From NCBI GenBank assembly GCA_945957605.1, contig CAMFLR010000002.1:358197-422196 (forward strand): a DNA stretch of 64,000 bases, given 5' to 3'. A program made the position numbers and the translations under genes. Of the stretch, positions 1 through 64,000 are shown one piece after another; position 1 is the first letter of the stretch; every line of letters starts with the position of its first letter. The stretch is from an uncultured Isosphaeraceae bacterium. Lineage in GTDB: Bacteria; Planctomycetota; Planctomycetia; Isosphaerales; Isosphaeraceae. The notes under the pieces are model-generated. The model made no database searches and was not told the DNA's origin. It saw only the letters and a list, made by a program, of their open reading frames with translations.

Positions 1-801
1 TGTTTCGGCGATGTCCATGTCGAGTTTGAGCGTTGATGGGTCGAAATCTTTCGCCGAAGCCAGGCTCACCTGATGACGGCCTGGCACTTCGAGCCCGAGT
101 TCGTTCGAGCATGCCGCTAGCACGAAATCTCGGAGGCTAGCGGTCTGTCCTTTCCAACCGAACTTCCCAAGCTGACCATTCTTCAAGCGGCTGACTCGCC
201 CTTTGATTTCAGGAAAGTCGGTGTGCGGGCGTGCTGCGACGTCGCGTAGGGCCTTGTCTGAAATGTGATCGATCTGCCCCGCTCCGAAAAGCGCAGGAGT
301 ATTGCGCGACGAGTGTTTGATCTCGAACAGCTCATCACGCGTTTGTGCGGCTCTGTACGACCTCATACTGTTGAGACGAGACTGATCCTTTTCCGCGTTC
401 GCATTTTGGTGGACGACAACGCTTCCGCCGTTGCGTAAACCGGGATGAAGTGTTTCGAGCTCGCCGCGAAAGAGTGTTTCATTGGTAGGACACTGCGAAG
501 GGGACGCGCCTGGAACAGCGGTGAGAATCTGAACGTCGTGGCTGCTGTCACCCGCACCGCCGACGCCGCCCTGGTTATGACAGCCGACACAGGAACGGTC
601 GTTGAAGAGTGGACCCAGGCCGTCGCCCGTTGCGCCACGCGACTCTTGCGGCGTCCAGATTTTCTCGAAGAATGCTCGTGCTTCGACGTATTCTCGCGAC
701 AGTGTTCCCGACGAGCGCGATCGTGGGCCGCCTGCGAATGCACTCGTGGCTGCAACACCGAAAACCAGAGCCCACATCATCGATCGAACTGTGCGACGCA
801 T
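1..801 (-). CDS. Di-heme cytochrome-type (DUF1111-like) oxidoreductase, partial
   Basis: The frame is open from an ATG at 801 to the window edge, so the 3' part is missing; 267 codons are visible. The N-terminus (about 25 residues) is a signal peptide with a basic start and a hydrophobic stretch ending in AFA. A c-type heme site, NDRSCVGCHNQGG, lies at about residues 68-79 with Cys71, Cys74 and His75. The phrase matches the DUF1111 family, periplasmic proteins related to di-heme cytochrome c peroxidases and common in planctomycetes. A later segment with RNTPALFGAGQID also fits that family. It should be exported and act in electron transfer or peroxide chemistry; the substrate cannot be told. 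The next gene is divergent. The family call is fairly secure, the activity is inferred. Confidence 0.8.
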   Translation of the reverse strand, partial: MRRTVRSMMWALVFGVAATSAFAGGPRSRSSGTLSREYVEARAFFEKIWTPQESRGATGDGLGPLFNDRSCVGCHNQGGVGGAGDSSHDVQILTAVPGASPSQCPTNETLFRGELETLHPGLRNGGSVVVHQNANAEKDQSRLNSMRSYRAAQTRDELFEIKHSSRNTPALFGAGQIDHISDKALRDVAARPHTDFPEIKGRVSRLKNGQLGKFGWKGQTASLRDFVLAACSNELGLEVPGRHQVSLASAKDFDPSTLKLDMDIAET

Positions 802-1087
802 GAGTTTTCCCCTGGTTTCTGAATTGATAGGCGCGTGGAGACCCGGCGTCTCGGGATGAGACGATTGCTGCACCGAACTCGCGGCGTCGCATCCTGCGCC
901 GCTCTGCTGTTCATGAGCAATCAGACGTGCGACACAGCCGTTTATTCAGCGAATTCGAAATTCGTGCGATTGGGTTTCGGCGAAAGACCCGATTTTCGCT
1001 CGCATTTTGCTCGCGGTCGAATTACGATCCAGCCTGACATCCCGCCGCACTTTTCCAGCCTCGCGACACTCCGAGGATCGATCCATC
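802..1087. other. Divergent intergenic region
   Basis: About 290 bases separate the cytochrome gene (minus strand) from the secreted hydrolase (plus strand). Both promoters must lie here. I see no convincing gene, strong hairpin or clear -35/-10 pair. Confidence 0.4.
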
Positions 1088-3577
1088 ATGCCTTGCCATC
1101 CCACGCGCCGCGCATCGGCGGCTTGTTTTGCATTTCTCGCAATCATCAGCTTGCATTCAATTGCGGCTGGCGCTGATAGCCCGCCCAGCACGCTCGTTTT
1201 CACTGCGAGCGAAGTTCCTGGCCTCGCCTCGGGCGTACCACTGCCAAGCGATGGCAAATACACGATTTTCGCCTGGACGCCGTCGGCGCAGGCCTGGTCG
1301 GTGAAGCTCGACGGCTCGCAGATCAAGTTGACGCCGAACACGGTGAAGGGCGATCAGATGCCGAGCTGGCAGGCGATTGGCACGGTCGAACGCACCAGCG
1401 GAAAGAAGATCACACTGGCGATTGTTGCACCCGAGAAGCCGAAGCCTACCGAGAAGGAGAAAGAGAAAGACGCGGCCAAGGCGAAAACTCCTGCCAAAGC
1501 AGCCGCCAAAGAAGAAGCTCCCAAGCCGCTGCCGGTCCCTGTGCTGCTCGCATTTAGCACCGACGCGAAAGCAGACTTGAACGGTTTGGTCGACGTGATT
1601 CGTGCACGCGTTGATACGATCGAGCCAATCGCCGACCCACGCCGGTTGACGGTTCGCACACGTAATGAAGGGGCGAACTTTCAGCCGCCATTGACCAAGC
1701 AAGAATGGCTCGATCGCGCTGCTCATGTGCGCGAGCAAATGTGGATCTCGCTCGGCCTCTGGCCGGCGTTCCCCAAGACTGACATGCATCCGCGCGTGTT
1801 CGGCAAGATCGAGCGCGACGGCTACACGATCGAAAAAGTCGTGCTGGAAACCCTGCCAGGATTCACGCTCAGCGGCAATCTCTACCGGCCGACAGGCAAG
1901 TCGGGCAAGCTGCCGCTCGTGCTTTGCCCGCATGGTCACTGGACCGATGGCCGCGTCAATCCTAGCGTACAGGCCCGTTGCGTTTGGTGGGCCAAGCAAC
2001 TCGGCTGTGTCGTGTTTATGTATGACATGGTCGGATATAATGACAGCAAGGAATTTGGGCATGCTTTCCTGAACGATCGCCTCAAGCGGTGGGGACTTAG
2101 CCTCTTCACGTTGCAAACCTGGAACAGCATTCGCGCACTTGACTGGGCCACAACGCTTCCCGATGTCGATCCGGCTCGCGTGGGTTGCACTGGTGAATCA
2201 GGTGGCGGCACGCAAACGTTCGTGCTCACCGCGCTCGATCAGCGGATCAAGGTCTCTGCGCCCGTTGTGATGGTCTCACACAAAATGCAGGGCGGGTGCC
2301 TCTGCGAGAACTGCGCTGGACTGCGTATCGGCACGGATAACGTCGAAATCGCTGCGCTCACGGCTCCTCGGCCGCTCAAGTTGGTCGGAGCCGATGATTG
2401 GACCGATCAGACGATGACGGTCGAATATCCTACGCTCAAGAAAATCTACGGGCTGATGGGAGCGACCGATCGGATCTCGGCCGACAAGTTCAATTTTGAA
2501 CACAATTATAACGAAACGACTCGCAACGCAGTTTATGCGTTCATGGGTCGCTGGCTCGTGGGGATTGAGGACGCGGCGTCAACTCGCGAGGGTAAGCCGA
2601 AGATCGAAGAGCCGGAAACGCTGCAAGTCTATAGTGAAGAAGACCCCGCGCCGGATACAACCAAGAATGCCGCACAGCTCGAAACCGACCTGGTTGCGAC
2701 GATGACCCACTCACTCGAAGCACTGGCGCCCGGCACAAACGCGATCACATGGGAAGCGTCTCGCAATCTCCTGTTCAAGTCGCTCAAGACGCGAGTGGGG
2801 CTTGTCGAGCCGGCGGCGTTCGACCTCCGTGCGACGGAAACTCGCCACACGTCGCACAAGGGTGTGTCGGTGGTTCATTCGACCGTGAGCCGCGTTGGCG
2901 CTGGGGAAAATGTTGCGGTCGTTCGGCTGGTGCCATCGAAGCCAACGGGTCGCGCGACGCTGGTTTTCAACACGCGTGGCAAGGCGGGTCTCGTGAATGC
3001 CGATGGATCGTTCAATCCGGTGGCGAAGGCGTTGCTCGATCGCGGACAGACGGTTGTCGGCTTCGACCCACTGTTTGCGGGTGAGTCTTTTGACTCGCGT
3101 GCGCCGATGTCGAAGCGTCCGGTCGTGCAGCATACCGAGTGCTATAACAAAACCGTCGCGGCCGATCAGGCGCAGGATCTCGCCACCGTGCTGAGCTGGA
3201 TGCGTACGCGTCATGAGCTGCGGGAGCTCCATCTCGTCGCACTCGGCGAAGGTGCGCCGCTTGCTCTCCTGGCGCGGCCGGCTCTGAGCGGTCTTGGCCG
3301 CACGCTGATCGACCTGAACGGGTTCGATTATGGCGATGGTTCGGCAACGGTGCCGACGTCGCTCGACCTTCCCGGCGTGCTTCAGTTCGGCGGCCTCAAG
3401 GCGGCAGCGGCGCTCACCAGCCCTGCCCCGCTCTGGGTCGTGCACGCGCCTCGCGGGTTCGATCAGAGCTGGCCCTTGCGGAGCTATGGCCTGGGCGACG
3501 CCGGCACGATGTTCAAGCTGAGCGAGAATGGTCCTGATGCCGATTCCATTGCACGATGGATCGACGCCGGCGAATAA
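1088..3577 (+). CDS. Secreted alpha/beta hydrolase, acetyl xylan esterase/dienelactone hydrolase type
   Basis: This 829-residue protein starts at the ATG at 1088, which begins a clear signal peptide (MPCHPTRRASAACFAF, then a hydrophobic core ending in AAGA). The frame stays open upstream to 1007, but that part does not look coding. Residues about 117-150 form a Lys/Glu/Ala/Pro-rich linker. The first hydrolase domain holds the nucleophile elbow GESGGG, with Ser371 as likely nucleophile, in a DPARVGCTGESGGGTQT context typical of planctomycete acetyl xylan esterase-like proteins. A second hydrolase-like half (about 620-829) has GEGAP at the elbow position, with no serine, so it is probably not catalytic. 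It is likely exported and may deacylate polysaccharides; the substrate is unknown. Confidence 0.8.
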   Translation: MPCHPTRRASAACFAFLAIISLHSIAAGADSPPSTLVFTASEVPGLASGVPLPSDGKYTIFAWTPSAQAWSVKLDGSQIKLTPNTVKGDQMPSWQAIGTVERTSGKKITLAIVAPEKPKPTEKEKEKDAAKAKTPAKAAAKEEAPKPLPVPVLLAFSTDAKADLNGLVDVIRARVDTIEPIADPRRLTVRTRNEGANFQPPLTKQEWLDRAAHVREQMWISLGLWPAFPKTDMHPRVFGKIERDGYTIEKVVLETLPGFTLSGNLYRPTGKSGKLPLVLCPHGHWTDGRVNPSVQARCVWWAKQLGCVVFMYDMVGYNDSKEFGHAFLNDRLKRWGLSLFTLQTWNSIRALDWATTLPDVDPARVGCTGESGGGTQTFVLTALDQRIKVSAPVVMVSHKMQGGCLCENCAGLRIGTDNVEIAALTAPRPLKLVGADDWTDQTMTVEYPTLKKIYGLMGATDRISADKFNFEHNYNETTRNAVYAFMGRWLVGIEDAASTREGKPKIEEPETLQVYSEEDPAPDTTKNAAQLETDLVATMTHSLEALAPGTNAITWEASRNLLFKSLKTRVGLVEPAAFDLRATETRHTSHKGVSVVHSTVSRVGAGENVAVVRLVPSKPTGRATLVFNTRGKAGLVNADGSFNPVAKALLDRGQTVVGFDPLFAGESFDSRAPMSKRPVVQHTECYNKTVAADQAQDLATVLSWMRTRHELRELHLVALGEGAPLALLARPALSGLGRTLIDLNGFDYGDGSATVPTSLDLPGVLQFGGLKAAAALTSPAPLWVVHAPRGFDQSWPLRSYGLGDAGTMFKLSENGPDADSIARWIDAGE

Positions 3578-3693
3578 CCTGAGACAGCCGGGCGGTTGCG
3601 CGATACCATGACGTAATCGCCCGGTTTCATGAACATCCGCAGTTCGACGCGTTTCTTTTCAACCGATCACACGATATTCCTGGACGAATCCCC

Positions 3694-4944
3694 ATGTTGA
3701 ATCGTCGTACTTTTCTCATGAACTCGGCCGCGCTGGGCGCGGGGCTGGCGTTGGGCGCCCAGACATCTCGCGCAGTTCCGCCGAGCGGGCGGATTCGACT
3801 GGGAATGATTGGCACGGGCAACCAGGGATTAAACAACCTACGGATCTTCCTGAAAAAAGCGGATATCGTCGCGCTGGCCGATGTTGATTCAACGCGCGTC
3901 AGTGGTGCTCAGAAAATTGTCTCGCTCACGGGGGCAAAGTCGCCCGAAGGCTACAGCGACTTCCGCAAGCTGCTCGATCGGAAGGATATCGACGGCGTTG
4001 TTGTGACCACGCCAGACCACTGGCATGCGATGATGACCACGCTCGCTTGCCAGGCCGGCAAGGATGTTTATTGCGAGAAGCCGCTCACGCTCACTGTCGC
4101 CGAAGGGCACACGATGGTCGCCGCCGCGCGACACAACAAGCGCGTGGTGCAAACCGGCAGCCAGCAGCGTTCGGCGAAGGAATTCCGCCAGGCGTGCGAG
4201 TTGATTCGCTCGGGTGCGCTGGGCAAATTGACCGGTATCAAAGTGGGAATTCCCGACGTCAATTTCAAAGGCCCGGCCGTTGCCGACAGCACGCCGCCGC
4301 CCGAACTCGACTACGAATTCTGGCTCGGCCCAGCGCCCAAGAAGCCGTACAACGAGAAGCACGTCCACTATCTTTTCCGCTTCTTCTGGGACTACTCGGG
4401 CGGCCAGCTCACGAACTTCGGTGCACACCATCTCGACATCGTTCAGTGGGCGCTTGGCAAGGATGAATCCGGCCCGGTCGCGATCGAAGGGACAGCTCAG
4501 TACCACAAACAGCACTGGTACGAAGTGCCCGAGAAGTTCGATATCACCTACACCTACGATGACGGCCTCAAGGTGGTTTGCGGCCAGAAATACAAGGGTG
4601 GCGTGACGTTCGAGGGGACGAAGGGCACGCTGTTCGTCAACCGTGGTAAGCTCGAGTCGAAGCCGGTCGAGATTCTCAAGACCGAACCCACCGAGCATCT
4701 TTACGACAGCAAGGATCACGCCGGCAACTGGCTCGATTGCATCAAATCGCGCAAGGCGCCGATTTGCGACGTTGCGATCGGTCATCGCTCAGCGACGGTT
4801 TGCCACCTCGGCAATATCGCCGTCCGCACCGGCCGGAAGCTCACGTGGGATCCGGTGAAGCAGACGATCGTTGGCGATTCGGAAGCGGCGAGTATGCTTG
4901 CGCGACCGTATCGTGCACCCTGGTCGCTGCCCGAAATCGCCTGA
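3694..4944 (+). CDS. Gfo/Idh/MocA family NAD(P)-dependent oxidoreductase with Tat leader
   Basis: This is a 416-residue protein. The start has a twin-arginine type leader (NRRTFLMNSAALGAG) ending near residue 28. The Rossmann nucleotide-binding motif GMIGTGNQG follows at about residues 35-43, and the family's EKP motif (CEKPLT) is near residue 128. The C-terminal part carries the typical motifs HHLDIVQWALG and DHAGNWLDCIKS. Planctomycetes encode many such exported dehydrogenases, thought to act on sugars or sugar derivatives in the periplasm. It lies 116 bases after the hydrolase gene on the same strand, so a joint role in sugar breakdown is possible but unproven. The substrate cannot be read from the sequence. 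Confidence 0.9.
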   Translation: MLNRRTFLMNSAALGAGLALGAQTSRAVPPSGRIRLGMIGTGNQGLNNLRIFLKKADIVALADVDSTRVSGAQKIVSLTGAKSPEGYSDFRKLLDRKDIDGVVVTTPDHWHAMMTTLACQAGKDVYCEKPLTLTVAEGHTMVAAARHNKRVVQTGSQQRSAKEFRQACELIRSGALGKLTGIKVGIPDVNFKGPAVADSTPPPELDYEFWLGPAPKKPYNEKHVHYLFRFFWDYSGGQLTNFGAHHLDIVQWALGKDESGPVAIEGTAQYHKQHWYEVPEKFDITYTYDDGLKVVCGQKYKGGVTFEGTKGTLFVNRGKLESKPVEILKTEPTEHLYDSKDHAGNWLDCIKSRKAPICDVAIGHRSATVCHLGNIAVRTGRKLTWDPVKQTIVGDSEAASMLARPYRAPWSLPEIA

Positions 4945-4948
4945 TCAT

Positions 4949-5617
4949 TTAAAGCGCTGTCGACATATCATTCGATAACTGGCCGGTCCGTTCCAACCGC
5001 TTGTAGTGCAAGTAGGAGAACAGGATCGGCCAGATAATTGCCGGCGCAAGCGGAATGAGTGCCGCCCAGATTGGCAGGCCGACGAGGCAGACGACAAATC
5101 CCGCCAGGCCTGCCCCCACAAACCACCACGCGGCGACGCGGTGCGTATCGGCCCAAACACGATCGTTCGCCAGGGTCCAAGGTGTGCGGACGCCGACGTA
5201 AAGGTTACGTTTGATTTTTCCCATCACGTTGCCCATGACGGCAAGCATGAGCATCACGCCGCCGACAATCGCACGCCCGACATCAACCCTGGGTTGAACC
5301 GCGGCCCAGAGCGAAAGCGCGTGTATGTAGCCCATGAGGGCGACCGTTGCGAGCGTGATGATTCGGTAGGCCGTGTTATTGGGTTCGAGTTCGAACGGTT
5401 TGGGCGATATCGCTGGCAGCAACGCGAAAAGTCCGATCAAACCGACCATCACCCCCGGCATGAGCCAGACGGTCGATTTCGGCCCCCAACCATCGACTTT
5501 CCCCTGGATATTCCAGTGAATTGGAATCCGGTCGGGAAGCTGAGCATAGAACACGAGCGAGGCGATAAACGCCACCGCCACGAGAACCCATGTGCAGACC
5601 CAGTACGTGCGGTTCAT
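4949..5617 (-). CDS. SdpI-like membrane protein (DUF1648 + SdpI domains)
   Basis: This 222-residue protein has about six membrane segments. The N-terminal part contains the DUF1648 signature LPDRIPIHWNIQGKVDGW, and the C-terminal part the SdpI signature VGVRTPWTLANDRVWADTH. In Bacillus subtilis, SdpI gives immunity to the killing factor SdpC and works with the repressor SdpR. Here the gene starts inside the stop codon of an ArsR/SdpR-like repressor (ATGA, 4-base overlap), the same regulator-plus-SdpI arrangement. No SdpC-like toxin is visible nearby, so immunity or membrane-stress sensing is inferred only. Confidence 0.88.
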   Translation of the reverse strand: MNRTYWVCTWVLVAVAFIASLVFYAQLPDRIPIHWNIQGKVDGWGPKSTVWLMPGVMVGLIGLFALLPAISPKPFELEPNNTAYRIITLATVALMGYIHALSLWAAVQPRVDVGRAIVGGVMLMLAVMGNVMGKIKRNLYVGVRTPWTLANDRVWADTHRVAAWWFVGAGLAGFVVCLVGLPIWAALIPLAPAIIWPILFSYLHYKRLERTGQLSNDMSTAL

Positions 5618-5895
5618 CCCTCTTTTTCCGGCTTGCTCCGGCCTCCGAAAATGTCGAGCACGAGCGCCGCAATGTCTTGCGCCACAGTCGTGTTGAGGGC
5701 GTAATAAATCTGCTGCCCCTCGCGACGGCTGCGAATCAAATCCGCCTTCTTGAGCACGGCAAAATGGTGAGAGACCGAGGGCTTGGTGATATCAAAATGA
5801 TCCGCCAACTCACCCGCAGTTTTCTCGCCCTTCGCCAGCAATCGCAAAACCTCGCGCCTCGTGGGATCTGAGAGCGCCTTGAACACCTCGTTCAC
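5614..5895 (-). CDS. ArsR/SmtB-family repressor, SdpR-like
   Basis: This is a 93-residue winged-helix protein. The N-terminus VFKALSDPTRREVLRLLAKG is typical of the ArsR/SdpR family, followed by the recognition helix region ITKPSVSHHFAVLKKADLI. There are no cysteine pairs for metal sensing, which fits the SdpR/auto-repressor branch rather than a metal sensor. The likely start is GTG at 5895, matching the normal N-terminus of these proteins. The coding region overlaps the SdpI-like gene by four bases, indicating translational coupling. It probably represses its own operon; the inducing signal is unknown. Confidence 0.88.
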   Translation of the reverse strand: MNEVFKALSDPTRREVLRLLAKGEKTAGELADHFDITKPSVSHHFAVLKKADLIRSRREGQQIYYALNTTVAQDIAALVLDIFGGRSKPEKEG

Positions 5896-6212
5896 CGCCG
5901 CACCTCGATCCTCCAGCCGTATCTTCGCCCGGCTCGGGCGGTTATTTAGAAATCTATCGAAATATTATGCCGGCGGCGGCGGCCAGTCAATCGATCTTCC
6001 CGATCGGGTGCAAGGCCGATGAGGCTGCGCCGGCTCTTTGTATTCACGGTTCGGTTCCAACCTGAGCCTGAAGCGTTCTCGAATGCTGATTCATGTACGT
6101 TGCTCATGCCAAGCGAAGAATTATCTACATTCAAGCGCTTCACTCCGTGTTTTCTGTTAGAATCCGGAAACTCTTTGCATAAGCCATTTCCACTTAACCG
6201 ACGGACAATCAC
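5896..6212. other. Intergenic region with divergent promoters
   Basis: About 315 bases lie between the ArsR-like repressor (minus) and an unknown gene (plus). No gene or strong hairpin is evident. The repressor's own operator probably lies close to 5900-5960, but I could not pick out a convincing inverted repeat. Confidence 0.35.
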
Positions 6213-6992
6213 ATGCGCCAAGATCGTTATGTCGACAATGATTCGGGTGCTTACAGCATTCTTCCCTCATACGTGATCGATCGAGTCATTGAAGATGACC
6301 GCGAGAACGATGCTGGATTCGTCGCGTCACATGAAGCGATCTTGCAAATGCTCGTTGGCGATTCTTCGTTTGTCGCTCGCATCGTTGTGGACGAACCGCT
6401 GACCGAGGCCGAGGAAACTGAGTGGATTGCCAGGGTTCGCTGGCCGCTCCATGTGCCGTGCGGCAAGTTGTTGATTAGCGGTGGCTTCGATCCTGATACG
6501 ATCTCATACCTGGTCGAAGATGAGTCATCATTTGTCGAAGTACCGCCGGGCGATTATGTGGTTGAGGTTTTCACTTATCTCAATACGATGAACGGTCGCG
6601 TTTTTCGCAAGCGTTGGGGAGATGACGGCCGGCTCGGCGCGTGGTTTCGCCGCGATTTTCCTGATCGGGCGTTTCCCACCTGGGTTGCCTCGGAGTTGTA
6701 CTGGGCACCCAAGGAAGACCCAGGACACGAGGCAGTATGGAAGGATATTGCGGCCTCGTTGCGAGCCGGAATGCTTCAAATCGAGTCGAAGCCGATGGCG
6801 TGGGTTGGAGTGGTCGTTCACTTGATCCGTGACGAAAGCCCCGAGGATCTCTCGACGCCTCAAGATGATGGATTCTTCGCCGAAGATGCGGGCCTTCGTC
6901 GACTCGAACGATTTCCGCTGGGAATTCCGTCCACATTCGACGGTTCCACGGTTTCGAGCGAGGTCAGAGCGGCGCTGGCTCAAGGCACTTGA
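6213..6992 (+). CDS. Conserved-looking protein of unknown function
   Basis: This 259-residue soluble protein has no signal peptide and no membrane segment. It is acidic, with Asp/Glu-rich stretches (for example around residues 27-36) and a regular alternation of hydrophobic and charged residues that argues for a real gene. A segment near residues 108-125 reads VEVPPGDYVVEVFTYL, a beta-rich phrase seen in small stand-alone proteins, and several Trp residues are scattered through the middle. I do not recognise the family. Neighbours give no functional hint. Confidence 0.65.
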   Translation: MRQDRYVDNDSGAYSILPSYVIDRVIEDDRENDAGFVASHEAILQMLVGDSSFVARIVVDEPLTEAEETEWIARVRWPLHVPCGKLLISGGFDPDTISYLVEDESSFVEVPPGDYVVEVFTYLNTMNGRVFRKRWGDDGRLGAWFRRDFPDRAFPTWVASELYWAPKEDPGHEAVWKDIAASLRAGMLQIESKPMAWVGVVVHLIRDESPEDLSTPQDDGFFAEDAGLRRLERFPLGIPSTFDGSTVSSEVRAALAQGT

Positions 6993-7153
6993 GCGCCGGA
7001 ATGCTGCACATTCGCATTGATGCCGTGTGTTGTCGCGAGATGGTCGATTTTCGAATTCTGCTGCAAACGGGCGAATAATTGGCGTCCTGGTGCGTCTTCT
7101 CGTAGTGAGGAGTTTGAGCGAAGTACACGAAGCCTGTTGAGCGTGGCATTCCC

Positions 7154-8188
7154 ATGCAGTCTCCGACTTCCCGAAATCGTTTGACGAACTGGTTGAGATT
7201 CTCAGTTCGTCAAATGATTGGCGGCGTCTTTCTTTTCGGCAGTATTGGAGGTTGGCTGATCGCGCAGGAACGAACTCAACGGTTGGCTGTCGCCGCGATT
7301 GAAAGCTACGAGGGACGGGCCGTTTATGAGTTCGAGACGGATAGCGACGCGAAGTTCGATATGCACGAGCTTCCCGAGTGGTTCGAACATACGGTCGAAT
7401 TGGTGGGACGAGACCATGTGGCGAATGTTGTCGCAGTCGAGTTGTACGGTATCGAAAACTCGCGTACCGATCAGGCAGACGATTCGCTCATGGAGCCAGT
7501 CGCGAAGCTGTTTCGCCTGAAACGTCTCACCATTCGAGGAACGCAAATCTCGGACGAAGGGCTGCGAAATCTCGCCTATTTGAAAGATTTGCGGTTCCTG
7601 GAAGTCTCATGCCATTGGCAGCGTCACAAGGGGCTTGTGTATCTCAAGAATCTCTCCAATCTTCAAAAGTTGTATCTGGAGACATCGCCGGTCGATGATG
7701 CAGATCTTCATTGTGCAGCAAACAATCGCAGTCTTGAGGTGCTCGACCTTTCTCATACCAACATCACATCGGCGGCGGGCCCGGTGCTCGCAGGCTTCCG
7801 GAAACTGAGAGACTTGAATCTTGGGTCGACCAAGATTGATGACAGCATCCTGAAAGACATTGGCTCGCTGGAATCGCTCGAGATACTTTCCCTGGCAGAC
7901 AATCGAATTACCGGCACTCGACTTCAAGGCATATTGAATCTCAAGAGTTTAAAAATACTCTATCTCAACGGGACAGATGTCACGGATAGAGGTGTCAAAA
8001 TTCTTGCCAAGTTACCAGCACTCGAAGAGGTTTTTCTGGACCAAACATCAATCACAGACGCATCGCTCGCATTCCTGGAACAGATGCCCAAATGCAAGCG
8101 ATTCTGGTGCAGACAAACTCGTGTCACCAAGGACGCGGTCAACAAATGGCAGAAGAAACAATCCTCGAAACGAGTGATTGGCCCTTAA
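7154..8188 (+). CDS. Membrane-anchored leucine-rich repeat protein
   Basis: This is a 344-residue protein. Residues 1-40 are basic and hydrophobic (LRFSVRQMIGGVFLFGSIGG), a short membrane anchor of the type seen in many planctomycete proteins. From about residue 120 on there are eight or so leucine-rich repeats of the bacterial GALA/'ISDEGL' type, with phrases such as ISDEGLRNLAYLKDLRFLEV, VTDRGVKILAKLPALEEVFL and ITDASLAFLEQMPKCKRFW. These repeats form a curved solenoid that binds proteins. The partner is unknown. Confidence 0.85.
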   Translation: MQSPTSRNRLTNWLRFSVRQMIGGVFLFGSIGGWLIAQERTQRLAVAAIESYEGRAVYEFETDSDAKFDMHELPEWFEHTVELVGRDHVANVVAVELYGIENSRTDQADDSLMEPVAKLFRLKRLTIRGTQISDEGLRNLAYLKDLRFLEVSCHWQRHKGLVYLKNLSNLQKLYLETSPVDDADLHCAANNRSLEVLDLSHTNITSAAGPVLAGFRKLRDLNLGSTKIDDSILKDIGSLESLEILSLADNRITGTRLQGILNLKSLKILYLNGTDVTDRGVKILAKLPALEEVFLDQTSITDASLAFLEQMPKCKRFWCRQTRVTKDAVNKWQKKQSSKRVIGP

Positions 8189-8217
8189 TGTAAGCGAATT
8201 CTCATTCAGGTTCTGAT

Positions 8218-9081
8218 CTAGCCAGGGCCCTTGAGCGCCACCATGACGAAGGTGTAATCCTGCTCGTTCCAGTGAATTGGCGTTTGAGTGTGCGAGCCGT
8301 CGAGGTGGGTCGGGTTGAGGTAGGTGAATCCACGTGAGAGGAAAAGATCCACGAGTTTGGCCAACGTTTCTGGAGTGAAGATCGTCCAACTTTGGCCGAA
8401 GACGCGGAACTTGGGATCGATTTCGTGCGGCGCGCCGGTAGCGTCGTAGTCGGTCGTGAAGATGAAGAGACCACCGGGTTTGATGAGGCGGGTCACCTCG
8501 TTGGCGAGCGGTTCGAGCGGCACGCCGTGCTCGATTACCGACATGCAGGTGAGTGCTCCAAACGACTTGTCGGCGTAGGGCGTATTTGTGAGATCGGCAA
8601 GGCGGTATTTGATCGAGGTCCAGAACGGCATCCAGCGACAACAGGGATTCAAGTCGCAACCGTGAACTTGTTTGTATCCGAGTTTATGTAAGGCGTAAAC
8701 AATTTCGGAATTGAAACAGCCCATATCGAGTAAGGGCGTGCTATTATCGGAGATGTACTGTTCGATAAGCTCGGTGGCGCGTGCGACGTCCCAACTTTTG
8801 ATCAGGTCGGCATTCGGGAGCGGCATCCGATAGCGAATATGGTACGGCAACGGCCAAAGGCCGAGTTTTTTGCGATCCATGAAGTCGATTGAACGCGCAC
8901 GCAATTGGGCGCGGCTGGCGTGAATTTCGTCCATCGACTTCAGCGTGAGCATCATGGCGGTTGCGTTTGTGTCGAGTGCGAGGGCGGCGGTGTCAACGAG
9001 TTGTCCATTATGCCGAACGACCGCCCTGGCGTCCAAGTGCTGGCGCCAAGGCGGTCGCTTGTGGGAAACGCGATGTTTCAC
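8218..9081 (-). CDS. SAM-dependent class I methyltransferase
   Basis: This is up to 287 residues. The SAM-binding motif I is LLDMGCFNSEIV, at about residues 118-129, followed by VHGCDLNP (acidic residue after strand 2) and LTCMSVIEHG, then RLIKPGGLFIFTTDYD, the usual Methyltransf_11 order. The listed start is GTG at 9081, 16 bases after the lpxI stop codon; ATG codons at residues 42-43 are an alternative. Being directly downstream of lpxI on the same strand, it may be cotranscribed and could modify a lipid or surface sugar, but this is only context. Confidence 0.8.
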   Translation of the reverse strand: MKHRVSHKRPPWRQHLDARAVVRHNGQLVDTAALALDTNATAMMLTLKSMDEIHASRAQLRARSIDFMDRKKLGLWPLPYHIRYRMPLPNADLIKSWDVARATELIEQYISDNSTPLLDMGCFNSEIVYALHKLGYKQVHGCDLNPCCRWMPFWTSIKYRLADLTNTPYADKSFGALTCMSVIEHGVPLEPLANEVTRLIKPGGLFIFTTDYDATGAPHEIDPKFRVFGQSWTIFTPETLAKLVDLFLSRGFTYLNPTHLDGSHTQTPIHWNEQDYTFVMVALKGPG

Positions 9082-9097
9082 GCGATCGACGAGACGA

Positions 9098-10009
9098 TCA
9101 GGCTGCGACTTCGCTGGGCTCGACGGCCACGATCGTCAGGCCGTAGCGATCGGCGAGTGCGACGACGTCGGGCTGGTCGATGACGATGGTTTTGTTCGCC
9201 TCGATCGCCAGCACCTTCGCGCCAGCCTTGTGGAGATTTTCGATCGTGGAAATGCCGATGGTGGGGACGTCGAACCGCATGTCTTGCTGGGGCTTGGCGA
9301 CCTTGACGAGCGTCCAGCCACCGGCTCGGCACAGCGTGCCCGCGCGTTCGATACAGCGATCGGTCCCTTCGATCGCCTCAATCGCGATCGCCGCCTTTTC
9401 CTTCACTGCAACCGACTGACCGACGTCGAGCCGGCCCATTTCCTTGGCGAGATCCCAGCCGAAAACGACGTCGTTCCACTCGGTTTCGGTCGGCTTCCTG
9501 CGCGTGAGAATGCCTTTGTTCACGAGAAGCTCCGGGCAGTAGTCGAGGGCTGAGGCGTACGTCATCCCGTCTTTTTCGAACTCGGCAATCACACCGAGGA
9601 GGATCGAGTCGTCGCGTTTGTCGGTGCGAAGGCGTCCGTACCACATTTGAAACATGCGGAAGTCGGGCCAGAGGCGAACGACGCGCATGGGGGTGTACAT
9701 GACGTTTTTCGTCACCTTTCCCGCCATGACGATTTGCTTCGCACCCTGCCGCTTGAACGTGCGAATCATGCCGCCGAGCTTGGTGACGCCGACGTACTGG
9801 AATGAGTCGCAAATCTCGGCGAGTACCTCGGGCGCTTCATAGCGAATGCCGACGCACGCGACCCGGTACCCCTGGCGTTTGGCCGCTTCGGCGAACAGGA
9901 TGGGGAACCGGCCGCTGCCGGCGAGCAAGCCGATGACTGGCTGATCGCTGCTTGCAACAAAGCGCTGCGATGGCCGCGTTCCGCCTGTCTTTGAGGAGAG
10001 AAGCGACAC
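9098..10009 (-). CDS. lpxI: UDP-2,3-diacylglucosamine pyrophosphatase LpxI
   Basis: This 303-residue protein matches the LpxI (DUF1009) family, which cleaves UDP-2,3-diacylglucosamine to lipid X in lipid A synthesis and replaces LpxH in many bacteria. The N-terminal domain begins with IGLLAGSGRFPILFAEAAKR, and GGMIRTFKRQGAKQIVMAGK and AIEGTDRCIERAG are the other family signatures. The C-terminus has the FDVPTIGISTIENLHKAGAK segment expected near the active site. The start is GTG at 10009, since no ATG precedes the conserved region, so the exact start is uncertain. lpxD lies upstream on the same strand, separated by a 152-base repeat element. Confidence 0.93.
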   Translation of the reverse strand: MSLLSSKTGGTRPSQRFVASSDQPVIGLLAGSGRFPILFAEAAKRQGYRVACVGIRYEAPEVLAEICDSFQYVGVTKLGGMIRTFKRQGAKQIVMAGKVTKNVMYTPMRVVRLWPDFRMFQMWYGRLRTDKRDDSILLGVIAEFEKDGMTYASALDYCPELLVNKGILTRRKPTETEWNDVVFGWDLAKEMGRLDVGQSVAVKEKAAIAIEAIEGTDRCIERAGTLCRAGGWTLVKVAKPQQDMRFDVPTIGISTIENLHKAGAKVLAIEANKTIVIDQPDVVALADRYGLTIVAVEPSEVAA

Positions 10010-10056
10010 GACTGTTGATCCTCCGTTGCTCGACTCACCGTTCCTATCGCCGCGGA

Positions 10057-10208
10057 GGGTGGCTGGGGCATGATGCCCCAGGCCCCAAGGCGACGAGAAG
10101 TTTCAGAATGGCTCTCACTGTTCCAAGCACAACTCGCTGCGCCGATCTATTCTTCCCCGTCTGAATTTGGCGCTCATCCCAAACTGGGGCATTCTGCCCC
10201 AGCCACCC
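10057..10208. repeat. Paired-hairpin inverted-repeat element, family A copy 1
   Basis: The element starts with GGGTGGCTGGGGCATGATGC and continues CCCAG (10057-10081). It ends with the near-perfect inverse, CTGGGGCATTCTGCCCCAGC plus CACCC (10184-10208). Each 25-base end is itself a hairpin, with stem CTGGGGCA/TGCCCCAG. The 100-base interior has no open frame. A second copy lies at 62679-62873; the inner flank of one end is also similar between copies. It resembles REP/BIME or MITE-like mobile repeats and sits in the lpxD-lpxI gap, where it may form RNA hairpins. Confidence 0.85.
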
Positions 10209-10214
10209 TTAGGC

Positions 10215-11312
10215 TCAGTAGCCTGTCGGGTCTTCGTCGTCGGCACCTAACGGCGGAGGCGAGGCCATGAGCACTGCAACCTGCGCCGAGAGTTCGCGAA
10301 GGTTTTTGTGCATCTCGGGGAGCCGGGCGATCATCTGGAAGATGCGCCGCTGCTCGCGAACGGGAATCGCCGGCGAGCCGAGCACGTTCTGGCCCGAGGG
10401 GACGTGACGATGCACGCCGGCCTGAGCACCAACGATCACCTTGTCGCCAATCTCGGTGTGATCCTTGATCCCGGCCTGACCAGCCATGATCACATAATCA
10501 CCCGTCTTACAACTGCCGGCCATACCGACCTGGCCGCACAAAATGTTGTGGCGGCCGATCTGGTTGTTGTGGCCGATCATGACGAGGTTGTCGATCTTTG
10601 TTCCTTCGCCGATCTTTGTGGTCTCGAACGTTGCGCGGTCGATGGCGCAGTTCGAGCCGATTTCGACGTCGGCACCCACTTCGACATTGCCGGTGTGCGG
10701 CACCTTGACGTGCTTGCCTTCGACGAACTGATACTTGAAGCCGTCGCCGCCGAGAACTGTTCCGGCGTGGACTTCAACACGATCGCCAAGCACGACGCCG
10801 GGATAGAGCACGACATTCGGGTGGAGGATCACTCCCTGCCCGAGACGGCAGCCTTCGCCAACGACGGCGCCGGGGTGGATCGTGCAGTTTTCGCCGAGAA
10901 TCGCACCGTCGCCGACGTACGCGAGCGGATAAACCGCGACGCCTTCGCCCAACTGGGCGTCCGGCGAGACGTAAGCCCGATGATGGACGCCTACCCAGCG
11001 AGGCCTTACGCTCTCGGTGAGGTGGGTGCGGACCTTGAGAAAGGCCGACATCGGGTCGTCGACCTCGATCATCGGCAGGTCCGTTTCGACCGGGCTGGGG
11101 GTGATCGTTTTGAAGTGGGGGCCGACGATCGCGGCCGAGGCGGGCGATGTGCGGAGCTGTTTCGCGTACCGTTCGCTCTCGACGAACGTGATATCGCCTG
11201 GGCCGGCCTCGGTCACGGGACGCGCGGAGCGGATGGCGACGCTGCCATCACCTACGACGCGTCCTCGAACGAGCGCTGCGAGTTGTTCGACCGTGGCGAC
11301 CATGCGCGGCAT
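10215..11312 (-). CDS. lpxD: UDP-3-O-acylglucosamine N-acyltransferase LpxD
   Basis: This 365-residue protein begins with the LpxD N-terminal substrate-binding domain (ATVEQLAALVRGRVVGDG and ITFVESERYAKQL) and continues into a left-handed beta-helix of hexapeptide repeats (AYVGDGAILGENCTIHPGAV and so on). LVMIGHNNQIGRHN contains the catalytic histidine, about residue 248. The family adds the N-linked acyl chain to UDP-3-O-acylglucosamine, the third step of lipid A synthesis, as a cytoplasmic trimer. ATG at 11312 (MPRMVATVEQL) or at 11303 is the likely start; both follow a purine-rich stretch. The longer open frame upstream looks non-coding. Confidence 0.96.
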   Translation of the reverse strand: MPRMVATVEQLAALVRGRVVGDGSVAIRSARPVTEAGPGDITFVESERYAKQLRTSPASAAIVGPHFKTITPSPVETDLPMIEVDDPMSAFLKVRTHLTESVRPRWVGVHHRAYVSPDAQLGEGVAVYPLAYVGDGAILGENCTIHPGAVVGEGCRLGQGVILHPNVVLYPGVVLGDRVEVHAGTVLGGDGFKYQFVEGKHVKVPHTGNVEVGADVEIGSNCAIDRATFETTKIGEGTKIDNLVMIGHNNQIGRHNILCGQVGMAGSCKTGDYVIMAGQAGIKDHTEIGDKVIVGAQAGVHRHVPSGQNVLGSPAIPVREQRRIFQMIARLPEMHKNLRELSAQVAVLMASPPPLGADDEDPTGY

Positions 11313-11768
11313 CCTTTCTTCCCTGAAAGGAACGGACTGGAACCGGGGCGGATGCGACCCTTTGGGCGGCTGTGCTTGCCAGGGGAAAAAGAACCCTGCG
11401 TACTTCAGCCTGCGATCCACACGTCACCGGCCGGTCTGGAACTGCGGGCGGATGTTAATCCATCGCACAATTCCCGACAAGTGGAGTAACGACGGTAGGT
11501 TATCGGCAGTTTTCGGAGGGAGTGTCCAACTTCAAACCTACACAAACTGGGGACTTTGATGTGACTGGGCAGGCGAATCGATGGGTCGGATATTCGGGAC
11601 TGTACTGATTCGGCAGAAAGGATGTGGACCTTTGTTGGGAGGAGATGAGCGCAGGGTGTCCGATTGGGGTGGCTGTGTGCGACACGATGTCGTTTGCCGC
11701 CGAGACCAGCAAATCGATTCGTGCGGGACGATCACTTAATCCATCAAAAAGCGAAGGGATTCGAGGCC
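11313..11768. other. Intergenic region, no gene seen
   Basis: About 455 bases separate lpxD (minus) and an exported protein gene (plus). Open frames cross it on both strands, but they are extensions or shadows with poor composition. It should hold both promoters. No strong palindrome was noticed. Confidence 0.4.
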
Positions 11769-12377
11769 ATGAAAACTCGACAATGGGTTGCATGTCTGGG
11801 TCTCGCATTCACATTGACGTCGGGCCTCGGTGCCTTTGCAGAAGTGAAACCGCCCGCCGTCGCTACCAACCCAAACATCGTCGATCGCCGAGAGCCATTC
11901 ATGGCGAACCAGGCTTATCCGGATATTCCGATCGAACCGTTGGCCATGTACTTCGGCTTCGATCCCTGGACGCTATTCGCGCCGCGACAGGTGTTAACAC
12001 GATCCCCCTTACGCCCCGAGCCGACTCCGCTTCACGTGCATGTTCACTCGACTGTGCCCGCGAAGAAAAGGAAGCGTTTTGAGGAAGCCGCCAAACGAAT
12101 CAACGACGCGAAAATTGAGGCGACAGCGGATCGCGTGCTTCATTTTCAATGGTTTCGCCGAAAACCTCCTGGGACCTTTCGAGGATGGAACGGACTGGTG
12201 CACGACGTATCAGCGACCGACGGCAATCTCCTGATCACCGTCCGCGTATTCGCGAGGCTCGATTTCGCTTCTGCATTTGACTATGTCGAAGAGGTTTATT
12301 CAGTCACCGACGACGGCATACGCCTCGTTGGCATGACCGGACCGCCGCCGACGTGGAACCCCACCACCTTTCATTGA
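11769..12377 (+). CDS. Exported protein of unknown function
   Basis: This 202-residue protein starts at the ATG at 11769, because MKTRQWVACLGLAFTLTSGL followed by GAFA is a clean signal peptide; the upstream part of the open frame does not look coding. The mature protein has a central basic/acidic helix (KKRKRFEEAAKRINDAKIE) and a C-terminal beta-rich part (VEEVYSVTDDGIRLVG). I do not recognise the family. It is probably periplasmic. The facing neighbour is a HAD hydrolase on the other strand. Confidence 0.65.
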   Translation: MKTRQWVACLGLAFTLTSGLGAFAEVKPPAVATNPNIVDRREPFMANQAYPDIPIEPLAMYFGFDPWTLFAPRQVLTRSPLRPEPTPLHVHVHSTVPAKKRKRFEEAAKRINDAKIEATADRVLHFQWFRRKPPGTFRGWNGLVHDVSATDGNLLITVRVFARLDFASAFDYVEEVYSVTDDGIRLVGMTGPPPTWNPTTFH

Positions 12378-12429
12378 AGAGGCGCACTGTAGGACCGTTG
12401 GAGCCGCTGCACCTGCTCCAAAGCCTCAA

Positions 12430-13155
12430 TCACTTCGACCGCGCAGGCCTGAATTCTGCCAGCGTGCGAGCAAGTTCGGCAAACGAAGTCAAATCGCCCG
12501 ATCGGCGGCCGTCGCGGGCGATCAGTAAGCCGTTCAGCCCGGCCCGAATTGGGCCATTCACATCGTTCTCGGGGTCGTCGCCAACGCAGAGCACGCGTTC
12601 GGGCGGAAGACCGAGCTGCGCACAGGCGTGCTGATAAAACGCCTGATGTGGTTTGCGGAAACCGACTTCCGACGAGATGACCAGCTTATCGCCGCAATCG
12701 GCCAGGGCCGGCAGACCTTCGACCACCCCGCGCAGCCGGGAGTCGAAATTCGAGGCGATGACGAAATTGATCCCCAGTTCGCGGAATGCGGCGATCGTGG
12801 GGGCGACGTCGTCGAACGCGCGCCAGGCGCTTGATGTGCCGAAATGGGACCAGAGCTCGTCGAACGCGCGGTCGGGATCGGGGATGTCCGGCAAAACGTT
12901 GCCGACGATCCTGCGCCAGCGACGGTATTCGGTTGCCTCGTCGGTCGCTAGCGGGCCAAGTTGCTCGTCGATCTCGTCCACCCGGAAAAACTGGTGGAAT
13001 CGCCGCTTCACTTCGAGCACTTCAACAACCAATCCCTGGCGCGCAGCGGCCTGAGCGTAGACGACCGCCACCGGCGGGTTGGGATCGATCAAAGTTCCCA
13101 CCGCGTCCAGGACGATCCCTTCAATATCCCCCCAATTCACGCCTTTGGTCGTCAT
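12430..13155 (-). CDS. HAD-superfamily hydrolase
   Basis: This is a 241-residue protein of the HAD fold. Motif I is IVLDAVGTLID with the nucleophile Asp17; the usual second Asp is Val19, as in the HDHD3/REG-2-like subgroup, whose 'DAVGTL' phrase this matches exactly. A cap follows, then motif II (FVIASNFD), motif III (Lys before PHQAFYQ) and motif IV CVGDDPENDVNG near residue 197. Such enzymes dephosphorylate small metabolites; the loss of the second Asp leaves the phosphatase activity uncertain. The 5' end abuts the stop of a doubtful small frame. Confidence 0.85.
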   Translation of the reverse strand: MTTKGVNWGDIEGIVLDAVGTLIDPNPPVAVVYAQAAARQGLVVEVLEVKRRFHQFFRVDEIDEQLGPLATDEATEYRRWRRIVGNVLPDIPDPDRAFDELWSHFGTSSAWRAFDDVAPTIAAFRELGINFVIASNFDSRLRGVVEGLPALADCGDKLVISSEVGFRKPHQAFYQHACAQLGLPPERVLCVGDDPENDVNGPIRAGLNGLLIARDGRRSGDLTSFAELARTLAEFRPARSK

Positions 13156-13273
13156 CGAGCCGTTTTCCTCTGACGGTCGTTCGTATCAATCAAGGCCGAC
13201 GCGGAGCCGTCGGTCCCCTTCCATTGTGGACGCGGCGCGCCGGGCGGATAGGCGGCCGACGACGATCGTTGCC

Positions 13274-13462
13274 ATGTCCGCCCAGAATCCCAACGCGCCT
13301 CAAGGCCGAAATCTCCGGCTCCATCCGCCGTCGGCCGGTGTGCCGTCACCTGCACGCGCCATGCCCGAAGCCCAGGCGCTCGAACGCCGCCACCGGCTCG
13401 ACGCCCAGCAACGTGCGTTTCAACGTGGGCAAGCCGCCGAGCCCACCCGCCGGCCAACTTAA
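13274..13462 (+). CDS. Possible small protein, 62 residues (doubtful)
   Basis: A plus-strand frame from ATG 13274 encodes a polar, Arg/Pro/Ala/Gln-rich peptide (MSAQNPNAPQGRNLRLHPPS... ending AAEPTRRPT) with no known domain. It fills the 313-base gap between the HAD gene and tsaD, both on the minus strand. A competing minus-strand frame (13152-13457, 101 codons) would end with a four-base overlap with the HAD start. Neither has a clear ribosome site, and both may be chance frames in GC-rich DNA. Confidence 0.25.
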   Translation: MSAQNPNAPQGRNLRLHPPSAGVPSPARAMPEAQALERRHRLDAQQRAFQRGQAAEPTRRPT

Positions 13463-13468
13463 CCCATT

Positions 13469-14545
13469 CTACCCATTTGTGCGGCCGGGGCGAACAAGTC
13501 CGGGGATGACATCGACATCAAAATCGGCGGTTTCGCCCCGAGCCAGCTTGATGAGAGCGACTCCGGCCATCGCCGCGTTGTCGGTGCAGAGCGCCATCGG
13601 CGGGATGAAAAGCTCGATTCTTTCGCGCTTCGCCATTTGTTCGAGCTTTTCGCGGAGCCGGCCGTTCGCTGCCACTCCGCCGCCGATGCCCAGCCGTTTC
13701 AGGCCTGTATTTCGCAAAGCCTGGCGCGTTTTGCCGATCAACGCGTCGACGACCGCTTCCTGAAAGCTCGCCGCCACGTCGGCCTGCGCCTGCTCTGTGA
13801 GCGAAACCGCATCGTTCTTGCCATCTTGGCCTTTGATCGCGTAAAGCACCGCGGTTTTAAGGCCTGAGAAGCTGAAGGCGATTCGATCGTCGTGCAAGAA
13901 CGAGCGTGGGAAGCGATAGGCCTTGGGATTGCCATTTCGCGCGATTTTCTCGATCAGTGGTCCGCCGGGATACCCCAGCCCGAGCAAGCTTGCGACCTTA
14001 TCGAAGGCTTCGCCCGCCGCGTCGTCGATTGTGCCGCCGAGTTGTTCGACTTCGAGCGGGCCTCGGCAGACAAACAGATGCGTGTGACCGCCCGACACCA
14101 CCAAGCCGACGCAGGGATAAACCTCGCGATCGGGAAACGCGAGCTGGCAGGCGTAGAGATGGCCTTCGAGGTGGTCGACCGTGACGAGCGGAACGTCGAG
14201 AGCCAGCGCCAAAGCTTTCGCGGCGGTTAGGCCGACGATGAGGGCGCCGACAAGTCCGGGCCGTGTCGCCACGGCGACGGCCCCAACCTGATCGAGCGAA
14301 ACATTCGCACGGCGCAGAGCTTCGTCGATCACCGGCATGATTTGCCGGACGTGCGCACGCGCGGCGATTTCGGGCACGACGCCGCCGAACCGTTCGTGCA
14401 AGTCGATCTGCGACGAGACGACGCTGGAACGAATGGTAGGGACGTCGCGCGGGTCGCCGGTTCCTTCCAGCACGGCGGCGCCGGTTTCGTCGCAGGTCGT
14501 TTCGATCGCCAGCAGCAAAACGGGTGTCTTCGCGTCGGACATCAT
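13469..14545 (-). CDS. tsaD: tRNA N6-adenosine threonylcarbamoyltransferase TsaD
   Basis: This 358-residue protein starts at ATG 14545 ([20 protein letters not shown]); ATG 14542 is equally possible. It has the family signatures AIETTCDETGAAVLEG at the N-terminus, the metal-binding HLEGH motif (VDHLEGHLYACQL), VVSGGHTHL, and GGVAANGRLREKL. TsaD transfers the threonylcarbamoyl group to A37 of ANN-decoding tRNAs with TsaB and TsaE and is nearly universal. The start overlaps the stop of the YyaL-type gene (TAATG), so the two are translationally coupled. Confidence 0.97.
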   Translation of the reverse strand: MMSDAKTPVLLLAIETTCDETGAAVLEGTGDPRDVPTIRSSVVSSQIDLHERFGGVVPEIAARAHVRQIMPVIDEALRRANVSLDQVGAVAVATRPGLVGALIVGLTAAKALALALDVPLVTVDHLEGHLYACQLAFPDREVYPCVGLVVSGGHTHLFVCRGPLEVEQLGGTIDDAAGEAFDKVASLLGLGYPGGPLIEKIARNGNPKAYRFPRSFLHDDRIAFSFSGLKTAVLYAIKGQDGKNDAVSLTEQAQADVAASFQEAVVDALIGKTRQALRNTGLKRLGIGGGVAANGRLREKLEQMAKRERIELFIPPMALCTDNAAMAGVALIKLARGETADFDVDVIPGLVRPGRTNG

Positions 14546-16620
14546 TACGAACCGAGCGCTCCGAGCAAACCCGCGACGCCAACCACAGGCGCGGCGCACG
14601 TCATGTTTTCGCAAACGTAAATCGTCGTGCGGTTGTCGCGCACAGGGCGATCAGCCAGGAGCGGTACGAGTTCGCTCGACGCCGATTCGCCGACCGGCCC
14701 CGGAACGACAACCTTGCTGGGCATAAACTTCGACGCGATCAGTTCGAGCACCGCGCGGAACTCACCGTCGCAGGGCGGCGAGATGATCACGAATTCCTTC
14801 TGTGCGCCAAGCAAGAAATCGAGCGCGATGAGCGCCTGGCCCGCGGCCGTCGGTGCCTTTTCCATGACGACCTTCACCGCTTCGAGCGCTCCTCGGCCGA
14901 TCTTCGCGAAATCGTCGCGGCCGGTGATCACGGCGAGACGTAACAACGCCGTCGCGGCCATTGAATTGGCGGCGGGTGTCGCGTTGTCGTACAGCTCTTT
15001 CGTGCGGGTGATCAGTTCTTCGTGGCTGCTTCCAGTGTAGAAGAAATTGCCGGCCGCTGTATCGAGAAACTCGCGAATCATCACGTCGGCGAGTCTCACG
15101 GCCGCTTCGAGCCAGCGCGGTTCGCCGCAGGTTTCGAACAAGCGAGTAAGGCCATCGATGAGGTTTGCATAGTCGTCGAGATAACCGTTCAGCTTGGCTC
15201 GGCCGTCGCGAATGCTGTGCAACAGCAGGCCGTCGTCGGTGATCATATGACTGAGCAAGTAATCGGCCGATCGCTTGGCGGCGGAGAGATAGCGTTCGTC
15301 GCCCAGAATGCGTGCCCCTTCGGCGAGCGGGGCAATCATGAGGCCATTCCACGACGTGAGGATCTTCGTATCCTTGCCGGGCGGAATGCGGCGCTCGCGA
15401 ATCGAAAGCAGCGTCTGGCGATTCTCGGCCAGTTCGAGCCGCAGTTCGTCCTCTTTGCGTGAGAGCAACGCCGCACACTGGGCGAACGTCTTGGGCAAAT
15501 TGAGGATGTTCGTCTCTTCCCAGTTGCCGTGCTCGGTGACGTTATAAACGTACGCGAACGTTTTGCCCTCTTCGGGGCCAAGCGCCTTGATGATCTCGTC
15601 GAGCGTCCAGACGTAATATTTCCCTTCGACGCCTTCGCTATCGGCGTCTTCGGTGCTGTAAAACCCGCCGCGACGGTCGGTCATGCGGTCGATAATGTAG
15701 TCGAGCGTGTGCCGGGCAACGCGTGCCAGTTCGGAGTCGCGCGTAACCTGATAGGCTTCGAGGTACACGGTCGTCAGCAGCGCGTTGTCGTAAAGCATTT
15801 TCTCGAAGTGCGGCACGAGCCAGCGCTCGTCGGTCGAATAGCGCGCGAAACCGCCGCTGAGCTGGTCGTTGATTCCACCACGCCCCATTTTGTCGAGCGT
15901 GAGTCTGACCATCTGGAGCGGTTGTTCGTCACCGGTGCGGGCATATTGCCGAAGCAAGACGCGCAGGTCCATCGGATGGGGAAACTTCGGTGCCGAGCCG
16001 AATCCGCCGTTCTTGCTGTCAAATTGCCGGATGAGGGCCTGGGTGGCTCGATCGATCAGCTTCGCATCAAGCGCTCCCTCGCCACCGGGAACTTCGCTCA
16101 TCGCCGCGAGTTGCGCGGTCATCTCTTTGGCCGACGTCAGAATCTCGTCCTTGCGATCTTCCCACGCCTTCGCGACGCTTGTGAGCACGCGAGGGAAACC
16201 GGGCATGCCGCGAGAGTCTTCCGGCGGATAATAGGTGCCGCCGAAGAATGGCTTCAATTCGGGTGTCAAAAACACAGACATCGGCCAGCCGCCGTGACCG
16301 GTCATCGCCTGCACGGCCGCCATGTAAATGCTGTCGAGGTCAGGGCGTTCTTCGCGGTCGACTTTGATGTTGACGAAGTGCTCGTTCATGATCGCCGCGG
16401 TATCGGCGCTCTCGAAGCTCTCGCGCTCCATCACGTGGCACCAGTGGCAGGCCGAGTAGCCAATCGACAGGAAGATCGGCTTTCCCTCAGCCTTCGACCG
16501 CGCCAGGGCCTCGGGTCCCCAGGGGTACCAGTCAACCGGGTTATGAGCATGCTGGAGCAAATACGGCGACGTCTCGCCGGCGAGCCGGTTGGCGGGGAAC
16601 TTCGGTTCGGAGTGAGACAT
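14545..16620 (-). CDS. YyaL-type protein (thioredoxin-like DUF255 + (alpha/alpha)6 domain)
   Basis: This is a 691-residue protein. The N-terminal DUF255 thioredoxin-like domain begins with [20 protein letters not shown] and contains the CxxC site [14 protein letters not shown], with Cys58 and Cys61. The remainder is an alpha-helical barrel domain resembling glycoside hydrolases and N-acylglucosamine epimerases (SPATA20/YyaL family), with phrases such as [12 protein letters not shown] and [16 protein letters not shown]. The length is typical for the family. Its function is not established; a redox or sugar-modifying role has been suggested. It ends within the start codon of tsaD. Confidence 0.92.
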
Positions 16621-16743
16621 ATGAGCGCCAGGGAAAAAATCACCGCGGTTCGATCGTCAGGTCGACGAGCACCTATCGTACCCGACCGCGCGACGCTCGT
16701 CAGCAAAAAGCGGTCGGTTTAGTCGATTGGGTCGTGTGCTTAA

Positions 16744-16875
16744 TTAATTTGAAGCCCGCTTTAGGGATTGTTCGTACGGTGAGTTCATCAGTCGGCGCAT
16801 CTTCAGGCTTTCCGAGTGCGGCCTGTGAAAGCGCATTGCAGCCGCCACGGGGACCAATGTTCGTTTGTTTTCCAT
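16744..16875 (-). CDS. Possible tiny cassette-type ORF, 43 residues (doubtful)
   Basis: The frame begins with ATG (MENKRTLVPVAAAMRFHRPH...) only 10 bases beyond the attC-like GTTAAGC at 16891-16885, where the gene of the next integron cassette would be expected. It is basic and unlike any family I know. No attC-like site is visible after its stop, so this could equally be the end of the array with a chance frame. Confidence 0.2.
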   Translation of the reverse strand: MENKRTLVPVAAAMRFHRPHSESLKMRRLMNSPYEQSLKRASN

Positions 16876-16884
16876 TTGAATTCG

Positions 16885-16964
16885 GCTTAACGAACAAGCT
16901 CAGTAGCCCCGCACCTCAGCGACCGTCTCGGCGACTGCTAGGAACACGGTCGCCATTGTTGGCC
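16885..16964 (-). repeat. Degenerate attC-like site C
   Basis: Read on the minus strand, the site begins with GGCCAAC (one mismatch to RYYYAAC), three bases after the stop codon of the gene at 16967, and ends with GTTAAGC, a perfect GTTRRRY core (16891-16885). The inner sequence next to the core (plus strand AACGAACAAGCTCAG) aligns with the same part of site A, AACGACAAACTCAG. The two arms pair poorly. Confidence 0.4.
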
Positions 16965-16966
16965 AA

Positions 16967-17488
16967 TCAGGTGCCGAACGCTTTCGATCCGGCGTACGGA
17001 ATCCACTGATGATGTTCATCGAACGGTAGGAAGTAATCGCTTTGCGCCAACCGATTCAGAAGTGCTTCGTGCACGACGAGCCCTTGCATTGCCCCGTCGC
17101 GGATCTCCTCGGCCCAATCATGATTGAGGTCCTCGAGATCCAGCAAGAAGTCCACGTCCCAGCCGACCATCGCCAGTTCGAAATGAGGGGCGCCTCGAAG
17201 CAGGTCGTAAAGGTAGCTACCCAGTTGCGACAACTGGGCGTCATTTAGCGGGATCCGCTCATGATTCTCATCGATCGCGACGCGGAAACCGACGTTGGCA
17301 GGAATCACCGACACCTGGAACTGCGTCGGCTGGCCATAAGGATAGCCTGCGAAAATCGGAGCATGAATTGTTATCTGGTATCCATCGATCATGACCCCGC
17401 TTGCCCGAACTCTCAACCAATCATGGAAGTTTTCGGCGTGCTGCTTGTTGTCGCCAAAATCGACGACGAGCCCAAACACAATTGCCAT
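16967..17488 (-). CDS. Cassette-borne protein of unknown function
   Basis: This is a 173-residue soluble, acidic protein starting at ATG 17488 (MAIVFGLVVDFGDNKQHAEN). An upstream TTG start would run through the attC core GTTAGGC, so it was rejected. It starts 13 bases after that core and stops three bases before the next attC-like site, the compact packing expected for a promoterless integron gene cassette. It has alternating beta and helical segments and no recognised domain; the phrase HFELAMVGWDVDFLLDLEDL suggests a small globular protein, perhaps immunity-like, which is speculation. Confidence 0.65.
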   Translation of the reverse strand: MAIVFGLVVDFGDNKQHAENFHDWLRVRASGVMIDGYQITIHAPIFAGYPYGQPTQFQVSVIPANVGFRVAIDENHERIPLNDAQLSQLGSYLYDLLRGAPHFELAMVGWDVDFLLDLEDLNHDWAEEIRDGAMQGLVVHEALLNRLAQSDYFLPFDEHHQWIPYAGSKAFGT

Positions 17489-17500
17489 CGGTGATTTACC

Positions 17501-17599
17501 GCCTAACGACAAACTCAGCGGACCGGCACGCCAAGATCACGTTTGATGATACCTGATGGTAACGCAGTAGGCCGGGTCCACTGCAGCGCGGAGTTGGGC
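17501..17599 (-). repeat. Integron-type attC recombination site A
   Basis: The minus strand reads GCCCAAC at 17599-17593 (RYYYAAC) and GTTAGGC at 17507-17501 (GTTRRRY), 99 bases overall. The inner arms are imperfectly complementary: plus-strand CTCAGCGGACCGGC (17514-17527) pairs with GCCGGGTCCACTGCAG (17571-17586), leaving single unpaired bases on one side. Such extrahelical bases are a hallmark of attC sites, which recombine as folded single strands. It lies between two orphan genes in the direction expected for cassettes read on the minus strand. Confidence 0.8.
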
Positions 17600-18120
17600 G
17601 GCATACGCCCTACGAACACCGGACCGTATTGCTTCCACCACTCCTCTTCGCTGGTGACGTGAGGGACGGCCTTGAGTGCGTCAAATGCTGCACCATCGTC
17701 CCTGAGATGCCGCATATCGAACAAGTCGGACAGGTCAAGGGAGGTCAGAATCGTTGCGAGCATGTTGGGATCTTCCAGCCGGGAAAGCAGATTGAGTCGG
17801 CTGTTGGACCACCCGTAATCCACCAGGAGGTATGGGATATGAGACTCGCCAGGATGGACGCGGTGATGATTCCAGTAGAAAGGCCGCCATTGATGCGTGC
17901 ACTTGATCCCGCACCCCGAGGATAAGAGCCGATGATACTCGGTCTCTTGATAACGGATCGATTTCGCCAGGGGATACCCGAAGCACGTACGGAATTTTGA
18001 GAGTCGGAGGAGGCCGCAGGCCGTGCAGTAGTAACGATCGTCGTCGCTGCCGATCGCGCAGGCCAAGAAGACAGCGACGGCAACCAGAATTAGACAGATG
18101 TGGCGAATGCGAAGACGCAT
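17515..18120 (-). CDS. Cassette-borne membrane-anchored protein of unknown function
   Basis: This is a 201-residue protein. An N-terminal signal or anchor (MRLRIRHICLILVAVAVFLA) is followed by a Cys-rich part with CTACG and a Cys near residue 45 and a CGIKC pair near 70-74, possibly metal-binding or disulfide-linked. The last 27 or so residues (from NSALQWTRPTAL on) are encoded inside attC site A, with the TGA in the attC arm, so the C-terminus is probably read-through into the recombination site. This is common in integron cassettes. No family recognised. Confidence 0.65.
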   Translation of the reverse strand: MRLRIRHICLILVAVAVFLACAIGSDDDRYYCTACGLLRLSKFRTCFGYPLAKSIRYQETEYHRLLSSGCGIKCTHQWRPFYWNHHRVHPGESHIPYLLVDYGWSNSRLNLLSRLEDPNMLATILTSLDLSDLFDMRHLRDDGAAFDALKAVPHVTSEEEWWKQYGPVFVGRMPPNSALQWTRPTALPSGIIKRDLGVPVR

Positions 18121-18145
18121 TCAATACGACTCAATGACAAGTGCC

Positions 18146-18250
18146 GCCTAACGAGGCGCTCAGTTGCGGCACTATGTTTGGCGTGATCCTTTGAAGCACA
18201 ATGAGTCAAAGTCCGCCCTGCTATCATAGCCTTAGCATCGCGCGTTAGAT
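18146..18250 (-). repeat. attC-like site B
   Basis: On the plus strand, GCCTAAC at 18146-18152 and GTTAGAT at 18244-18250 both fit the attC core consensus. The sequence after the first core, GAGGCGCTCAG, matches the L box pattern of site A (CTCAG). Arm complementarity is weaker than in site A (GCGC and CTATG/CATAG pairs). It lies at the upstream edge of the cassette holding the 201-residue protein. Confidence 0.5.
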
Positions 18251-18265
18251 AAGCAGAGAGAACAC

Positions 18266-19480
18266 TCAAACTTCGGCCTGCTCCTGCTCTTTCCGCACTT
18301 CACTCCCACCAAAATGCGGTCCCGCCAGTTTGTGCTGGGCTGATTTCGTCGCAATCGCCACGATCCGTTCGGCCGCACGTTCCGAGGCACCCGGCTGCGC
18401 GACTTTCTCCCTCAACTCAGCCAACGCCTGCGACGCTTTTTCGCGTTCTTCAGGCTTCGTCAACCAGGTTTCGGCCCAGTCGGCGAGCTTGTCGGACACG
18501 TCGATCGGTGTGAGGTATTCGGGGAAAAGCTCGGCGTCGGCGAGGAGATTCACCAGGCTGATGTATTTCGACTTGATGAAATGCCGCGCCACCCAGAGGT
18601 CGAAGTGTTTGATCTTGTAGAGCACGACCGTCGGCAAGGCTTCGAGCATCAATTCGAGCCCAACTGAGCCGGAGACTGCCCAGGCGGCGCGGGCGGATTT
18701 CATCAATTCCAGTGTACGGCCGGCGTGCAGTTCGAGGTTCAGGCCCGAAACATTCGCTTGATCGACGATTTCCTGGGCCAGCAGGCGATGCCGCTCGTGA
18801 AGGCAGGCGATTGCGAATCGGACGTTCGGCACTTTCTGCGCGAGCAGTTTTGCGGCCTTGAGCATGATCGGCAAGTTGCGCGTCACTTCCTGGGTGCGGG
18901 AGCCGGGGAGAATCGCCACCAGCGGCGTAGGATTCGCTTTTTGCGCGTCCAGGAACTCGGCGTTCACGGGGCGATCGGCCTGTTCGTCAAAGAACGGGTG
19001 GCCGACGTATGTGGCCCCTTCGAGACCGCGCTTGGTATACCATTCGGGCTCGAATGGCAGGCTGCAGAGCACCTCGTTGACGGTGCGTTTCATCTTGTTC
19101 ACACGCCAGCCGGCCCAGGCCCAGAGCTGCGGCGGAACATAGTAAATCACCGGAATCCCCTGGCGATGCGCCCGCTTGGCGATGTGCCAGTGGAAACCGG
19201 GGTAGTCGATGAGCACGACGGCGTCGGGCTTGTGGTCGCGGAAGTAGGCTTCGGCTTCGTCGGCGAGGCGGAAGAAGGTGCGAATGTTCCAGAGAACTCG
19301 CATGAACCACATGACCGCCAGCTCGACGAGCGGGTAAATCAGCGTCGCGCCGGCGGCTTTCATGTGATCACCGCCGAATCCGACGACTTCGACGTCGGGA
19401 CAGCGGGTTTGAATCGCGCGGATCAAATTGGCGGCGTGAACGTCGCCCGAGGGCTCACCGGCGGAGATGAAAAGGCGCAT
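18266..19480 (-). CDS. lpxB: Lipid-A-disaccharide synthase LpxB
   Basis: This 404-residue glycosyltransferase (GT19) condenses UDP-2,3-diacylglucosamine with lipid X to make the lipid A disaccharide. Family motifs are all present: MRLFISAGEPSGDVHAANLI at the start, VLIDYPGFHWHIAKRAHRQG, VIYYVPPQLWAWAGWRVNKM, LPGSRTQEV, and the C-terminal SGSVGLELMLEALPTVVLYK. It acts at the inner face of the cytoplasmic membrane. It is separated from lpxD/lpxI by about 7 kb. The last part is Gln/Glu-rich and variable. Confidence 0.97.
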   Translation of the reverse strand: MRLFISAGEPSGDVHAANLIRAIQTRCPDVEVVGFGGDHMKAAGATLIYPLVELAVMWFMRVLWNIRTFFRLADEAEAYFRDHKPDAVVLIDYPGFHWHIAKRAHRQGIPVIYYVPPQLWAWAGWRVNKMKRTVNEVLCSLPFEPEWYTKRGLEGATYVGHPFFDEQADRPVNAEFLDAQKANPTPLVAILPGSRTQEVTRNLPIMLKAAKLLAQKVPNVRFAIACLHERHRLLAQEIVDQANVSGLNLELHAGRTLELMKSARAAWAVSGSVGLELMLEALPTVVLYKIKHFDLWVARHFIKSKYISLVNLLADAELFPEYLTPIDVSDKLADWAETWLTKPEEREKASQALAELREKVAQPGASERAAERIVAIATKSAQHKLAGPHFGGSEVRKEQEQAEV

Positions 19481-19579
19481 CGCGAGCAGTTCCTCGTCCG
19501 TGAGCGAAGAGAGCTACAATCCATCGTCCGCCGAATTTAGCAGGTTTCGCTCACGCGGCGAAGGTCAACCACACGTTGC

Positions 19580-20620
19580 TCAATAAGCGTCGGCCGAAAT
19601 CACCTCGCCACCGTTCACGCTGCCAAGTGCCCGCCAGGTGTTGCCGTCGACGGAGTTTTTGGTGAATTTGACGCTGCCGTCGCCCATCAGCACATTCACG
19701 CCGCCGGGATGGTAGCTTCGCGCTGTGATTGCGGCGAACGTCGGGCCGCCGTTTTCTTCGCGGATGGCGATCAGGTCGGTATCGGCCACCTTGATGCCGC
19801 CGAAGGCGCCGGGCGTGATCTTGTTGGGCGGCCAAGCCATCGTGAAGCCCGCCTGGCTCGTGTTGCCATCTTCCCACTCGGAATGGCCCGAGTCGGGACG
19901 CAATTCCGACGATCCGCCGCTGCAACTTGTGTAGGTGGAAATTGTTGAAGGATCGGCATTTGGAAGCGGCCGGGCCGTGGCGTTGATCGGCGTGTAGGCC
20001 AGTCCCGAGCAGTTGAGCAGATAGGGGGTGTGCGTTTTGACTTCGGCCGCGAAGATCGTGTTGCTCAGACCGTCGGTGACGACCGCGAGACCGACCGTTG
20101 CGTTACAGCGGAACGGCGAGTTGGGCTGAACAGTCGACGATTGGCCGCCCCAGACGTACCAATCACCGCGGTTGAAGCCGTAGTTCGTATTGTTGCGCGG
20201 CTGGCCGTCGTCGATGAAGATTGTGCGGTTCTGACCGTCGGACGGGCAGAGATACGTCGCGACGCTCATGGTCATTACCGTTGCGTTTTCGGGATTCTCG
20301 TTCGGCAGCGAGAAGTTGCTCGCGTTGAATAGATTCGACCCTTCGATGTAGGGCAGGATTCGCGCGGTAATTCCCCAGCCGTTGAAATAAGGATTGCCCG
20401 ACTTGTCGAACGACACCGCTGCGCCGAGCGGCAAGGTACCGATCGAGTCGTGATAGTTATGCACGGCCAGGCCGATTTGCTTCATGTTGTTCACACATTG
20501 AATCCGCCGCGCCGCATCGCGAGCCGCCTGCACAGCCGGTAACAAAAGAGCAATCAGAACCGCGATGATCGCAATCACAACAAGCAGTTCGATCAACGTG
20601 AAACCACGGCTACGGCGCAT
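19580..20620 (-). CDS. DUF1559 pseudopilin-like protein (type II secretion/pilin N-terminus)
   Basis: This is a 346-residue protein starting at ATG 20620 (MRRSRGFTLIELLVVIAIIA). The G/FTLIELLVVIAIIAVLIALL prepilin cleavage and methylation segment is classic, followed by AARRIQCVNNMKQIGLAVHNYH, the DUF1559 signature found in very large families in planctomycetes. The C-terminus has the H-X9-DG-type phrase NVLMGDGSVKFTKNSV. The protein is probably processed by a prepilin peptidase and placed in a pseudopilus or the envelope. The 29 codons upstream of 20620 are an open-frame extension and were left out. Confidence 0.95.
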   Translation of the reverse strand: MRRSRGFTLIELLVVIAIIAVLIALLLPAVQAARDAARRIQCVNNMKQIGLAVHNYHDSIGTLPLGAAVSFDKSGNPYFNGWGITARILPYIEGSNLFNASNFSLPNENPENATVMTMSVATYLCPSDGQNRTIFIDDGQPRNNTNYGFNRGDWYVWGGQSSTVQPNSPFRCNATVGLAVVTDGLSNTIFAAEVKTHTPYLLNCSGLAYTPINATARPLPNADPSTISTYTSCSGGSSELRPDSGHSEWEDGNTSQAGFTMAWPPNKITPGAFGGIKVADTDLIAIREENGGPTFAAITARSYHPGGVNVLMGDGSVKFTKNSVDGNTWRALGSVNGGEVISADAY

Positions 20621-20892
20621 CGGCGAGATCTCCAGCCTGGACAAATCCTGACAAGACGTGAGCGCCCTAGCAAAAATCGAGCCCAAATCCACGCATTCGC
20701 GCAACATGATTCATAATCAATCGTTATGAGCATCGTCCATTCTCATCCATCCATCATCTGTGGCGAAATAATGTCCTCACGTGGCCAATCGCTGACCAGG
20801 CGAAGTGCGCTCTTGCAGATCGGGACGGGGGATGAGTCTGATGGACTGAGGAGTGGCGGGGCGAACTGCGGCTCGACGTTGAACCTTGCACG

Positions 20893-22263
20893 ATGTTTCG
20901 TTCGATCCGAAACCAGATTTTGATCCCAATCGTCGCCATTCAAGGGCTGGCGGTGGCGCTCGTCGTCTGGACGGCCGCGTCGCTAGGCGCCCGACGGATG
21001 GAAACGCAAATCGTCGACCGGCTCAATGGCGTGATTGAAACCCTCGGGCATGCGAAATTCCCCTACACGGGCAGCGTGCTTGAAATGATGAAAGGTCTTT
21101 CAGGGGCTCAATTTGCGGCATACACGTCCGACGGCCGCGTGACCGATTCGACCCTCCCTTCCCTGCACGCTCTACCCGAAGGTGTGCCGATTGGCCGCGT
21201 CGAAGCATTGGGCGCCTCGCCGACGGTTGTGATCGACGGCACGAGCTACTTCGCCGCGAATTTCCAGACGACCGCCGCACCGGGCGGTACATCGCTGCTG
21301 GTGCTCTATCCTGAAACGGCCTGGCGGCAGGCGCGTCGTGAGGCGATGACGGCACCGCTCGTCGTGGGGCTTGGCGCGCTCGCTCTCATGGTGATCGTCA
21401 CCGGTTGGATCGCCCAGCGGATTGGCCGGCGGATTCAGCAGGTGGAAACGCAGGTCGCACGGATTGCCGCTGGTGATTTCGAGGAGTTCGACGAAGGAAT
21501 CCTCGCCGACGAAGTGCAGGGACTTTCGCGGTCGGTCAATCATATGTGCGGTCAATTACGGCAAATGCGCGAGACAATCAGCCAGTCGGAACGGAGCCGC
21601 TTGCTGGCGCAATTCGGCGCGGGGCTCGCGCATCAATTACGCAACTCGCTGACAGGGGCAAGAATCAGCGTGCAGCTCCACGCCCGGCGCTTTCCGCCGC
21701 CCGAAGGTGACGAAACCCTGAACGTGGCAATCCGCCAACTCGCCATGACCGAGGAACAGGTGAAGGGCTTGCTCTCGTTGGGACGCGTTGAGGAACGTCC
21801 CCCCGCGCTTTGTGATGCGCAAGCGATTCTGGCTGACGTGGCGTTCCTCGTTTCGCCGACATGCGGCCACGCTCGCGTCACGCTCATCTACAACAACAAT
21901 GCTGAATCCTTGACGTTTCACGCCGATGCGGCGGGCGTTCGCGCGGCGGTGCTCAACCTCACGCTCAATGCGATCGAAGCGACCGGCGCAGGAGGCGAAG
22001 TGACGCTCCGAGCGTTTTCCGCGGGTGATCTGGTGAATCTTGAAGTGGTCGATAATGGTCCTGGCCCACCCGCGAATCTCACGAGCGAATTGTGCGAGCC
22101 GTTTGTGACCAGCAAACAGGAAGGGGTCGGCTTGGGACTCGCTCTGGCGCGGCAGGTGGCTCATGCGCGGGGCGGACGCCTCGAATGGACGCGCGAAGGG
22201 GATTTTACAACGTTCCGGCTCTGCTTTCCCGCGGCGAGCACGACCGCGAAGGGGGTCGCATGA
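20893..22263 (+). CDS. Sensor histidine kinase, NtrB-like
   Basis: This is a 456-residue membrane kinase. TM1 is at about residues 9-33, a periplasmic sensor of about 120 residues follows, then TM2 near 153-175 (LVVGLGALALMVIVTGWIA), a HAMP-like linker, and the phosphoacceptor box GLAHQLRNSLTG with His247. The ATP-binding domain shows NLTLNAIEATG (N box), VVDNGPGPP (G1) and GVGLGLALARQVAHARGG (G2). The H-box HxLRN is that of the NtrB/AtoS-type kinases. The start of the response-regulator gene overlaps its stop (ATGA), so they form one operon. Confidence 0.93.
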   Translation: MFRSIRNQILIPIVAIQGLAVALVVWTAASLGARRMETQIVDRLNGVIETLGHAKFPYTGSVLEMMKGLSGAQFAAYTSDGRVTDSTLPSLHALPEGVPIGRVEALGASPTVVIDGTSYFAANFQTTAAPGGTSLLVLYPETAWRQARREAMTAPLVVGLGALALMVIVTGWIAQRIGRRIQQVETQVARIAAGDFEEFDEGILADEVQGLSRSVNHMCGQLRQMRETISQSERSRLLAQFGAGLAHQLRNSLTGARISVQLHARRFPPPEGDETLNVAIRQLAMTEEQVKGLLSLGRVEERPPALCDAQAILADVAFLVSPTCGHARVTLIYNNNAESLTFHADAAGVRAAVLNLTLNAIEATGAGGEVTLRAFSAGDLVNLEVVDNGPGPPANLTSELCEPFVTSKQEGVGLGLALARQVAHARGGRLEWTREGDFTTFRLCFPAASTTAKGVA

Positions 22264-23663
22264 GCCGCATTCTGATCGTTGATGACGAGGCGACCATATG
22301 CTGGGCGCTCCGTGAGTCGCTTGCCGACGATGGGCACGATGTCGAGGTGGCGTCGTCGGCCGAGGAAGGTCTGCGCATCGCTGCGAGCAATTCGCTCGAT
22401 GCGATCATGCTTGACGTCCGACTGCCAGGGATGGACGGGCTGACGGCGATCGGCCGGTTTCGCGAGTTGATCGGCCCCGCGCCGATTGTGATCATGACGG
22501 CATTCGGCAACCTCGAAACCGCCGTGCTCGCGATGGAGAGCAAAGCGTTCGACTACCTCGTCAAACCGTTCGACCTCGACCAGGCGACCTCCGTCCTGCA
22601 GCGTGCCCTCGAAAGCCAGCAGGCGACGAATGAAGAAACGCTGGATCGCTCCAATCATTCCGAAGCGTTGATCGGCGTATCGCTGGTGATGCAGGACCTG
22701 TTCAAGAAGATCGCGCTGGTCGCGCCGACCGATGTTCCAGTGCTGATCACCGGCGAAAGCGGGACGGGCAAGGAACTTGTCGCACGCGCGATTCATCGCC
22801 ACAGTCCACGTCGACTCAAACCGTTCCTGCCGATTTGCCCTGCCGCGCTCAGTCCGGGACTGGTCGAAGGCGAACTCTTCGGGCACGTCAAAGGCTCATT
22901 CACCGGTGCGAACCACGATCGCAAAGGGCTGCTCGAACTGGCGAACGGCGGCACGGTGCTGCTCGATGAAGTCGGCGATATTCCGCTCAACTTGCAGGTG
23001 AAACTGCTGCGAGCGATCGAGCATCGCGAAGTGACGCCCGTCGGCGACGCGCGGCCTCGCGCGACAGATATCCGAATCATCGCAGCGACAAATCAGCCGC
23101 TTCAGGAACTGATGAGCGAAGGCCAGTTCCGGCAGGATCTTTTCTTCCGGCTCAACGTCTTTCACATCGAGCTGCCTCCACTTCGCGCCCGTGGCGAAGA
23201 CATCCCAGCACTCGCACAGCATTTCTTGCAGCAGTGTCGCTTTTCAAACGGCGCAAAGACGGAGATAACCCCCGAAGCACTCGCCGAGCTGCGCGCCCGT
23301 CCCTGGACCGGCAATGTCCGCGAGCTGCGGAACGCAATCGAACATGCAGCGGTCGTCTCGCGAGGACAGCCGATCCATCCCGATCACCTTCCGGCTATCG
23401 GTAAGCAAGTATCATTCCCGAACAAGACGACCGATCACAACGGCGGTGGAACGCTCGCCGATCAATGCACGGCGTGGGTCGATACTGAGGCGACTCGCGC
23501 TGATGCCGCGCCGCTTTATGAGCGGTTTCTCGAAGCGACCGAGCCGCCGCTTTTGCGGAGTGTGCTGGCGCGATGTCAGGGAAATCGTGCCGCCGCGGCG
23601 CAAATGCTGGGGATGCATCGCGCGACGCTGCGGCAGAAGTTACGCAAGTATGGGTTAGATTAA
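22260..23663 (+). CDS. Sigma-54-dependent response regulator, NtrC family
   Basis: This is a 467-residue protein. The receiver domain holds Asp8, Asp9 and the phospho-accepting Asp52 (LDVRLPGMDG) and the conserved Lys in DYLVKPFD. The AAA+ domain follows with Walker A GESGTGKE, the sigma-54 contact loop GSFTGA (a variant of GAFTGA), Walker B TVLLDEVGDIP and the R-finger region. The C-terminal Fis-type helix-turn-helix is NRAAAAQMLGMHRATLRQKL. It should activate sigma-54 promoters on phosphorylation by the adjacent kinase. Its targets are unknown; the amt promoter at 56.8 kb is a candidate. Confidence 0.95.
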   Translation: MSRILIVDDEATICWALRESLADDGHDVEVASSAEEGLRIAASNSLDAIMLDVRLPGMDGLTAIGRFRELIGPAPIVIMTAFGNLETAVLAMESKAFDYLVKPFDLDQATSVLQRALESQQATNEETLDRSNHSEALIGVSLVMQDLFKKIALVAPTDVPVLITGESGTGKELVARAIHRHSPRRLKPFLPICPAALSPGLVEGELFGHVKGSFTGANHDRKGLLELANGGTVLLDEVGDIPLNLQVKLLRAIEHREVTPVGDARPRATDIRIIAATNQPLQELMSEGQFRQDLFFRLNVFHIELPPLRARGEDIPALAQHFLQQCRFSNGAKTEITPEALAELRARPWTGNVRELRNAIEHAAVVSRGQPIHPDHLPAIGKQVSFPNKTTDHNGGGTLADQCTAWVDTEATRADAAPLYERFLEATEPPLLRSVLARCQGNRAAAAQMLGMHRATLRQKLRKYGLD

Positions 23664-23692
23664 GGCACGATCACAGAGGTATTCTTGGTATT

Positions 23693-23772
23693 GGGTGCCA
23701 CTGGCTTGGCCAGTGCTTTTCCGTTTTCATTTGCGACAAACAATAAGAGCACTGGCATAGCCAGTGGCACCC
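23693..23772. repeat. Paired-hairpin inverted-repeat element, family B
   Basis: The 80-base element starts with GGGTGCCACTGGCTTGGCCA continuing GTGCTTTT (23693-23720) and ends with the inverse AAGAGCACTGGCATAGCCAG continuing TGGCACCC (23745-23772). Each end is a hairpin with stem CACTGGC/GCCAGTG. It begins 30 bases after the response-regulator stop and may also serve as a transcription terminator. Confidence 0.8.
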
Positions 23773-23819
23773 GTGCGGCAGAAGCTTCGTTGGCATGGTT
23801 TGGATTAAGATCGAAGCTC

Positions 23820-24269
23820 ATGTATGACTACGACGACGATTACGAAACGTGTGCCAGAACCTATGCGACTCTCTGCATTTATCCCGGAGAGATCGACCCG
23901 GATGCGGTCACGGAACGTCTCGGAATCGAGCCTTCCGGCTGGCAACGTCGCGGAGAGACTTCACACGCCAGCGGCCGAATGCCAACGGTCGCGACCCTCA
24001 ACGGCTGGTTTTTGTGTTCGAGGGGCGAAATCGAATCGCGTGATTCGCGCCGCCATATTGACTGGTTACTCAGCCAGCTCATGCCCAAGGCCGAAGCCGT
24101 GCATTCTCTTCAGATGATGGGCTGCCGGATGGACATTTCCTGTTACTGGCTTTCCCAACAAGGCGAAGGCGGACCAACTCTTCGCCCAGCCCAGATGAGA
24201 AAACTCGCCGATCTCAACATCGAACTCTGGTTCGACTTTTACGGCCCTTACGGAGAGGACGACGACTGA
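23820..24269 (+). CDS. DUF4279 domain protein
   Basis: This is a 149-residue soluble protein. ATG 23820 was chosen because upstream codons of the open frame lie in the family B repeat. The N-terminus is Asp/Tyr-rich (MYDYDDDYE), then TYATLCIYPGEIDPDAVTER and LGIEPSGWQRRGE match the DUF4279 start, followed by NGWFLCSRGEIESRDSRRHI and WLLSQLMPKAEAV. The domain is widespread as a stand-alone protein with no proven function; it is often found near toxin-immunity genes, which I cannot support here. Confidence 0.82.
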   Translation: MYDYDDDYETCARTYATLCIYPGEIDPDAVTERLGIEPSGWQRRGETSHASGRMPTVATLNGWFLCSRGEIESRDSRRHIDWLLSQLMPKAEAVHSLQMMGCRMDISCYWLSQQGEGGPTLRPAQMRKLADLNIELWFDFYGPYGEDDD

Positions 24270-24480
24270 ATTCGTGATCGCTGTTGCTAGTCGACTCAAG
24301 ATTGATCCGATCGTACAAGAGGATACGTCGTCGCTTCGGAACCACGGGCCAGCATGCAACCTCTCAAAATCGCACGCCGGGCCCAGCTTGTCCGATCGCA
24401 CGTGGCGAGCTACGCTTAGAGGAAGGAATTCGGACGCAACTAGCCAGGGCCGACATCCAAGGCCAGGAGGGACTCTTCGA

Positions 24481-25929
24481 ATGCCACGTCGAAACTTCTT
24501 CGCGATTGCGGCTGTCGCTGCCCTATCGCTCTTGTGCTGGCAGGCTACCAAGGCGGCTCGTCCCAAGGACGAGACGATGGAACTCTACGGCCAGTTCGTC
24601 GACGCGGTCGAGCAAGTCCAGGCGAATTACGTCAAGCCCGTGAATCGTAAAGATTTGCTGGAAAGCGCTTTGCGCGGAATGCTCCAAGACCTTGACCCGC
24701 ACTCGACCTACCTGAACACGTCGCATTACAAGACGTTCAAACGCAGCATCGAAGGCAAGTTCGGCGGCGTCGGCATCACAGTCGGCTACGACACCGAGGC
24801 CAATCGCCTCAAGGTCCTGGCGCCGATGGTCGGCACCCCGGCCTACAAGGCGGGCATCCTCGCCGGCGATCTGATTCTTGAAATCGACGGTAAGACGACC
24901 GAAGGACTGACGACCGACAAGGCCGTCGAAGCCCTCCAGGGTCAGCCCGGCCAGCCGGTCAAGCTGCACGTGTTGCACGAAGGCACCCAGCGCGCCGAGA
25001 CGATCACGGTCAATCGGGCGATCATTGAAGTGCCGACGGTTCTCGGCGATCTTCGCAAGGCCGACGATCGCCCCGACTACATGCTCGATAAAGAAAAGAA
25101 GATCGGCTACATCCGCATCACCGAATTCCACTCGAACACCGCCCAGGACGTGAAGTCCGCGCTTGCGGATCTCAAGTCTCAGGGTGTGAAGGGGTTGATT
25201 CTCGACCTTCGTGGCGACCCGGGCGGGCTGCTTTCCGCGGCTGTTGAGATTTGCGACTTGTTCCTCGACAAGGGCGTGATCGTCAGCACCCGTGGCCGCA
25301 ACACGATCGAGCGGACCTACGAGGCCGAGAAAGAAGGCACGTTCCCAGACATACCGATGGTGGTGCTGGTGAATGAACACTCGGCATCGGCGTCGGAAAT
25401 CGTTTCGGCCGCGCTTCAGGATCACAAGCGAGCCGTCGTGGTTGGCCAGCGGTCGTTCGGTAAGGGTTCGGTCCAGAACCTGATCGACCTCGAAGACGGC
25501 GAAAGCGTGCTCAAGCTCACCGTCGCCACTTACTGGCGGCCCTCGGGCAAGAACATTCACCGCTTCAAGGATGCCAAGGAAACCGACGATTGGGGCGTAT
25601 CGCCCGATAAGGGGCTCGAGGTCAAGCTCTCGCCGCAGGAGCACTACAACTGGGCACTCGCTCGCCGTGACCGCGACCTGCTTGGCGGCAAGGCTTCGGC
25701 CGAGCTGATGGCCAAGGAAGCCGCTGCCCGCGCCGGTAAGAAGGACGAGAAGAAGGAAGAGCCCAAGAAAGAAGAACCGAAGAAGGACGAAGCCAAGAAG
25801 GAAGAGCCCAAGAAGGACGAAGCCAAGGCCGACACAAAGGCTGCTGCTCGTCCCCGCAATGAGCCCCGGCCGTTCAAGGACCGCCAGCTGGACAAGGCTC
25901 TTGAAGTGATTCGCGGCAAGCTCGGCTGA
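24481..25929 (+). CDS. Carboxyl-terminal processing protease (S41, CtpA family)
   Basis: This is a 482-residue protein starting at ATG 24481 (MPRRNFFAIAAVAALSLLCW), a signal or anchor sequence. A short helical part (LESALRGMLQDLDPHSTYLN) leads to a PDZ domain (GVGITVGYDTEANRLKVLAP, GILAGDLILEIDG), then the peptidase core with LILDLRGDPGGLL, the catalytic serine in SASASE (residues 301-306) and the lysine in GQRSFGKGSVQ. The C-terminus has a repetitive Lys/Glu/Pro stretch (about residues 420-455). Periplasmic Ctp enzymes trim proteins from their C-terminus. Terminator 25967-25999 follows. Confidence 0.95.
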   Translation: MPRRNFFAIAAVAALSLLCWQATKAARPKDETMELYGQFVDAVEQVQANYVKPVNRKDLLESALRGMLQDLDPHSTYLNTSHYKTFKRSIEGKFGGVGITVGYDTEANRLKVLAPMVGTPAYKAGILAGDLILEIDGKTTEGLTTDKAVEALQGQPGQPVKLHVLHEGTQRAETITVNRAIIEVPTVLGDLRKADDRPDYMLDKEKKIGYIRITEFHSNTAQDVKSALADLKSQGVKGLILDLRGDPGGLLSAAVEICDLFLDKGVIVSTRGRNTIERTYEAEKEGTFPDIPMVVLVNEHSASASEIVSAALQDHKRAVVVGQRSFGKGSVQNLIDLEDGESVLKLTVATYWRPSGKNIHRFKDAKETDDWGVSPDKGLEVKLSPQEHYNWALARRDRDLLGGKASAELMAKEAAARAGKKDEKKEEPKKEEPKKDEAKKEEPKKDEAKADTKAAARPRNEPRPFKDRQLDKALEVIRGKLG

Positions 25930-25966
25930 TCGCGCCGGCTCGCTTCATGAAGTCGATTTCATCGTG

Positions 25967-25999
25967 GGACTGCCGGTTCAACCGGCAGTCCTGTTTTTT
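25967..25999 (+). terminator. Rho-independent terminator after the Ctp protease gene
   Basis: A perfect 12-base inverted repeat, GGACTGCCGGTT/AACCGGCAGTCC with a tiny loop, is followed by TGTTTTTT. It lies 38 bases past the stop codon. Confidence 0.85.
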
Positions 26000-26147
26000 G
26001 CGCTCAAATCGTTCAAAGACTCGAAATCGCTCGACCGATCTGTTACATGATTCTATGACTCATGCGGCGTGCTTCGCTGCGGATGTCGCATCATGCGTGA
26101 TGGTCACGCTGGATTTCTTTATCGTGAAGGTAGAGGGGGAGAGGTTC

Positions 26148-26558
26148 GTGCGCAAGCAAATCGCAATGCTGGTGGCGATGGTTGCGGTCGTCGGCGTGAT
26201 GGGCATCGTCGGCGCGGCCGCGCCGGAGGTCTCGATCAAGCAGGCGATGGCCAAGATCGCCGGCAAGAAGGGTGGCGCGCTTCCCAAGGTGAAGGGTGCG
26301 CTCAACGCCGCCAGCCCGGACTGGTCGGAAATCAAGAAGAGCACCAAGATCATCGCCGATAACTCGGCTGCCATCGTCGACGCCACGCCTGAGAAGGGTG
26401 AAAAGGCCAACTACGAGAAGCTCGCCGCCGCCCTCGCCGCCAACGGCAAGGCCCTGAACGAAGCTGCCGAGAAGGAAGACGCCACCGCCGCCAAGGCTGC
26501 GCTCGGCAAGATCGGCACATCATGCAAGACCTGCCACGACGCCCACCGCGGCAAGTAA
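26148..26558 (+). CDS. Small exported c-type cytochrome
   Basis: This is a 136-residue protein. The GTG at 26148 was chosen because a strong purine-rich ribosome site (GAGGGGGAGAGG) sits four bases before it, and VRKQIAMLVAMVAVVGVMGI starts a signal peptide ending in GAAA. The mature protein is nearly all alpha-helical and Ala/Lys-rich, with a single heme site CKTCH six residues from the C-terminus (residues 126-130). A C-terminal CxxCH in a four-helix protein is the layout of cytochrome c'/class II cytochromes. Role: periplasmic electron carrier or gas-binding protein, inferred. Confidence 0.85.
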   Translation: MRKQIAMLVAMVAVVGVMGIVGAAAPEVSIKQAMAKIAGKKGGALPKVKGALNAASPDWSEIKKSTKIIADNSAAIVDATPEKGEKANYEKLAAALAANGKALNEAAEKEDATAAKAALGKIGTSCKTCHDAHRGK

Positions 26559-26618
26559 ATCCAACGCATTCATTGCTTTCAACCCGACGGACGATCCCTC
26601 TTGATCCGTTGGTTGCCG

Positions 26619-26660
26619 CCCTGATCGGCCACCCTCTCGCCGATCAGGGTGTTTCTTTTT
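26619..26660. terminator. Bidirectional Rho-independent terminator
   Basis: The 11-base arms CCCTGATCGGC (26619-26629) and GCCGATCAGGG (26639-26649) flank a 9-base loop and are followed by TGTTTCTTTTT. It serves the cytochrome gene; its right side runs into the last codons of the convergent MazG-like gene. Confidence 0.85.
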
Positions 26661-27048
26661 GCGCATCGTCCAGCGACTGATAGGCGGTGTATTTATCGGC
26701 CCGCCCAAACGCCTGCGCGATCGGATATTTGATCGCCGCCCTCGCCACCTTCGACTCGAGTGCAGAGGCCAGGTCGATCTCCATGACCTCGGCCAATCGC
26801 AAGATCAGCCAGAAGCAATCGGCGAGTTCATCGCGCACTTCCGACTTCGTCTCCGGCTCCGCAAGCTTTGCGACGATCTCATCGTTCGTCCGATAGCGAA
26901 AATGCTCGAAAAGCTCGCCAACCTCGCAAATCAGGGCGACTCCCAGATCCTTGGGATGATGAAACTGCTCCCAGTTCCGCTCCTGGCTGAACTTCAAAAC
27001 CAAGTCTTTAAGCGCTCGAACTGTCGACTCCGCGTCGCTCATCGCCAT
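26644..27048 (-). CDS. MazG-like nucleotide pyrophosphohydrolase
   Basis: This is a 134-residue protein of the all-alpha NTP pyrophosphatase superfamily (dCTPP1/RS21-C6 branch). Metal-binding motifs are CEVGELFEHF (ExxE) and EVRDELADCFWLIL (ExxD), with FHHPKDLGVAL before them. Such enzymes hydrolyse non-canonical or excess dNTPs to dNMP and pyrophosphate. ATG 27048 is chosen because AGG lies about 10 bases upstream; ATG 27042 is possible. The long upstream extension of the frame overlaps the divergent gene and was rejected. Confidence 0.9.
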   Translation of the reverse strand: MAMSDAESTVRALKDLVLKFSQERNWEQFHHPKDLGVALICEVGELFEHFRYRTNDEIVAKLAEPETKSEVRDELADCFWLILRLAEVMEIDLASALESKVARAAIKYPIAQAFGRADKYTAYQSLDDAQKETP

Positions 27049-27219
27049 GATCAAAATGCCTCGTGACTGCTCGTCATTTGGGTTGCAAACACTATGAGTT
27101 GACGCCGAACAACACGCAATGGCCAAGTTTAGCGCTGAGCGACGCAACTTCGTCAGGATTTCGACTATTAAATGTCGATCTCCAGAACAGATGAAGTTGC
27201 GACCAGAGGAATGGATGCC

Positions 27220-27726
27220 ATGCGCGGGCGCAGAGCGGCGAGTCTTGCAGTCGAAGCCATTGAAACACGCGTTTTGCTCTCGACCACGACGGCACATCTT
27301 ACGCCGCACGCAAAGTCGACTCAGGCCCACACCGCGGATATCGCCGCGTTAAATCTGCACGCAACCGTTTCGGGAACCTACGTCACACTCGCGCACGATC
27401 CCGCCTACACCGCGCCTCGCGCAATTCGTGCCGTGACCAACCTGCCGGGACTCGGCAAGACGACGATCTCAGGCACGATCAACGGCCCAGACGCGAAACT
27501 CAACATCGTCTCCCAGCGCGGGAAGATTGTGATCTCGCAGTTCGCGAGGGCCTATTCGATCGATCCGACCATCACCTACGCCCTGGGCTTCCGCGCCACT
27601 CAAACTTCGGGTGCGTATCAAAACGTCACGGTTTCGGGCTTCCTCAATTTCACGCTCAAACGCCCCGATTCACCAAGTGGCAAGTTCACGCTGAAGATCG
27701 ACAGCCACGCATTCAACGCGAACTGA
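27220..27726 (+). CDS. LEPR-XLL-type exported protein, short
   Basis: This is a 168-residue protein. ATG 27220 follows an AGAGGA ribosome site at nine bases. The N-terminus carries a degenerate planctomycete LEPR-XLL motif, VEAIETRVLLS at residues 11-21, a short sequence at the start of many large extracellular planctomycete proteins just before the mature domain. The rest is Thr/Ala-rich and beta-predicted, ending in a repeat-poor domain (FLNFTLKRPDSPSGKFTLKI). Unusually short for this group, so a simple surface domain or remnant. Function unknown. Confidence 0.7.
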   Translation: MRGRRAASLAVEAIETRVLLSTTTAHLTPHAKSTQAHTADIAALNLHATVSGTYVTLAHDPAYTAPRAIRAVTNLPGLGKTTISGTINGPDAKLNIVSQRGKIVISQFARAYSIDPTITYALGFRATQTSGAYQNVTVSGFLNFTLKRPDSPSGKFTLKIDSHAFNAN

Positions 27727-27905
27727 CGCGACTCCTAAATATCAATCCTCGCTCATCCGACCCGCACCGTTATGAAGAGAACGTGCGGGCTGGAAACTGT
27801 TTGCAATCACGTCGCTCCAGTGCGACCGTGAAGGCCGGTGTAGGCGCAGCGCTCGCTGACGATCAATACACCGCCCGTCTGCAATCAAATGAGCGAGGAT
27901 CTTGA

Positions 27906-29072
27906 ATGCTGCGCATAAGCACGATCGCCGCGATCGCAATTCTGGGCACAATCTCGCCGGTTTTCGGTCAAAAACCAGCAAAAGAACAATATAACAAATC
28001 GAAATCACCTGTTAAATCGGAACCGCTCACCAAGGAAGAGTTGAAGCTTCCTCGATTCGACCCCAAGCCGGTAATCTGGCAAGAGGATTGGAGCAAAAAG
28101 AAACCGCAGCTTCCGCCCGGCCGTGTCGAGGCCAAGCGAGCAGCGGAGGTCGCCGATCATCTCAAGCAGGATAAAGAATTCGACAAGGCCGAACATGCCT
28201 ATCTCGAAGCGATCAAGGCCGATCCCAAGTGGCCATATCCCTATTATCAGCTCGCCTGCAATTACGAGCTCTCGAACCGCCATCCGCAGGCCGAAGAGCA
28301 GTTCGCAAAGGCGGTCGAACTCGGTTTCGACGACTTCCCCGCCGCTGTCGACGACGACGAGCTAGGCAAGATTCGCAACCGCCCCGACTTCAACGACTCG
28401 CTCCGCAAGATCCGCGCACGGTACATCGTTTCGAGCAAGGAGCAAGTAGGACAGCCGATCGCGGTTCATCCCAAAGGAACCAAACCGACCAACGGCTGGC
28501 CGATGATGCTGATGCTCCATGGCTACGGCGACAACAACATCAGCTATCTGCCGCTCGCAAAGCCATGGGCCGATCAGGGCTTTTTGACAGTGGTCGTCCC
28601 CGGCTCCGTCCCAATGGGCGACGGCCGCCTGCGCTGGGCAACCGAGTCGCTCGACCCCGCGCAAGATGAACTTCAAACCATCATCAACTCAAAACTGTTT
28701 GACGGCTCAATCGACAAGAAAAGGATCTATTTGCTCGGGTTCTCGCAAGGTGCGCTACAGGCCTTGCTGTTGACCACGAAACACTCAGATCAATATGCCG
28801 GGGCCGTTGCACTTTCGCCTGGTGGGCCGCCGCCGTTGATCATGGGAGTGATCAAGCCGGTGATCTCTCGCGATCAGCGACCCGCACGAATCGTGTTCAT
28901 TCACGGCAACCAGGAAAGGCACGACTTCCTGGTACCGATCTGGTCGACCGCCTGCGAACGGGCCGGTTGGAAGTTCATGAGCAAGGTCCACAACGGCGGA
29001 CATCATTTCCCGGAGAACTGGGCCGAGCTTCAGCCTGAAGTGGCTGCGTTTTTGCGCGAAACAAATAAGTGA
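27906..29072 (+). CDS. Secreted TPR + alpha/beta hydrolase (phospholipase/carboxylesterase type)
   Basis: This is a 388-residue protein with a signal peptide (MLRISTIAAIAILGTISPVFG). Residues about 70-130 form tetratricopeptide-like helices (KEFDKAEHAYLEAIKADPKW, YELSNRHPQAEEQFAKAVEL). The C-terminal hydrolase domain begins near residue 195 (GWPMMLMLHGYGDNNISYLP), with the nucleophile Ser280 in LGFSQGALQAL and the catalytic His near the end in GGHHFPENW. The fold belongs to the serine esterase/phospholipase family. TPR plus esterase is an uncommon combination. Substrate unknown. Confidence 0.85.
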   Translation: MLRISTIAAIAILGTISPVFGQKPAKEQYNKSKSPVKSEPLTKEELKLPRFDPKPVIWQEDWSKKKPQLPPGRVEAKRAAEVADHLKQDKEFDKAEHAYLEAIKADPKWPYPYYQLACNYELSNRHPQAEEQFAKAVELGFDDFPAAVDDDELGKIRNRPDFNDSLRKIRARYIVSSKEQVGQPIAVHPKGTKPTNGWPMMLMLHGYGDNNISYLPLAKPWADQGFLTVVVPGSVPMGDGRLRWATESLDPAQDELQTIINSKLFDGSIDKKRIYLLGFSQGALQALLLTTKHSDQYAGAVALSPGGPPPLIMGVIKPVISRDQRPARIVFIHGNQERHDFLVPIWSTACERAGWKFMSKVHNGGHHFPENWAELQPEVAAFLRETNK

Positions 29073-29106
29073 TCATGCTTGATTATTAATATTTTGATTC
29101 TAACTT

Positions 29107-29147
29107 CACCCTCGATTGCGCCGATTCGACCGGCTCGATCGAGGGTG
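29107..29147. terminator. Hairpin, probable terminator after the TPR hydrolase gene
   Basis: Perfect 10-base arms CACCCTCGAT (29107-29116) and ATCGAGGGTG (29138-29147) enclose a 21-base loop. No clean T-tract follows (TTCGGTTC), so the terminator role is likely but not certain. Confidence 0.5.
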
Positions 29148-29318
29148 TTCGGTTCACTGCCGACTGTTCTTTCAAAATTATATATCAACGATCACATTTA
29201 TAATTCTTCAGCCTTTACGACGCGTTTTTTCATGCGATTGATCTGCATTGACACAAATCCGAGCTTTGCATAGAGTCCGACCGCGTCTCGGTAAACGCGT
29301 GGTAATTGAGAAAATCCA

Positions 29319-30044
29319 ATGTCTCGGATATTTGGCCTCACTCTTGTTTGCCTCGGATTTTGTTTGAGTCATTCGCGCATTCAGGCTTCGCCGATCCAGA
29401 TCGAAATCCATTCTGGAGGTGGGCCTCAGTTTTCGCAGGACTCGCCCATGGATAAAGCGAATATCGGTACGTCTCGTGACACCACGTTTACAGTAGATGA
29501 CAAAAATGGTGGCAGCTTCACAGACTCTGTTGGTTATTTTCCTTATCTAGCCAATGGTGGGCCACCGGGCACACCCGGGTTTCAGCCGACCACCGATCCC
29601 GTCCACGGAACCTTCAGTTTCCTGCTCAGTGGGGTTTCGACTGATCCGGCTAACCCTGATCCTGGTCCATTGCTCTGGGTACATGGAACTTTGAGCGGTA
29701 CGTTGTCCGCTGGCGGCGGCTCGGCAGCGGTGCGATATAGTGGTCTTACGACGGGCACGGTTACTGGGGTCGAACTCTTTTACTCTCCTGGCGTTAGCTA
29801 CGACCCTAGTCTGCTACCTTCCCCACTTCTGGACATCCTCAATCACCCGGACCATATTCATTACAGTCTGATTGTAACGGGCGGTTCCCAGAATAGAGTC
29901 GACAGCACCTTAACCTTCAGTCCTCCCTCGCCGCCGCAACCAGCACCCGTCCCCGAGCCGACGACTCTCGCGGTCTTCACTTTGGGAGCAGTGGCACTCG
30001 GTTATCGAACCTGGCGTGCGTCGCGCAGCCCAAACAACGCGTGA
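29319..30044 (+). CDS. PEP-CTERM sorting-domain exported protein
   Basis: This is a 241-residue protein. It starts with a signal peptide (MSRIFGLTLVCLGFCLSHSR). The middle is Gly/Pro/Ser/Thr-rich and beta-predicted. The C-terminus has the tripartite PEP-CTERM tail: PVPEPTTLAVFTLGAVALGY, then a basic end (RTWRASRSPNNA). Such tails direct exosortase-dependent processing and surface attachment or release, usually with exopolysaccharide genes. No exosortase is in the window. The passenger domain is not recognised. Confidence 0.88.
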   Translation: MSRIFGLTLVCLGFCLSHSRIQASPIQIEIHSGGGPQFSQDSPMDKANIGTSRDTTFTVDDKNGGSFTDSVGYFPYLANGGPPGTPGFQPTTDPVHGTFSFLLSGVSTDPANPDPGPLLWVHGTLSGTLSAGGGSAAVRYSGLTTGTVTGVELFYSPGVSYDPSLLPSPLLDILNHPDHIHYSLIVTGGSQNRVDSTLTFSPPSPPQPAPVPEPTTLAVFTLGAVALGYRTWRASRSPNNA

Positions 30045-30078
30045 GAAAACCTTCGCAACAAAGCCAGAGCGGATCGCT

Positions 30079-30744
30079 CTAGGCGTTTTCGTTACGAAGA
30101 GCCGCCTCAATCCAGTGAATGGCGTAATCCCGAAATCCATAGCCTCGGCGAGGCGAGTATTTTTGGGCTGCCCTTACAAGCGCTGAGCGAGCGCGATTGA
30201 ACGCTTCTGCGTTCTGACCGCAAATCGATTCCGCCGCTTCGCGTGCAAATTCGTTGTGCAGCAAGACAGCCTGCGCTCGTGCTACGTCAATGATTTGCAA
30301 ATCGTCCGCGGTCGCCTGTTCGGCCTCGACGAATTCGCGGAGCGTCATCCTCAAAATGACCTGCAATTGTTCAATCGTTAATCCTTCGGTCACGCCGGTT
30401 TCGAGCAGTTCTTTCGCGAGTTTCAGGTAAGTCTTATCGGGTTGCCGGGTGATCCGCTCGTATGAACGGAGCGGGAACTGGAAGTCCAGGCAAAGGTTGG
30501 CGAGTTTTTCTCGTGCGGGCGGATAATCTGCAAGTCTTTGTGGATCGTTCGAGTTCCAAATTGCGATGCATTCAGCTTCCTGAACGGCGGTCTGCTCGAT
30601 GAGCACCGGCAGGCGCCGCAGGTATTCCGCCTCTTGCTCGTCGTCCGGAAAACTATCGAGATGTCGTTTGATCAGCGATGGATCCACGACGATGTCGGTT
30701 CCACGCCCCATGTGGAACTGCCCCGACATGCCGTACAGAGGCAT
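30079..30744 (-). CDS. Unknown protein ending in a sigma-70 region 2-like helix
   Basis: This is a 221-residue protein. The first 150 residues are helical and acidic and not recognised (for example LIEQTAVQEAECIAIWNSND). The last 37 residues read SALVRAAQKYSPRRGYGFRD followed by YAIHWIEAALRNE, closely matching sigma-70 region 2.2-2.4 (RRGYxFxxYAxxWIxxA). The protein stops right there, with no region 3 or 4. It could be a sigma-like decoy, an anti-sigma-type adaptor or a decayed sigma factor. Part of a continuous frame runs upstream without a good start codon. It follows the symporter gene on the same strand, about 96 bases away. Confidence 0.65.
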   Translation of the reverse strand: MPLYGMSGQFHMGRGTDIVVDPSLIKRHLDSFPDDEQEAEYLRRLPVLIEQTAVQEAECIAIWNSNDPQRLADYPPAREKLANLCLDFQFPLRSYERITRQPDKTYLKLAKELLETGVTEGLTIEQLQVILRMTLREFVEAEQATADDLQIIDVARAQAVLLHNEFAREAAESICGQNAEAFNRARSALVRAAQKYSPRRGYGFRDYAIHWIEAALRNENA

Positions 30745-30839
30745 TCGGCCCCGGATTCTCTCCAGGGCCGAATCGACCTGTTGCCAGAGTTCGTTTTCTA
30801 AGTCCTTGTCCAGAATAAGGCTCCAAGTTCACCGGAGAA

Positions 30840-32870
30840 TCAGTGCCCGCCCTGCCCCTTCCCCTCGTCGATGTAATTCTTCGAGAGTCCCATCTCCTCG
30901 GGTGCATGAAGTCTGAGCATCTTCATGTGAATATCTTCGGGAACGTGCGACCTGCTCAAGAGCGATACAACAAACATGATCGCGATCGACAGTGGCACGC
31001 CCCAGATTGCCGGTTGTTCCATGAGCGATCGCACGAGCGGCGTCGTGCTGAAGCTGACGATCTTCTTGTCGAGGAGCATCGACGTGACGATTGCCGCGAG
31101 TGAAGTGAGACCACCGATGAGCATTCCGCTCGCCGCGCCGAATTTGGTCAGGCCACGCCACCACGAGCCGAGCAAGAGCAGCGGGAAATACGACGCGGCC
31201 GCGATGGCGAACGCCCAGCCAACCATCTTGGCGATGTCGAAACTCTCGACCAGCAGGCCGAGGCCGATCGACGCCAGGCCGATCGCCACGGCCGACGCCT
31301 TGAACGCCAGCATGCGCGACTCGGCCGAAGCGGTGGAACGCAAGATCTTGCCGTAAATGTCGTGCGCCAGAGCACCCGACATGCTTACAAGTAATCCCGA
31401 AAACGTCGACATGAACGCCGCGAATGCGCCCGCCGACGTGATCCCGCTGAGGATTTCGCCAAGCAGTTTGTTCTCGAGGATCATCGGCAGTTTGATCACC
31501 ACCGCGTCGGGCGTGTCGTTCGCGTAGAGCCAGGGCATGGCTACGCGTCCCAGTACGCCCCAGATCGGTGGGAAGACGTAAAAGCTGCCGAGCATCACCA
31601 TCACCCAGAGCGTCGTCCGCTTGGCTGCGCGGCCGTCGGGGTTCGTGTAAAACCGCACAAGAATGTGCGGCAAGCCCGCCGTGCCGCAAATCAGCGCAAT
31701 AATCAGTGAATATGTGTAGAGGAGCGGATAGCCGAATTTCGACGTGAAGGGCCCGAACGGTTCGATCCACCTTTTGTTCCCTGGCGCGTTCGGCACGATC
31801 GAGCCAGCGGCGAATGTTACGACTGTCTTCTCGGCAAACTCCAGCTTCGCTCCCACTTTTTGTGGCGAGCCAGACGTGACCGGTTGCGGACGCACCTCGA
31901 CGGTCGAACCGGCGGGAATCTCGATGTCGTGATCTGCCTGCTTCAGTTCGTAAGTACCGGGCTGCGACTCGGTCGCTGAGTCGTTGCTACCTCTCTTGTA
32001 AGCCAGACCAGGCTGCGTCGTCGTCACTCGCAGAAACTTCCACGAGGCCGAATCATCCGCGGGTGTAATCGCGCGGGCGGCGTCGATCTTGGCGATCTTC
32101 GCGCCGTTCTTCAGCGTCAGGGTCACCGGCTTGGTGTCGCGAAACGTCATCACGTTCGCGGGATAGCCTTCTTTTCCTTTGACCGCCACATCGGTTTCGG
32201 CTGTGATTTGCGGCTCACCCACTGGCTTACTGGCAACTTCACCGAGGTTCGAACCGTAGCCGCCGAAGACCGACATCAGCACAAACACCGGCAGCGAAAT
32301 CGCGAACACTTTTGCCCAGTACTGAAACGCCTGAACAAAGGTGATCCCCTTCATACCGCCGAATGCGACGTTGAACGTGATCACCACCCCAACCACGACG
32401 ATGCCAGCCCAGTACGGCCAGTTCATGATCGAGCCGAGTGTTACGCCCGCGCCTTTCATTTGCGGCATCGTGTAGAAGAAGCCGATGAAGAGCACGAACG
32501 TCACGGCGATACGCCGGAACATCGGGCTATCGAAGCGGCCCTCGGCGAAGTCGGGAATTGTGTAGGCACCGAACCGACGCAGCGGGCCGGCGATGAATAA
32601 GAGCAAGAATAGATAACCCGTGGCGTAACAGACGGGATACCAGAGGGCGTCGTAGCCGTTCTTCATGAGCAATCCGGCGATACCCATGAACGACGCGGCC
32701 GAGAGGTATTCACCCGAAATGGCCGACGCGTTCCAGAAGACGCTCACCGAACGGCCTGCGACGAAGAAGTCGGACGCGGTTTTGGCCTTGCGCGTGGCGT
32801 AAATACCAAGTCCGATCGTTGCGCCCGTCATGGCGATGACGAACGCCAGCGCGATCCACGAAATTCCCAT
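30840..32870 (-). CDS. Sodium:solute symporter, ActP/acetate permease-like
   Basis: This is a 676-residue SSS-family protein with about 13 membrane segments. Family phrases include SAISGEYLSAASFMGIAGLL, GGMKGITFVQAFQYWAKVFA and GTAGLPHILVRFYTNPDGRA. An insert of roughly 170 residues (about 205-375), between the membrane segment near 200 and the one near 390, is hydrophilic and beta-like and absent from typical 550-residue ActP proteins. It is the last gene of an operon with a DUF485 protein (ActP's usual partner YjcH), a small membrane protein and a regulator. Acetate or another short acid is the likely substrate. Confidence 0.92.
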   Translation of the reverse strand: MGISWIALAFVIAMTGATIGLGIYATRKAKTASDFFVAGRSVSVFWNASAISGEYLSAASFMGIAGLLMKNGYDALWYPVCYATGYLFLLLFIAGPLRRFGAYTIPDFAEGRFDSPMFRRIAVTFVLFIGFFYTMPQMKGAGVTLGSIMNWPYWAGIVVVGVVITFNVAFGGMKGITFVQAFQYWAKVFAISLPVFVLMSVFGGYGSNLGEVASKPVGEPQITAETDVAVKGKEGYPANVMTFRDTKPVTLTLKNGAKIAKIDAARAITPADDSASWKFLRVTTTQPGLAYKRGSNDSATESQPGTYELKQADHDIEIPAGSTVEVRPQPVTSGSPQKVGAKLEFAEKTVVTFAAGSIVPNAPGNKRWIEPFGPFTSKFGYPLLYTYSLIIALICGTAGLPHILVRFYTNPDGRAAKRTTLWVMVMLGSFYVFPPIWGVLGRVAMPWLYANDTPDAVVIKLPMILENKLLGEILSGITSAGAFAAFMSTFSGLLVSMSGALAHDIYGKILRSTASAESRMLAFKASAVAIGLASIGLGLLVESFDIAKMVGWAFAIAAASYFPLLLLGSWWRGLTKFGAASGMLIGGLTSLAAIVTSMLLDKKIVSFSTTPLVRSLMEQPAIWGVPLSIAIMFVVSLLSRSHVPEDIHMKMLRLHAPEEMGLSKNYIDEGKGQGGH

Positions 32871-32872
32871 GA

Positions 32873-33211
32873 TTAGACGCTGCCTTCCTGGCTGGCGGCC
32901 TCATCGTCGAGCACGGAACGCCAGTCCGTGCATTCGGCTTCGATCTGGTCCGACTTCTTCACGAAATAAAACGACAGCCCGACCGTGATCGGATAGAAGA
33001 GCACGCCCAGGAAGAGCCAGGTCGCTGTGAATCCGCCGACGGAGAAGTTCGCCAGGTCCGGCATGTAGAAATTCACGAGCGGCAGGCCCAGCAGCAGCAC
33101 GGCAAACACCGCCGCTACCCGCAGGCTAAGCCCCGCCTGCCTGCGCATCACCCGATGCGCCAGCAGCGAGTGCTCCTTCTCCGTCAGATCATAGACCGTT
33201 CGATCCGCCAT
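32873..33211 (-). CDS. DUF485 membrane protein (YjcH-like symporter partner)
   Basis: This is a 112-residue protein with two membrane segments (AAVFAVLLLGLPLVNFYMPD and TATWLFLGVLFYPITVGLSF). It matches DUF485/YjcH proteins, which sit next to ActP-type acetate permeases. The start ATG 33211 (MADRTVYDLTEKEHSLLAHR) lies inside the preceding gene, a 23-base overlap, and its stop is two bases before the symporter start. A tightly coupled cassette is therefore certain. It probably helps symporter assembly or regulation. Confidence 0.9.
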   Translation of the reverse strand: MADRTVYDLTEKEHSLLAHRVMRRQAGLSLRVAAVFAVLLLGLPLVNFYMPDLANFSVGGFTATWLFLGVLFYPITVGLSFYFVKKSDQIEAECTDWRSVLDDEAASQEGSV

Positions 33212-33503
33212 CGGGCTTCTCCGTCGACCGCTCAATCTCGCTTCGTCGCCACCTTCGCACGACATACCGCGCGAATGACGACAGACCTGAAAACTTGTAC
33301 TCGGGATCGGCGTAGTGCTCAACCACGTAGAAAGCAAAATAATAGGCGCGAGCGAATCCCCAGACCGCCATGGCGAGCAAGAACGCTTCGAGCCAACCGG
33401 GATGCAGGAACAGCAGCATCCCCGACGCGATGACGCCAATTACGACGAAAAGCCCGCCCTTGATGTACAACAAGAGCGGGCTTTTGATGTCTCCCATGTT
33501 CAT
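33189..33503 (-). CDS. Small membrane protein of the symporter operon
   Basis: This is a 104-residue protein with two membrane segments (LLYIKGGLFVVIGVIASGML and EAFLLAMAVWGFARAYYFAF) and a basic, charged tail (RRWRRSEIERSTEKPDG). I do not know a named family, but the gene sits between the regulator and the DUF485 gene with close spacing on both sides (five bases after the regulator, 23-base overlap with DUF485). It likely belongs to the transport complex. Confidence 0.82.
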   Translation of the reverse strand: MNMGDIKSPLLLYIKGGLFVVIGVIASGMLLFLHPGWLEAFLLAMAVWGFARAYYFAFYVVEHYADPEYKFSGLSSFARYVVRRWRRSEIERSTEKPDGGSNGL

Positions 33504-33508
33504 TCGCC

Positions 33509-34921
33509 TTATGACGAAGGTCGGTGATCGTCGCCCGGTTCCTCGCGGTCCTCGATCCCGAGTTCCTTGATCCGGCGATAGAGGCGAGGGCGAGAAATCC
33601 CCAGGATTTCAGCCGCCCGCGACTTATTATCACGCGCCCGAACCAGAGATTGCTCGATCAACTTTCGTTCTACGGAGGTGAGCAACTCATCGAGCGGCAT
33701 CGGCAATTCGGCCGCTGGCGGAAGGTAAGCGCTGCCAAGATTGCCGCGAATCCCTGCCGGCACGTCATCAACCTTGATAAATCGCCCGCCGGCGGTCGTT
33801 ACCGCTGCTTCCACCACGCGGGCCAGCTCGCGAAGATTGCCGGGCCAGTCGTAGGCCTTGAGTGCCTCGACCGCTTCGGGCGTGAACCCAGGACTTGGCT
33901 TTTCGACACGTTGGTTCGCCCGTTCTAGCGCGTGCTGCGCGAGGAGCGGCAGTTCGTCGAGCCGTTCGCGAAGAGGGAACAACCGAATCACCATCGAGGT
34001 GAGCGCGTAGTACAAATCGGGCCGCAGTCGATCGGCCTTGAGCGTCTGCTCGGGATCTTCGGTCGTTGTGGCGATCAGCCGCGTACGCGAGTCGAGCGCG
34101 GATGCGAGTTGTGCTTGCAAGTCGCGCGGGAGGTTGAAGATATCGGTGAGCAGCAGCGTGGCTCCATCAGGCAAGTTGAGCCGTTCGCTGGCTTCCGCTG
34201 GTGAATCTGATGCGTCCTCTCCCTGGTCGTTCGCAACGAAAAGTTCGCGAGCGAGCACTTCGGGAGGAAGCGCGGTGAGATCGTAAAGCACGAGCGGCGC
34301 GTGGTTTCGCACGCCGAGCGAATGGATCGTCCGCGCGACCGAACGCTTCCCGCTTCCCGGCTCGCCGACGATCAGCACCGCCATCGACGACCCGGCCGCA
34401 GCACGCACCTGATCGAGCAATCGCTTATGCGCCGGCCCTTCACCGACGAGCGAATCGAAGCCGTGCGTTCGTTCGAGACTCGCACGCAGTTCGAGCAGTT
34501 CCGACCGCAGGCTCAGCGAGTCAGAATCCGGCGCGTGGCGCGGATCTTCGAGCGCGCGGACGAGGCCGAAAAGCCCGGTGAGCGTGCCGTGAACATCGTG
34601 AAACGGCCAGTACTCGACTCGGCGCAATTGCCGTTCGCCGCGACTGTTAAGAATCAAACTCGTGCGACCGGAGGGACGGCCGGAAAGCGACTCGGGGGGT
34701 GGATAGAAGCTGGCACCCAGCTCGGCTAACTCGCCGGTTTGGCTTGAGCCTTGAGGTGCGCAGGGGAGACCGACGAGGCTCTCAACCGGATATCCCACAA
34801 GCTCTTCGAACGCACGGTTCACACCGACAATCCGCCGGTCGGCACCAAGCACGAACGCTGGCTCACGGGCATGCGACAGGAGCGCGTCGAGCCTCAAGCT
34901 CGAAACGCGAGACGACGTCAT
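33509..34921 (-). CDS. PAS + sigma-54-family regulator, atypical (no GAFTGA)
   Basis: This is a 470-residue protein. A PAS domain (residues about 15-130: AFVLGADRRIVGVNRAFEEL) precedes an AAA+ module with Walker A GEPGSGKRSVART. The loop that should hold GAFTGA is replaced by an acidic, Ser-rich stretch (NDQGEDASDSPAEASE), and Walker B reads TLLLTDIFNLP rather than LDE, so the contact with sigma-54 is unlikely and ATPase activity questionable. The C-terminal Fis-type helix-turn-helix (NKSRAAEILGISRPRLYRRI) is intact. It heads the symporter operon and probably regulates it, possibly as a sigma-70-dependent activator or repressor. Confidence 0.9.
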   Translation of the reverse strand: MTSSRVSSLRLDALLSHAREPAFVLGADRRIVGVNRAFEELVGYPVESLVGLPCAPQGSSQTGELAELGASFYPPPESLSGRPSGRTSLILNSRGERQLRRVEYWPFHDVHGTLTGLFGLVRALEDPRHAPDSDSLSLRSELLELRASLERTHGFDSLVGEGPAHKRLLDQVRAAAGSSMAVLIVGEPGSGKRSVARTIHSLGVRNHAPLVLYDLTALPPEVLARELFVANDQGEDASDSPAEASERLNLPDGATLLLTDIFNLPRDLQAQLASALDSRTRLIATTTEDPEQTLKADRLRPDLYYALTSMVIRLFPLRERLDELPLLAQHALERANQRVEKPSPGFTPEAVEALKAYDWPGNLRELARVVEAAVTTAGGRFIKVDDVPAGIRGNLGSAYLPPAAELPMPLDELLTSVERKLIEQSLVRARDNKSRAAEILGISRPRLYRRIKELGIEDREEPGDDHRPSS

Positions 34922-35034
34922 AGGCGAAATCGGTTACTCTGATCGGCCGCTGTCGACTTGGGAGAGATTGAGAAATCGACCAGCCCGACCGTCCCAAGAA
35001 TGCCGTGCGCAGCCGTTTGAGGCAAGTAAAAAAC

Positions 35035-36033
35035 ATGACCACATTCGCCAACAACGCCGCCGCAGTCATCGCACTCGATGGTGGTACGACCAACACCCGA
35101 GCCCGGCTGGTCGAAAATGGCCAGGTGATCGCCGAAACCCGGCGTGCTGTGGGAGTGCGCGACCGCGCGATCTCGGCGAGCGGTTCACCCGTCGCGCAGG
35201 CCGTTCGCGAATGCCTTGATGAGTTGGAGACGCTCAATTCTCGCGCCCGCGACGCGGAAATTGTTGCCTCGGGAATGCTCACGAGTGAGGTCGGCCTTCG
35301 CGCGGTTCCTCATGCGCTCGCTCCGGCAGGTCTGATCGAACTGGCGCGTGCATCTGTCGTCACGACAATTCCTGAAATCACCGACCGGCCGATTCGACTT
35401 ATCCCGGGTGTGTGTACCCCGCCCGCCGACGGACCCACCGGTTGGTTGAGCTGCGACATCATGCGCGGTGAAGAATGCGAAACATTAGGCACACTTGCTT
35501 TGCTTGACCGTACCGGTCCGCTCATCATGGTTTGGCCAGGTTCGCATACAAAATATGTCGAAATCGACGAGCTCAATCGGATCGTAAGCAGCCATACCTG
35601 TCTTACCGGCGAGCTTACCATGACGATCGCGCGACAGACGCTCATCGCCAAGAGCCTGCCCGAAACCCTGCCTGAAACGCCTGATCAAGCCGCGCTAATT
35701 CTTGGACGCAACGTCAGTTATGAAAAGGGTTTAAGTAGAGCCGCCTTTCTAGTCCGGATTGCCGACGTACAGGGCGTGCTCTCGCCTCATGAGCGCGCGT
35801 CATTCTGGGTCGGTGCCGTGATTGGCGACGAGTTGGCGCGGGTTGCGGGCCATCCGATTTTGAAGAAGGGGTACGCAGTTCTCGTTGGCGGCAGAGAACC
35901 GCAACGCTCAACTTATGTGGAAGGTCTGAAGTGCGCGGGATTAAGCGATGTGACGGCGCTTGACGATAAAACGACAGCGATCGCGGCAGCGCTGGGCGCC
36001 GTCGCGATCGCTCGAGAGTCGATTCTATCTTAA
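35035..36033 (+). CDS. dgoK: 2-dehydro-3-deoxygalactonokinase
   Basis: This is a 332-residue protein of the DgoK family, which phosphorylates 2-keto-3-deoxygalactonate in galactonate breakdown (DeLey-Doudoroff pathway). Signatures are the phosphate loop IALDGGTTNTRARLVENGQV, EIVASGMLTSEVGL, GEECETLGTLALLDR with MVWPGSHTKYVEID, and VGGREPQRSTYVEGL. The start is ATG 35035; an alternative GTG lies 30 bases upstream. No aldolase or other dgo gene is seen beside it, so the partner enzymes must lie elsewhere. Confidence 0.93.
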   Translation: MTTFANNAAAVIALDGGTTNTRARLVENGQVIAETRRAVGVRDRAISASGSPVAQAVRECLDELETLNSRARDAEIVASGMLTSEVGLRAVPHALAPAGLIELARASVVTTIPEITDRPIRLIPGVCTPPADGPTGWLSCDIMRGEECETLGTLALLDRTGPLIMVWPGSHTKYVEIDELNRIVSSHTCLTGELTMTIARQTLIAKSLPETLPETPDQAALILGRNVSYEKGLSRAAFLVRIADVQGVLSPHERASFWVGAVIGDELARVAGHPILKKGYAVLVGGREPQRSTYVEGLKCAGLSDVTALDDKTTAIAAALGAVAIARESILS

Positions 36034-36045
36034 ATAAACTGCGAT

Positions 36046-36852
36046 TTAAACTTCGTTGAAGCAGCTCCACGACCAGACAACCTGGCCGAGGATCAAACCG
36101 GCGTGCGGCCCATCGAATTCGACTGGGATCAGCGGGTGATCCTTGCTCGGATTGTTGGGGCGGAGGATCAGGTGCCGGCCCGTCACTTCAAGCCAGCGGA
36201 CCATCGACACGCCGTCAACCGACGCGGCGACCATCCGGCCTTGAAGCTTGATCGGATCGGTGACCGAGCGATCGATCGCCACGACCGAGCCCGCGGGAAG
36301 AATGGGTGCCATCGCGTCATCTTCAAGGCGCACCGCAACGGTTTCCTTGGGATGTGGCAACCACTTACGGTAGGCAAGAATCCGCCCGCCCGCTTCGCCT
36401 TCGGCATACTCAGCAGGCTTGGAGAAATCCTTCATCGAAACGAGTGAGATCGCGATGAAGTCGGAGACAGCCTCGCTCGAAGTCTCGTCGGGTGCAACCA
36501 AAACGCATTCGCTCGGCTCCTGTTCCAGCCGCTCGAGACCGCGACGAATGAGCTGGATCGGCGAGAGCTCAGAGAGGACGGCATCTTCAAGGCCGCTACG
36601 GTAGCGCATCCCTTCGCCCGTAAGCAACCAGAGTGGATTGGCGCCTGTTTGGTCAATGAATCCCAACAAAACTTCGGCGGGGACAGTTACCCCAGTTTCG
36701 TAGTTGTACCAAGTTCGGGCAGGGAGATTAAGCCGGCGAGCCAGTTCCGGCCCACCGTGATCGCCAAACTTCTCCTGTCGAATTTCTCGCAGTCGTCGCG
36801 AGAGGGAGGCTTTGACATTGACTCGGGTCTTCGAGGTCTTTTTTCTAGCCAC
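36046..36852 (-). CDS. XRE-type regulator with S24-like domain lacking catalytic residues
   Basis: This is a 268-residue protein starting at GTG 36852. The N-terminal helix-turn-helix is LRRLREIRQEKFGDHGGPEL followed by ARRLNLPARTWYNYETG (about residues 17-60), similar to LexA-like/phage CI regulators. The C-terminal peptidase S24-like part spans about 165-255. The catalytic serine position (GDSM in active LexA/CI proteins) reads EDDAM, with Ala for Ser, and the general-base lysine area reads GVSMVRW, with Arg. It should bind DNA but not cleave itself. It lies between dgoK and the suf locus; its targets are unknown. Confidence 0.85.
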   Translation of the reverse strand: MARKKTSKTRVNVKASLSRRLREIRQEKFGDHGGPELARRLNLPARTWYNYETGVTVPAEVLLGFIDQTGANPLWLLTGEGMRYRSGLEDAVLSELSPIQLIRRGLERLEQEPSECVLVAPDETSSEAVSDFIAISLVSMKDFSKPAEYAEGEAGGRILAYRKWLPHPKETVAVRLEDDAMAPILPAGSVVAIDRSVTDPIKLQGRMVAASVDGVSMVRWLEVTGRHLILRPNNPSKDHPLIPVEFDGPHAGLILGQVVWSWSCFNEV

Positions 36853-37170
36853 GGCGGTGATCCCCTTCAGAGCCCGCTAAGCCCTAAAGATTGACATTTA
36901 ACCACTTCCCTAATCATTGGCCTCGACGTCGATTCGCCGTTATGACAGAAACCGACGCACAGTCAAGGAAAAAACACCACATGTGCCTTTCTTTGGCGGA
37001 ACAGTGCCAAAGGCTTTTCCTTGCTTAAAGGCTTTCTAATACTAGCGTAGATCATGGGTGGTTGTAACATCCGATGCCAAATTACGACAACCCGACCCCT
37101 CGCTTTCAAATGTTTGTCGCGAAAGAACAACGATTTCTACGAAAATGTGTCGTAAAATGTTCCCTTTAGG

Positions 37171-37473
37171 TCAAAAAATGCCGAGTTCGTCACGCGCGGC
37201 GTCGGTCATCCTATCCTGCGACCACGGTGGATTCATCACCAATTTAACATTCGCCTTCGTCACTCCCTCGATTTTCTCGAGCGCGGAAACTGCGTTGCGA
37301 AGAATCTCGGGACCGGCGGGGCACGCGGGTGTCGTCAACGTCATTTCGACATCAACCTCGGTTTCCCTGGTCTGGATCGTGTAGACCAATCCCAGATCAA
37401 CAACGTTGACGTTCAGTTCCGGATCCTTCACGGTGCGAAGGGCGTCGAGAATCGTGTCCTGGGTCAAATCCAT
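37171..37473 (-). CDS. DUF59/MIP18 Fe-S cluster assembly factor (SufT-like)
   Basis: This is a 100-residue protein of the DUF59 family. Signatures are ALRTVKDPELNVNVVDLGLV and MTLTTPACPAGPEILRNAV, including the conserved Cys in TTPACP. DUF59 proteins (SufT, CIA2/MIP18, PaaD) help mature Fe-S proteins. It is the last gene of the suf locus, 34 bases after the Rieske gene on the same strand, which makes the SufT role likely. Confidence 0.9.
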   Translation of the reverse strand: MDLTQDTILDALRTVKDPELNVNVVDLGLVYTIQTRETEVDVEMTLTTPACPAGPEILRNAVSALEKIEGVTKANVKLVMNPPWSQDRMTDAARDELGIF

Positions 37474-37507
37474 GTTCTCACCCTGCTCGATCAGTAAAGG
37501 AATGTGT

Positions 37508-37819
37508 TCAGTCGTTCTCGACGTAGATATCGCCGTCTTTCACTTCAACCGCATGAGTCGCGACTGGCTCGAAGGCGGGGAAGCAAAGCGCCTTGCCGGT
37601 GCGGACATCGAAGCGTGCGCCGTGGCGTGGGCACTGAATCTCGCAGCCGTGGAACTCGCCCTCGGCCAGCGGGCCACCGTCGTGCGTGCAAACGTCGTCG
37701 ATGCAGTAGAGCGTGCCTTCGACGTTGAACACAGCAACCGCCCGGCCGTCGAGGTCCACCAGCAGCTTGCCGCCCGGTGGAACATCGGCCAGTTTTCCAA
37801 CTTTGAACTTCTCAGACAT
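37508..37819 (-). CDS. Rieske [2Fe-2S] ferredoxin-type protein
   Basis: This is a 103-residue protein starting at ATG 37819 (MSEKFKVGKLADVPPGGKLL). The two Rieske motifs are complete: CTHDGGPL (CxHxGG) and CPRHGARFDVRTG (CxxHG). It resembles the small soluble ferredoxins that feed oxygenases (NirD/BphF-like). In the suf locus it may be an electron donor for cluster assembly or a client. Codons upstream of 37819 belong to the non-coding region before the element at 37895. Confidence 0.92.
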   Translation of the reverse strand: MSEKFKVGKLADVPPGGKLLVDLDGRAVAVFNVEGTLYCIDDVCTHDGGPLAEGEFHGCEIQCPRHGARFDVRTGKALCFPAFEPVATHAVEVKDGDIYVEND

Positions 37820-37894
37820 AACACAGCCCTGATTCAATTCGTTGCGGGATATCTTTGAGAGTTGCACGATTGAGACAAGGCAACGAATAGGTTT

Positions 37895-38010
37895 GGGTGG
37901 CCCGGACAACTTGTTGTCCGGGTGGCGCAGCCACAAGAGGGCGAAGCGGAGCAATTCGCAATAACCTCTTGTCGCTTCGCGACCGGGACAACGAGTTGTC
38001 CCGGCTACCC
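37895..38010. repeat. Paired-hairpin inverted-repeat element, family C
   Basis: The 116-base element starts GGGTGGCCCGGACAACTTGT with TGTCCGG (37895 on) and ends GGGACAACGAGTTGTCCCGG with CTACCC (to 38010). Each end is a palindrome around GGACAACTTGTTGTCC or GGGACAACGAGTTGTCCC. A second, inner inverted repeat (ACAAGAGG/CCTCTTGT) makes the whole element one large foldback. It separates sufE from the Rieske gene. Confidence 0.8.
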
Positions 38011-38079
38011 ATTGATCATTGCGCCTCTATCAAGCGTGTAACTCCTGATTTCATGTTTCTCAACGCGTCAGAACGATCC

Positions 38080-38517
38080 TCAACTTGCGCCCTTGGCCCG
38101 TTCCATCATCGCCCGCGTCACCTCGGCCTTGACCCGCGCCAGCACGCCAGAAAGGCCACGTACCCGCAGCATGCCCAGGATCTCGGTGAGGCCGGCACGA
38201 TCGACGAGGTCGCTCTTCACAGCCAGAACTTCCTCCGGCCGCGCCTTGTCCAGCCCCTGAACCAGCAGCGACACGAAGCCACGAACCGTTGGGGCCTCAA
38301 TCGGCGCATCGGCGTAGAGCGATACGCTGTCGTCGTTCAACTCGACGAACAAGTAGACCGGCGACTGGCACTCTTCGACACGATGCGAAGCATCTTTGTG
38401 CGCTTCGAGTCGGTCGGGCAGTTTGGGCAATGATTTCGCGAAGTCGATCAGTAGCTCGATGCGCTCCTGGCGATCGGCGTCGGCAAGCTCTTCGATCATT
38501 CCTTCGAGCGCAGGCAC
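38080..38517 (-). CDS. sufE: Fe-S assembly sulfur acceptor SufE
   Basis: This is a 145-residue protein if it starts at GTG 38517, which follows an AGAGGA ribosome site at seven bases; ATG 38499 is the alternative. The family motif with the sulfur-accepting cysteine is HRVEECQSPVYLFVEL, and IELLIDFAKSLPKLPDRLEA and ARVKAEVTR are typical. SufE takes persulfide sulfur from a cysteine desulfurase and passes it to SufBCD. Its usual partner SufS is not in the window; a rhodanese lies next to it. Confidence 0.9.
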   Translation of the reverse strand: MPALEGMIEELADADRQERIELLIDFAKSLPKLPDRLEAHKDASHRVEECQSPVYLFVELNDDSVSLYADAPIEAPTVRGFVSLLVQGLDKARPEEVLAVKSDLVDRAGLTEILGMLRVRGLSGVLARVKAEVTRAMMERAKGAS

Positions 38518-38600
38518 AACAGATTCCTCTTCGCTTCGGTGAGAATAGGTAAGGCCCGCCCCATGCAAGCTGCAAAGGACGGGCCGCGAACGAATTGGAA

Positions 38601-39455
38601 TTAGTTACCCTTGGCAATCGGAGCACGAACGAGATTTCCCCACTCGCACCACGAACCGTCGTAATTCCGCACGGTCGGGTAACCGAGCAGGTAGGTCAGC
38701 ACAAACCACGTCAGGCTCGAACGCTCGCCGATGCGGCAATAGGCGATGACGTCGTCGGTCGACTTCAGGCCGATTTCCTTCTCGTAGATCGCCTTCAGCT
38801 CGTCCGCCGACTTGAACGTGCCGTCTTCATTCACAGCACGCGCCCAGGGGACGCTCTTCGCACCCGGGATATGACCGCCGCGCAGCGAACCTTCCTGCGG
38901 GTAGTCTTCCATGTGCAGCTTCTCGCCCGTGAACTCTTTCGGGCTGCGAACGTCGAGCAGCGGCTTGCTCGCCTTCGAGTGCACCAGCACTTCGTCGCGG
39001 AAGGCACGAATCTTCGATTCGTCGGCCTTCACGGCTTTGTACTGGGTCGCCGGATAGCTGGGGACTTCGGTCGTCGTGGGCAGCTTGTTGTCGAGCCAGT
39101 ATTTGCGGCCGCCGTTCAAAATACGGCAATCCTTGTGGCCGAACAGCTTGAACGCCCAGAAGGCGTAGCAGGCCCACCAGTTCGACTTGTCGCCGTAGAA
39201 GACGACGGTCGTCTCGGGCGAGATGCCGTTCTTCGAGCAGATGCTCGAGAACTTTTCGGCGTCGATGTAGTCGCGAATGAGCTGATCTTGAAGGTCGCCC
39301 TGCCAGTCGATCTTCACTGCGCCCGGGATATGTCCCATGTCGTAGAGCAAGACATCTTCATCGCTCTCGACAATGCGCACGTTAGGATCTTTGAGATGTT
39401 CCTGAACCCACTCCGGAGACACGAGAACTTCGGGATGTACGTAAGGCTCTCCCAT
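38601..39455 (-). CDS. Thiosulfate sulfurtransferase (two rhodanese domains)
   Basis: This is a 284-residue protein with two rhodanese domains. The N-terminal domain (about 10-135, starting [20 protein letters not shown]) has no active-site Cys (VVFYGDKSN, Asp there). The C-terminal domain has the active-site loop [10 protein letters not shown] with the catalytic Cys. It matches the thiosulfate:cyanide sulfurtransferase group (SseA/Mycobacterium CysA-like). Between sufD and sufE, it may provide sulfur to the Suf scaffold; this is inference from position. It is probably cytoplasmic. Confidence 0.92.
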
Positions 39456-39515
39456 GACGGGCGGGCTCCATTCTAAGGGGAAAGGTCGGTCAGTCGCCGC
39501 GAAGTTATCGCGAAC

Positions 39516-40898
39516 TCACGCGTCGACTTCGGTTGTCAGCGTCAGCGAATCACCGAGATGAAGCTTTTCAGCGACGGCACGTCGGAGCGTTTCGCGAACT
39601 GGCTCGAGCGTGATGCGATCATAGACGTTCGCGAAGAACCCTTCCACAATCAACCGGACCGCGGTTTCGCGGCTCACGCCGCGGGCCTGGGCATAGAAGA
39701 TCATCTCTTCATCAACCCGTCCCGCCGTCGCGCCGTGGGTGCAACGGACGTCGTTCGCTTCGATTTCCAGGCCGGGGATCGAATCGCCGCGAGCCGTGTC
39801 GGAAAGAATGAGATTGTCGTTCTTCTGGTAGGCGTCGGTCTTCTGCGCGTCCTTCTCGACGCGAATCATCCCCTTCCACACCACGCGCGACTTATCCTTG
39901 AGACCGCCCTTGTAGAGCAGGTCGCTCCGCGTGTGAGGCGCCATGTGATCCTGGCGAGTGAAGTAGGCGAGGTGCTGTTTGCCGGTGGTGAACATGACGC
40001 CGTTCACCTGCGCCGATGCCCCCTGCCCCGTAAGCGCCACTTCCTGGTTCACCTTCGCCAGCCGCGAACCAAGGCCACCGACCGTCCACTGGATCTGCGC
40101 ATCGCGACCGATCAGGGCACGCTCGCGGCTGAAGTGCCAGGTCGATTCGTCCCAGTTCTGCACGTTGACGAACGTCAGGTTCGCAGTGGGAGCGACGAAC
40201 AGTTCGATCGCACCACAATGCAGCGCCTGACCTTCGGCACGACCGGTCGATGACGTTTCGCGCACGAGCGTCGCCTCGGCCCCTTCCTCGAGGATCACGA
40301 GCGTATGGTCGAAATCGACATTGCCGCTGCCCGTCATGCCGACGAGGCTAAACAGTGGCGCCTCGACCTTCACACCCTTCGGCACGTAAAGGACAACACC
40401 GCTCGTGCAGAACGCGGCGTGCAGGGCTGAGAGAGCGTCGGTATCGGGCCGAACCGCGTCGGTGAGGAAATACTTCTGGATCAGCTCGGGGCAGAGCTTG
40501 ATGGCCGTCGCCAGGTCGAGCAGCATCGCGCTGCCGGTCTTGGTTTCGTCAGCCGAGCGAACGACGTTGCCGTTGATCTGCTCGACGCCTGTCGCATAGT
40601 GAGCGCTCAGGCTCGTCCAGAGCGGTTCGAGGCTTGCCCGATCGGCCGCACTCACTTCACCAGTGATTGGCGGAGCAAACGCACCGGGTTTGAAGCTGCG
40701 GATATCGGTGCGGCGCCATTCTTCGTCGCGCGAGGTCGGCCAGGGGAGCGACCGGGCCAGGTCGAATGCCTCACGACGACGCTGGAGGAGCCATTCGGGC
40801 TCGTTGCGCTGGGCCAAAAAGGCCTCGAACGCGGATTCAGAGAAGCCGCCGGCCAAAACGGGCGAGGGGCTCGTGCTCAAGGCGCTGCTGCTGCTCAT
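39516..40898 (-). CDS. sufD: Fe-S cluster assembly protein SufD
   Basis: This is a 460-residue SufBD-superfamily protein. It has the family core (VRETSSTGRAEGQALHCGAI, LGSRLAKVNQEVALTGQGAS, DVRCTHGATAGRVDEEMIFY, YAQARGVSRETAVRLIVEGF). The helical N-terminus (FLAQRNEPEWLLQRRREAFD) is also SufD-like. SufD forms the SufBC2D scaffold with SufB and SufC. It is separated from sufB by two unrelated genes, an unusual order. Confidence 0.95.
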   Translation of the reverse strand: MSSSSALSTSPSPVLAGGFSESAFEAFLAQRNEPEWLLQRRREAFDLARSLPWPTSRDEEWRRTDIRSFKPGAFAPPITGEVSAADRASLEPLWTSLSAHYATGVEQINGNVVRSADETKTGSAMLLDLATAIKLCPELIQKYFLTDAVRPDTDALSALHAAFCTSGVVLYVPKGVKVEAPLFSLVGMTGSGNVDFDHTLVILEEGAEATLVRETSSTGRAEGQALHCGAIELFVAPTANLTFVNVQNWDESTWHFSRERALIGRDAQIQWTVGGLGSRLAKVNQEVALTGQGASAQVNGVMFTTGKQHLAYFTRQDHMAPHTRSDLLYKGGLKDKSRVVWKGMIRVEKDAQKTDAYQKNDNLILSDTARGDSIPGLEIEANDVRCTHGATAGRVDEEMIFYAQARGVSRETAVRLIVEGFFANVYDRITLEPVRETLRRAVAEKLHLGDSLTLTTEVDA

Positions 40899-40978
40899 CT
40901 CGGTGCAAAATCCCGGAATAGGTCAAACGGATGCATCGTGAACACATCGCGTGGTGGCGTGAATTTCAATTCAGAACG

Positions 40979-41842
40979 TCATGTCGTGGCCGACTGCGAG
41001 CTAGCGTCGATTCGGCTCTTGTAGCTGGGAATCATATGATGTTCTACGCGTGACGTCAGCAGACCCCAGAACTCGTCGATCAGCGTGATGCTCAGCACGC
41101 CGTCGACCGCTTTGACCGAAAGGCTCGTCACGGCATCTTGCGCGGGTGCCTCGGAGCCACCATCGAGACGGTGCTCGTGGTCGCAGTGGAGATACATGTT
41201 CGCCGTCAGGCTCACGGTCGGCAGAAGCGGGACGATGTCGAGTGCGTCGACAAACCGCGCGATCTTTTCGCCGAATTCCTTGCGAAACGCTGCGGCGGCC
41301 GCATCGTTTCCGACCATCGGTGCGCCAAACGTGACGACCTGGTGGATGCTCATATAATTCTGCTGCAACCGCCAGGCCGCGAGCAAAGCAAGCGCCCCGC
41401 CCAAGCTGTGGCCCGTCACCCAGATCGGCCGCTCCTTCGCCTTCATCGCAGCATCAACGGCGGCGTAGAAAGGATCCCAGATATCAGCCAGGGCCTGCAT
41501 GAATCCGCGATGAAACCGCGCACCGACGCCCGCCGCGAGGAAGTCGGTACCAAGCTGCCCTTCAGGGACGATCAGGAAATTGTTGGCGTTCGTGAGCAGC
41601 CAGTCCTTGAAGCCGTCGAGTGCATTCGGGGCTTCCGACCCACGAAACGCGACGACGATCGCTTCGTCGTTCTCACCGACGTAGACCTGTGTGTTGCTCA
41701 CTGAGTAAAGCGTGGCGTTCAGACCCAGCGTTTCCGCGAACGCCGGCTTGCCGGTCGCTTCGCGTAAGTAGGCGAATTCGCAAGCCGCCAGCAAGAAGCG
41801 GGCATTGTCGAACGACGTTGGATTCGCAGGGTCGAGCTTCAT
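40979..41842 (-). CDS. Class 3 lipase-like alpha/beta hydrolase
   Basis: This is a 287-residue protein of the fungal-type lipase (class 3) family. The nucleophile elbow is WVTGHSLGGALALLAA with Ser near 160, preceded by IVVAFRGSEAPNALDGFKDW and followed by VTFGAPMVGNDAAA, whose conserved Gly-Ala-Pro is typical, then HCDHEHRLD. It has no signal peptide (MKLDPANPTSFDNARFLLAA), so it is cytoplasmic or otherwise exported. Start ATG 41842 lies two bases after the stop of the upstream LRR gene, so it is in the suf operon strand and spacing, though no role in Fe-S chemistry is known. Confidence 0.9.
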   Translation of the reverse strand: MKLDPANPTSFDNARFLLAACEFAYLREATGKPAFAETLGLNATLYSVSNTQVYVGENDEAIVVAFRGSEAPNALDGFKDWLLTNANNFLIVPEGQLGTDFLAAGVGARFHRGFMQALADIWDPFYAAVDAAMKAKERPIWVTGHSLGGALALLAAWRLQQNYMSIHQVVTFGAPMVGNDAAAAAFRKEFGEKIARFVDALDIVPLLPTVSLTANMYLHCDHEHRLDGGSEAPAQDAVTSLSVKAVDGVLSITLIDEFWGLLTSRVEHHMIPSYKSRIDASSQSATT

Positions 41843-41844
41843 CG

Positions 41845-42501
41845 TCACTGCATCACCCTCCGCCCCGGTTTGGCGTCCCGCCACTCGTGCCCAACGTCCT
41901 TGGAAACTTGAGTGCCACGCAAGTCGAGATTCTTGAGCGATGCGCTTTGCATCAGCGATTTAGAGAACCCCTCGTCGGTCACCTTCGTTTGACTCAGCTT
42001 AACACCTTCGAGCGCCGGCAAACTCGCGAGCACCGGAAGGCAAGCATCAGTCACCGCAGTGTGGTTCAGATCGAGGTCGCGAAGCTTTTTCATGTTCTTC
42101 AAATAGCCAATCGTAGTGTCATTCACGTCCGAGTTGGCCATCTGGAGAACAACGATTTCCGGCTTTCGCGTGAGGATCGAATAGTCGGTCTTGTCCCAGC
42201 CGGTGAGCGTGACATGCAGCTCGCCGTTGACGATCCGCTCGCGTGGTCCCAGATCGACGGGCGTCAGCCGCGAATAGATCGGCGGAAATCCCGCGCTCAC
42301 GATACCGAGAACAAACACAGCGAGCGGCCAGCGACCTGTCTTCCAGTGCCGCAGGCCGGAGAAATAGGCAAACGGAAAGAAGATGGTCGCGATCACGCCG
42401 GATTTCGTCGAACGGATGTAGGCCAGCGCGACCAGCCAGATGTAGCTGACCACGACGAGCGCAAATCCTCCAATAACGAGATACGGCGAGATCGCTTCCA
42501 T
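41845..42501 (-). CDS. Membrane-anchored LRR protein within the suf locus
   Basis: This is a 218-residue protein with two or three N-terminal membrane segments (LVIGGFALVVVSYIWLVALA and WPLAVFVLGIVSAGFPPIYS) and a short C-terminal leucine-rich part (LRDLDLNHTAVTDACLPVLA, LEGVKLSQTKVTDEGFSKSL). The LRR phrases are of the same 'ITDxGL' kind as in the 344-residue protein at 7154. It begins 32 bases after sufB. Function unknown; the lipase gene follows at once. Confidence 0.85.
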   Translation of the reverse strand: MEAISPYLVIGGFALVVVSYIWLVALAYIRSTKSGVIATIFFPFAYFSGLRHWKTGRWPLAVFVLGIVSAGFPPIYSRLTPVDLGPRERIVNGELHVTLTGWDKTDYSILTRKPEIVVLQMANSDVNDTTIGYLKNMKKLRDLDLNHTAVTDACLPVLASLPALEGVKLSQTKVTDEGFSKSLMQSASLKNLDLRGTQVSKDVGHEWRDAKPGRRVMQ

Positions 42502-42533
42502 GAAATTGCGTAAGCTCCTTCAACCGGCCGGCC

Positions 42534-43949
42534 TTAGCCGACCGACCCTTCCATTTGAAGTTGAATGAGCTTGTTCATTTCGACGGCGTACTCCATCGGC
42601 AGCTCTTTAACGAGCGGCTCGATGAACCCGCTGACGATCATCGTGGCGGCTTCGGCCTCGGAAAGGCCGCGGCTCATCAGGTAGAAGAGCTGCTCTTCGC
42701 CGATCTTCGACACGCTCGCCTCGTGGCCGATCTTGACGTCATCCTCATCGATTTCGATGTAAGGATACGTATCCGAGCGGCTGTGCGGGTCGAGAATCAA
42801 CGCATCGCAAACGACGTTCGACTTCGAGCCCTTGGCACCGTCGGCAATCTTGAGCAAGCCGCGATAGCTGGCACGGCCGCCGTTCTTGCTGATGCTCTTG
42901 GAGATGATCCGCGAGCTGGTGTAAGGAGCGCCGTGGACGACCTTTCCGCCGGTGTCCTGGTGCTGTCCCTTGCCGGCGAAGGCGATCGAGAGGATCTCGC
43001 CGCGAGCACCCTTGCCCATCATGTAGACGGCGGGGTACTTCATCGTCAGGCGGCTGCCGAGGTTGCCGTCGACCCACTCCATGAGTGCGTCTTCGTGAGC
43101 AACCGCTCGCTTGGTGACGAGGTTATAGATGTTGTTCGCCCAGTTCTGGATCGTCGTGTAGCGGCAGCGGCCGCCCTTCTTGACGACGATTTCTACGACC
43201 GCCGAGTGCAAGCTTTCCGTCGTGTAGATCGGCGCTGTGCAACCTTCGACGTAGTGAACCTGGGCCCCTTCTTCGACGATAATCAACGTCCGCTCGAACT
43301 GGCCCATGTTCTCGGCATTGATCCGGAAATAGGCCTGAAGCGGAATGTCGACCTTCACACCGGCGGGGATATAGACGAACGAACCGCCCGACCACACCGC
43401 TGAGTTGAGCGCGGCGAACTTGTTGTCGTGGATCGGAATGATCGTCGCGAAGTATTCTTTGACGAGGTCGGGATAATCGCGCACCGCAGTGTCGGTGTCG
43501 ACGAAGATCACGCCCTTCTTTTGCAGGTCTTCCGCGAGGCTGTGATACACCACTTCGCTGTCATACTGAGCACCGACGCCGGCCAGGAACTTCCGTTCGG
43601 CTTCGGGGATACCGAGCTTGTCGAACGTGTTCTTGATCTCGGCCGGAACGTCGTCCCAGCTCTTGCCTTGGCGGTCGGTCGCCCGCATGAAGTAGTGGAT
43701 ATCGTCGTAGTTCAGGTCGCGCAGCTCGCCACCCCAGAGCGGAGTCGGCTTCGACCAGAACACGTCGAGCGCCTTGAGGCGCAGCTCGCGCATCCACTGC
43801 GGCTCGTTCTTCATCTCAGAAATCTGATGAACGATGTCGCGCGTCAGCCCCTTGCCGCTCTTGAACGAGTAGTTCGCGTCCGAGTCGCGGAAGCCGTACT
43901 TATATTCTTCTTTGATGCCCTGGACTTGAGCATTCAGGTCGGTGGCCAT
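42534..43949 (-). CDS. sufB: Fe-S cluster assembly protein SufB
   Basis: This is a 471-residue protein of the SufB family. It has the conserved segments [60 protein letters not shown], the SufB-specific [20 protein letters not shown], and [20 protein letters not shown]. The cluster-forming Cys in VEGCTAP is present. SufB is the main scaffold of the SufBC2D complex. The length and the N-terminus ([20 protein letters not shown]) are typical. Confidence 0.97.
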
Positions 43950-44010
43950 GAGATATCAGCCTCTATGTAAGAGTGGATTCGAGTCGTGGTCGGTCCGCGA
44001 CGACAATCAC

Positions 44011-44841
44011 TCAGGCCGACCGGCTTGCGGCCGCCGTTCCCTGTTCCATTTCGTCTTCGATCCGCGCGGCTTCGGGGTACTTCGCCCGGACCCAGTCGTA
44101 ACCTTCGCGTTCGAGCTTGTCGACGAGTTCGGGACCGCCGCTCTCGACGATCCGGCCGCCGTAGAAAATGTGCACGAACTGCGGGGGGACCAGCTTCAGG
44201 AAGCGCTGGGTGTGCGTGATGACCAGCACGCCCGCGTTGCACTCGGAGGCAACTTTATTGATCCCTTCCGACACGATGCGGACGGCGTCGATGTCGAGGC
44301 CTGAGTCGGTTTCATCGAGAATCGCGAACGACGGCTTGAGCATCGCCATCTGCAGGATCTCGGCACGCTTCTTTTCGCCGCCCGAGAAGCCTTCGTTGAG
44401 ATAGCGGCGAGCGAATTCCTGGTCGACGCCCAGCGAACTCATCTGATCGCGCAGTTCCTTGCGGAAGTCGCGCATCGGCATCAGGTCGTGGCCTTCGAGC
44501 CGTTCGGGATTGCGAACGTTCGTGACGGCATGACGCAGGAAGTTGGCGACGGTCACACCCGGAATCGAAATCGGGTACTGGAACGCGAGGAAGAGGCCAG
44601 CCTTGGCCCGTTCGTCGGCTTCGAGTTCGAGGAGATTCACGTCGTCGAGCAGCGCGGTGCCTTCGGTCACTTCGTAGTTCGGGTGGCCCATCAGGGCGTA
44701 GCTCAGGGTGCTCTTGCCCGAGCCGTTCGGGCCCATGAGCGCGTGAATTTCGCCCTGGCGGATCGTCAGGTCAACACCCTTGAGGATCTCCTTGCCATCG
44801 ATTGCGGCGTGGAGGTTCTCGATCTTCAAAACCTTGCTCAT
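44011..44841 (-). CDS. sufC: Fe-S cluster assembly ATPase SufC
   Basis: This is a 276-residue ABC-type ATPase starting at ATG 44841. Walker A is MGPNGSGKSTLS (residues about 37-46), the signature is GFSGGEKKRAEILQM, Walker B is PSFAILDETDSGLDID and the H-loop is VITHTQRFL. The motif HPNYEVTEGTALLDDVNLLE is typical of SufC. It drives conformational change of SufB/SufD. The gene follows sufR by about 95 bases and precedes sufB by about 60. Confidence 0.97.
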   Translation of the reverse strand: MSKVLKIENLHAAIDGKEILKGVDLTIRQGEIHALMGPNGSGKSTLSYALMGHPNYEVTEGTALLDDVNLLELEADERAKAGLFLAFQYPISIPGVTVANFLRHAVTNVRNPERLEGHDLMPMRDFRKELRDQMSSLGVDQEFARRYLNEGFSGGEKKRAEILQMAMLKPSFAILDETDSGLDIDAVRIVSEGINKVASECNAGVLVITHTQRFLKLVPPQFVHIFYGGRIVESGGPELVDKLEREGYDWVRAKYPEAARIEDEMEQGTAAASRSA

Positions 44842-44936
44842 CAGTTCCCATTCCGCCCGAGTTTGCGGACTCTCAAGAAGAGGAAGTCCGGACGTCCATC
44901 CGTTCAATGCAAGAAAAACACGTATTTCAAATGAGC

Positions 44937-45581
44937 TCAGGCCACCGTGCCTGAAATCATGGGTTTGGCTTCAAAGTCGCACGACTTATGGCCGTCGAGC
45001 CGGCACTGGCTCAACCTAAGGCCTCGTCCCACAACCTTCTCGAACATTTTGCGTTCCATCGCGCACACGGCCCGGTCGACCTCGGCCAGAGCGTAATAAG
45101 GGCAAGAGTGCTGCTTGAGCACCGGTGCCTCTCCGCCCGACCATGTCACCTCGGCTTCGATCCCGCGTTCGTGCAAAATCGATCCAAGCTGCACCAAGCG
45201 GCCTTCCCACTGATCGCCCTGAAGCTGCGACTTGTAGAGCGCGGCCATCCGCTCGGTAATCCGCCCGAACAGGTAGCGGCGAAGCTTGGGATCATCAACC
45301 TCGCTCATCAATTCGTCCCAAAGGACGACCGCAAGCTCGGCGTAATTCTGTCCCAAACGCTTTTGAGCTTCAGCACTTGCGCGATACGTATGCTTTGGTC
45401 GGCCGCGTCCGCCGGCTTCGTGTTCGGCCCGGCGTTCGATCAGCCCCGATTCGACAAGCCGCGTCAACCGGTTGCGAACCGCCGTCGCCGTCACCTTGAG
45501 ACGGTCCGCCATCTCGGCCACGGTGAGTGGACCTTCGCGGCGAATCAGGTCTAAAAGGGGACGATCCGACGATTCCGACAT
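44937..45581 (-). CDS. sufR: SufR-like Fe-S-responsive transcription regulator
   Basis: This is a 214-residue protein starting at ATG 45581 (MSESSDRPLLDLIRREGPLT). The winged helix-turn-helix is EGPLTVAEMADRLKVTATAV followed by RNRLTRLVESGLIERR (residues about 17-55). The C-terminal half has four conserved cysteines spaced C-x12-C-x19-C-x7-C (HSCPYYALAEVDRAVC ... LSQCRLDGHKSCDF), the cluster-binding layout of SufR repressors. It stands at the head of the suf genes, so it should sense cluster status and control the operon. Confidence 0.92.
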   Translation of the reverse strand: MSESSDRPLLDLIRREGPLTVAEMADRLKVTATAVRNRLTRLVESGLIERRAEHEAGGRGRPKHTYRASAEAQKRLGQNYAELAVVLWDELMSEVDDPKLRRYLFGRITERMAALYKSQLQGDQWEGRLVQLGSILHERGIEAEVTWSGGEAPVLKQHSCPYYALAEVDRAVCAMERKMFEKVVGRGLRLSQCRLDGHKSCDFEAKPMISGTVA

Positions 45582-46025
45582 CCACGCGCCTCGATCTAGC
45601 ACCCGTATCGAAAGCTGTAAAACCCTCAGTCGCAGTATTGTAAGGCCCCTTTCCACGTGCGTCCACCAACTCAGGGTCGATTTTTCACAATTTACTTTGC
45701 GAAAAATATGAAATCGCTGCAAAGTCCAACAAAATTTGGACTTACACTTACAAATGAGCAACTTACGCCCAGGAGGCCGAATGACCGATGTAAGTAAATG
45801 GGGTAAAAGGCGTCAACCTGCAAGGCAGGTGTTGTGCCAGGTCAACGGATACACGCCAGGGACTACCGAGCGTTCGCCGAATTCGGCGGATCACGGTTGC
45901 CCTGAACGTGCGTTTCTGTTCTTGTTAAACAAATGGGGATCAACGATTCGCCGATGGCTTGGCGAGCGATCCTTGCCGCAGGGCTATAGAATTGGGTTGA
46001 CGAGCCGAGAGCCTGGGGGTGGTCG
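45582..46025. other. Divergent regulatory region, sufR / DUF1501 gene
   Basis: About 440 bases. It holds the palindrome at 45722-45743 and a small plus-strand frame (45781-46029) preceded by a strong ribosome site. Between 45640 and 45780 the DNA is AT-rich for this genome, as expected for promoters. Confidence 0.5.
45722..45743. promoter_or_regulatory. Candidate operator upstream of sufR
   Basis: A perfect inverted repeat AAGTCCAA-N6-TTGGACTT lies about 140 bases before the sufR start. On the minus strand its right half overlaps a TTGGAC -35-like sequence, with TATTTT downstream at a 15-base spacing. Position and symmetry fit a repressor site, perhaps for SufR; there is no direct evidence. 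Confidence 0.45.
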
Positions 46026-46029
46026 ATGA
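45781..46029 (+). CDS. Possible small leader protein ahead of the DUF1501 gene
   Basis: An 82-codon frame starts at ATG 45781, five bases after a perfect AGGAGG, and stops inside the start of the DUF1501 gene (ATGA overlap). The peptide (MTDVSKWGKRRQPARQVLCQ...) is basic and Arg/Gly/Pro-rich and has no recognised domain. The ribosome site and coupling suggest real translation, perhaps as a leader that couples the next gene; composition alone is not convincing. Confidence 0.4.
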   Translation: MTDVSKWGKRRQPARQVLCQVNGYTPGTTERSPNSADHGCPERAFLFLLNKWGSTIRRWLGERSLPQGYRIGLTSREPGGGR

Positions 46030-47378
46030 TTTCGCTCGAAGGCGGCAAGCACAGGGCTTTTTGTGACGGAATGTCCCGCCGCGACGCATTGCGGCTGGGC
46101 GCCCTGGCGATGGGTGGCCTCAGTTTACCGAATCTGTTGCGGGCCGAGGCCGCGCAGACGACCGCTTCGGGAACGAAATCAACGCACAAGGCCGTCATCA
46201 TGGTCTTCCTGGCCGGCGGTCCGCCGCACCAGGATATGTTCGACCTCAAGATGGACGCCCCCGCCGAAATCCGTGGCGAGTTCAAGCCGATCGCGACGAA
46301 CGTCGAAGGGATTTCGATCACCGACCAGATGCCCCGCCTATCGCGGATCATGGACAAGGTGGCGATCATCCGCTCGATCGCCGATTGCCGCGACGAGCAC
46401 GACGCAACCGTCTGCCTCACCGGCTATTCCCGCGAAGAAAGCCGTCAGGCCGGCGGCCGGCCGAGCTTGGGTGCGGTCGTCTCGAAGGCGCAAGGTCCGG
46501 TTGATCCCGCTGTGCCGCCGTTCGTCGGCCTTTCGCCCAAAACGATTCACGCCCCGTGGGGTAACCCAGGTGTTCCCGGCTACCTCGGCCTCTCGCACGC
46601 CCCCTTCACGCCAAACGGCCCAGAACTCGCCGCAATGAGCCTGCCGCAAGGCTTCAGCCGTTCGCGGTTGGACGGAAGACGAGGTTTGCTCTCTGCTTTC
46701 GATCACATGCGCCGCGACATCGACAACAGCGGGATGATCGACGGTCTCGACGCCTTTACCCGGCGCTCGTTCGAGATCCTCACCTCGAGCCAAATGGTCG
46801 ACGCGCTCGACCTCAGTCGCGAAGACCCTCGCCTGCGTGCCAAGTATGGCATCGGCGACATGGACCCGGTCGACGACGGCCCGCCTTGCTGCATGGATCA
46901 CTTCCTGATGGCCCGGCGGCTCGTCGAAGCCGGTGTGCGCGTGGTGACGATCGGCTTCGGCCGCTGGGATTACCATTCGAACAACTTCGGTCAGTGCCGC
47001 AAGCGTCTGCCGAAACTCGACATGGCTCTTACCGCTCTTATCGAAGACTTGCACGCGCGTGGACTCGACAAGGATGTGAGCGTCGTCGTTTGGGGCGAAT
47101 TCGGGCGCACGCCGCGAATTAACGCCCAGGGCGGACGCGACCACTGGGCCCCTGTTTCCTCCGCCCTGATCGCCGGCGGCGGTATGCGAACGGGCCAGGT
47201 GATCGGTTCGACAAACCGCCTGGGCGAAGTACCCAAAGATCGCCCTGTAAAGATGCAAGAAGTGTTCGCGACGCTTTACCACAACATGGGCATCGACGCG
47301 TCGCAGACGTTCATCAACCACGCCGGCCGACCGATGAACGTGCTCGACTACAACAAGCCGATGCCTGAGCTGATTTGA
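46026..47378 (+). CDS. DUF1501 domain protein (exported, sulfatase-fold-like)
   Basis: This is a 450-residue protein. The leader MISLEGGKHRAFCDGMSRRD-ALRLGALAMGG has the twin-arginine type RR motif common to this family. Family motifs are AVIMVFLAGGPPHQDMFDLK, IRSIADCRDEHDATVCLTGY, and GEFGRTPRINAQGGRDHWAP. DUF1501 proteins are abundant in planctomycetes and related in fold to alkaline phosphatase/sulfatases. They are often paired with a DUF1549/DUF1553 cytochrome; none is adjacent here. Function unproven. Confidence 0.92.
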   Translation: MISLEGGKHRAFCDGMSRRDALRLGALAMGGLSLPNLLRAEAAQTTASGTKSTHKAVIMVFLAGGPPHQDMFDLKMDAPAEIRGEFKPIATNVEGISITDQMPRLSRIMDKVAIIRSIADCRDEHDATVCLTGYSREESRQAGGRPSLGAVVSKAQGPVDPAVPPFVGLSPKTIHAPWGNPGVPGYLGLSHAPFTPNGPELAAMSLPQGFSRSRLDGRRGLLSAFDHMRRDIDNSGMIDGLDAFTRRSFEILTSSQMVDALDLSREDPRLRAKYGIGDMDPVDDGPPCCMDHFLMARRLVEAGVRVVTIGFGRWDYHSNNFGQCRKRLPKLDMALTALIEDLHARGLDKDVSVVVWGEFGRTPRINAQGGRDHWAPVSSALIAGGGMRTGQVIGSTNRLGEVPKDRPVKMQEVFATLYHNMGIDASQTFINHAGRPMNVLDYNKPMPELI

Positions 47379-47418
47379 CTCAGTAGCACCTTGTGTTCAC
47401 ACAATCACAAATCAACCT

Positions 47419-47475
47419 CGTTCCCATGCTCCGGCGTGGGAACGCATCCCCGGCCGCTCCTGCGGCCATTTTCTT
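47419..47475 (+). terminator. Repeat-like hairpin plus terminator after the DUF1501 gene
   Basis: CGTTCCCA-TGCTCCGGCG-TGGGAACG (47419-47444) is a palindrome with 8-base arms of the common 'GTTCCCACGC' type repeat. It is followed at once by GGCCGC-TCCT-GCGGCC and ATTTTCTTTT, a good Rho-independent terminator. It separates the DUF1501 gene from the convergent genes. Confidence 0.7.
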
Positions 47476-47502
47476 TTAGTCTATGCACTCAGAACAACGA
47501 GT

Positions 47503-47964
47503 TCATTCTGATGGAACGCGTGAAAGCCGAACCACAACAGGAGGCAGCGGATCGCGCGAGTAATACTTCGAGTCAATCCGCACGTCGTTCAGGCTGAAGA
47601 CTCGCTTCTCGAATCCCGTCGCCGAGACTTCTACCTCGCAAATACCGTAACCGACGAAATACTGACCACGGATTATTCCGCCGTTACGGGTGAGGTTCAG
47701 CTTGTGAGGGAACGAACATTTGCCATCGGACCCAGCAAGGAACTTTCGATCCGTCTTCGGAGGCAGATTGTCGAAATGAAAAAGCCGAATCTTCGCTCCA
47801 GCAATCGGTTTTCCATCGACATCATCGACGGCATGAATTTCGGCAACGCAGTCTCGTCCTCCATCGGCGATCGCATTGGTGATGAGATCCAAATACAAGA
47901 TTCCAGTTGCAGCAATGATTGGAAGTAACAACAGACCTCGCATGGAACGCCAGCGATTGACCAT
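47503..47964 (-). CDS. Membrane-anchored small protein, tandem paralogue 1
   Basis: This is a 153-residue protein with an N-terminal anchor (MVNRWRSMRGLLLLPIIAAT). The outer part is beta-rich with a carboxypeptidase-regulatory-like look: VDDVDGKPIAGAKIRLFHFD, then a Cys pair. It is a clear paralogue of the gene at 48188-48649: both share RWRSMRGLLLLP, ITNAIAD/MTNAVAD and a C-terminal PPVVVRLSR/PSLEIRLSR. A decayed copy of the neighbouring gene precedes it (47963-48067). Function unknown. Confidence 0.75.
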   Translation of the reverse strand: MVNRWRSMRGLLLLPIIAATGILYLDLITNAIADGGRDCVAEIHAVDDVDGKPIAGAKIRLFHFDNLPPKTDRKFLAGSDGKCSFPHKLNLTRNGGIIRGQYFVGYGICEVEVSATGFEKRVFSLNDVRIDSKYYSRDPLPPVVVRLSRVPSE

Positions 47965-48067
47965 CAGTTGAGCTCCTGCTCATCGAGGCTGACAGTGAGC
48001 CAGAAATAACGAGGGATTCGCTCGTACTCTATCCGATGCCGAGGGTAATGCGCGGCCTTCTCGAGGT
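47963..48067 (-). pseudogene. Decayed 3' fragment of the 118-residue protein gene
   Basis: Read on the minus strand, this codes KAAHYPRHRIEYERIPRYFW and LTVSLDEQELN, matching the C-terminus KAAYYARLRLKYERAARYPW...EVSPDEQEPD of the intact gene at 48649-49005. An in-frame TAG lies just upstream and there is no start codon. The stop-start overlap with the following gene (TGATG) is the same as in the intact copy. Confidence 0.75.
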
Positions 48068-48187
48068 TGTTTCCTGCCTGCTACTGCGGACATTTTCCCA
48101 TGGCAGTTGTTCATCTCAGAGCGCAACTGACCGCAACGCTGAAAGACTTATTTGAAAGACAAGTCCCCTCAGACATTCCCTACGACT

Positions 48188-48649
48188 TCATTTGTGTTGA
48201 AGACGTGAGAGCCGAATTTCAAGCGAAGGTACCGGACCGCGCGGGGGATAGTTTGGATCGACATGCACTTCGTGCAACTTAAAGGTTCGGCTCTCAAATC
48301 CAGGCATCGAGACTCGCACGTCGCAAAAGTCGAAACTCATCTCAGATTGGCGACGAAGTATGCCGCCGTAGCGAGCAATTCTTAGCCGGTGCTCGAACGA
48401 AAGCCGGCCGTCGGCTCCGGTGAAAAAGTTGCGATCCACTTTCTGAGGCACGTCGTCGAGAGTGGAAAGCATGATGTTCGCTCCGGCAGCAGGTTTTTCG
48501 GTGACGTCATCAACCACCAGAATTTCAACAAAGCAGTCTCTTGCTACGTCCGCGACTGCATTCGTCATCAGATCCAGAACCAGCAATCCGATCGCGAACA
48601 CGACCGGAAGCAGTAGCAGGCCTCGCATCGAACGCCAGCGTGCGGCCAT
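48188..48649 (-). CDS. Membrane-anchored small protein, tandem paralogue 2
   Basis: This is a 153-residue protein starting at ATG 48649 (MAARWRSMRGLLLLPVVFAI). It aligns with the protein at 47503-47964 along its length (VDDVTEKPAAGANIMLSTLD against VDDVDGKPIAGAKIRLFHFD; SFEHRLRIARYGGILR against SFPHKLNLTRNGGIIR). It has one anchor and a beta-type outer domain of about 115 residues. The start overlaps the stop of the upstream 118-residue protein gene by one base. Unknown function; the upstream gene is probably its partner. Confidence 0.75.
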   Translation of the reverse strand: MAARWRSMRGLLLLPVVFAIGLLVLDLMTNAVADVARDCFVEILVVDDVTEKPAAGANIMLSTLDDVPQKVDRNFFTGADGRLSFEHRLRIARYGGILRRQSEMSFDFCDVRVSMPGFESRTFKLHEVHVDPNYPPRGPVPSLEIRLSRLQHK

Positions 48650-49005
48650 CAATCGGGCTCCTGCTCGTCTGGGCTGACTTCGAGCCAAGGGTAGCGAGCG
48701 GCTCGCTCATATTTTAGCCGAAGCCGAGCGTAATATGCTGCTTTTGTCGGGTTGCGATCGTAGTGTTTCGGAGGATCGCTGCATCGACAACATGTCACAT
48801 CACCACCCGTCTCATAGAGCATTTGCGAATACCTGCATAGCGCAGCACGAATTTGATACCATTCGACCAGTTCCGCACGACTTCGATTCTCTTCAGCTCG
48901 CCTTTTCGCCTCGATCGATCCGATCGCCACCGCCACCACAGCGACCAATATCAGCAATTGCCAGATGCGAACACAGGACAATCGTTTTCGAACGAGAATC
49001 CACAT
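48649..49005 (-). CDS. Small membrane-anchored Cys-rich protein
   Basis: This is a 118-residue protein. The start has a basic segment and one membrane helix (VRIWQLLILVAVVAVAIGSI), the short-anchor type frequent in planctomycetes. A charged helix follows (EAKRRAEENRSRAELVEWYQ), then a Cys-rich turn TCCRCSDPPKHY and a tail ending in DEQEPD. It overlaps the next gene by one base (TGATG). A broken copy of it lies about 600 bases downstream, so this two-gene unit has been duplicated. Confidence 0.75.
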   Translation of the reverse strand: MWILVRKRLSCVRIWQLLILVAVVAVAIGSIEAKRRAEENRSRAELVEWYQIRAALCRYSQMLYETGGDVTCCRCSDPPKHYDRNPTKAAYYARLRLKYERAARYPWLEVSPDEQEPD

Positions 49006-49492
49006 GGATGTTCCCCGATCGCATCGATCTTTACGACATCCCGCGCGGCCTTACTTTTTGACGCGCGGGCCCGTCGGCTCGTTCCGTTGCAGATTCAAGA
49101 CAATTGCTACGAAATCTAAAAACGATTCATCTAAGCATTCGTAAAATTATTGCACACGTCAGAACCAAACCCAACGCCTACTGCATGGTAATGCATTGCA
49201 ACATCTTCACGCCACGATCTTGAGCGGTCTTATTGACGCGAAGGCCGCCGCTATCTTTGGCAATCGGCGAAAGCGCTTGCTAAACGTACGCTCAAGGGCT
49301 TGACGACGGGTCATCAATCGGTTCGACCTGCCGATCTTGCAAAGTTCTCGCGATCGCCCGACCAAAAGTCGGGATATTTCCGTTCCGCTGTGGCATATTA
49401 TGGGAATCGCCCATCGCAGAAATTCATCGGCCGTCCAGGCTGACGCCTGAATCGGCTCGAATTCAGCAACCCCTCTTCCCGGGGGTCATATC
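49006..49492. other. Intergenic region, no gene seen
   Basis: About 490 bases. It includes a small hairpin (CCCGAC-CAAAA-GTCGGG near 49360) and a GGGGGT ribosome-site-like stretch just before the STAS gene. Otherwise nothing supportable; a promoter for the STAS gene is expected. Confidence 0.4.
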
Positions 49493-49921
49493 ATGGCCAC
49501 TGAATCAGAATCGCCCAAAGGTAGCCCGAACGTTTGTCCCATTTGCGGGGCGAACGTCAGCATCGAGCTCGGCGCAGCGCCAGGCGGCACTCCGTGTCCT
49601 GGCTGCGGCCATTCGCTCTGGTTCGAGCCCGATGAGGCCGGCAACCGGCTGTTTGTACGGATTCCGCTGAAGACGAAGGTCCTTCAGCTCGGCGATTTAA
49701 GCCCTCTGGGCGACGAGCTTTTGACCGACCGGCGCGCAACCATTGTTCTCGACTTCAGCGAGGTCCAATATCTCTCGAGCACCGCGCTTGGAAAACTGAT
49801 CGACCTGCAGAAACGACTTTCCAAAGGCCTCACACGAATCCGCCTGGAAAACCTGCATCCCGACTTGCGCGAGGTTTTCCGGATCACGCGGATTGATCAG
49901 TTTTTTGATGTCGTGCCCTGA
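49493..49921 (+). CDS. Zinc ribbon + STAS domain protein
   Basis: This is a 142-residue protein. The N-terminus has two CPxCG pairs (CPICG Cys15/Cys18 and CPGCG Cys35/Cys38), a zinc ribbon. From about residue 50 there is a STAS (anti-sigma antagonist) domain: IPLKTKVLQLGDLSPLGDEL, ATIVLDFSEVQYLSSTALGK, and LHPDLREVFRITRIDQFFDV. The conserved phospho-serine position is Ser95 or Ser96 in YLSSTA. In SpoIIAA/RsbV-type systems such proteins bind anti-sigma factors. No kinase or phosphatase partner lies nearby; the zinc ribbon fusion is unusual. Confidence 0.85.
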   Translation: MATESESPKGSPNVCPICGANVSIELGAAPGGTPCPGCGHSLWFEPDEAGNRLFVRIPLKTKVLQLGDLSPLGDELLTDRRATIVLDFSEVQYLSSTALGKLIDLQKRLSKGLTRIRLENLHPDLREVFRITRIDQFFDVVP

Positions 49922-49934
49922 TTGAAATCGCTCG

Positions 49935-51752
49935 CTAAATCGACTCAAACATCCGCATCGCGGCGAGGGCGGTCTCGGTTGTTTGTTGATCGTCGTTGCG
50001 ATCGAGATTGGCGAGGCTCTGGTCAAACGTACGCCCCGCCATTCGCAAATACAGATCGGCCGAAGTGCGATCGAGCTCCGTCGCCGTGCGATCGGCAATG
50101 GCCCGGTCGATTCGCGCGAGCGTGCAAGCCGAGCTCACAAGCGCGATAACCGCGTCGGCAATTCGCTCTTGAATGTACTGCATTTCGAGCACGGCCTCGC
50201 GATGCTTCATCAACATCCGTTCGACCGCCCGTGCGAACGATCGGACACGCTTCCCCAGATTCGCCGCGTGCTCGCTGAGTTCGGGAGAAACCACGGGAAC
50301 CGAAGGGACAGTGACGAGCCGCTTCATTCGAGGCGCACCGAATCCCCAGAGTGCGGGAATGGTTGTGATGGGATTCTTCAATCGCGCCAGAGTGGTTTTG
50401 AAACCTTCACCCACTTCGCGCATACCAACGAGCGCGATGAACGCCTTCAAAACTTCGTTGGCCCCTTCGCCGATCGTGTTGATTCGCGCGTCGCGCATCA
50501 TGCGTTCGTACGGAAGATCACAAAAATACGCCGAGCCGCCGTACACCTGGAACGTTTCGTAGACGCCCTTCCAAAGCATCTCGGTCGCGAATACTTTGAG
50601 AATTGCTGTCTCTAGCATATAATCATCGGCCCCGCGATCGATCAGCGCGGCGGTTTCATAAGTCGTCGCTTCCATTGCATACGCCGTCGCAGCGAGGTAG
50701 GCGAGCTTCTGCTTCACAAGCTCCAAATCGGCCAGACGACGATCAAACTGACGACGCTTCAGCGCATGGCGCGTCGCCAGCTCGATGCAGCTTTTCGCCA
50801 CGCCAGTACAGCTCGCACCAAACGTCACGCGGCCATAATCGAGCACCGTCAAGGCGACGCGCAGCCCCTTGCCTACCGGCCCAAGGATATTTTCCTTCGG
50901 CACCTTCATGTCATGAAACGCCAGCCTGCCCGTGGCAGTCCCACGAATGCCGGTCTTCTCCATCCGCTTCTCGACGACTTCAAACCCCGGCATGTCAGGC
51001 GTGACGAGAAAGGCAGTGATCTTCGACTCTCCCCCCTTGGGATCTGGCGTGCGCGCCATCAAGGTGAGCACATCCGCAATCCCACCGTTCGTGATCCAGC
51101 GCTTCGTGCCGTTGATGATGTAATGGCTACCATCGGCGCTGGGGGTCGCGGTGGTCTGGACGTTCGAGGCATCGGAGCCTGCTTCAGTCTCCGTCAACGC
51201 GAACGCAGCAAGCGTCTTCCCGCTGACCAGTTGCGGCAGCCATTTCGCCTTTTGCTCGGACGTGCCGAACAACAAAAGCGCGCGAATTCCAATCGAATGA
51301 TGCGCGTTGACGAACACGCCTACGCCAGCGTCGTGAGCCCCAATTGCCTCCATCACGCGACAATAGCCCGACTGCGTGAATCCGCGTCCGCCAAACTCCG
51401 TCGGCGCAGTCATCCCTAGCACACCAAGATTCGCCAGGCCATCAACGACGCTCTGAGGAATCTCAGCCGCGCGATCAATGGCGGCGGCGTCCCAGTGCTC
51501 GGCCGCGAACGCCTTCAGTTCCGCGACGGCTCCATCGACGACGCGTTTCTCAGCGTCCGGAAGTTTAGGATACGGAAACAAGCTGGTGGATCGAAAATCG
51601 CCGCGAAACAGGGCCTTGGCGAATCCTTCCTTGGAAGGACCAGAAAACAGCAACTCCTCAGCCTGCCGCATCTGCTTCTCGCGTGCGGCGGCGGCCGAGT
51701 CGGCGTTGGTGTGATCTTGTGCCTGGGTGCGATCCGTCGTTGCCGTGCCCAT
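49935..51752 (-). CDS. Acyl-CoA dehydrogenase (VLCAD/ACAD9-like, long form)
   Basis: This is a 605-residue FAD enzyme of fatty acid beta-oxidation. Key parts are LGMTAPTEFGGRGFTQSGYC, the FAD/substrate motif FALTETEAGSDASNVQTTAT, YIINGTKRWITNGGIADVLT, RQFDRRLADLELVKQKLAYL and the active-site region RDARINTIGEGANEVLKAFI with the expected Glu. A C-terminal extension of about 150 residues beyond the usual 380 resembles VLCAD-type enzymes. A putative enoyl-CoA hydratase lies 2.4 kb away, but not in one operon. Start ATG 51752. Confidence 0.93.
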   Translation of the reverse strand: MGTATTDRTQAQDHTNADSAAAAREKQMRQAEELLFSGPSKEGFAKALFRGDFRSTSLFPYPKLPDAEKRVVDGAVAELKAFAAEHWDAAAIDRAAEIPQSVVDGLANLGVLGMTAPTEFGGRGFTQSGYCRVMEAIGAHDAGVGVFVNAHHSIGIRALLLFGTSEQKAKWLPQLVSGKTLAAFALTETEAGSDASNVQTTATPSADGSHYIINGTKRWITNGGIADVLTLMARTPDPKGGESKITAFLVTPDMPGFEVVEKRMEKTGIRGTATGRLAFHDMKVPKENILGPVGKGLRVALTVLDYGRVTFGASCTGVAKSCIELATRHALKRRQFDRRLADLELVKQKLAYLAATAYAMEATTYETAALIDRGADDYMLETAILKVFATEMLWKGVYETFQVYGGSAYFCDLPYERMMRDARINTIGEGANEVLKAFIALVGMREVGEGFKTTLARLKNPITTIPALWGFGAPRMKRLVTVPSVPVVSPELSEHAANLGKRVRSFARAVERMLMKHREAVLEMQYIQERIADAVIALVSSACTLARIDRAIADRTATELDRTSADLYLRMAGRTFDQSLANLDRNDDQQTTETALAAMRMFESI

Positions 51753-51963
51753 GTTCGTCCCCTCTCCAATCCTTCGTCAACGCGCAGCGTCTGAGGTGGA
51801 TCGGCGCCGGTTTGCTCGCACCCGACGGCCGATGCTGGGGCGTCTCGCTCTCAAGGGAGAGTGAGGCGATATCTTATTGTAGGGGCATTTGAGCGAAACG
51901 ACAAACCGTCGGTCCGTCGCCTTGATGCCGAGATCGCCAATCGAGCGAATTGCAGGCCCCGAA

Positions 51964-52350
51964 TCACTCAGGCGGATTCAACGGATCGCAATCGTCGGCG
52001 GTTTCATTTGTCGATTCGGCGGACGACTTAAATTCGACTCGCACGTCGAGTCCATTGGGAGTAATCGTCCAGTGGATCTCCTTGATGTCGTCTCGGCAGT
52101 CCTCGAGCATCTCGTTGAACATCTCTTCTTGATGACGCATGATCGCCTCCTTCTGGTCGATCCATGCGGCGGAGTTGATCACGATATCAACCCCCTCTTT
52201 CAATGAGCAGTAGTGGTTTCGCCTCACGTACTCAATGCAGTGAAGCGTGGTAGCGCCTCGCGCCCTGAGATCGGCGAGACGCGCATCGAGCTCAGCTCCG
52301 GTTTCTTTTGGACGATTCGCAAGCTCTCGCATTTCTGATAATGTAAACAT
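51964..52350 (-). CDS. Small protein of unknown function
   Basis: This is a 128-residue acidic protein, starting at ATG 52350 (MFTLSEMRELANRPKETGAE). It has a helical N-terminus, a middle HCIEYVRRNHYCSLKEGVDI and helix EAIMRHQEEMFNEMLEDCRD, and an acidic C-terminus. The pattern CSLKEGVDIV resembles short proteins linked to ribosomal-protein-L7/L12-like or immunity families, which I cannot confirm. Upstream codons of the frame (to 52491) do not look coding. Confidence 0.6.
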   Translation of the reverse strand: MFTLSEMRELANRPKETGAELDARLADLRARGATTLHCIEYVRRNHYCSLKEGVDIVINSAAWIDQKEAIMRHQEEMFNEMLEDCRDDIKEIHWTITPNGLDVRVEFKSSAESTNETADDCDPLNPPE

Positions 52351-52831
52351 CACAACACATCTTGAATCAAAGGCGCCGCAGAACGCCTGCTCTGCGGCAT
52401 TCACTACGAGCTCAATGCAAAGCCCGGCCAGCCGATCTAATAGTCGCGGCGAGCCTGAGAACACAGCCGACCGCATCCATCGGCGAAACACAACGGCAGC
52501 TAGACCATCTCACTTCTTCGCAGGTTCGCCTCATCGCGAAACACTGCGGTGAGAGCGCTTCCCAGGAGAACACCAAAGCCCAGCGTTTTAGCTCACATTT
52601 TTACTTCTTTGAGAAAGTGTCCATTCGTAACACCATAGGCCATCGAGCCAGAACAGGGCTTGCGACAATGCGAAATTGGGATAAACGGATCGGCGTCGGT
52701 CTGCATACAGCGAGCGGACGATGGTGGAGCGTCTCTCGATCTGAAGAGCGGGTAACGCGATGACTTGATCGCAAGGACGTTTGTGCGAAACAACAGACAG
52801 GAGCGGGCTCGCGGTGTGCTCCTGCAATGCG
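52351..52831. other. Intergenic region, no gene seen
   Basis: About 480 bases. Several overlapping open frames exist on both strands, but none has a plausible composition or domain. No strong palindrome or terminator noticed. Confidence 0.35.
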
Positions 52832-54001
52832 TCAACGCTCGGCACCCAGACTGCGAAGAACTTCAACGCCCCGATATTTGCACGTGTCTTCCGCCCACTG
52901 TAGCGGCGTGATTCCGTCAGTTCCGGTCTGATGAAGGTCGGCACCGCGATCGAATAGAAATTTAATCATTTCATCATCGTCGCAGTACACTGCGGCGCAT
53001 GCGAGCGGCGCCTTCTCATCGGATTCGTGAACAAGCGCGACGCCACGATCCAAAAGGATTCGTACCGCATCGACGAATCTACTGGCGATCGCACTGATCA
53101 GCAGCCGCTGGCCGTTGTAATCACCGCGCAACGCATCGAGGTCGGCCCCAAATTCCTCTGAATCTTCGAGCCATTTTTGGAATAGCTTCGTGTTACGTTG
53201 GAATGAGAGGGCGTTAAAAAGACAACGTCTTGCACCACGATTTTCGAGTATTCCGCAAGTCGATTGATGACCGTTCGTCGCAGCCCTTGAAAGCGCCCAG
53301 TCGAGTTCCCATTCGATATCAATATCCGCACCCGCTCCTCGGTCGAGCAAGAGCTGTACGACGTCAGTTTGACCGTGCGCTGCCGCTTCGATAAGCGCCG
53401 TCTGAGAGATGTCATCAAACGCATCAATTTTCGCGCCGAAATCAAGGAGCAGTTCGACAAGCTGTCGTTTTCCATCTCTGGCCGCCTCCATCAACATCGG
53501 CCCATGATACTGACGCTCCCCGGTGTTTGGATCGGCTCCGTGCTCAAGCAGCCGCTGGGCGAGTTTCACATCATTCAACATCACGGCTTCCCGCAGTCCG
53601 AATTCTCCGCCGGCGGCTCGCAAAAGCGCGAGAGGACGTGGGTCGTTGGGATTAGGATACCGCCAGCGTCCATACTGATGGCTGAATTCCGCGAGAATCA
53701 GTGCTTGCGTTAATGCCGAATTGCCTAGGCTGTCCTCGATCATCATGTCAGCGCCATGATCGAGAAGAATTTTTATGACATCCAGTTGGCTCAGTCTCAC
53801 CGCGATCATGAGAGCGGTTTCACTGCCAAGGCTGGCGTTGACGTCCATCCCTTGCGCAAGAAACTCAAGGATGAGCGTCGCGTCGCCACGAAGCGCGGCA
53901 GTTAACCAATCGGCGATGGAAAATCCGCTACCGTCATGTCGTTCAATCTGTCGCCAATATTGCTGGTATTCTTCAACCCTCGTCTGATCGTATTCACTCA
54001 T
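52832..54001 (-). CDS. Ankyrin repeat protein
   Basis: This is a 389-residue soluble protein with about nine ankyrin-like repeats. Typical units are SETALMIAVRLSQLDVIKIL with LDHGADMMIEDSLGNSALTQ, PMLMEAARDGKRQLVELLLD, QTALIEAAAHGQTDVVQLLL and APLACAAVYCDDDEMIKFLF. It has no signal peptide, so it should act in the cytoplasm in protein binding. Ankyrin proteins are common in planctomycetes. No partner is seen. Confidence 0.9.
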   Translation of the reverse strand: MSEYDQTRVEEYQQYWRQIERHDGSGFSIADWLTAALRGDATLILEFLAQGMDVNASLGSETALMIAVRLSQLDVIKILLDHGADMMIEDSLGNSALTQALILAEFSHQYGRWRYPNPNDPRPLALLRAAGGEFGLREAVMLNDVKLAQRLLEHGADPNTGERQYHGPMLMEAARDGKRQLVELLLDFGAKIDAFDDISQTALIEAAAHGQTDVVQLLLDRGAGADIDIEWELDWALSRAATNGHQSTCGILENRGARRCLFNALSFQRNTKLFQKWLEDSEEFGADLDALRGDYNGQRLLISAIASRFVDAVRILLDRGVALVHESDEKAPLACAAVYCDDDEMIKFLFDRGADLHQTGTDGITPLQWAEDTCKYRGVEVLRSLGAER

Positions 54002-54138
54002 GTATGGACTGTATTAGCCAATGACTGCTAAATCGACAATGCCGCTCAGAACAGTCTACCGCACATCGCGGGCGCATCACTCCCATGCCATAATGCCGGA
54101 AGGTTATTTAAAGAATCTGCCTATCGGATACCTCAACG

Positions 54139-55017
54139 ATGACCGACCAAACCTTCGGCGACGCCTGGCGGCTCGAACGTGCGAACGACGGTACGCGCAC
54201 TCTCTGGTTCGACCGTCCGGGTAGCTCGCAGAATAGCCTAGATCGCGGGACGCTCGCCGAACTTCAAGCGGCTGTGAATTCGGTCGCGACCGATGCGAAC
54301 GCGGGCGTGCTCGTCATCCGCAGTGCCAAGCCCAAAGGGTTTTGCGCGGGGGCCGATCTCAAGCAGATGCAGGCGAGCAGCTCGGCCGTTGAACTTCACG
54401 GCTTCGGGCACCTCGGCATGGACGCGTTCGATGCGATTGAGAATCTCAGTATTCCCACCGTCGCCGTCATTCACGGCACTTGCCTCGGCGGTGGTCTAGA
54501 GCTCGCACTGGCGTGTCGCGACCGTTTGGCAATCGAAGGTGGTCAGGCGATTCTCGGGCTTCCTGAAGTCAATCTGAGTCTTCTTCCAGGGTGGGATGGC
54601 GTCGCGCGGCTGCCGCGTCTGGTTGGTCTCGCAAATGCGACGGACCTGCTGCTCTCGGGGCGTGCCGTCGATTCAGAAGAAGCGAATCGTATCGGCTTGA
54701 TCGACGCGATTGTTGCGCAGGATGGAATCGCGCAAGAAATCGACCATCTGCGAAAGCGAACGAGTCAGAATGAGTCGGCGCCCTGGCCGCCACAGGGTTG
54801 GGAAGAAATCATCGGATCGGTGCGCGAGCGCGTGAATACGGGGCCTGAAGAGCACAAACGGGCTCGGGAGATTCTGCTCGACGTGCTTGAAACCGACCTG
54901 ATGCGCGGGCGGGAAGCGGGTCGCGAAGCGGCCGTGATCGCTCTCGCAACACTGGCGATGGCACCTGAAGCCCGCGCGGCGATCGAGCGGTTCTTCAATC
55001 GCCCGAGCAAAAGCTGA
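54139..55017 (+). CDS. Enoyl-CoA hydratase/isomerase family protein
   Basis: This is a 292-residue crotonase-fold protein. Motifs are LVIRSAKPKGFCAGADLKQM (oxyanion-hole part), SIPTVAVIHGTCLGGGLELA and ILGLPEVNLSLLPGWDGVAR. The C-terminal part varies, as usual. It probably hydrates or isomerises acyl-CoA in fatty acid breakdown. Terminator 55063-55094 follows. The exact substrate cannot be determined. Confidence 0.9.
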   Translation: MTDQTFGDAWRLERANDGTRTLWFDRPGSSQNSLDRGTLAELQAAVNSVATDANAGVLVIRSAKPKGFCAGADLKQMQASSSAVELHGFGHLGMDAFDAIENLSIPTVAVIHGTCLGGGLELALACRDRLAIEGGQAILGLPEVNLSLLPGWDGVARLPRLVGLANATDLLLSGRAVDSEEANRIGLIDAIVAQDGIAQEIDHLRKRTSQNESAPWPPQGWEEIIGSVRERVNTGPEEHKRAREILLDVLETDLMRGREAGREAAVIALATLAMAPEARAAIERFFNRPSKS

Positions 55018-55062
55018 ACGACTCATAATCGCACATATCACAACCTCAAAGCGCACGAAAAC

Positions 55063-55094
55063 GCCCCTCATCTTGCGACGAAGGGCGTTTCGGT
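55063..55094. terminator. Hairpin terminator between the hydratase gene and amt
   Basis: AAACGCCC (55063-55070) and GGGCGTTT pair around a 16-base loop and are followed by CGGTTT. The convergent genes on both sides could use it. Confidence 0.6.
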
Positions 55095-55122
55095 TTCACA
55101 GTGACATTGCAAGATCTAGCGA

Positions 55123-56619
55123 TCAGCTATGCACGTGCTCGGTGGCGGGCTTCGACTCGTGTGCGGCGAAGGCAACCGGGTCGATTCCACCGCCGTGGCC
55201 GCCCATCAGCTCGCCCACGCCCATGATGTAGCCACGTTCGCCGTGCTGCGTGATGTCGAGGCCGAGATCTTCTTCTTCCGGCGTGACGCGGAGGCCGACA
55301 ACCACATCGACGATCTTGAGCAGCACGAAGCTGACGACGAACGAGTAAACCGCGGCGGCAACCAGCGAGATCGCCTGAGCGACAAGCTGCGACGTACCAC
55401 CTTCGAGCAGGCCGCCCGGCTCGCCAGCGATGCCCGAGACCTTCGTCATGGCACTGGTGGCGAAGATACCAACCGCGATGGCACCGAAGGCACCACCGAC
55501 ACCGTGTACACCGAAGACGTCGAGCGAGTCGTCGTAGCCGAGCTTGCCCTTGAGGAGGATCGCACCGTAGCAGGCGAAGGAGACGAGCAGGCCGATGATC
55601 ACAGCACCCATCGGCTCGACGAAACCAGCGGCCGGGGTGATCGCGACGAGACCGGCAACCGCACCGGAGCAGGTACCAAGAACGGTGACCTTCTTCTTGT
55701 GCACCCACTCGATCAAGGACCACGAGGTGGCGGCGGCGGCGGCGGCGATGTTCGTGTTCACGAAGGCGACGACGGCGGATTCATTCGCAGCGAAGGCCGA
55801 ACCACCGTTGAAGCCGAACCAGCCGAACCAGAGGAGAGCCGTACCGAGGGCGGTCATCGTCAGGTTGTGCGGGTGCATTTCTTCTTCGCCAAGTCCCTTG
55901 CGGCGGCCCATCACGAGCACGGCACAGAGAGCGGCGACACCGGAGATGACGTGAACCACGAGGCCACCAGCGAAGTCAAGCGCACCGAGCTTGGCACCGA
56001 TCCAGCCACCGCCCCAGACCCAGTGAGCAACGGGGTCGTAAACGAGGGTCGCCCAGAGGAGGGTGAAGAGCAGGTAGGCGGAGAACTTCATGCGTTCGGC
56101 GAAGGCACCCGAGATGAGAGCGGGGGTGATCGCGGCGAACATCAACTGGTAGACCATGAAGAGCTGGTGGGGGATCGTCTTCGCGAGGTCGGTACGCGGC
56201 GTGAGGCCGACGCCCCGCAGGAAGACGTGATCGAGGCCGCCGATCAGGCCACCGAGTTGGTCGGAGCCAAACGAAAGGCTGTAGCCAATGAACACCCACT
56301 GAAGCGCCAGCACGCCCAGCATGATGAAGCTCTGCTGGAACGTCGCGAGCACGTTCTTGCGACGGACCATACCGCCGTAGAACAGACCAAGGCCGGGGGT
56401 CATCAGCAGCACGAGTGCGGCACAGACCATCATGAACGCGGTGTCGGCACCATTAATGGCGGCGGGCGGGGCCGCTTCACTCGGAGCGGGCGCGGCGGCC
56501 GAAGCCGGGGCAGCCGCCGGAGCATCCGCGGCAAACGCCCACGAAGGCGCGACCATGAAGCCGCATGCCAACATCAATCCCCACAACAATCCTCTGACGT
56601 GTGTTCGCTGCAGTCTCAT
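55123..56619 (-). CDS. amt: Ammonium transporter Amt
   Basis: This is a 498-residue protein of the Amt/MEP/Rh family. A signal peptide (MRLQRTHVRGLLWGLMLACG) and an Ala/Pro-rich stretch precede the conserved NGADTAFMMVCAALVLLMTP with GLGLFYGGMVRRKNVL. Further motifs are FAGGLVVHVISGVAALCAVL, WFGWFGFNGGSAFAANESAV and DVFGVHGVGGAFGAIAVGIF. Eleven membrane segments and trimeric assembly are expected. No glnK lies next to it, unusually. A sigma-54 promoter is upstream. Confidence 0.96.
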   Translation of the reverse strand: MRLQRTHVRGLLWGLMLACGFMVAPSWAFAADAPAAAPASAAAPAPSEAAPPAAINGADTAFMMVCAALVLLMTPGLGLFYGGMVRRKNVLATFQQSFIMLGVLALQWVFIGYSLSFGSDQLGGLIGGLDHVFLRGVGLTPRTDLAKTIPHQLFMVYQLMFAAITPALISGAFAERMKFSAYLLFTLLWATLVYDPVAHWVWGGGWIGAKLGALDFAGGLVVHVISGVAALCAVLVMGRRKGLGEEEMHPHNLTMTALGTALLWFGWFGFNGGSAFAANESAVVAFVNTNIAAAAAATSWSLIEWVHKKKVTVLGTCSGAVAGLVAITPAAGFVEPMGAVIIGLLVSFACYGAILLKGKLGYDDSLDVFGVHGVGGAFGAIAVGIFATSAMTKVSGIAGEPGGLLEGGTSQLVAQAISLVAAAVYSFVVSFVLLKIVDVVVGLRVTPEEEDLGLDITQHGERGYIMGVGELMGGHGGGIDPVAFAAHESKPATEHVHS

Positions 56620-57022
56620 CTGAAACCTCGGTCGGATGGAAGCCGTTGTTTGGCAGGAGAAAACAACGCCTCAGCCCCCGCGAACGCCGCGAGGGAAACG
56701 GGCACCATCACTCTTGGGAGAGGAGGGAGAGGAAATGAGACAGGCACGACCCGGCTCATTGACCACTGATGCCTAAAGCAACGGCGATGCCAATTGGAAA
56801 TATGGCACCAATGATTTGAGTCGCAACTTATTTACTAATCGATTTTTAGGTATGATTCACAAATTGCTGCCAATATCAGCCAATCCCCATGAATGCTCGT
56901 CTTTCTCGCACGACTGCGCGCGAATTGAGCCGAGATTCGCTAGCCAGACAACGATATCTCTTAATTTATTCGTTGCAGTATTTCGACTCAGGAAGTGGAT
57001 ACGACTCACGTCGAACAGCGTG
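56620..57022. other. Intergenic region upstream of amt
   Basis: About 400 bases between amt (minus) and the HEAT-repeat gene (also minus, upstream). It contains the sigma-54 promoter at 56776-56794. A GC-rich, purine-rich stretch (GGGAGAGGAGGGAGAGG near 56720) lies between the promoter and the gene. No gene seen. Confidence 0.5.
56776..56794 (-). promoter_or_regulatory. Sigma-54 (-24/-12) promoter of amt
   Basis: On the minus strand the sequence is TTGGCATCGCCGTTGCTTT. It has the invariant GG and GC, 10 bases apart, as in the consensus TTGGCAC-N5-TTGCA. It lies about 160 bases before the amt start. An NtrC-type activator would be needed. Confidence 0.65.
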
Positions 57023-57736
57023 TTATTGGCTCTCGGATTCCGAGAGCCGCCTCAATGCCGCGGCCGATGCCTGCCGGATCTTGGGAACGCTCGAACCGAC
57101 AGCGTTTTTAAGCGCTCTCACCGCCACCGCGTCGCGTGAACCGGTAAGTCCCAGGGACAAAGCGGCGAATCCCACGCGGTCCTGCCCCGCGCGAACGGCG
57201 GCCGTCATTTCAGGAACGGCCGCAACTCCTTCGTCCATCAACGTGAGCGCAAAGCCGGCGGCAATTCGAACATCCACATTTCCGTCTTTCAGCGCCTTGG
57301 TCAGCGCCGGTACTGCAATTGTGCGAATCTCATTCTCGGGACTGTGGATTGCCCCCAAAGATTCGGCGGCTCGCAAACGCACCATTGGATCAGCGTCTCC
57401 GAGCGCTTTCACCAAATAGGGGGCGGCCGATTTCGTCTCGGGGCCGCGAAATCTCCCCAGCACAGAGGCGGCCGTCTCTCGAACGCGGTAACTCGAATCA
57501 GATAGCGCCGAACACAAGGCTGAGATCGCCTCGGCCTGATCGAGGCCCGAGACCTTCCCATTAATCGCCCTCGACGCCGCGTCCCAACGCTCGGCCGACT
57601 CGTTATCAGACCGAATCATTCTGTGCCACTGATGGATCGGACTGAGATACGTCACCCAAACCCACGAGCCCAGCGCAAAACAAGCGACAAGCGCCAAAAG
57701 CGTCCGAAACCTGAACTGGAATCGAGGCCACCTCAT
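57023..57736 (-). CDS. Membrane-anchored HEAT-repeat protein
   Basis: This is a 237-residue protein. ATG 57736 is preceded by GGAGGA at a good distance. One membrane segment follows a basic phenylalanine-rich start (WPRFQFRFRTLLALVACFAL). The remainder is built of HEAT repeats: VRETAASVLGRFRGPETKSA, PYLVKALGDADPMVRLRAAE, PALTKALKDGNVDVRIAAGF. It probably scaffolds other proteins at the membrane. The longer upstream frame was rejected. Confidence 0.82.
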   Translation of the reverse strand: MRWPRFQFRFRTLLALVACFALGSWVWVTYLSPIHQWHRMIRSDNESAERWDAASRAINGKVSGLDQAEAISALCSALSDSSYRVRETAASVLGRFRGPETKSAAPYLVKALGDADPMVRLRAAESLGAIHSPENEIRTIAVPALTKALKDGNVDVRIAAGFALTLMDEGVAAVPEMTAAVRAGQDRVGFAALSLGLTGSRDAVAVRALKNAVGSSVPKIRQASAAALRRLSESESQ

Positions 57737-58055
57737 GCTGGGTTCCTCCGTGTCCCCAAACCATTCATTGACATTTGTCATTGGGATCATAGCGGCGAAG
57801 GTTGCGTCATTCAACAAGCGGGAGCATACTCGCGAACTCGGCTAGGTTTGCGGTATTCTAGTGCATTGCCCCACTTGAGATTACGCGGTTGGGTGCTTGG
57901 GGTCGAACTGAAGCGAAGTAGAGAAAACGCCAGGATTTCTGGCCTCATACTCCAGCAACGGCTCCCCCAAAGGTCGAGTTTTACGAAGCTCTCGTCATTT
58001 CGCCAGCAAACTCGTCGCGCGTCGATTTCGCGACCGATTTCAAGAAGTCAGTCCC
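57737..58055. other. Divergent intergenic region
   Basis: About 320 bases between the HEAT-repeat gene (minus) and the helical protein gene (plus). No gene, terminator or clear promoter was identified. Confidence 0.35.
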
Positions 58056-58580
58056 ATGCCCGATCGTCCTCATGATTCGCCCAAATCTCCCCGCCCTGGC
58101 GATGGCGGCAAGCCGAAACGTCCCGGTGGTAAGCCAAAGGGAGGGCTGCGACTCAAGCGGCTCGATGGCAATAACTTCGCGCTCGACCATCCCAAATGCG
58201 TCGTCGAGATGGAACCAGACTTCGAGGAAGGAATCGAACTCAGGCGCGAAGGAGACCCAGAAGCCGCTCGCGACGCATTGCGTTATGCCCTTCAGGGTTG
58301 CGGCGATAACATGTGGGTTCACTGCGCATTGGGTTGGATCGCCCTCGAGGATTTCAACGATCCCTCCCTGGCGCGCGGACATTTCGGCTACGCGTTCGAG
58401 CTTGCCGCGCGCGCCATTCCGCCGGACTTCAACGGCTTCTTGCCTAACACTCATCCCGTAAATCGGCCGCTTTATGACGCGATCAACGGCTTGATTGGCT
58501 GCTATGAAAAGCTCGGTCAGCCCAAGCCGATCGCCGACCTGCGGCGCACCGCTGAAAAATGGCTGGGAATTCGCCGTTAA
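58056..58580 (+). CDS. Helical TPR-like protein of unknown function
   Basis: This is a 174-residue protein. Residues 1-35 are basic, Pro/Gly/Lys-rich and disordered (HDSPKSPRPGDGGKPKRPGG). The rest looks like tetratricopeptide-type helices: FEEGIELRREGDPEAARDAL, then ALGWIALEDFNDPSLARGHF, and a C-terminal GCYEKLGQPKPIADLRRTAE. It has no signal peptide. Function unknown. A degenerate copy of its last 40 bases appears near 60410. Confidence 0.7.
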   Translation: MPDRPHDSPKSPRPGDGGKPKRPGGKPKGGLRLKRLDGNNFALDHPKCVVEMEPDFEEGIELRREGDPEAARDALRYALQGCGDNMWVHCALGWIALEDFNDPSLARGHFGYAFELAARAIPPDFNGFLPNTHPVNRPLYDAINGLIGCYEKLGQPKPIADLRRTAEKWLGIRR

Positions 58581-58741
58581 TCAAACGATCACAAAACTGT
58601 AGATAAGGTAATGACGGGCTGTCGCGGCCCGTCACTTAATTTCGAAAGCCTACGTGCGAGGTAACGAAAGAATTCGGCCACGATCATGTCGATTTTTCGG
58701 TGAACTCGTGACGACCGCTCCACCACACCTTGGATTGCACC

Positions 58742-60358
58742 ATGACTTTCTGCACCACCCCTCGTCGTTCGTCGTTCTCGTTAATAGAAACGAAAAAGCA
58801 ACGGCCGAGACGCGCGCGAAGTCTTTCTCCGAGCATGAATTCGCTCGAACCTCGCGTCGTTCTTTCAGGGATAGCGCCCCTTCTTAGCGTCTATGCGCAA
58901 ACCGACTCGTCGATATTCGGCGATCCAGTAACGTTCGTCGCTGATTTGGATAGCGATGAAGGCAGGCCCTCGACCGCAGGGGGAACGGTCACGTTCTTTG
59001 ATGGTTCCGCAGTGCTTGGAACCGCCAAAGTGAGTTCAGACTTCGCTTCGATTACAACAACCACACTCTCGGCCGGCACCCATCAAATTACTGCCCAGTT
59101 CGATTTGGGGGACGATCACCGCATCAGCGCGAATACGGCCACGGAACTCGTCCGGTACCCAACAGGATTCGGGTTCTATTACAACGGCAGCAATCTTCAA
59201 CCCACTCCAGACGGCGTGGACGTTTCGTACGACTTTTACGTGTACTCGAAATCACCAGATTCGGGCCGCACGATCCCCACCGGCAACATCATAGTCACGG
59301 ATGGATCGACAATCGTTGCCGCCGTCCCGTGGACTAGCCGAGACGGCTCCTCACAGAAACTCGATTTTCATGTAGGCGGGGGCAGCCACTCGATTGCTTT
59401 GTCGTATAGCGGCGACGGCTTATTCGCACCCAGCCAGTCTGCTTTCGACAAGTTTACGATTTTCCCTCAAGAGATCCCGACAACCCGATTTGTCGCTCAT
59501 CAGGGAACGGTCGCCTATGGGCAACCGACGACGTTCAGTTTCGACCTTCAACTTCCGCCATCAAGCTCTTTGGCCCCATCTGGCGAATTCGTAATTTATG
59601 ACTTCGGTAGGCCGATCGCGGCAGAGCCATTCAACGGCACCCATATTACGTTCACGACGCCACTCCTCGCGCCCGGCACCCACATCCTCTCCGCGGCCTA
59701 TGACGGACCGGAATTCACGTTTGCTGCTTATGAAATCACGCAAACTGTTGTACCGGCCAACACCGCGGTTCAACTCGCTCCAGTGGCCCAACAGGTGCTC
59801 GGCGAACAGGTCACTTACGTGGCAACCGTCTCCAGCGCAGCGGGCATCCCTACCGGCCATGTTCAATTCCTCGATGGTTCTACCGTACTCGGCGACGCCG
59901 TATTGAGCGGCGGCAAGGCCCTGCTCACGTTGCCAGCGACGGGAGCAGGCCAAACGCATCAAATCCACGCCGTCTATGAAGGCGCAGGCTATTACGCCAA
60001 GAGCCAGTCGCCGGTTCAGACGGTGTTCACTGCCAAAGCCAGCCCCGCGATTTCGTTTGTCACGCAGGTCTATGGCGTTCACGGCAATAAAGTCAGCCTT
60101 GTGGCGGTGATCGCACCAGCCTACGTTGGCGCTCCGGTTCCAACCGGGAAGTTCACGTTCACCGCCAAGGGCCACGTGATCGGCGTGGCGCGCATGGTCG
60201 CAGGAGCGGCTGAGTTGATTGTCCCTCGATCCGTCGTTATCAACAAACGCGTCAGCGTCCGCTATGTCGGCGATAGCAACTACAATCCTGGGACGTCGAA
60301 CCTCAGTGTCGCGCTGAAAGCCACTCCGGCCCACGCAGTTAGCCGCAAGCACGCTTGA
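58742..60358 (+). CDS. LEPR-XLL extracellular Ig-like repeat protein
   Basis: This is a 538-residue protein starting at ATG 58742; a TTG 12 bases upstream is weaker. The N-terminus is basic with the LEPR-XLL motif SLEPRVVLS at residues 34-42, a hallmark of large planctomycete surface proteins. Behind it are about five bacterial Ig-like repeats; each carries phrases such as GTVTFFDGSAVLGTAKVSSD, TLSAGTHQITAQFDLG, GHVQFLDGSTVLGDAVLSGG. This pattern is Big_5-type. It should be exported and act in adhesion or surface structure. Confidence 0.88.
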   Translation: MTFCTTPRRSSFSLIETKKQRPRRARSLSPSMNSLEPRVVLSGIAPLLSVYAQTDSSIFGDPVTFVADLDSDEGRPSTAGGTVTFFDGSAVLGTAKVSSDFASITTTTLSAGTHQITAQFDLGDDHRISANTATELVRYPTGFGFYYNGSNLQPTPDGVDVSYDFYVYSKSPDSGRTIPTGNIIVTDGSTIVAAVPWTSRDGSSQKLDFHVGGGSHSIALSYSGDGLFAPSQSAFDKFTIFPQEIPTTRFVAHQGTVAYGQPTTFSFDLQLPPSSSLAPSGEFVIYDFGRPIAAEPFNGTHITFTTPLLAPGTHILSAAYDGPEFTFAAYEITQTVVPANTAVQLAPVAQQVLGEQVTYVATVSSAAGIPTGHVQFLDGSTVLGDAVLSGGKALLTLPATGAGQTHQIHAVYEGAGYYAKSQSPVQTVFTAKASPAISFVTQVYGVHGNKVSLVAVIAPAYVGAPVPTGKFTFTAKGHVIGVARMVAGAAELIVPRSVVINKRVSVRYVGDSNYNPGTSNLSVALKATPAHAVSRKHA

Positions 60359-60612
60359 GCTGAGGTGTAAAAACGATCCGTATCTCGAGGATCGCCAAAA
60401 AGGGAGAGACCTGACTGATTCGCCGCTGGAAAATGGCTGGGATTCGGTCGCTGAATCGCGTTCCATCAATTTCGTGAGAGCCAGAGTTCGTCGTCAAGCG
60501 CGAGTTTGGACGTCGAACTGCGGGGCCACAAAAGAGTTGGAACGCTGCGACCGCTCGGATATCTTGACTCATTCTGCCTGGTGATCCCACCCGTTCTCCG
60601 CGAGTCAAACCC

Positions 60613-61917
60613 ATGCGAGTCGTATCCTTAGGCCTGGTCGTTCTCTCCCTGGCGATCACCATTACCGCACGCGCCGACGAGCCGTCGAGCACTTTCACGC
60701 CGATTTTCAACGGCAAGGATCTCGCCGGCTGGCGCGGGATGCCCCACTTCGACCCGTACAAACTCGCCGCGATGTCGGCCGATGAACGGGCGAAGAAGAT
60801 CGAAGAGTGGACGGCCGACGCCAAGATGCACTGGACCGTCGACAACGGCGACCTCGTTAACGACGGCCACGGCGCCTACCTCGCCAGCGACAAGGATTAC
60901 GGCGACTTCGAGCTGCTCATCGACTACAAAACCGTCGCCAAGGCCGATAGCGGCATTTATCTGAAAGCCAGCCCGCAGGTTCAAATCTGGGACTTCACCA
61001 AAGAAGGCGGCAAGTGGAACCTGGGTGCCGACAAGGGTTCAGGCGGCCTCTGGAATAACTCGCCGGGCGCTCCCGGTAAAGACCCGCTCGTATTGGCCGA
61101 CAAGCCGTTCGGCGAGTGGAATTCGTTCAAGATCATCCAGGTTGGTGCCCGCACAACGGTTTATCTCAACGATAAGCTCGTGGTCGACAACGCGATCATG
61201 GAGAACTTCTGGGATCGCAAGAAGCCGCTGCCGGCTCGCGGCCCGCTCCAGCTTCAAACGCACGGCGGCGAGATCCGCTGGAAGAACATCAAGCTGCGCG
61301 AAATTCCCGCCGACGAGGCGAACAAGATCCTCGCCAAGCACGCGGACAAGGAATACAAGCCCCTCTTCGATGGCAAGACCCTCGAAGGCTGGGCTGGACC
61401 GGTTGACAACTACCAGGTTGTTGATGGCTCGATCGTCTGCAAGCCCGGCAAGGGCGGCGCGATTTACTTCAACAAGGAATACGGCGACTTCAAGGCCCGC
61501 GTCGAGTTCAAGCTGCCCCCCGGCGGCAACAACGGCCTGGCGATTCGCTACCCCGGCAGCGGCGACCCCGCCTACGCCGGCATGTGCGAGTTGCAAGTCC
61601 TCGACGACGATGCCGACAAGTACGCCAAGCTCGACAAGCGTCAGTACCACGGCTCGGCCTACGGCATGGTCCCGACCAACCGCGGCTTCCAGCGTCCCGT
61701 TGGCACCTGGAACTACCAGGAAGTGACGGTCAAGGGTTCGACGATCAAGGTCGAGCTCAATGGAAATGTCATTCTCGACACCGACCTCAGCAAGGTGACC
61801 GAGTATATGGCGAACAGCCCGCACCCGGGCAAGGATCGCAAAGCCGGCTTCTTCGGTTTCGCCGGGCATGGTGATCCGGTTGAGTTCCGCAATGTGGCGA
61901 TCAAGCCGCTGGACTGA
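60613..61917 (+). CDS. Exported twin DUF1080 (3-keto-disaccharide hydrolase-like) protein
   Basis: This is a 434-residue protein with a signal peptide (MRVVSLGLVVLSLAITITAR). Two DUF1080 domains follow: the first has FTPIFNGKDLAGWRGM, DFELLIDYKTVAKADSGIYL and REIPADEANKILAKH; the second KPLFDGKTLEGWAGP, ARVEFKLPPGGNNGLAIRYP and a final GFFGFAGHGDPVEFRNVAIK. DUF1080 proteins have a lectin-like jelly-roll fold and are linked to 3-keto-disaccharide hydrolysis and glycan use in planctomycetes and Bacteroidetes. It probably acts in the periplasm. Confidence 0.93.
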   Translation: MRVVSLGLVVLSLAITITARADEPSSTFTPIFNGKDLAGWRGMPHFDPYKLAAMSADERAKKIEEWTADAKMHWTVDNGDLVNDGHGAYLASDKDYGDFELLIDYKTVAKADSGIYLKASPQVQIWDFTKEGGKWNLGADKGSGGLWNNSPGAPGKDPLVLADKPFGEWNSFKIIQVGARTTVYLNDKLVVDNAIMENFWDRKKPLPARGPLQLQTHGGEIRWKNIKLREIPADEANKILAKHADKEYKPLFDGKTLEGWAGPVDNYQVVDGSIVCKPGKGGAIYFNKEYGDFKARVEFKLPPGGNNGLAIRYPGSGDPAYAGMCELQVLDDDADKYAKLDKRQYHGSAYGMVPTNRGFQRPVGTWNYQEVTVKGSTIKVELNGNVILDTDLSKVTEYMANSPHPGKDRKAGFFGFAGHGDPVEFRNVAIKPLD

Positions 61918-62101
61918 GTGAGCGTATCTCTTACTTCGACTGCCTTCACGGGAGCCGGCCGTCTCTTTCCAGCGCTGACTGGAGAGATTGCCGGCTCTCA
62001 ATGCGTCGAAGTAAACCGATCATTTCCTGCTGATGCTCGGTCCTGCCTCTTTGAATTTTTGCGGTTCGATTTTCATTGAAGCGGCTTGCAATTTGATCGT
62101 A

Positions 62102-62560
62102 TCAGTTCAGCCAATAGTACAGCGTCTCCATTACCAAGAAATGCTTGCCAAATTGCTCAAGGACAAGGCGTGCTCCATCGCCCGCACAACCAAAGCCGGC
62201 AGAGATCTCAACCGTATAACTCACGCCATTGACGGATATGATTTTGAGCACATGGCCGCCGAGTTCAAACGGAGCGACAATCTCCCAAAGCGGTGCGTTC
62301 ATAAGGTCGTGGTCGCGCAGAAGTTCCGCAGCGGTAGGGTGATCAAGACGGCTCAGTGCGACGAGTATCGCGCGTACAACTGGTTCGGTATGGCTTCGAA
62401 TCAAGCGCTCTGCGTAGCGTTTGTTCTTTTTCTCACGAAGTTCTCGAGGACCAAAATGTTTTGTCGCTAACGCTTCGAGTTCTTCTGAAACCGCTTCATC
62501 CCATGCACGCCATTCTTCATCTGTCTCGGGCAATTTGCGATCTTCTTCGTTTTCATCCAT
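62102..62560 (-). CDS. Small protein of unknown function
   Basis: This is a 152-residue acidic soluble protein. The start is very acidic (MDENEEDRKLPETDEEWRAW). A helical part (SEELEALATKHFGPRELREK) is followed by a beta-type C-terminal half (GGHVLKIISVNGVSYTVEIS). I do not recognise a family. Isolated between a DUF1080 gene and a repeat element; composition supports a real gene. Confidence 0.65.
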   Translation of the reverse strand: MDENEEDRKLPETDEEWRAWDEAVSEELEALATKHFGPRELREKKNKRYAERLIRSHTEPVVRAILVALSRLDHPTAAELLRDHDLMNAPLWEIVAPFELGGHVLKIISVNGVSYTVEISAGFGCAGDGARLVLEQFGKHFLVMETLYYWLN

Positions 62561-62910
62561 CGAATGCGCCTCGTCGATTATTCACTCGATCAATTTCAGT
62601 ATATATATTACCAATATCTAATTCCGCTTGCATCGATCTAAGTTGGACATTCTAGATTAAGCATCCATTCCTTCCGGCGGGTGGCTGGGGCAGCATGCCC
62701 CAGTTGGGAATGAGTGTCGATTTCACCGAGGACGAACGAGTCGCCGCTTCCCGCTGGATCGTATGTTACGATCGCCTTCAATTAACCTGGACGCGCACAC
62801 GAGTTGACCTTCGCTACTATCGTTGATTTCCTTTCCGTCCCCTTGGCACTGGGGCATGCTGCCCCAGCCACCCTTCGTGATGATGAATATAGCTGGTGCA
62901 CCTGAGCACA
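62561..62910. other. Intergenic region holding the family A repeat copy
   Basis: About 350 bases, of which 195 are the repeat at 62679-62873. The first 110 bases are AT-rich (TATATATTACC near 62600) and probably contain the promoter of the gene at 62560. Nothing else seen. Confidence 0.4.
62679..62873. repeat. Paired-hairpin inverted-repeat element, family A copy 2
   Basis: It starts GGGTGGCTGGGGCAGCATGC plus CCCAG (62679-62703) and ends CTGGGGCATGCTGCCCCAGC plus CACCC (62849-62873), the same 25-base ends as the copy at 10057. The inner flank CAGTTGGGAATGAGTGTCG matches the reverse of the copy 1 right side (CAGTTTGGGATGAGCGCC). The copies thus share about 45 bases on one side, but differ in length (195 and 152 bases). 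Confidence 0.85.
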
Positions 62911-63234
62911 TCACTCCGCCCTCCATTCGTTAACCATTTCGGCCGCAACTTCAAACTCAGTCCGCCCCTCAACCGACTCCACTCCCCACGGCTGCGCCGT
63001 ATCAATCGAAACGACCTCACATCCAAACTCATCGACTCGACGGCTAACAACTTCACATGCGATGATTCCAGGCTGTGGATAATGAGTCGAGGACCAGAGA
63101 TCGTCACAACTCACAACGGGCACTTTTTCGATGAATTCCCAGCAGCGGCCGTGAACGTCGATCAACTCGCACGCGACGAATCCCGGAAAACAGGCGTCCA
63201 CCCAGCGCACGATCTGCACCTTCACCACGAACAT
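62911..63234 (-). CDS. Small protein of unknown function
   Basis: This is a 107-residue protein starting at ATG 63234 (MFVVKVQIVRWVDACFPGFV). It is beta-rich with aromatic residues and Cys (ACELIDVHGRCWEFIEKVPV, YPQPGIIACEVVSRRVDEFG) and no known domain. It appears to be a compact single-domain cytoplasmic protein. It lies just beyond a family A repeat, 250 bases from the ispE promoter side. Confidence 0.6.
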   Translation of the reverse strand: MFVVKVQIVRWVDACFPGFVACELIDVHGRCWEFIEKVPVVSCDDLWSSTHYPQPGIIACEVVSRRVDEFGCEVVSIDTAQPWGVESVEGRTEFEVAAEMVNEWRAE

Positions 63235-63653
63235 GAGAGCAACCTCACGAAAATCAGACGTTCCTGCGATTTGCAGCCTCTCTTGAGCTTGACACATTCC
63301 ACGCCTTCGATCCAAACACATAATTCCATGCGATTTCGCTTCGAACTGGCCTTGCCGGAAGCCCTTTCGTCTCCAAGTTTTGTAAATACTTCCGAAATCG
63401 CGTCGTCGGTTTTACAACCTTCTCGACTTGAGCGTTTTTCGGGTTGCGAAGAATTTCATGAGGGGATACAAGGTCCGTCGCAAGGGGTTGAGGCGAAAGG
63501 AATCGCTCCCGTCTCCTGTCGCAAAACGCGGCGAGTTTCGGGTACCCAAGGAACCAACACTACGATGAACACCGGGTGCGCTTGCCTTCCCTTCTGCCTT
63601 CTTCCTCATGTACAGACCGGGTTGATCAAACAACCTCACCGGATGTCAATCCG
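63235..63653. other. Intergenic region upstream of ispE
   Basis: About 420 bases. Open frames across it have poor composition. It should carry the ispE promoter. No RNA gene or terminator recognised. Confidence 0.35.
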
Positions 63654-64000
63654 ATGATCGTTCGATCGACCGCCGATGGCGTGGAAGTTCACGCTCCGGC
63701 CAAGCTCAACCTTTATCTGGAGATCCTCGGGCGCCGCAGCGACGGCTATCACGACCTCGAGTCGCTGATGGTCACCGTCGACCTGTTCGATCGCTTGACG
63801 TTTGCCGACAACGATTCGGGAACCATCACGCTTACGTGTGATGATCCCACCTTGCCGACGGGTCCTGAAAACCTGGTCGTCAAGGCGGCGGAGGCACTCA
63901 GGCGGGCGACAGGCTGTCAGCGCGGAGCGACGATTCACCTGGAAAAAACCATTCCTGCTCAGGCGGGGTTGGCGGGTGGGTCGAGCGACGCGGCTGCGAC
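63654..64000 (+). CDS. ispE: 4-diphosphocytidyl-2-C-methyl-D-erythritol kinase IspE, partial
   Basis: The frame is open from ATG 63654 to the window edge, with 115 codons visible. It has the IspE N-terminal signature HAPAKLNLYLEILGRRSDGY-HDLESLMVTVDLFDRL and the GHMP-kinase ATP loop ending in PAQAGLAGGSSDAAA at the edge. IspE phosphorylates CDP-methylerythritol in the MEP isoprenoid pathway. The C-terminal half lies beyond the window. Confidence 0.96.
   Translation, partial: MIVRSTADGVEVHAPAKLNLYLEILGRRSDGYHDLESLMVTVDLFDRLTFADNDSGTITLTCDDPTLPTGPENLVVKAAEALRRATGCQRGATIHLEKTIPAQAGLAGGSSDAAA

Follow-up and report, generated by a model that had tools for sequence, protein, structure and literature searches.

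An integron cassette array that is small, decayed and devoid of an integrase very probably lies between lpxB and a YyaL-type gene in the genome of this uncultured Isosphaeraceae bacterium, as an array of the CALIN type or as the remnant of one with a single attC site. Integron cassettes are inserted and excised by the integrase IntI, which acts on folded attC strands. The array was analysed within a 64-kb stretch of the genome (hereafter, the window), in which both strands of 16885–18268 were inspected, and positions refer to this window unless a contig or locus is named. It consists of two minus-strand cassettes bounded by one complete attC site (site A) and two half sites (B and C). An attC cassette array without an integrase had been proposed here from the letters of the sequence, and this proposal is borne out by the match of site A to a covariance model and by the finding that the host genome contains no recognisable IntI.

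attC sites of integrase-bearing relatives

Thirty attC sites of about 100 nt were collected with a simple attC finder from the integrase loci of four genomes of the family. The covariance model (R1) was trained on attC sites taken from arrays with an integrase in other family genomes, with site A left out; the R' ends of the 30 collected sites, all of which come from other genomes, gave a weight matrix for this end. The consensus, GCCTAACCTCGCGCTGCAGCGGACC...GGTCCGCTGAGCTTnGTCGTTAGGC, provides a usable description of attC in the Isosphaeraceae. In three relatives (G056, G057 and G024) regular attC arrays lead away from a divergent integrase, mostly with one small ORF ahead of each site, and the R''-to-R'' order and the direction of the genes are those of the host array. 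The attI ends of the relatives read ACAAGGTTAGGC or TCACTGTTAGGC and have no CTGAG arm. In G024, a short segment bounded by GTTAGGCGGC adjoins the integrase (L121, 10680–10960) and contains the attI-type end (CTAATCACTGTTAGGCGG) twice; it resembles a cassette bearing an attI-type end.

Site A is a complete attC site

Site A (17501–17599, minus strand, 99 nt) is composed of R'' GCCCAAC, L'' GCTGCAGTGGACC with an extra base G, L' GGTCCGCTGAG and R' GTTAGGC. The pairing from core to core has one C.A mismatch, and the arms (GCT-G-CAGTGGACC and GGTCCGCTGAG) pair with an extrahelical base that is the same in nearly all of the 30 attC sites from relatives. The R1 model matches site A over its full length and in the correct orientation with a score of 67.4 bits (E 1.8e-14 in the window and 2.5e-12 genome-wide). 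This is the sole convincing match within the 8.8 Mb host genome, where a marginal second match (G000:C15:186771-186862; L161:3772-3863) scores 25.5 bits (E 0.08 genome-wide). The site is 78% identical by BLAST, over 106 nt, to an attC site adjoining the integrase of G056. A nucleotide search of its own genome returned the self-match only, and an Rfam scan of 14–21 kb gave no match.

The complementarity of the arms was equalled by 5 of 2000 shuffled sequences. The fold energy of site A by itself is ordinary (z -1.4), and perfect-core pairs spaced 50–190 nt apart occur eight times in the window, so that bare core pairs carry little weight; cores and folding alone were therefore not taken as proof. 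Site A also overlaps a terminator-like hairpin. Its identity as an attC site, which the original prediction had called convincing from its cores and from the extra base in its arms, is settled by the match to the independent model. A covariance-model search had been put forward as a check on the array, and our own model answers it with this strong match.

Sites B and C retain the R' half of attC

Site B (CTGAGCTTGTTCGTTAAGC; 16885–16903) and site C (CTGAGCGCCTCGTTAGGC; 18146–18163), both on the minus strand, each comprise the R'-side half of an attC site and share the form CTGAG-n-CGTTARGC. With the R' matrix, site B is the top match in the window at 25.9 bits, with the runner-up at 9.1; when the spacer of the matrix is shortened by one base, site A ranks first in the window (27.4 bits) and site C second (18.3), followed by a score of 10.9. 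The best score in 0.51 Mb of planctomycete background, with both strands counted, was 16.4 and lies inside an integrase locus, and 600 randomised versions of the region gave a 99th percentile of 11.1 and a maximum of 20.8. The pattern CTGAGN{3,7}CGTTARGC, which was derived from sites A, B and C themselves, occurs four times in the host genome, and three of these occurrences are the sites in question, all on one strand.

The complete R''-L''-L'-R' structure was found in neither half site, and support is confined to their L'-R' halves. Covariance model scores amount to 4.7 bits for B (16885–16953) and 11.5 bits for C (18146–18182), and neither the model nor the matrix revealed a convincing R'' half at either site; that of B is lost or unrecognisable. 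A candidate collapsed left half of C, directly upstream (18157–18182), scores 5.2 bits, near background. Pairing of C with sequence extending to 18250 (left core 18244–18250, 105 nt) was rejected, as its arm score of 8.4 was matched by 791 of 2000 shuffles, and so was the reading of C as an attI end, given the missing CTGAG arm in the attI ends of relatives. Because their R' halves are strong, their R'' halves unconvincing, and C unlike the known attI ends, B and C are best read as decayed attC sites. Both had been described as degenerate attC sites, and their R' halves are indeed real; the R'' halves assigned to them find no support, and the proposed pairing of C behaves like shuffled sequence.

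Organisation of the cassettes

With canonical cleavage at G/TTRRRY, cassette 2 (17507–18151, minus strand, 645 bp) would run from the TT of the C core to the G of the R' core of site A, and cassette 1 (16891–17506, minus strand, 616 bp) from the TT of that R' core to the G of the B core. Both lengths fall within the span of the cassettes of relatives. The spaces between the sites are filled by ORFs; each cassette has one ORF with the attC at its 3' end, in the orientation seen in the IntI arrays of G056 and G024. The ORF of cassette 2, as given in the list of open reading frames (17515–18120, minus strand, 201 aa), enters site A and has its stop codon in the L' arm, such that the last ~28 residues of the protein (PPNSALQWTRP...) are encoded by the attC site. 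This protein has an N-terminal hydrophobic segment and a CxxC motif. The ORF of cassette 1, from the same list (16967–17488, minus strand), encodes 173 aa from an ATG at 17488, or 181 aa from a TTG at 17512, and ends 64 bp before the L'-R' half of B. The original prediction had pointed to tight packing of genes against sites, a stop inside an attC arm and a common orientation, and we see all three.

Neither cassette protein has a clear match in Pfam, PADLOC, NCBIfam, the PDB, plasmids or viral contigs, and for cassette 2 no clear homologue was found among 392 genomes of the phylum, plasmids and viral contigs. The cassette 1 protein has a single distant homologue within the phylum (G170; 30% identity, E 5e-18) and none in the 44 other genomes of the family. 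The homologue begins at the equivalent ATG, which supports ATG 17488 as the start of the cassette 1 protein, and there is no attC site near it; neither cassette gene was found adjoining an attC site elsewhere. The AlphaFold model of the cassette 1 protein (pLDDT 37) was too poor for use.

The lpxB–yyaL junction

The array is flanked by a gene at 18266–19480 (minus strand), which we take to be lpxB from an initial reading that agrees with the sequence, and by the YyaL-type gene at 14545–16620 (minus strand). The former has a homologue in 40 of 40 relatives, with 78% identity in the congener (G001), and the latter lies directly downstream of it in at least seven other genomes of the family, where the gap between the two genes is about 0.1 to 1.1 kb. 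Those seven loci hold no stand-out attC-type R' motif (best 10.7 bits) and no cassette proteins, and the array is thus specific to the host lineage. Conservation of the two cassette genes with the same flanks, which would have spoken against a cassette array, was not seen in the relatives examined. In the congener this gap is occupied by 580 bp that are unrelated in sequence, so the boundaries of the insertion cannot be fixed exactly. In two relatives (L023, 2665–3720; L031, 418–1515) other unrelated ORFs, without attC motifs, lie between lpxB and yyaL; the intergenic content of this junction is thus variable.

The gene order is lpxB, cassette 2, cassette 1, yyaL. As the genes share one direction and no stand-out promoter was found at the array, the cassettes would most likely be expressed by readthrough from lpxB.

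Integrase search and distribution of attC sites

IntI was detected with the model TIGR02249 at a cut-off of 265 bits. None was found in the whole host assembly (~95% complete, 33 contigs), in which the best matches, at 73.5 and 72.9 bits, are proteins of 314 and 331 aa that are presumably XerC and XerD; comparable matches below the cut-off are given by the Xer proteins of control genomes. The integrase is likely absent from the host genome, allowing that a gap in an assembly of ~95% completeness could hide one. The nearest tyrosine recombinase (C2:354309-354833), ~3.4 kb beyond the start of the window, scores 29 bits with the IntI model, and no intI with an attI adjoining the array was found. 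The search for intI suggested in the original prediction thus came out negative for the host, though relatives do have IntI, with scores above the cut-off in 9 of the 45 genomes of the family. It had left open the choice between a CALIN and the edge of a chromosomal integron; the CALIN-type reading, or that of a remnant with a single attC, is supported, and the edge is disfavoured because the genome yielded neither an integrase nor another convincing attC site, and because C is unlike the attI ends of relatives' integrons.

The Isosphaeraceae-type attC model matches 33 of 45 genomes of the family and 51 of 118 of the class. The congener has no IntI; its attC sites number about five, lie scattered, and in several cases have a broken core (GCTAGGC, GTCAGAC), a picture that fits decay following loss of the integrase. 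The attC sites of this genome (L162, L163, L164, L165) include a pair immediately downstream of a gene resembling glycogen phosphorylase (L163, 5716–6389). In another family, the single-contig genomes G035, G443 and G445 have 18–30 matches to the attC model. On G057:C1, one integrase was detected, at 2.71 Mb, together with at least four separate attC clusters and single sites (about 2.05, 2.70, 3.37 and 6.93 Mb), which suggests that several cassette clusters of this genome are located far from the integrase. Within GTDB, a pattern with too strict a core gave no matches, and a second pattern returned 14 stretches, nearly all in planctomycetes; the same attC type is present in records of Tautonia, Aquisphaera and an Isosphaeraceae MAG.

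Origin of the array

We infer that two promoterless cassettes in tandem, in the same orientation and with an attC after each ORF, were inserted between lpxB and yyaL after the host lineage had split from its known relatives. The insertion would have proceeded by IntI-type recombination of folded attC strands at the core G/TT, with an integrase that is now missing from the assembly. With the integrase gone, the cassettes would be frozen, and decay would account for the state of B and C; site A alone may still be recombinable in trans, as B and C are without their R'' halves. An integrase acting in trans is able to mobilise CALIN cassettes (PMC12444791, PMC9668308).

Both off-target insertion and descent from a whole integron have been proposed as origins of CALINs (PMC8618304). 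It is conceivable, at close to an even chance, that an IntI from another replicon or from an earlier resident integron put the cassettes at a non-classical site downstream of lpxB, and that a full integron was never present at this junction. Neither side of the lpxB–yyaL linkage is disrupted, and neither intI nor attI has left a trace there; the literature counts off-target IntI insertion among the origins put forward for CALINs (PMC8618304), and experimental insertion at attG is described by Loot et al. 2024, as cited in PMC12444791 and PMC12901181. The attC clusters of G057 that lie far from its sole detected integrase point the same way. The first boundary, C, nevertheless bears an attC-type L'-R' half, which argues that more cassettes were formerly present, with at least one preceding the two that remain; a single attG insertion would then be insufficient, and the cassettes would have had to be inserted serially or as an array.

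It is possible, at a lower probability, that a complete chromosomal integron once resided at lpxB–yyaL and lost intI and most of its cassettes in place. The decayed neighbours of site A, the scattered decayed sites of the congener and the patchy occurrence of IntI (9 of 45) would agree with such a loss, but no examined relative has an integron at this junction, the positions of IntI and lpxB differ, and no intI fragment lies nearby, the nearest tyrosine recombinase reaching only 29 bits. From the intact flanks and the lack of an intI trace, we slightly favour off-target or array insertion over loss in place.

A dispersed, non-mobile repeat of the REP or terminator-like kind that merely resembles attC is very improbable: the overlapping hairpin and the ordinary fold energy of site A could be read in this way, but in three relatives the same element is found in regular arrays adjoining IntI, each copy accompanied by one small ORF, and it is not dispersed in the host, where one strong and one marginal match occur in 8.8 Mb. 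That the core motifs are a coincidence picked out by eye from ordinary intergenic sequence, as the eight perfect-core pairs of the window and the failure of B and C against the full model might suggest, has a negligible chance of being true: it is refuted for site A by its genome-wide E-value, and the R' halves of B and C score free of background.

Relation to known systems

CALINs, defined in IntegronFinder as clusters of attC sites without an integron-integrase, are common in bacteria, and the default of IntegronFinder 2 requires two or more attC sites in close proximity (PMC9024848). The host array shares with them its tandem attC-bounded cassettes, its chromosomal location, its decay and a genome without IntI, but with one complete attC site and two flanking half sites it falls below the two-site default, and would for this reason not be reported as a CALIN. 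A covariance model for planctomycete attC sites, and integrons in these bacteria, are on record (PMC8352920); we found nothing specific to Isosphaeraceae in the open literature. As in the sedentary chromosomal integrons of planctomycetes, the attC type of the host is the one that stands beside IntI in G056, G057 and G024, whereas the host array has neither intI nor attI and only two cassettes. In Xanthomonas citri pv. citri, a CALIN without integrase comprises two cassettes adjoining secD (PMC12444791). Like the host array, it consists of a pair of orphan cassettes next to a housekeeping gene and has no intI; it differs in phylum and attC type, and in being conserved across strains, whereas the host array is seen in one genome.

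The host array is another case of the known planctomycete integrons and CALINs, an ordinary, partly decayed leftover of gene capture. For the wider field it adds one more example of stranded cassettes and no new mechanism, and the independent model confirms that a decayed cassette array is recognisable from its sequence. The occurrence of the attC type in 33 of 45 genomes, against nine with an integrase, suggests that cassettes without an integrase are common across the Isosphaeraceae. These counts, with 51 of 118 in the class, would also fit, without proving it, a broader reading that we consider rather unlikely, namely that the Planctomycetia may hold many small integrase-less cassette clusters behind housekeeping genes. 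If true, such clusters would have been placed by an integrase that acted in trans or has since been lost, the host locus would be one example among them, and the cassettes would be expressed from host operons rather than from an integron promoter.
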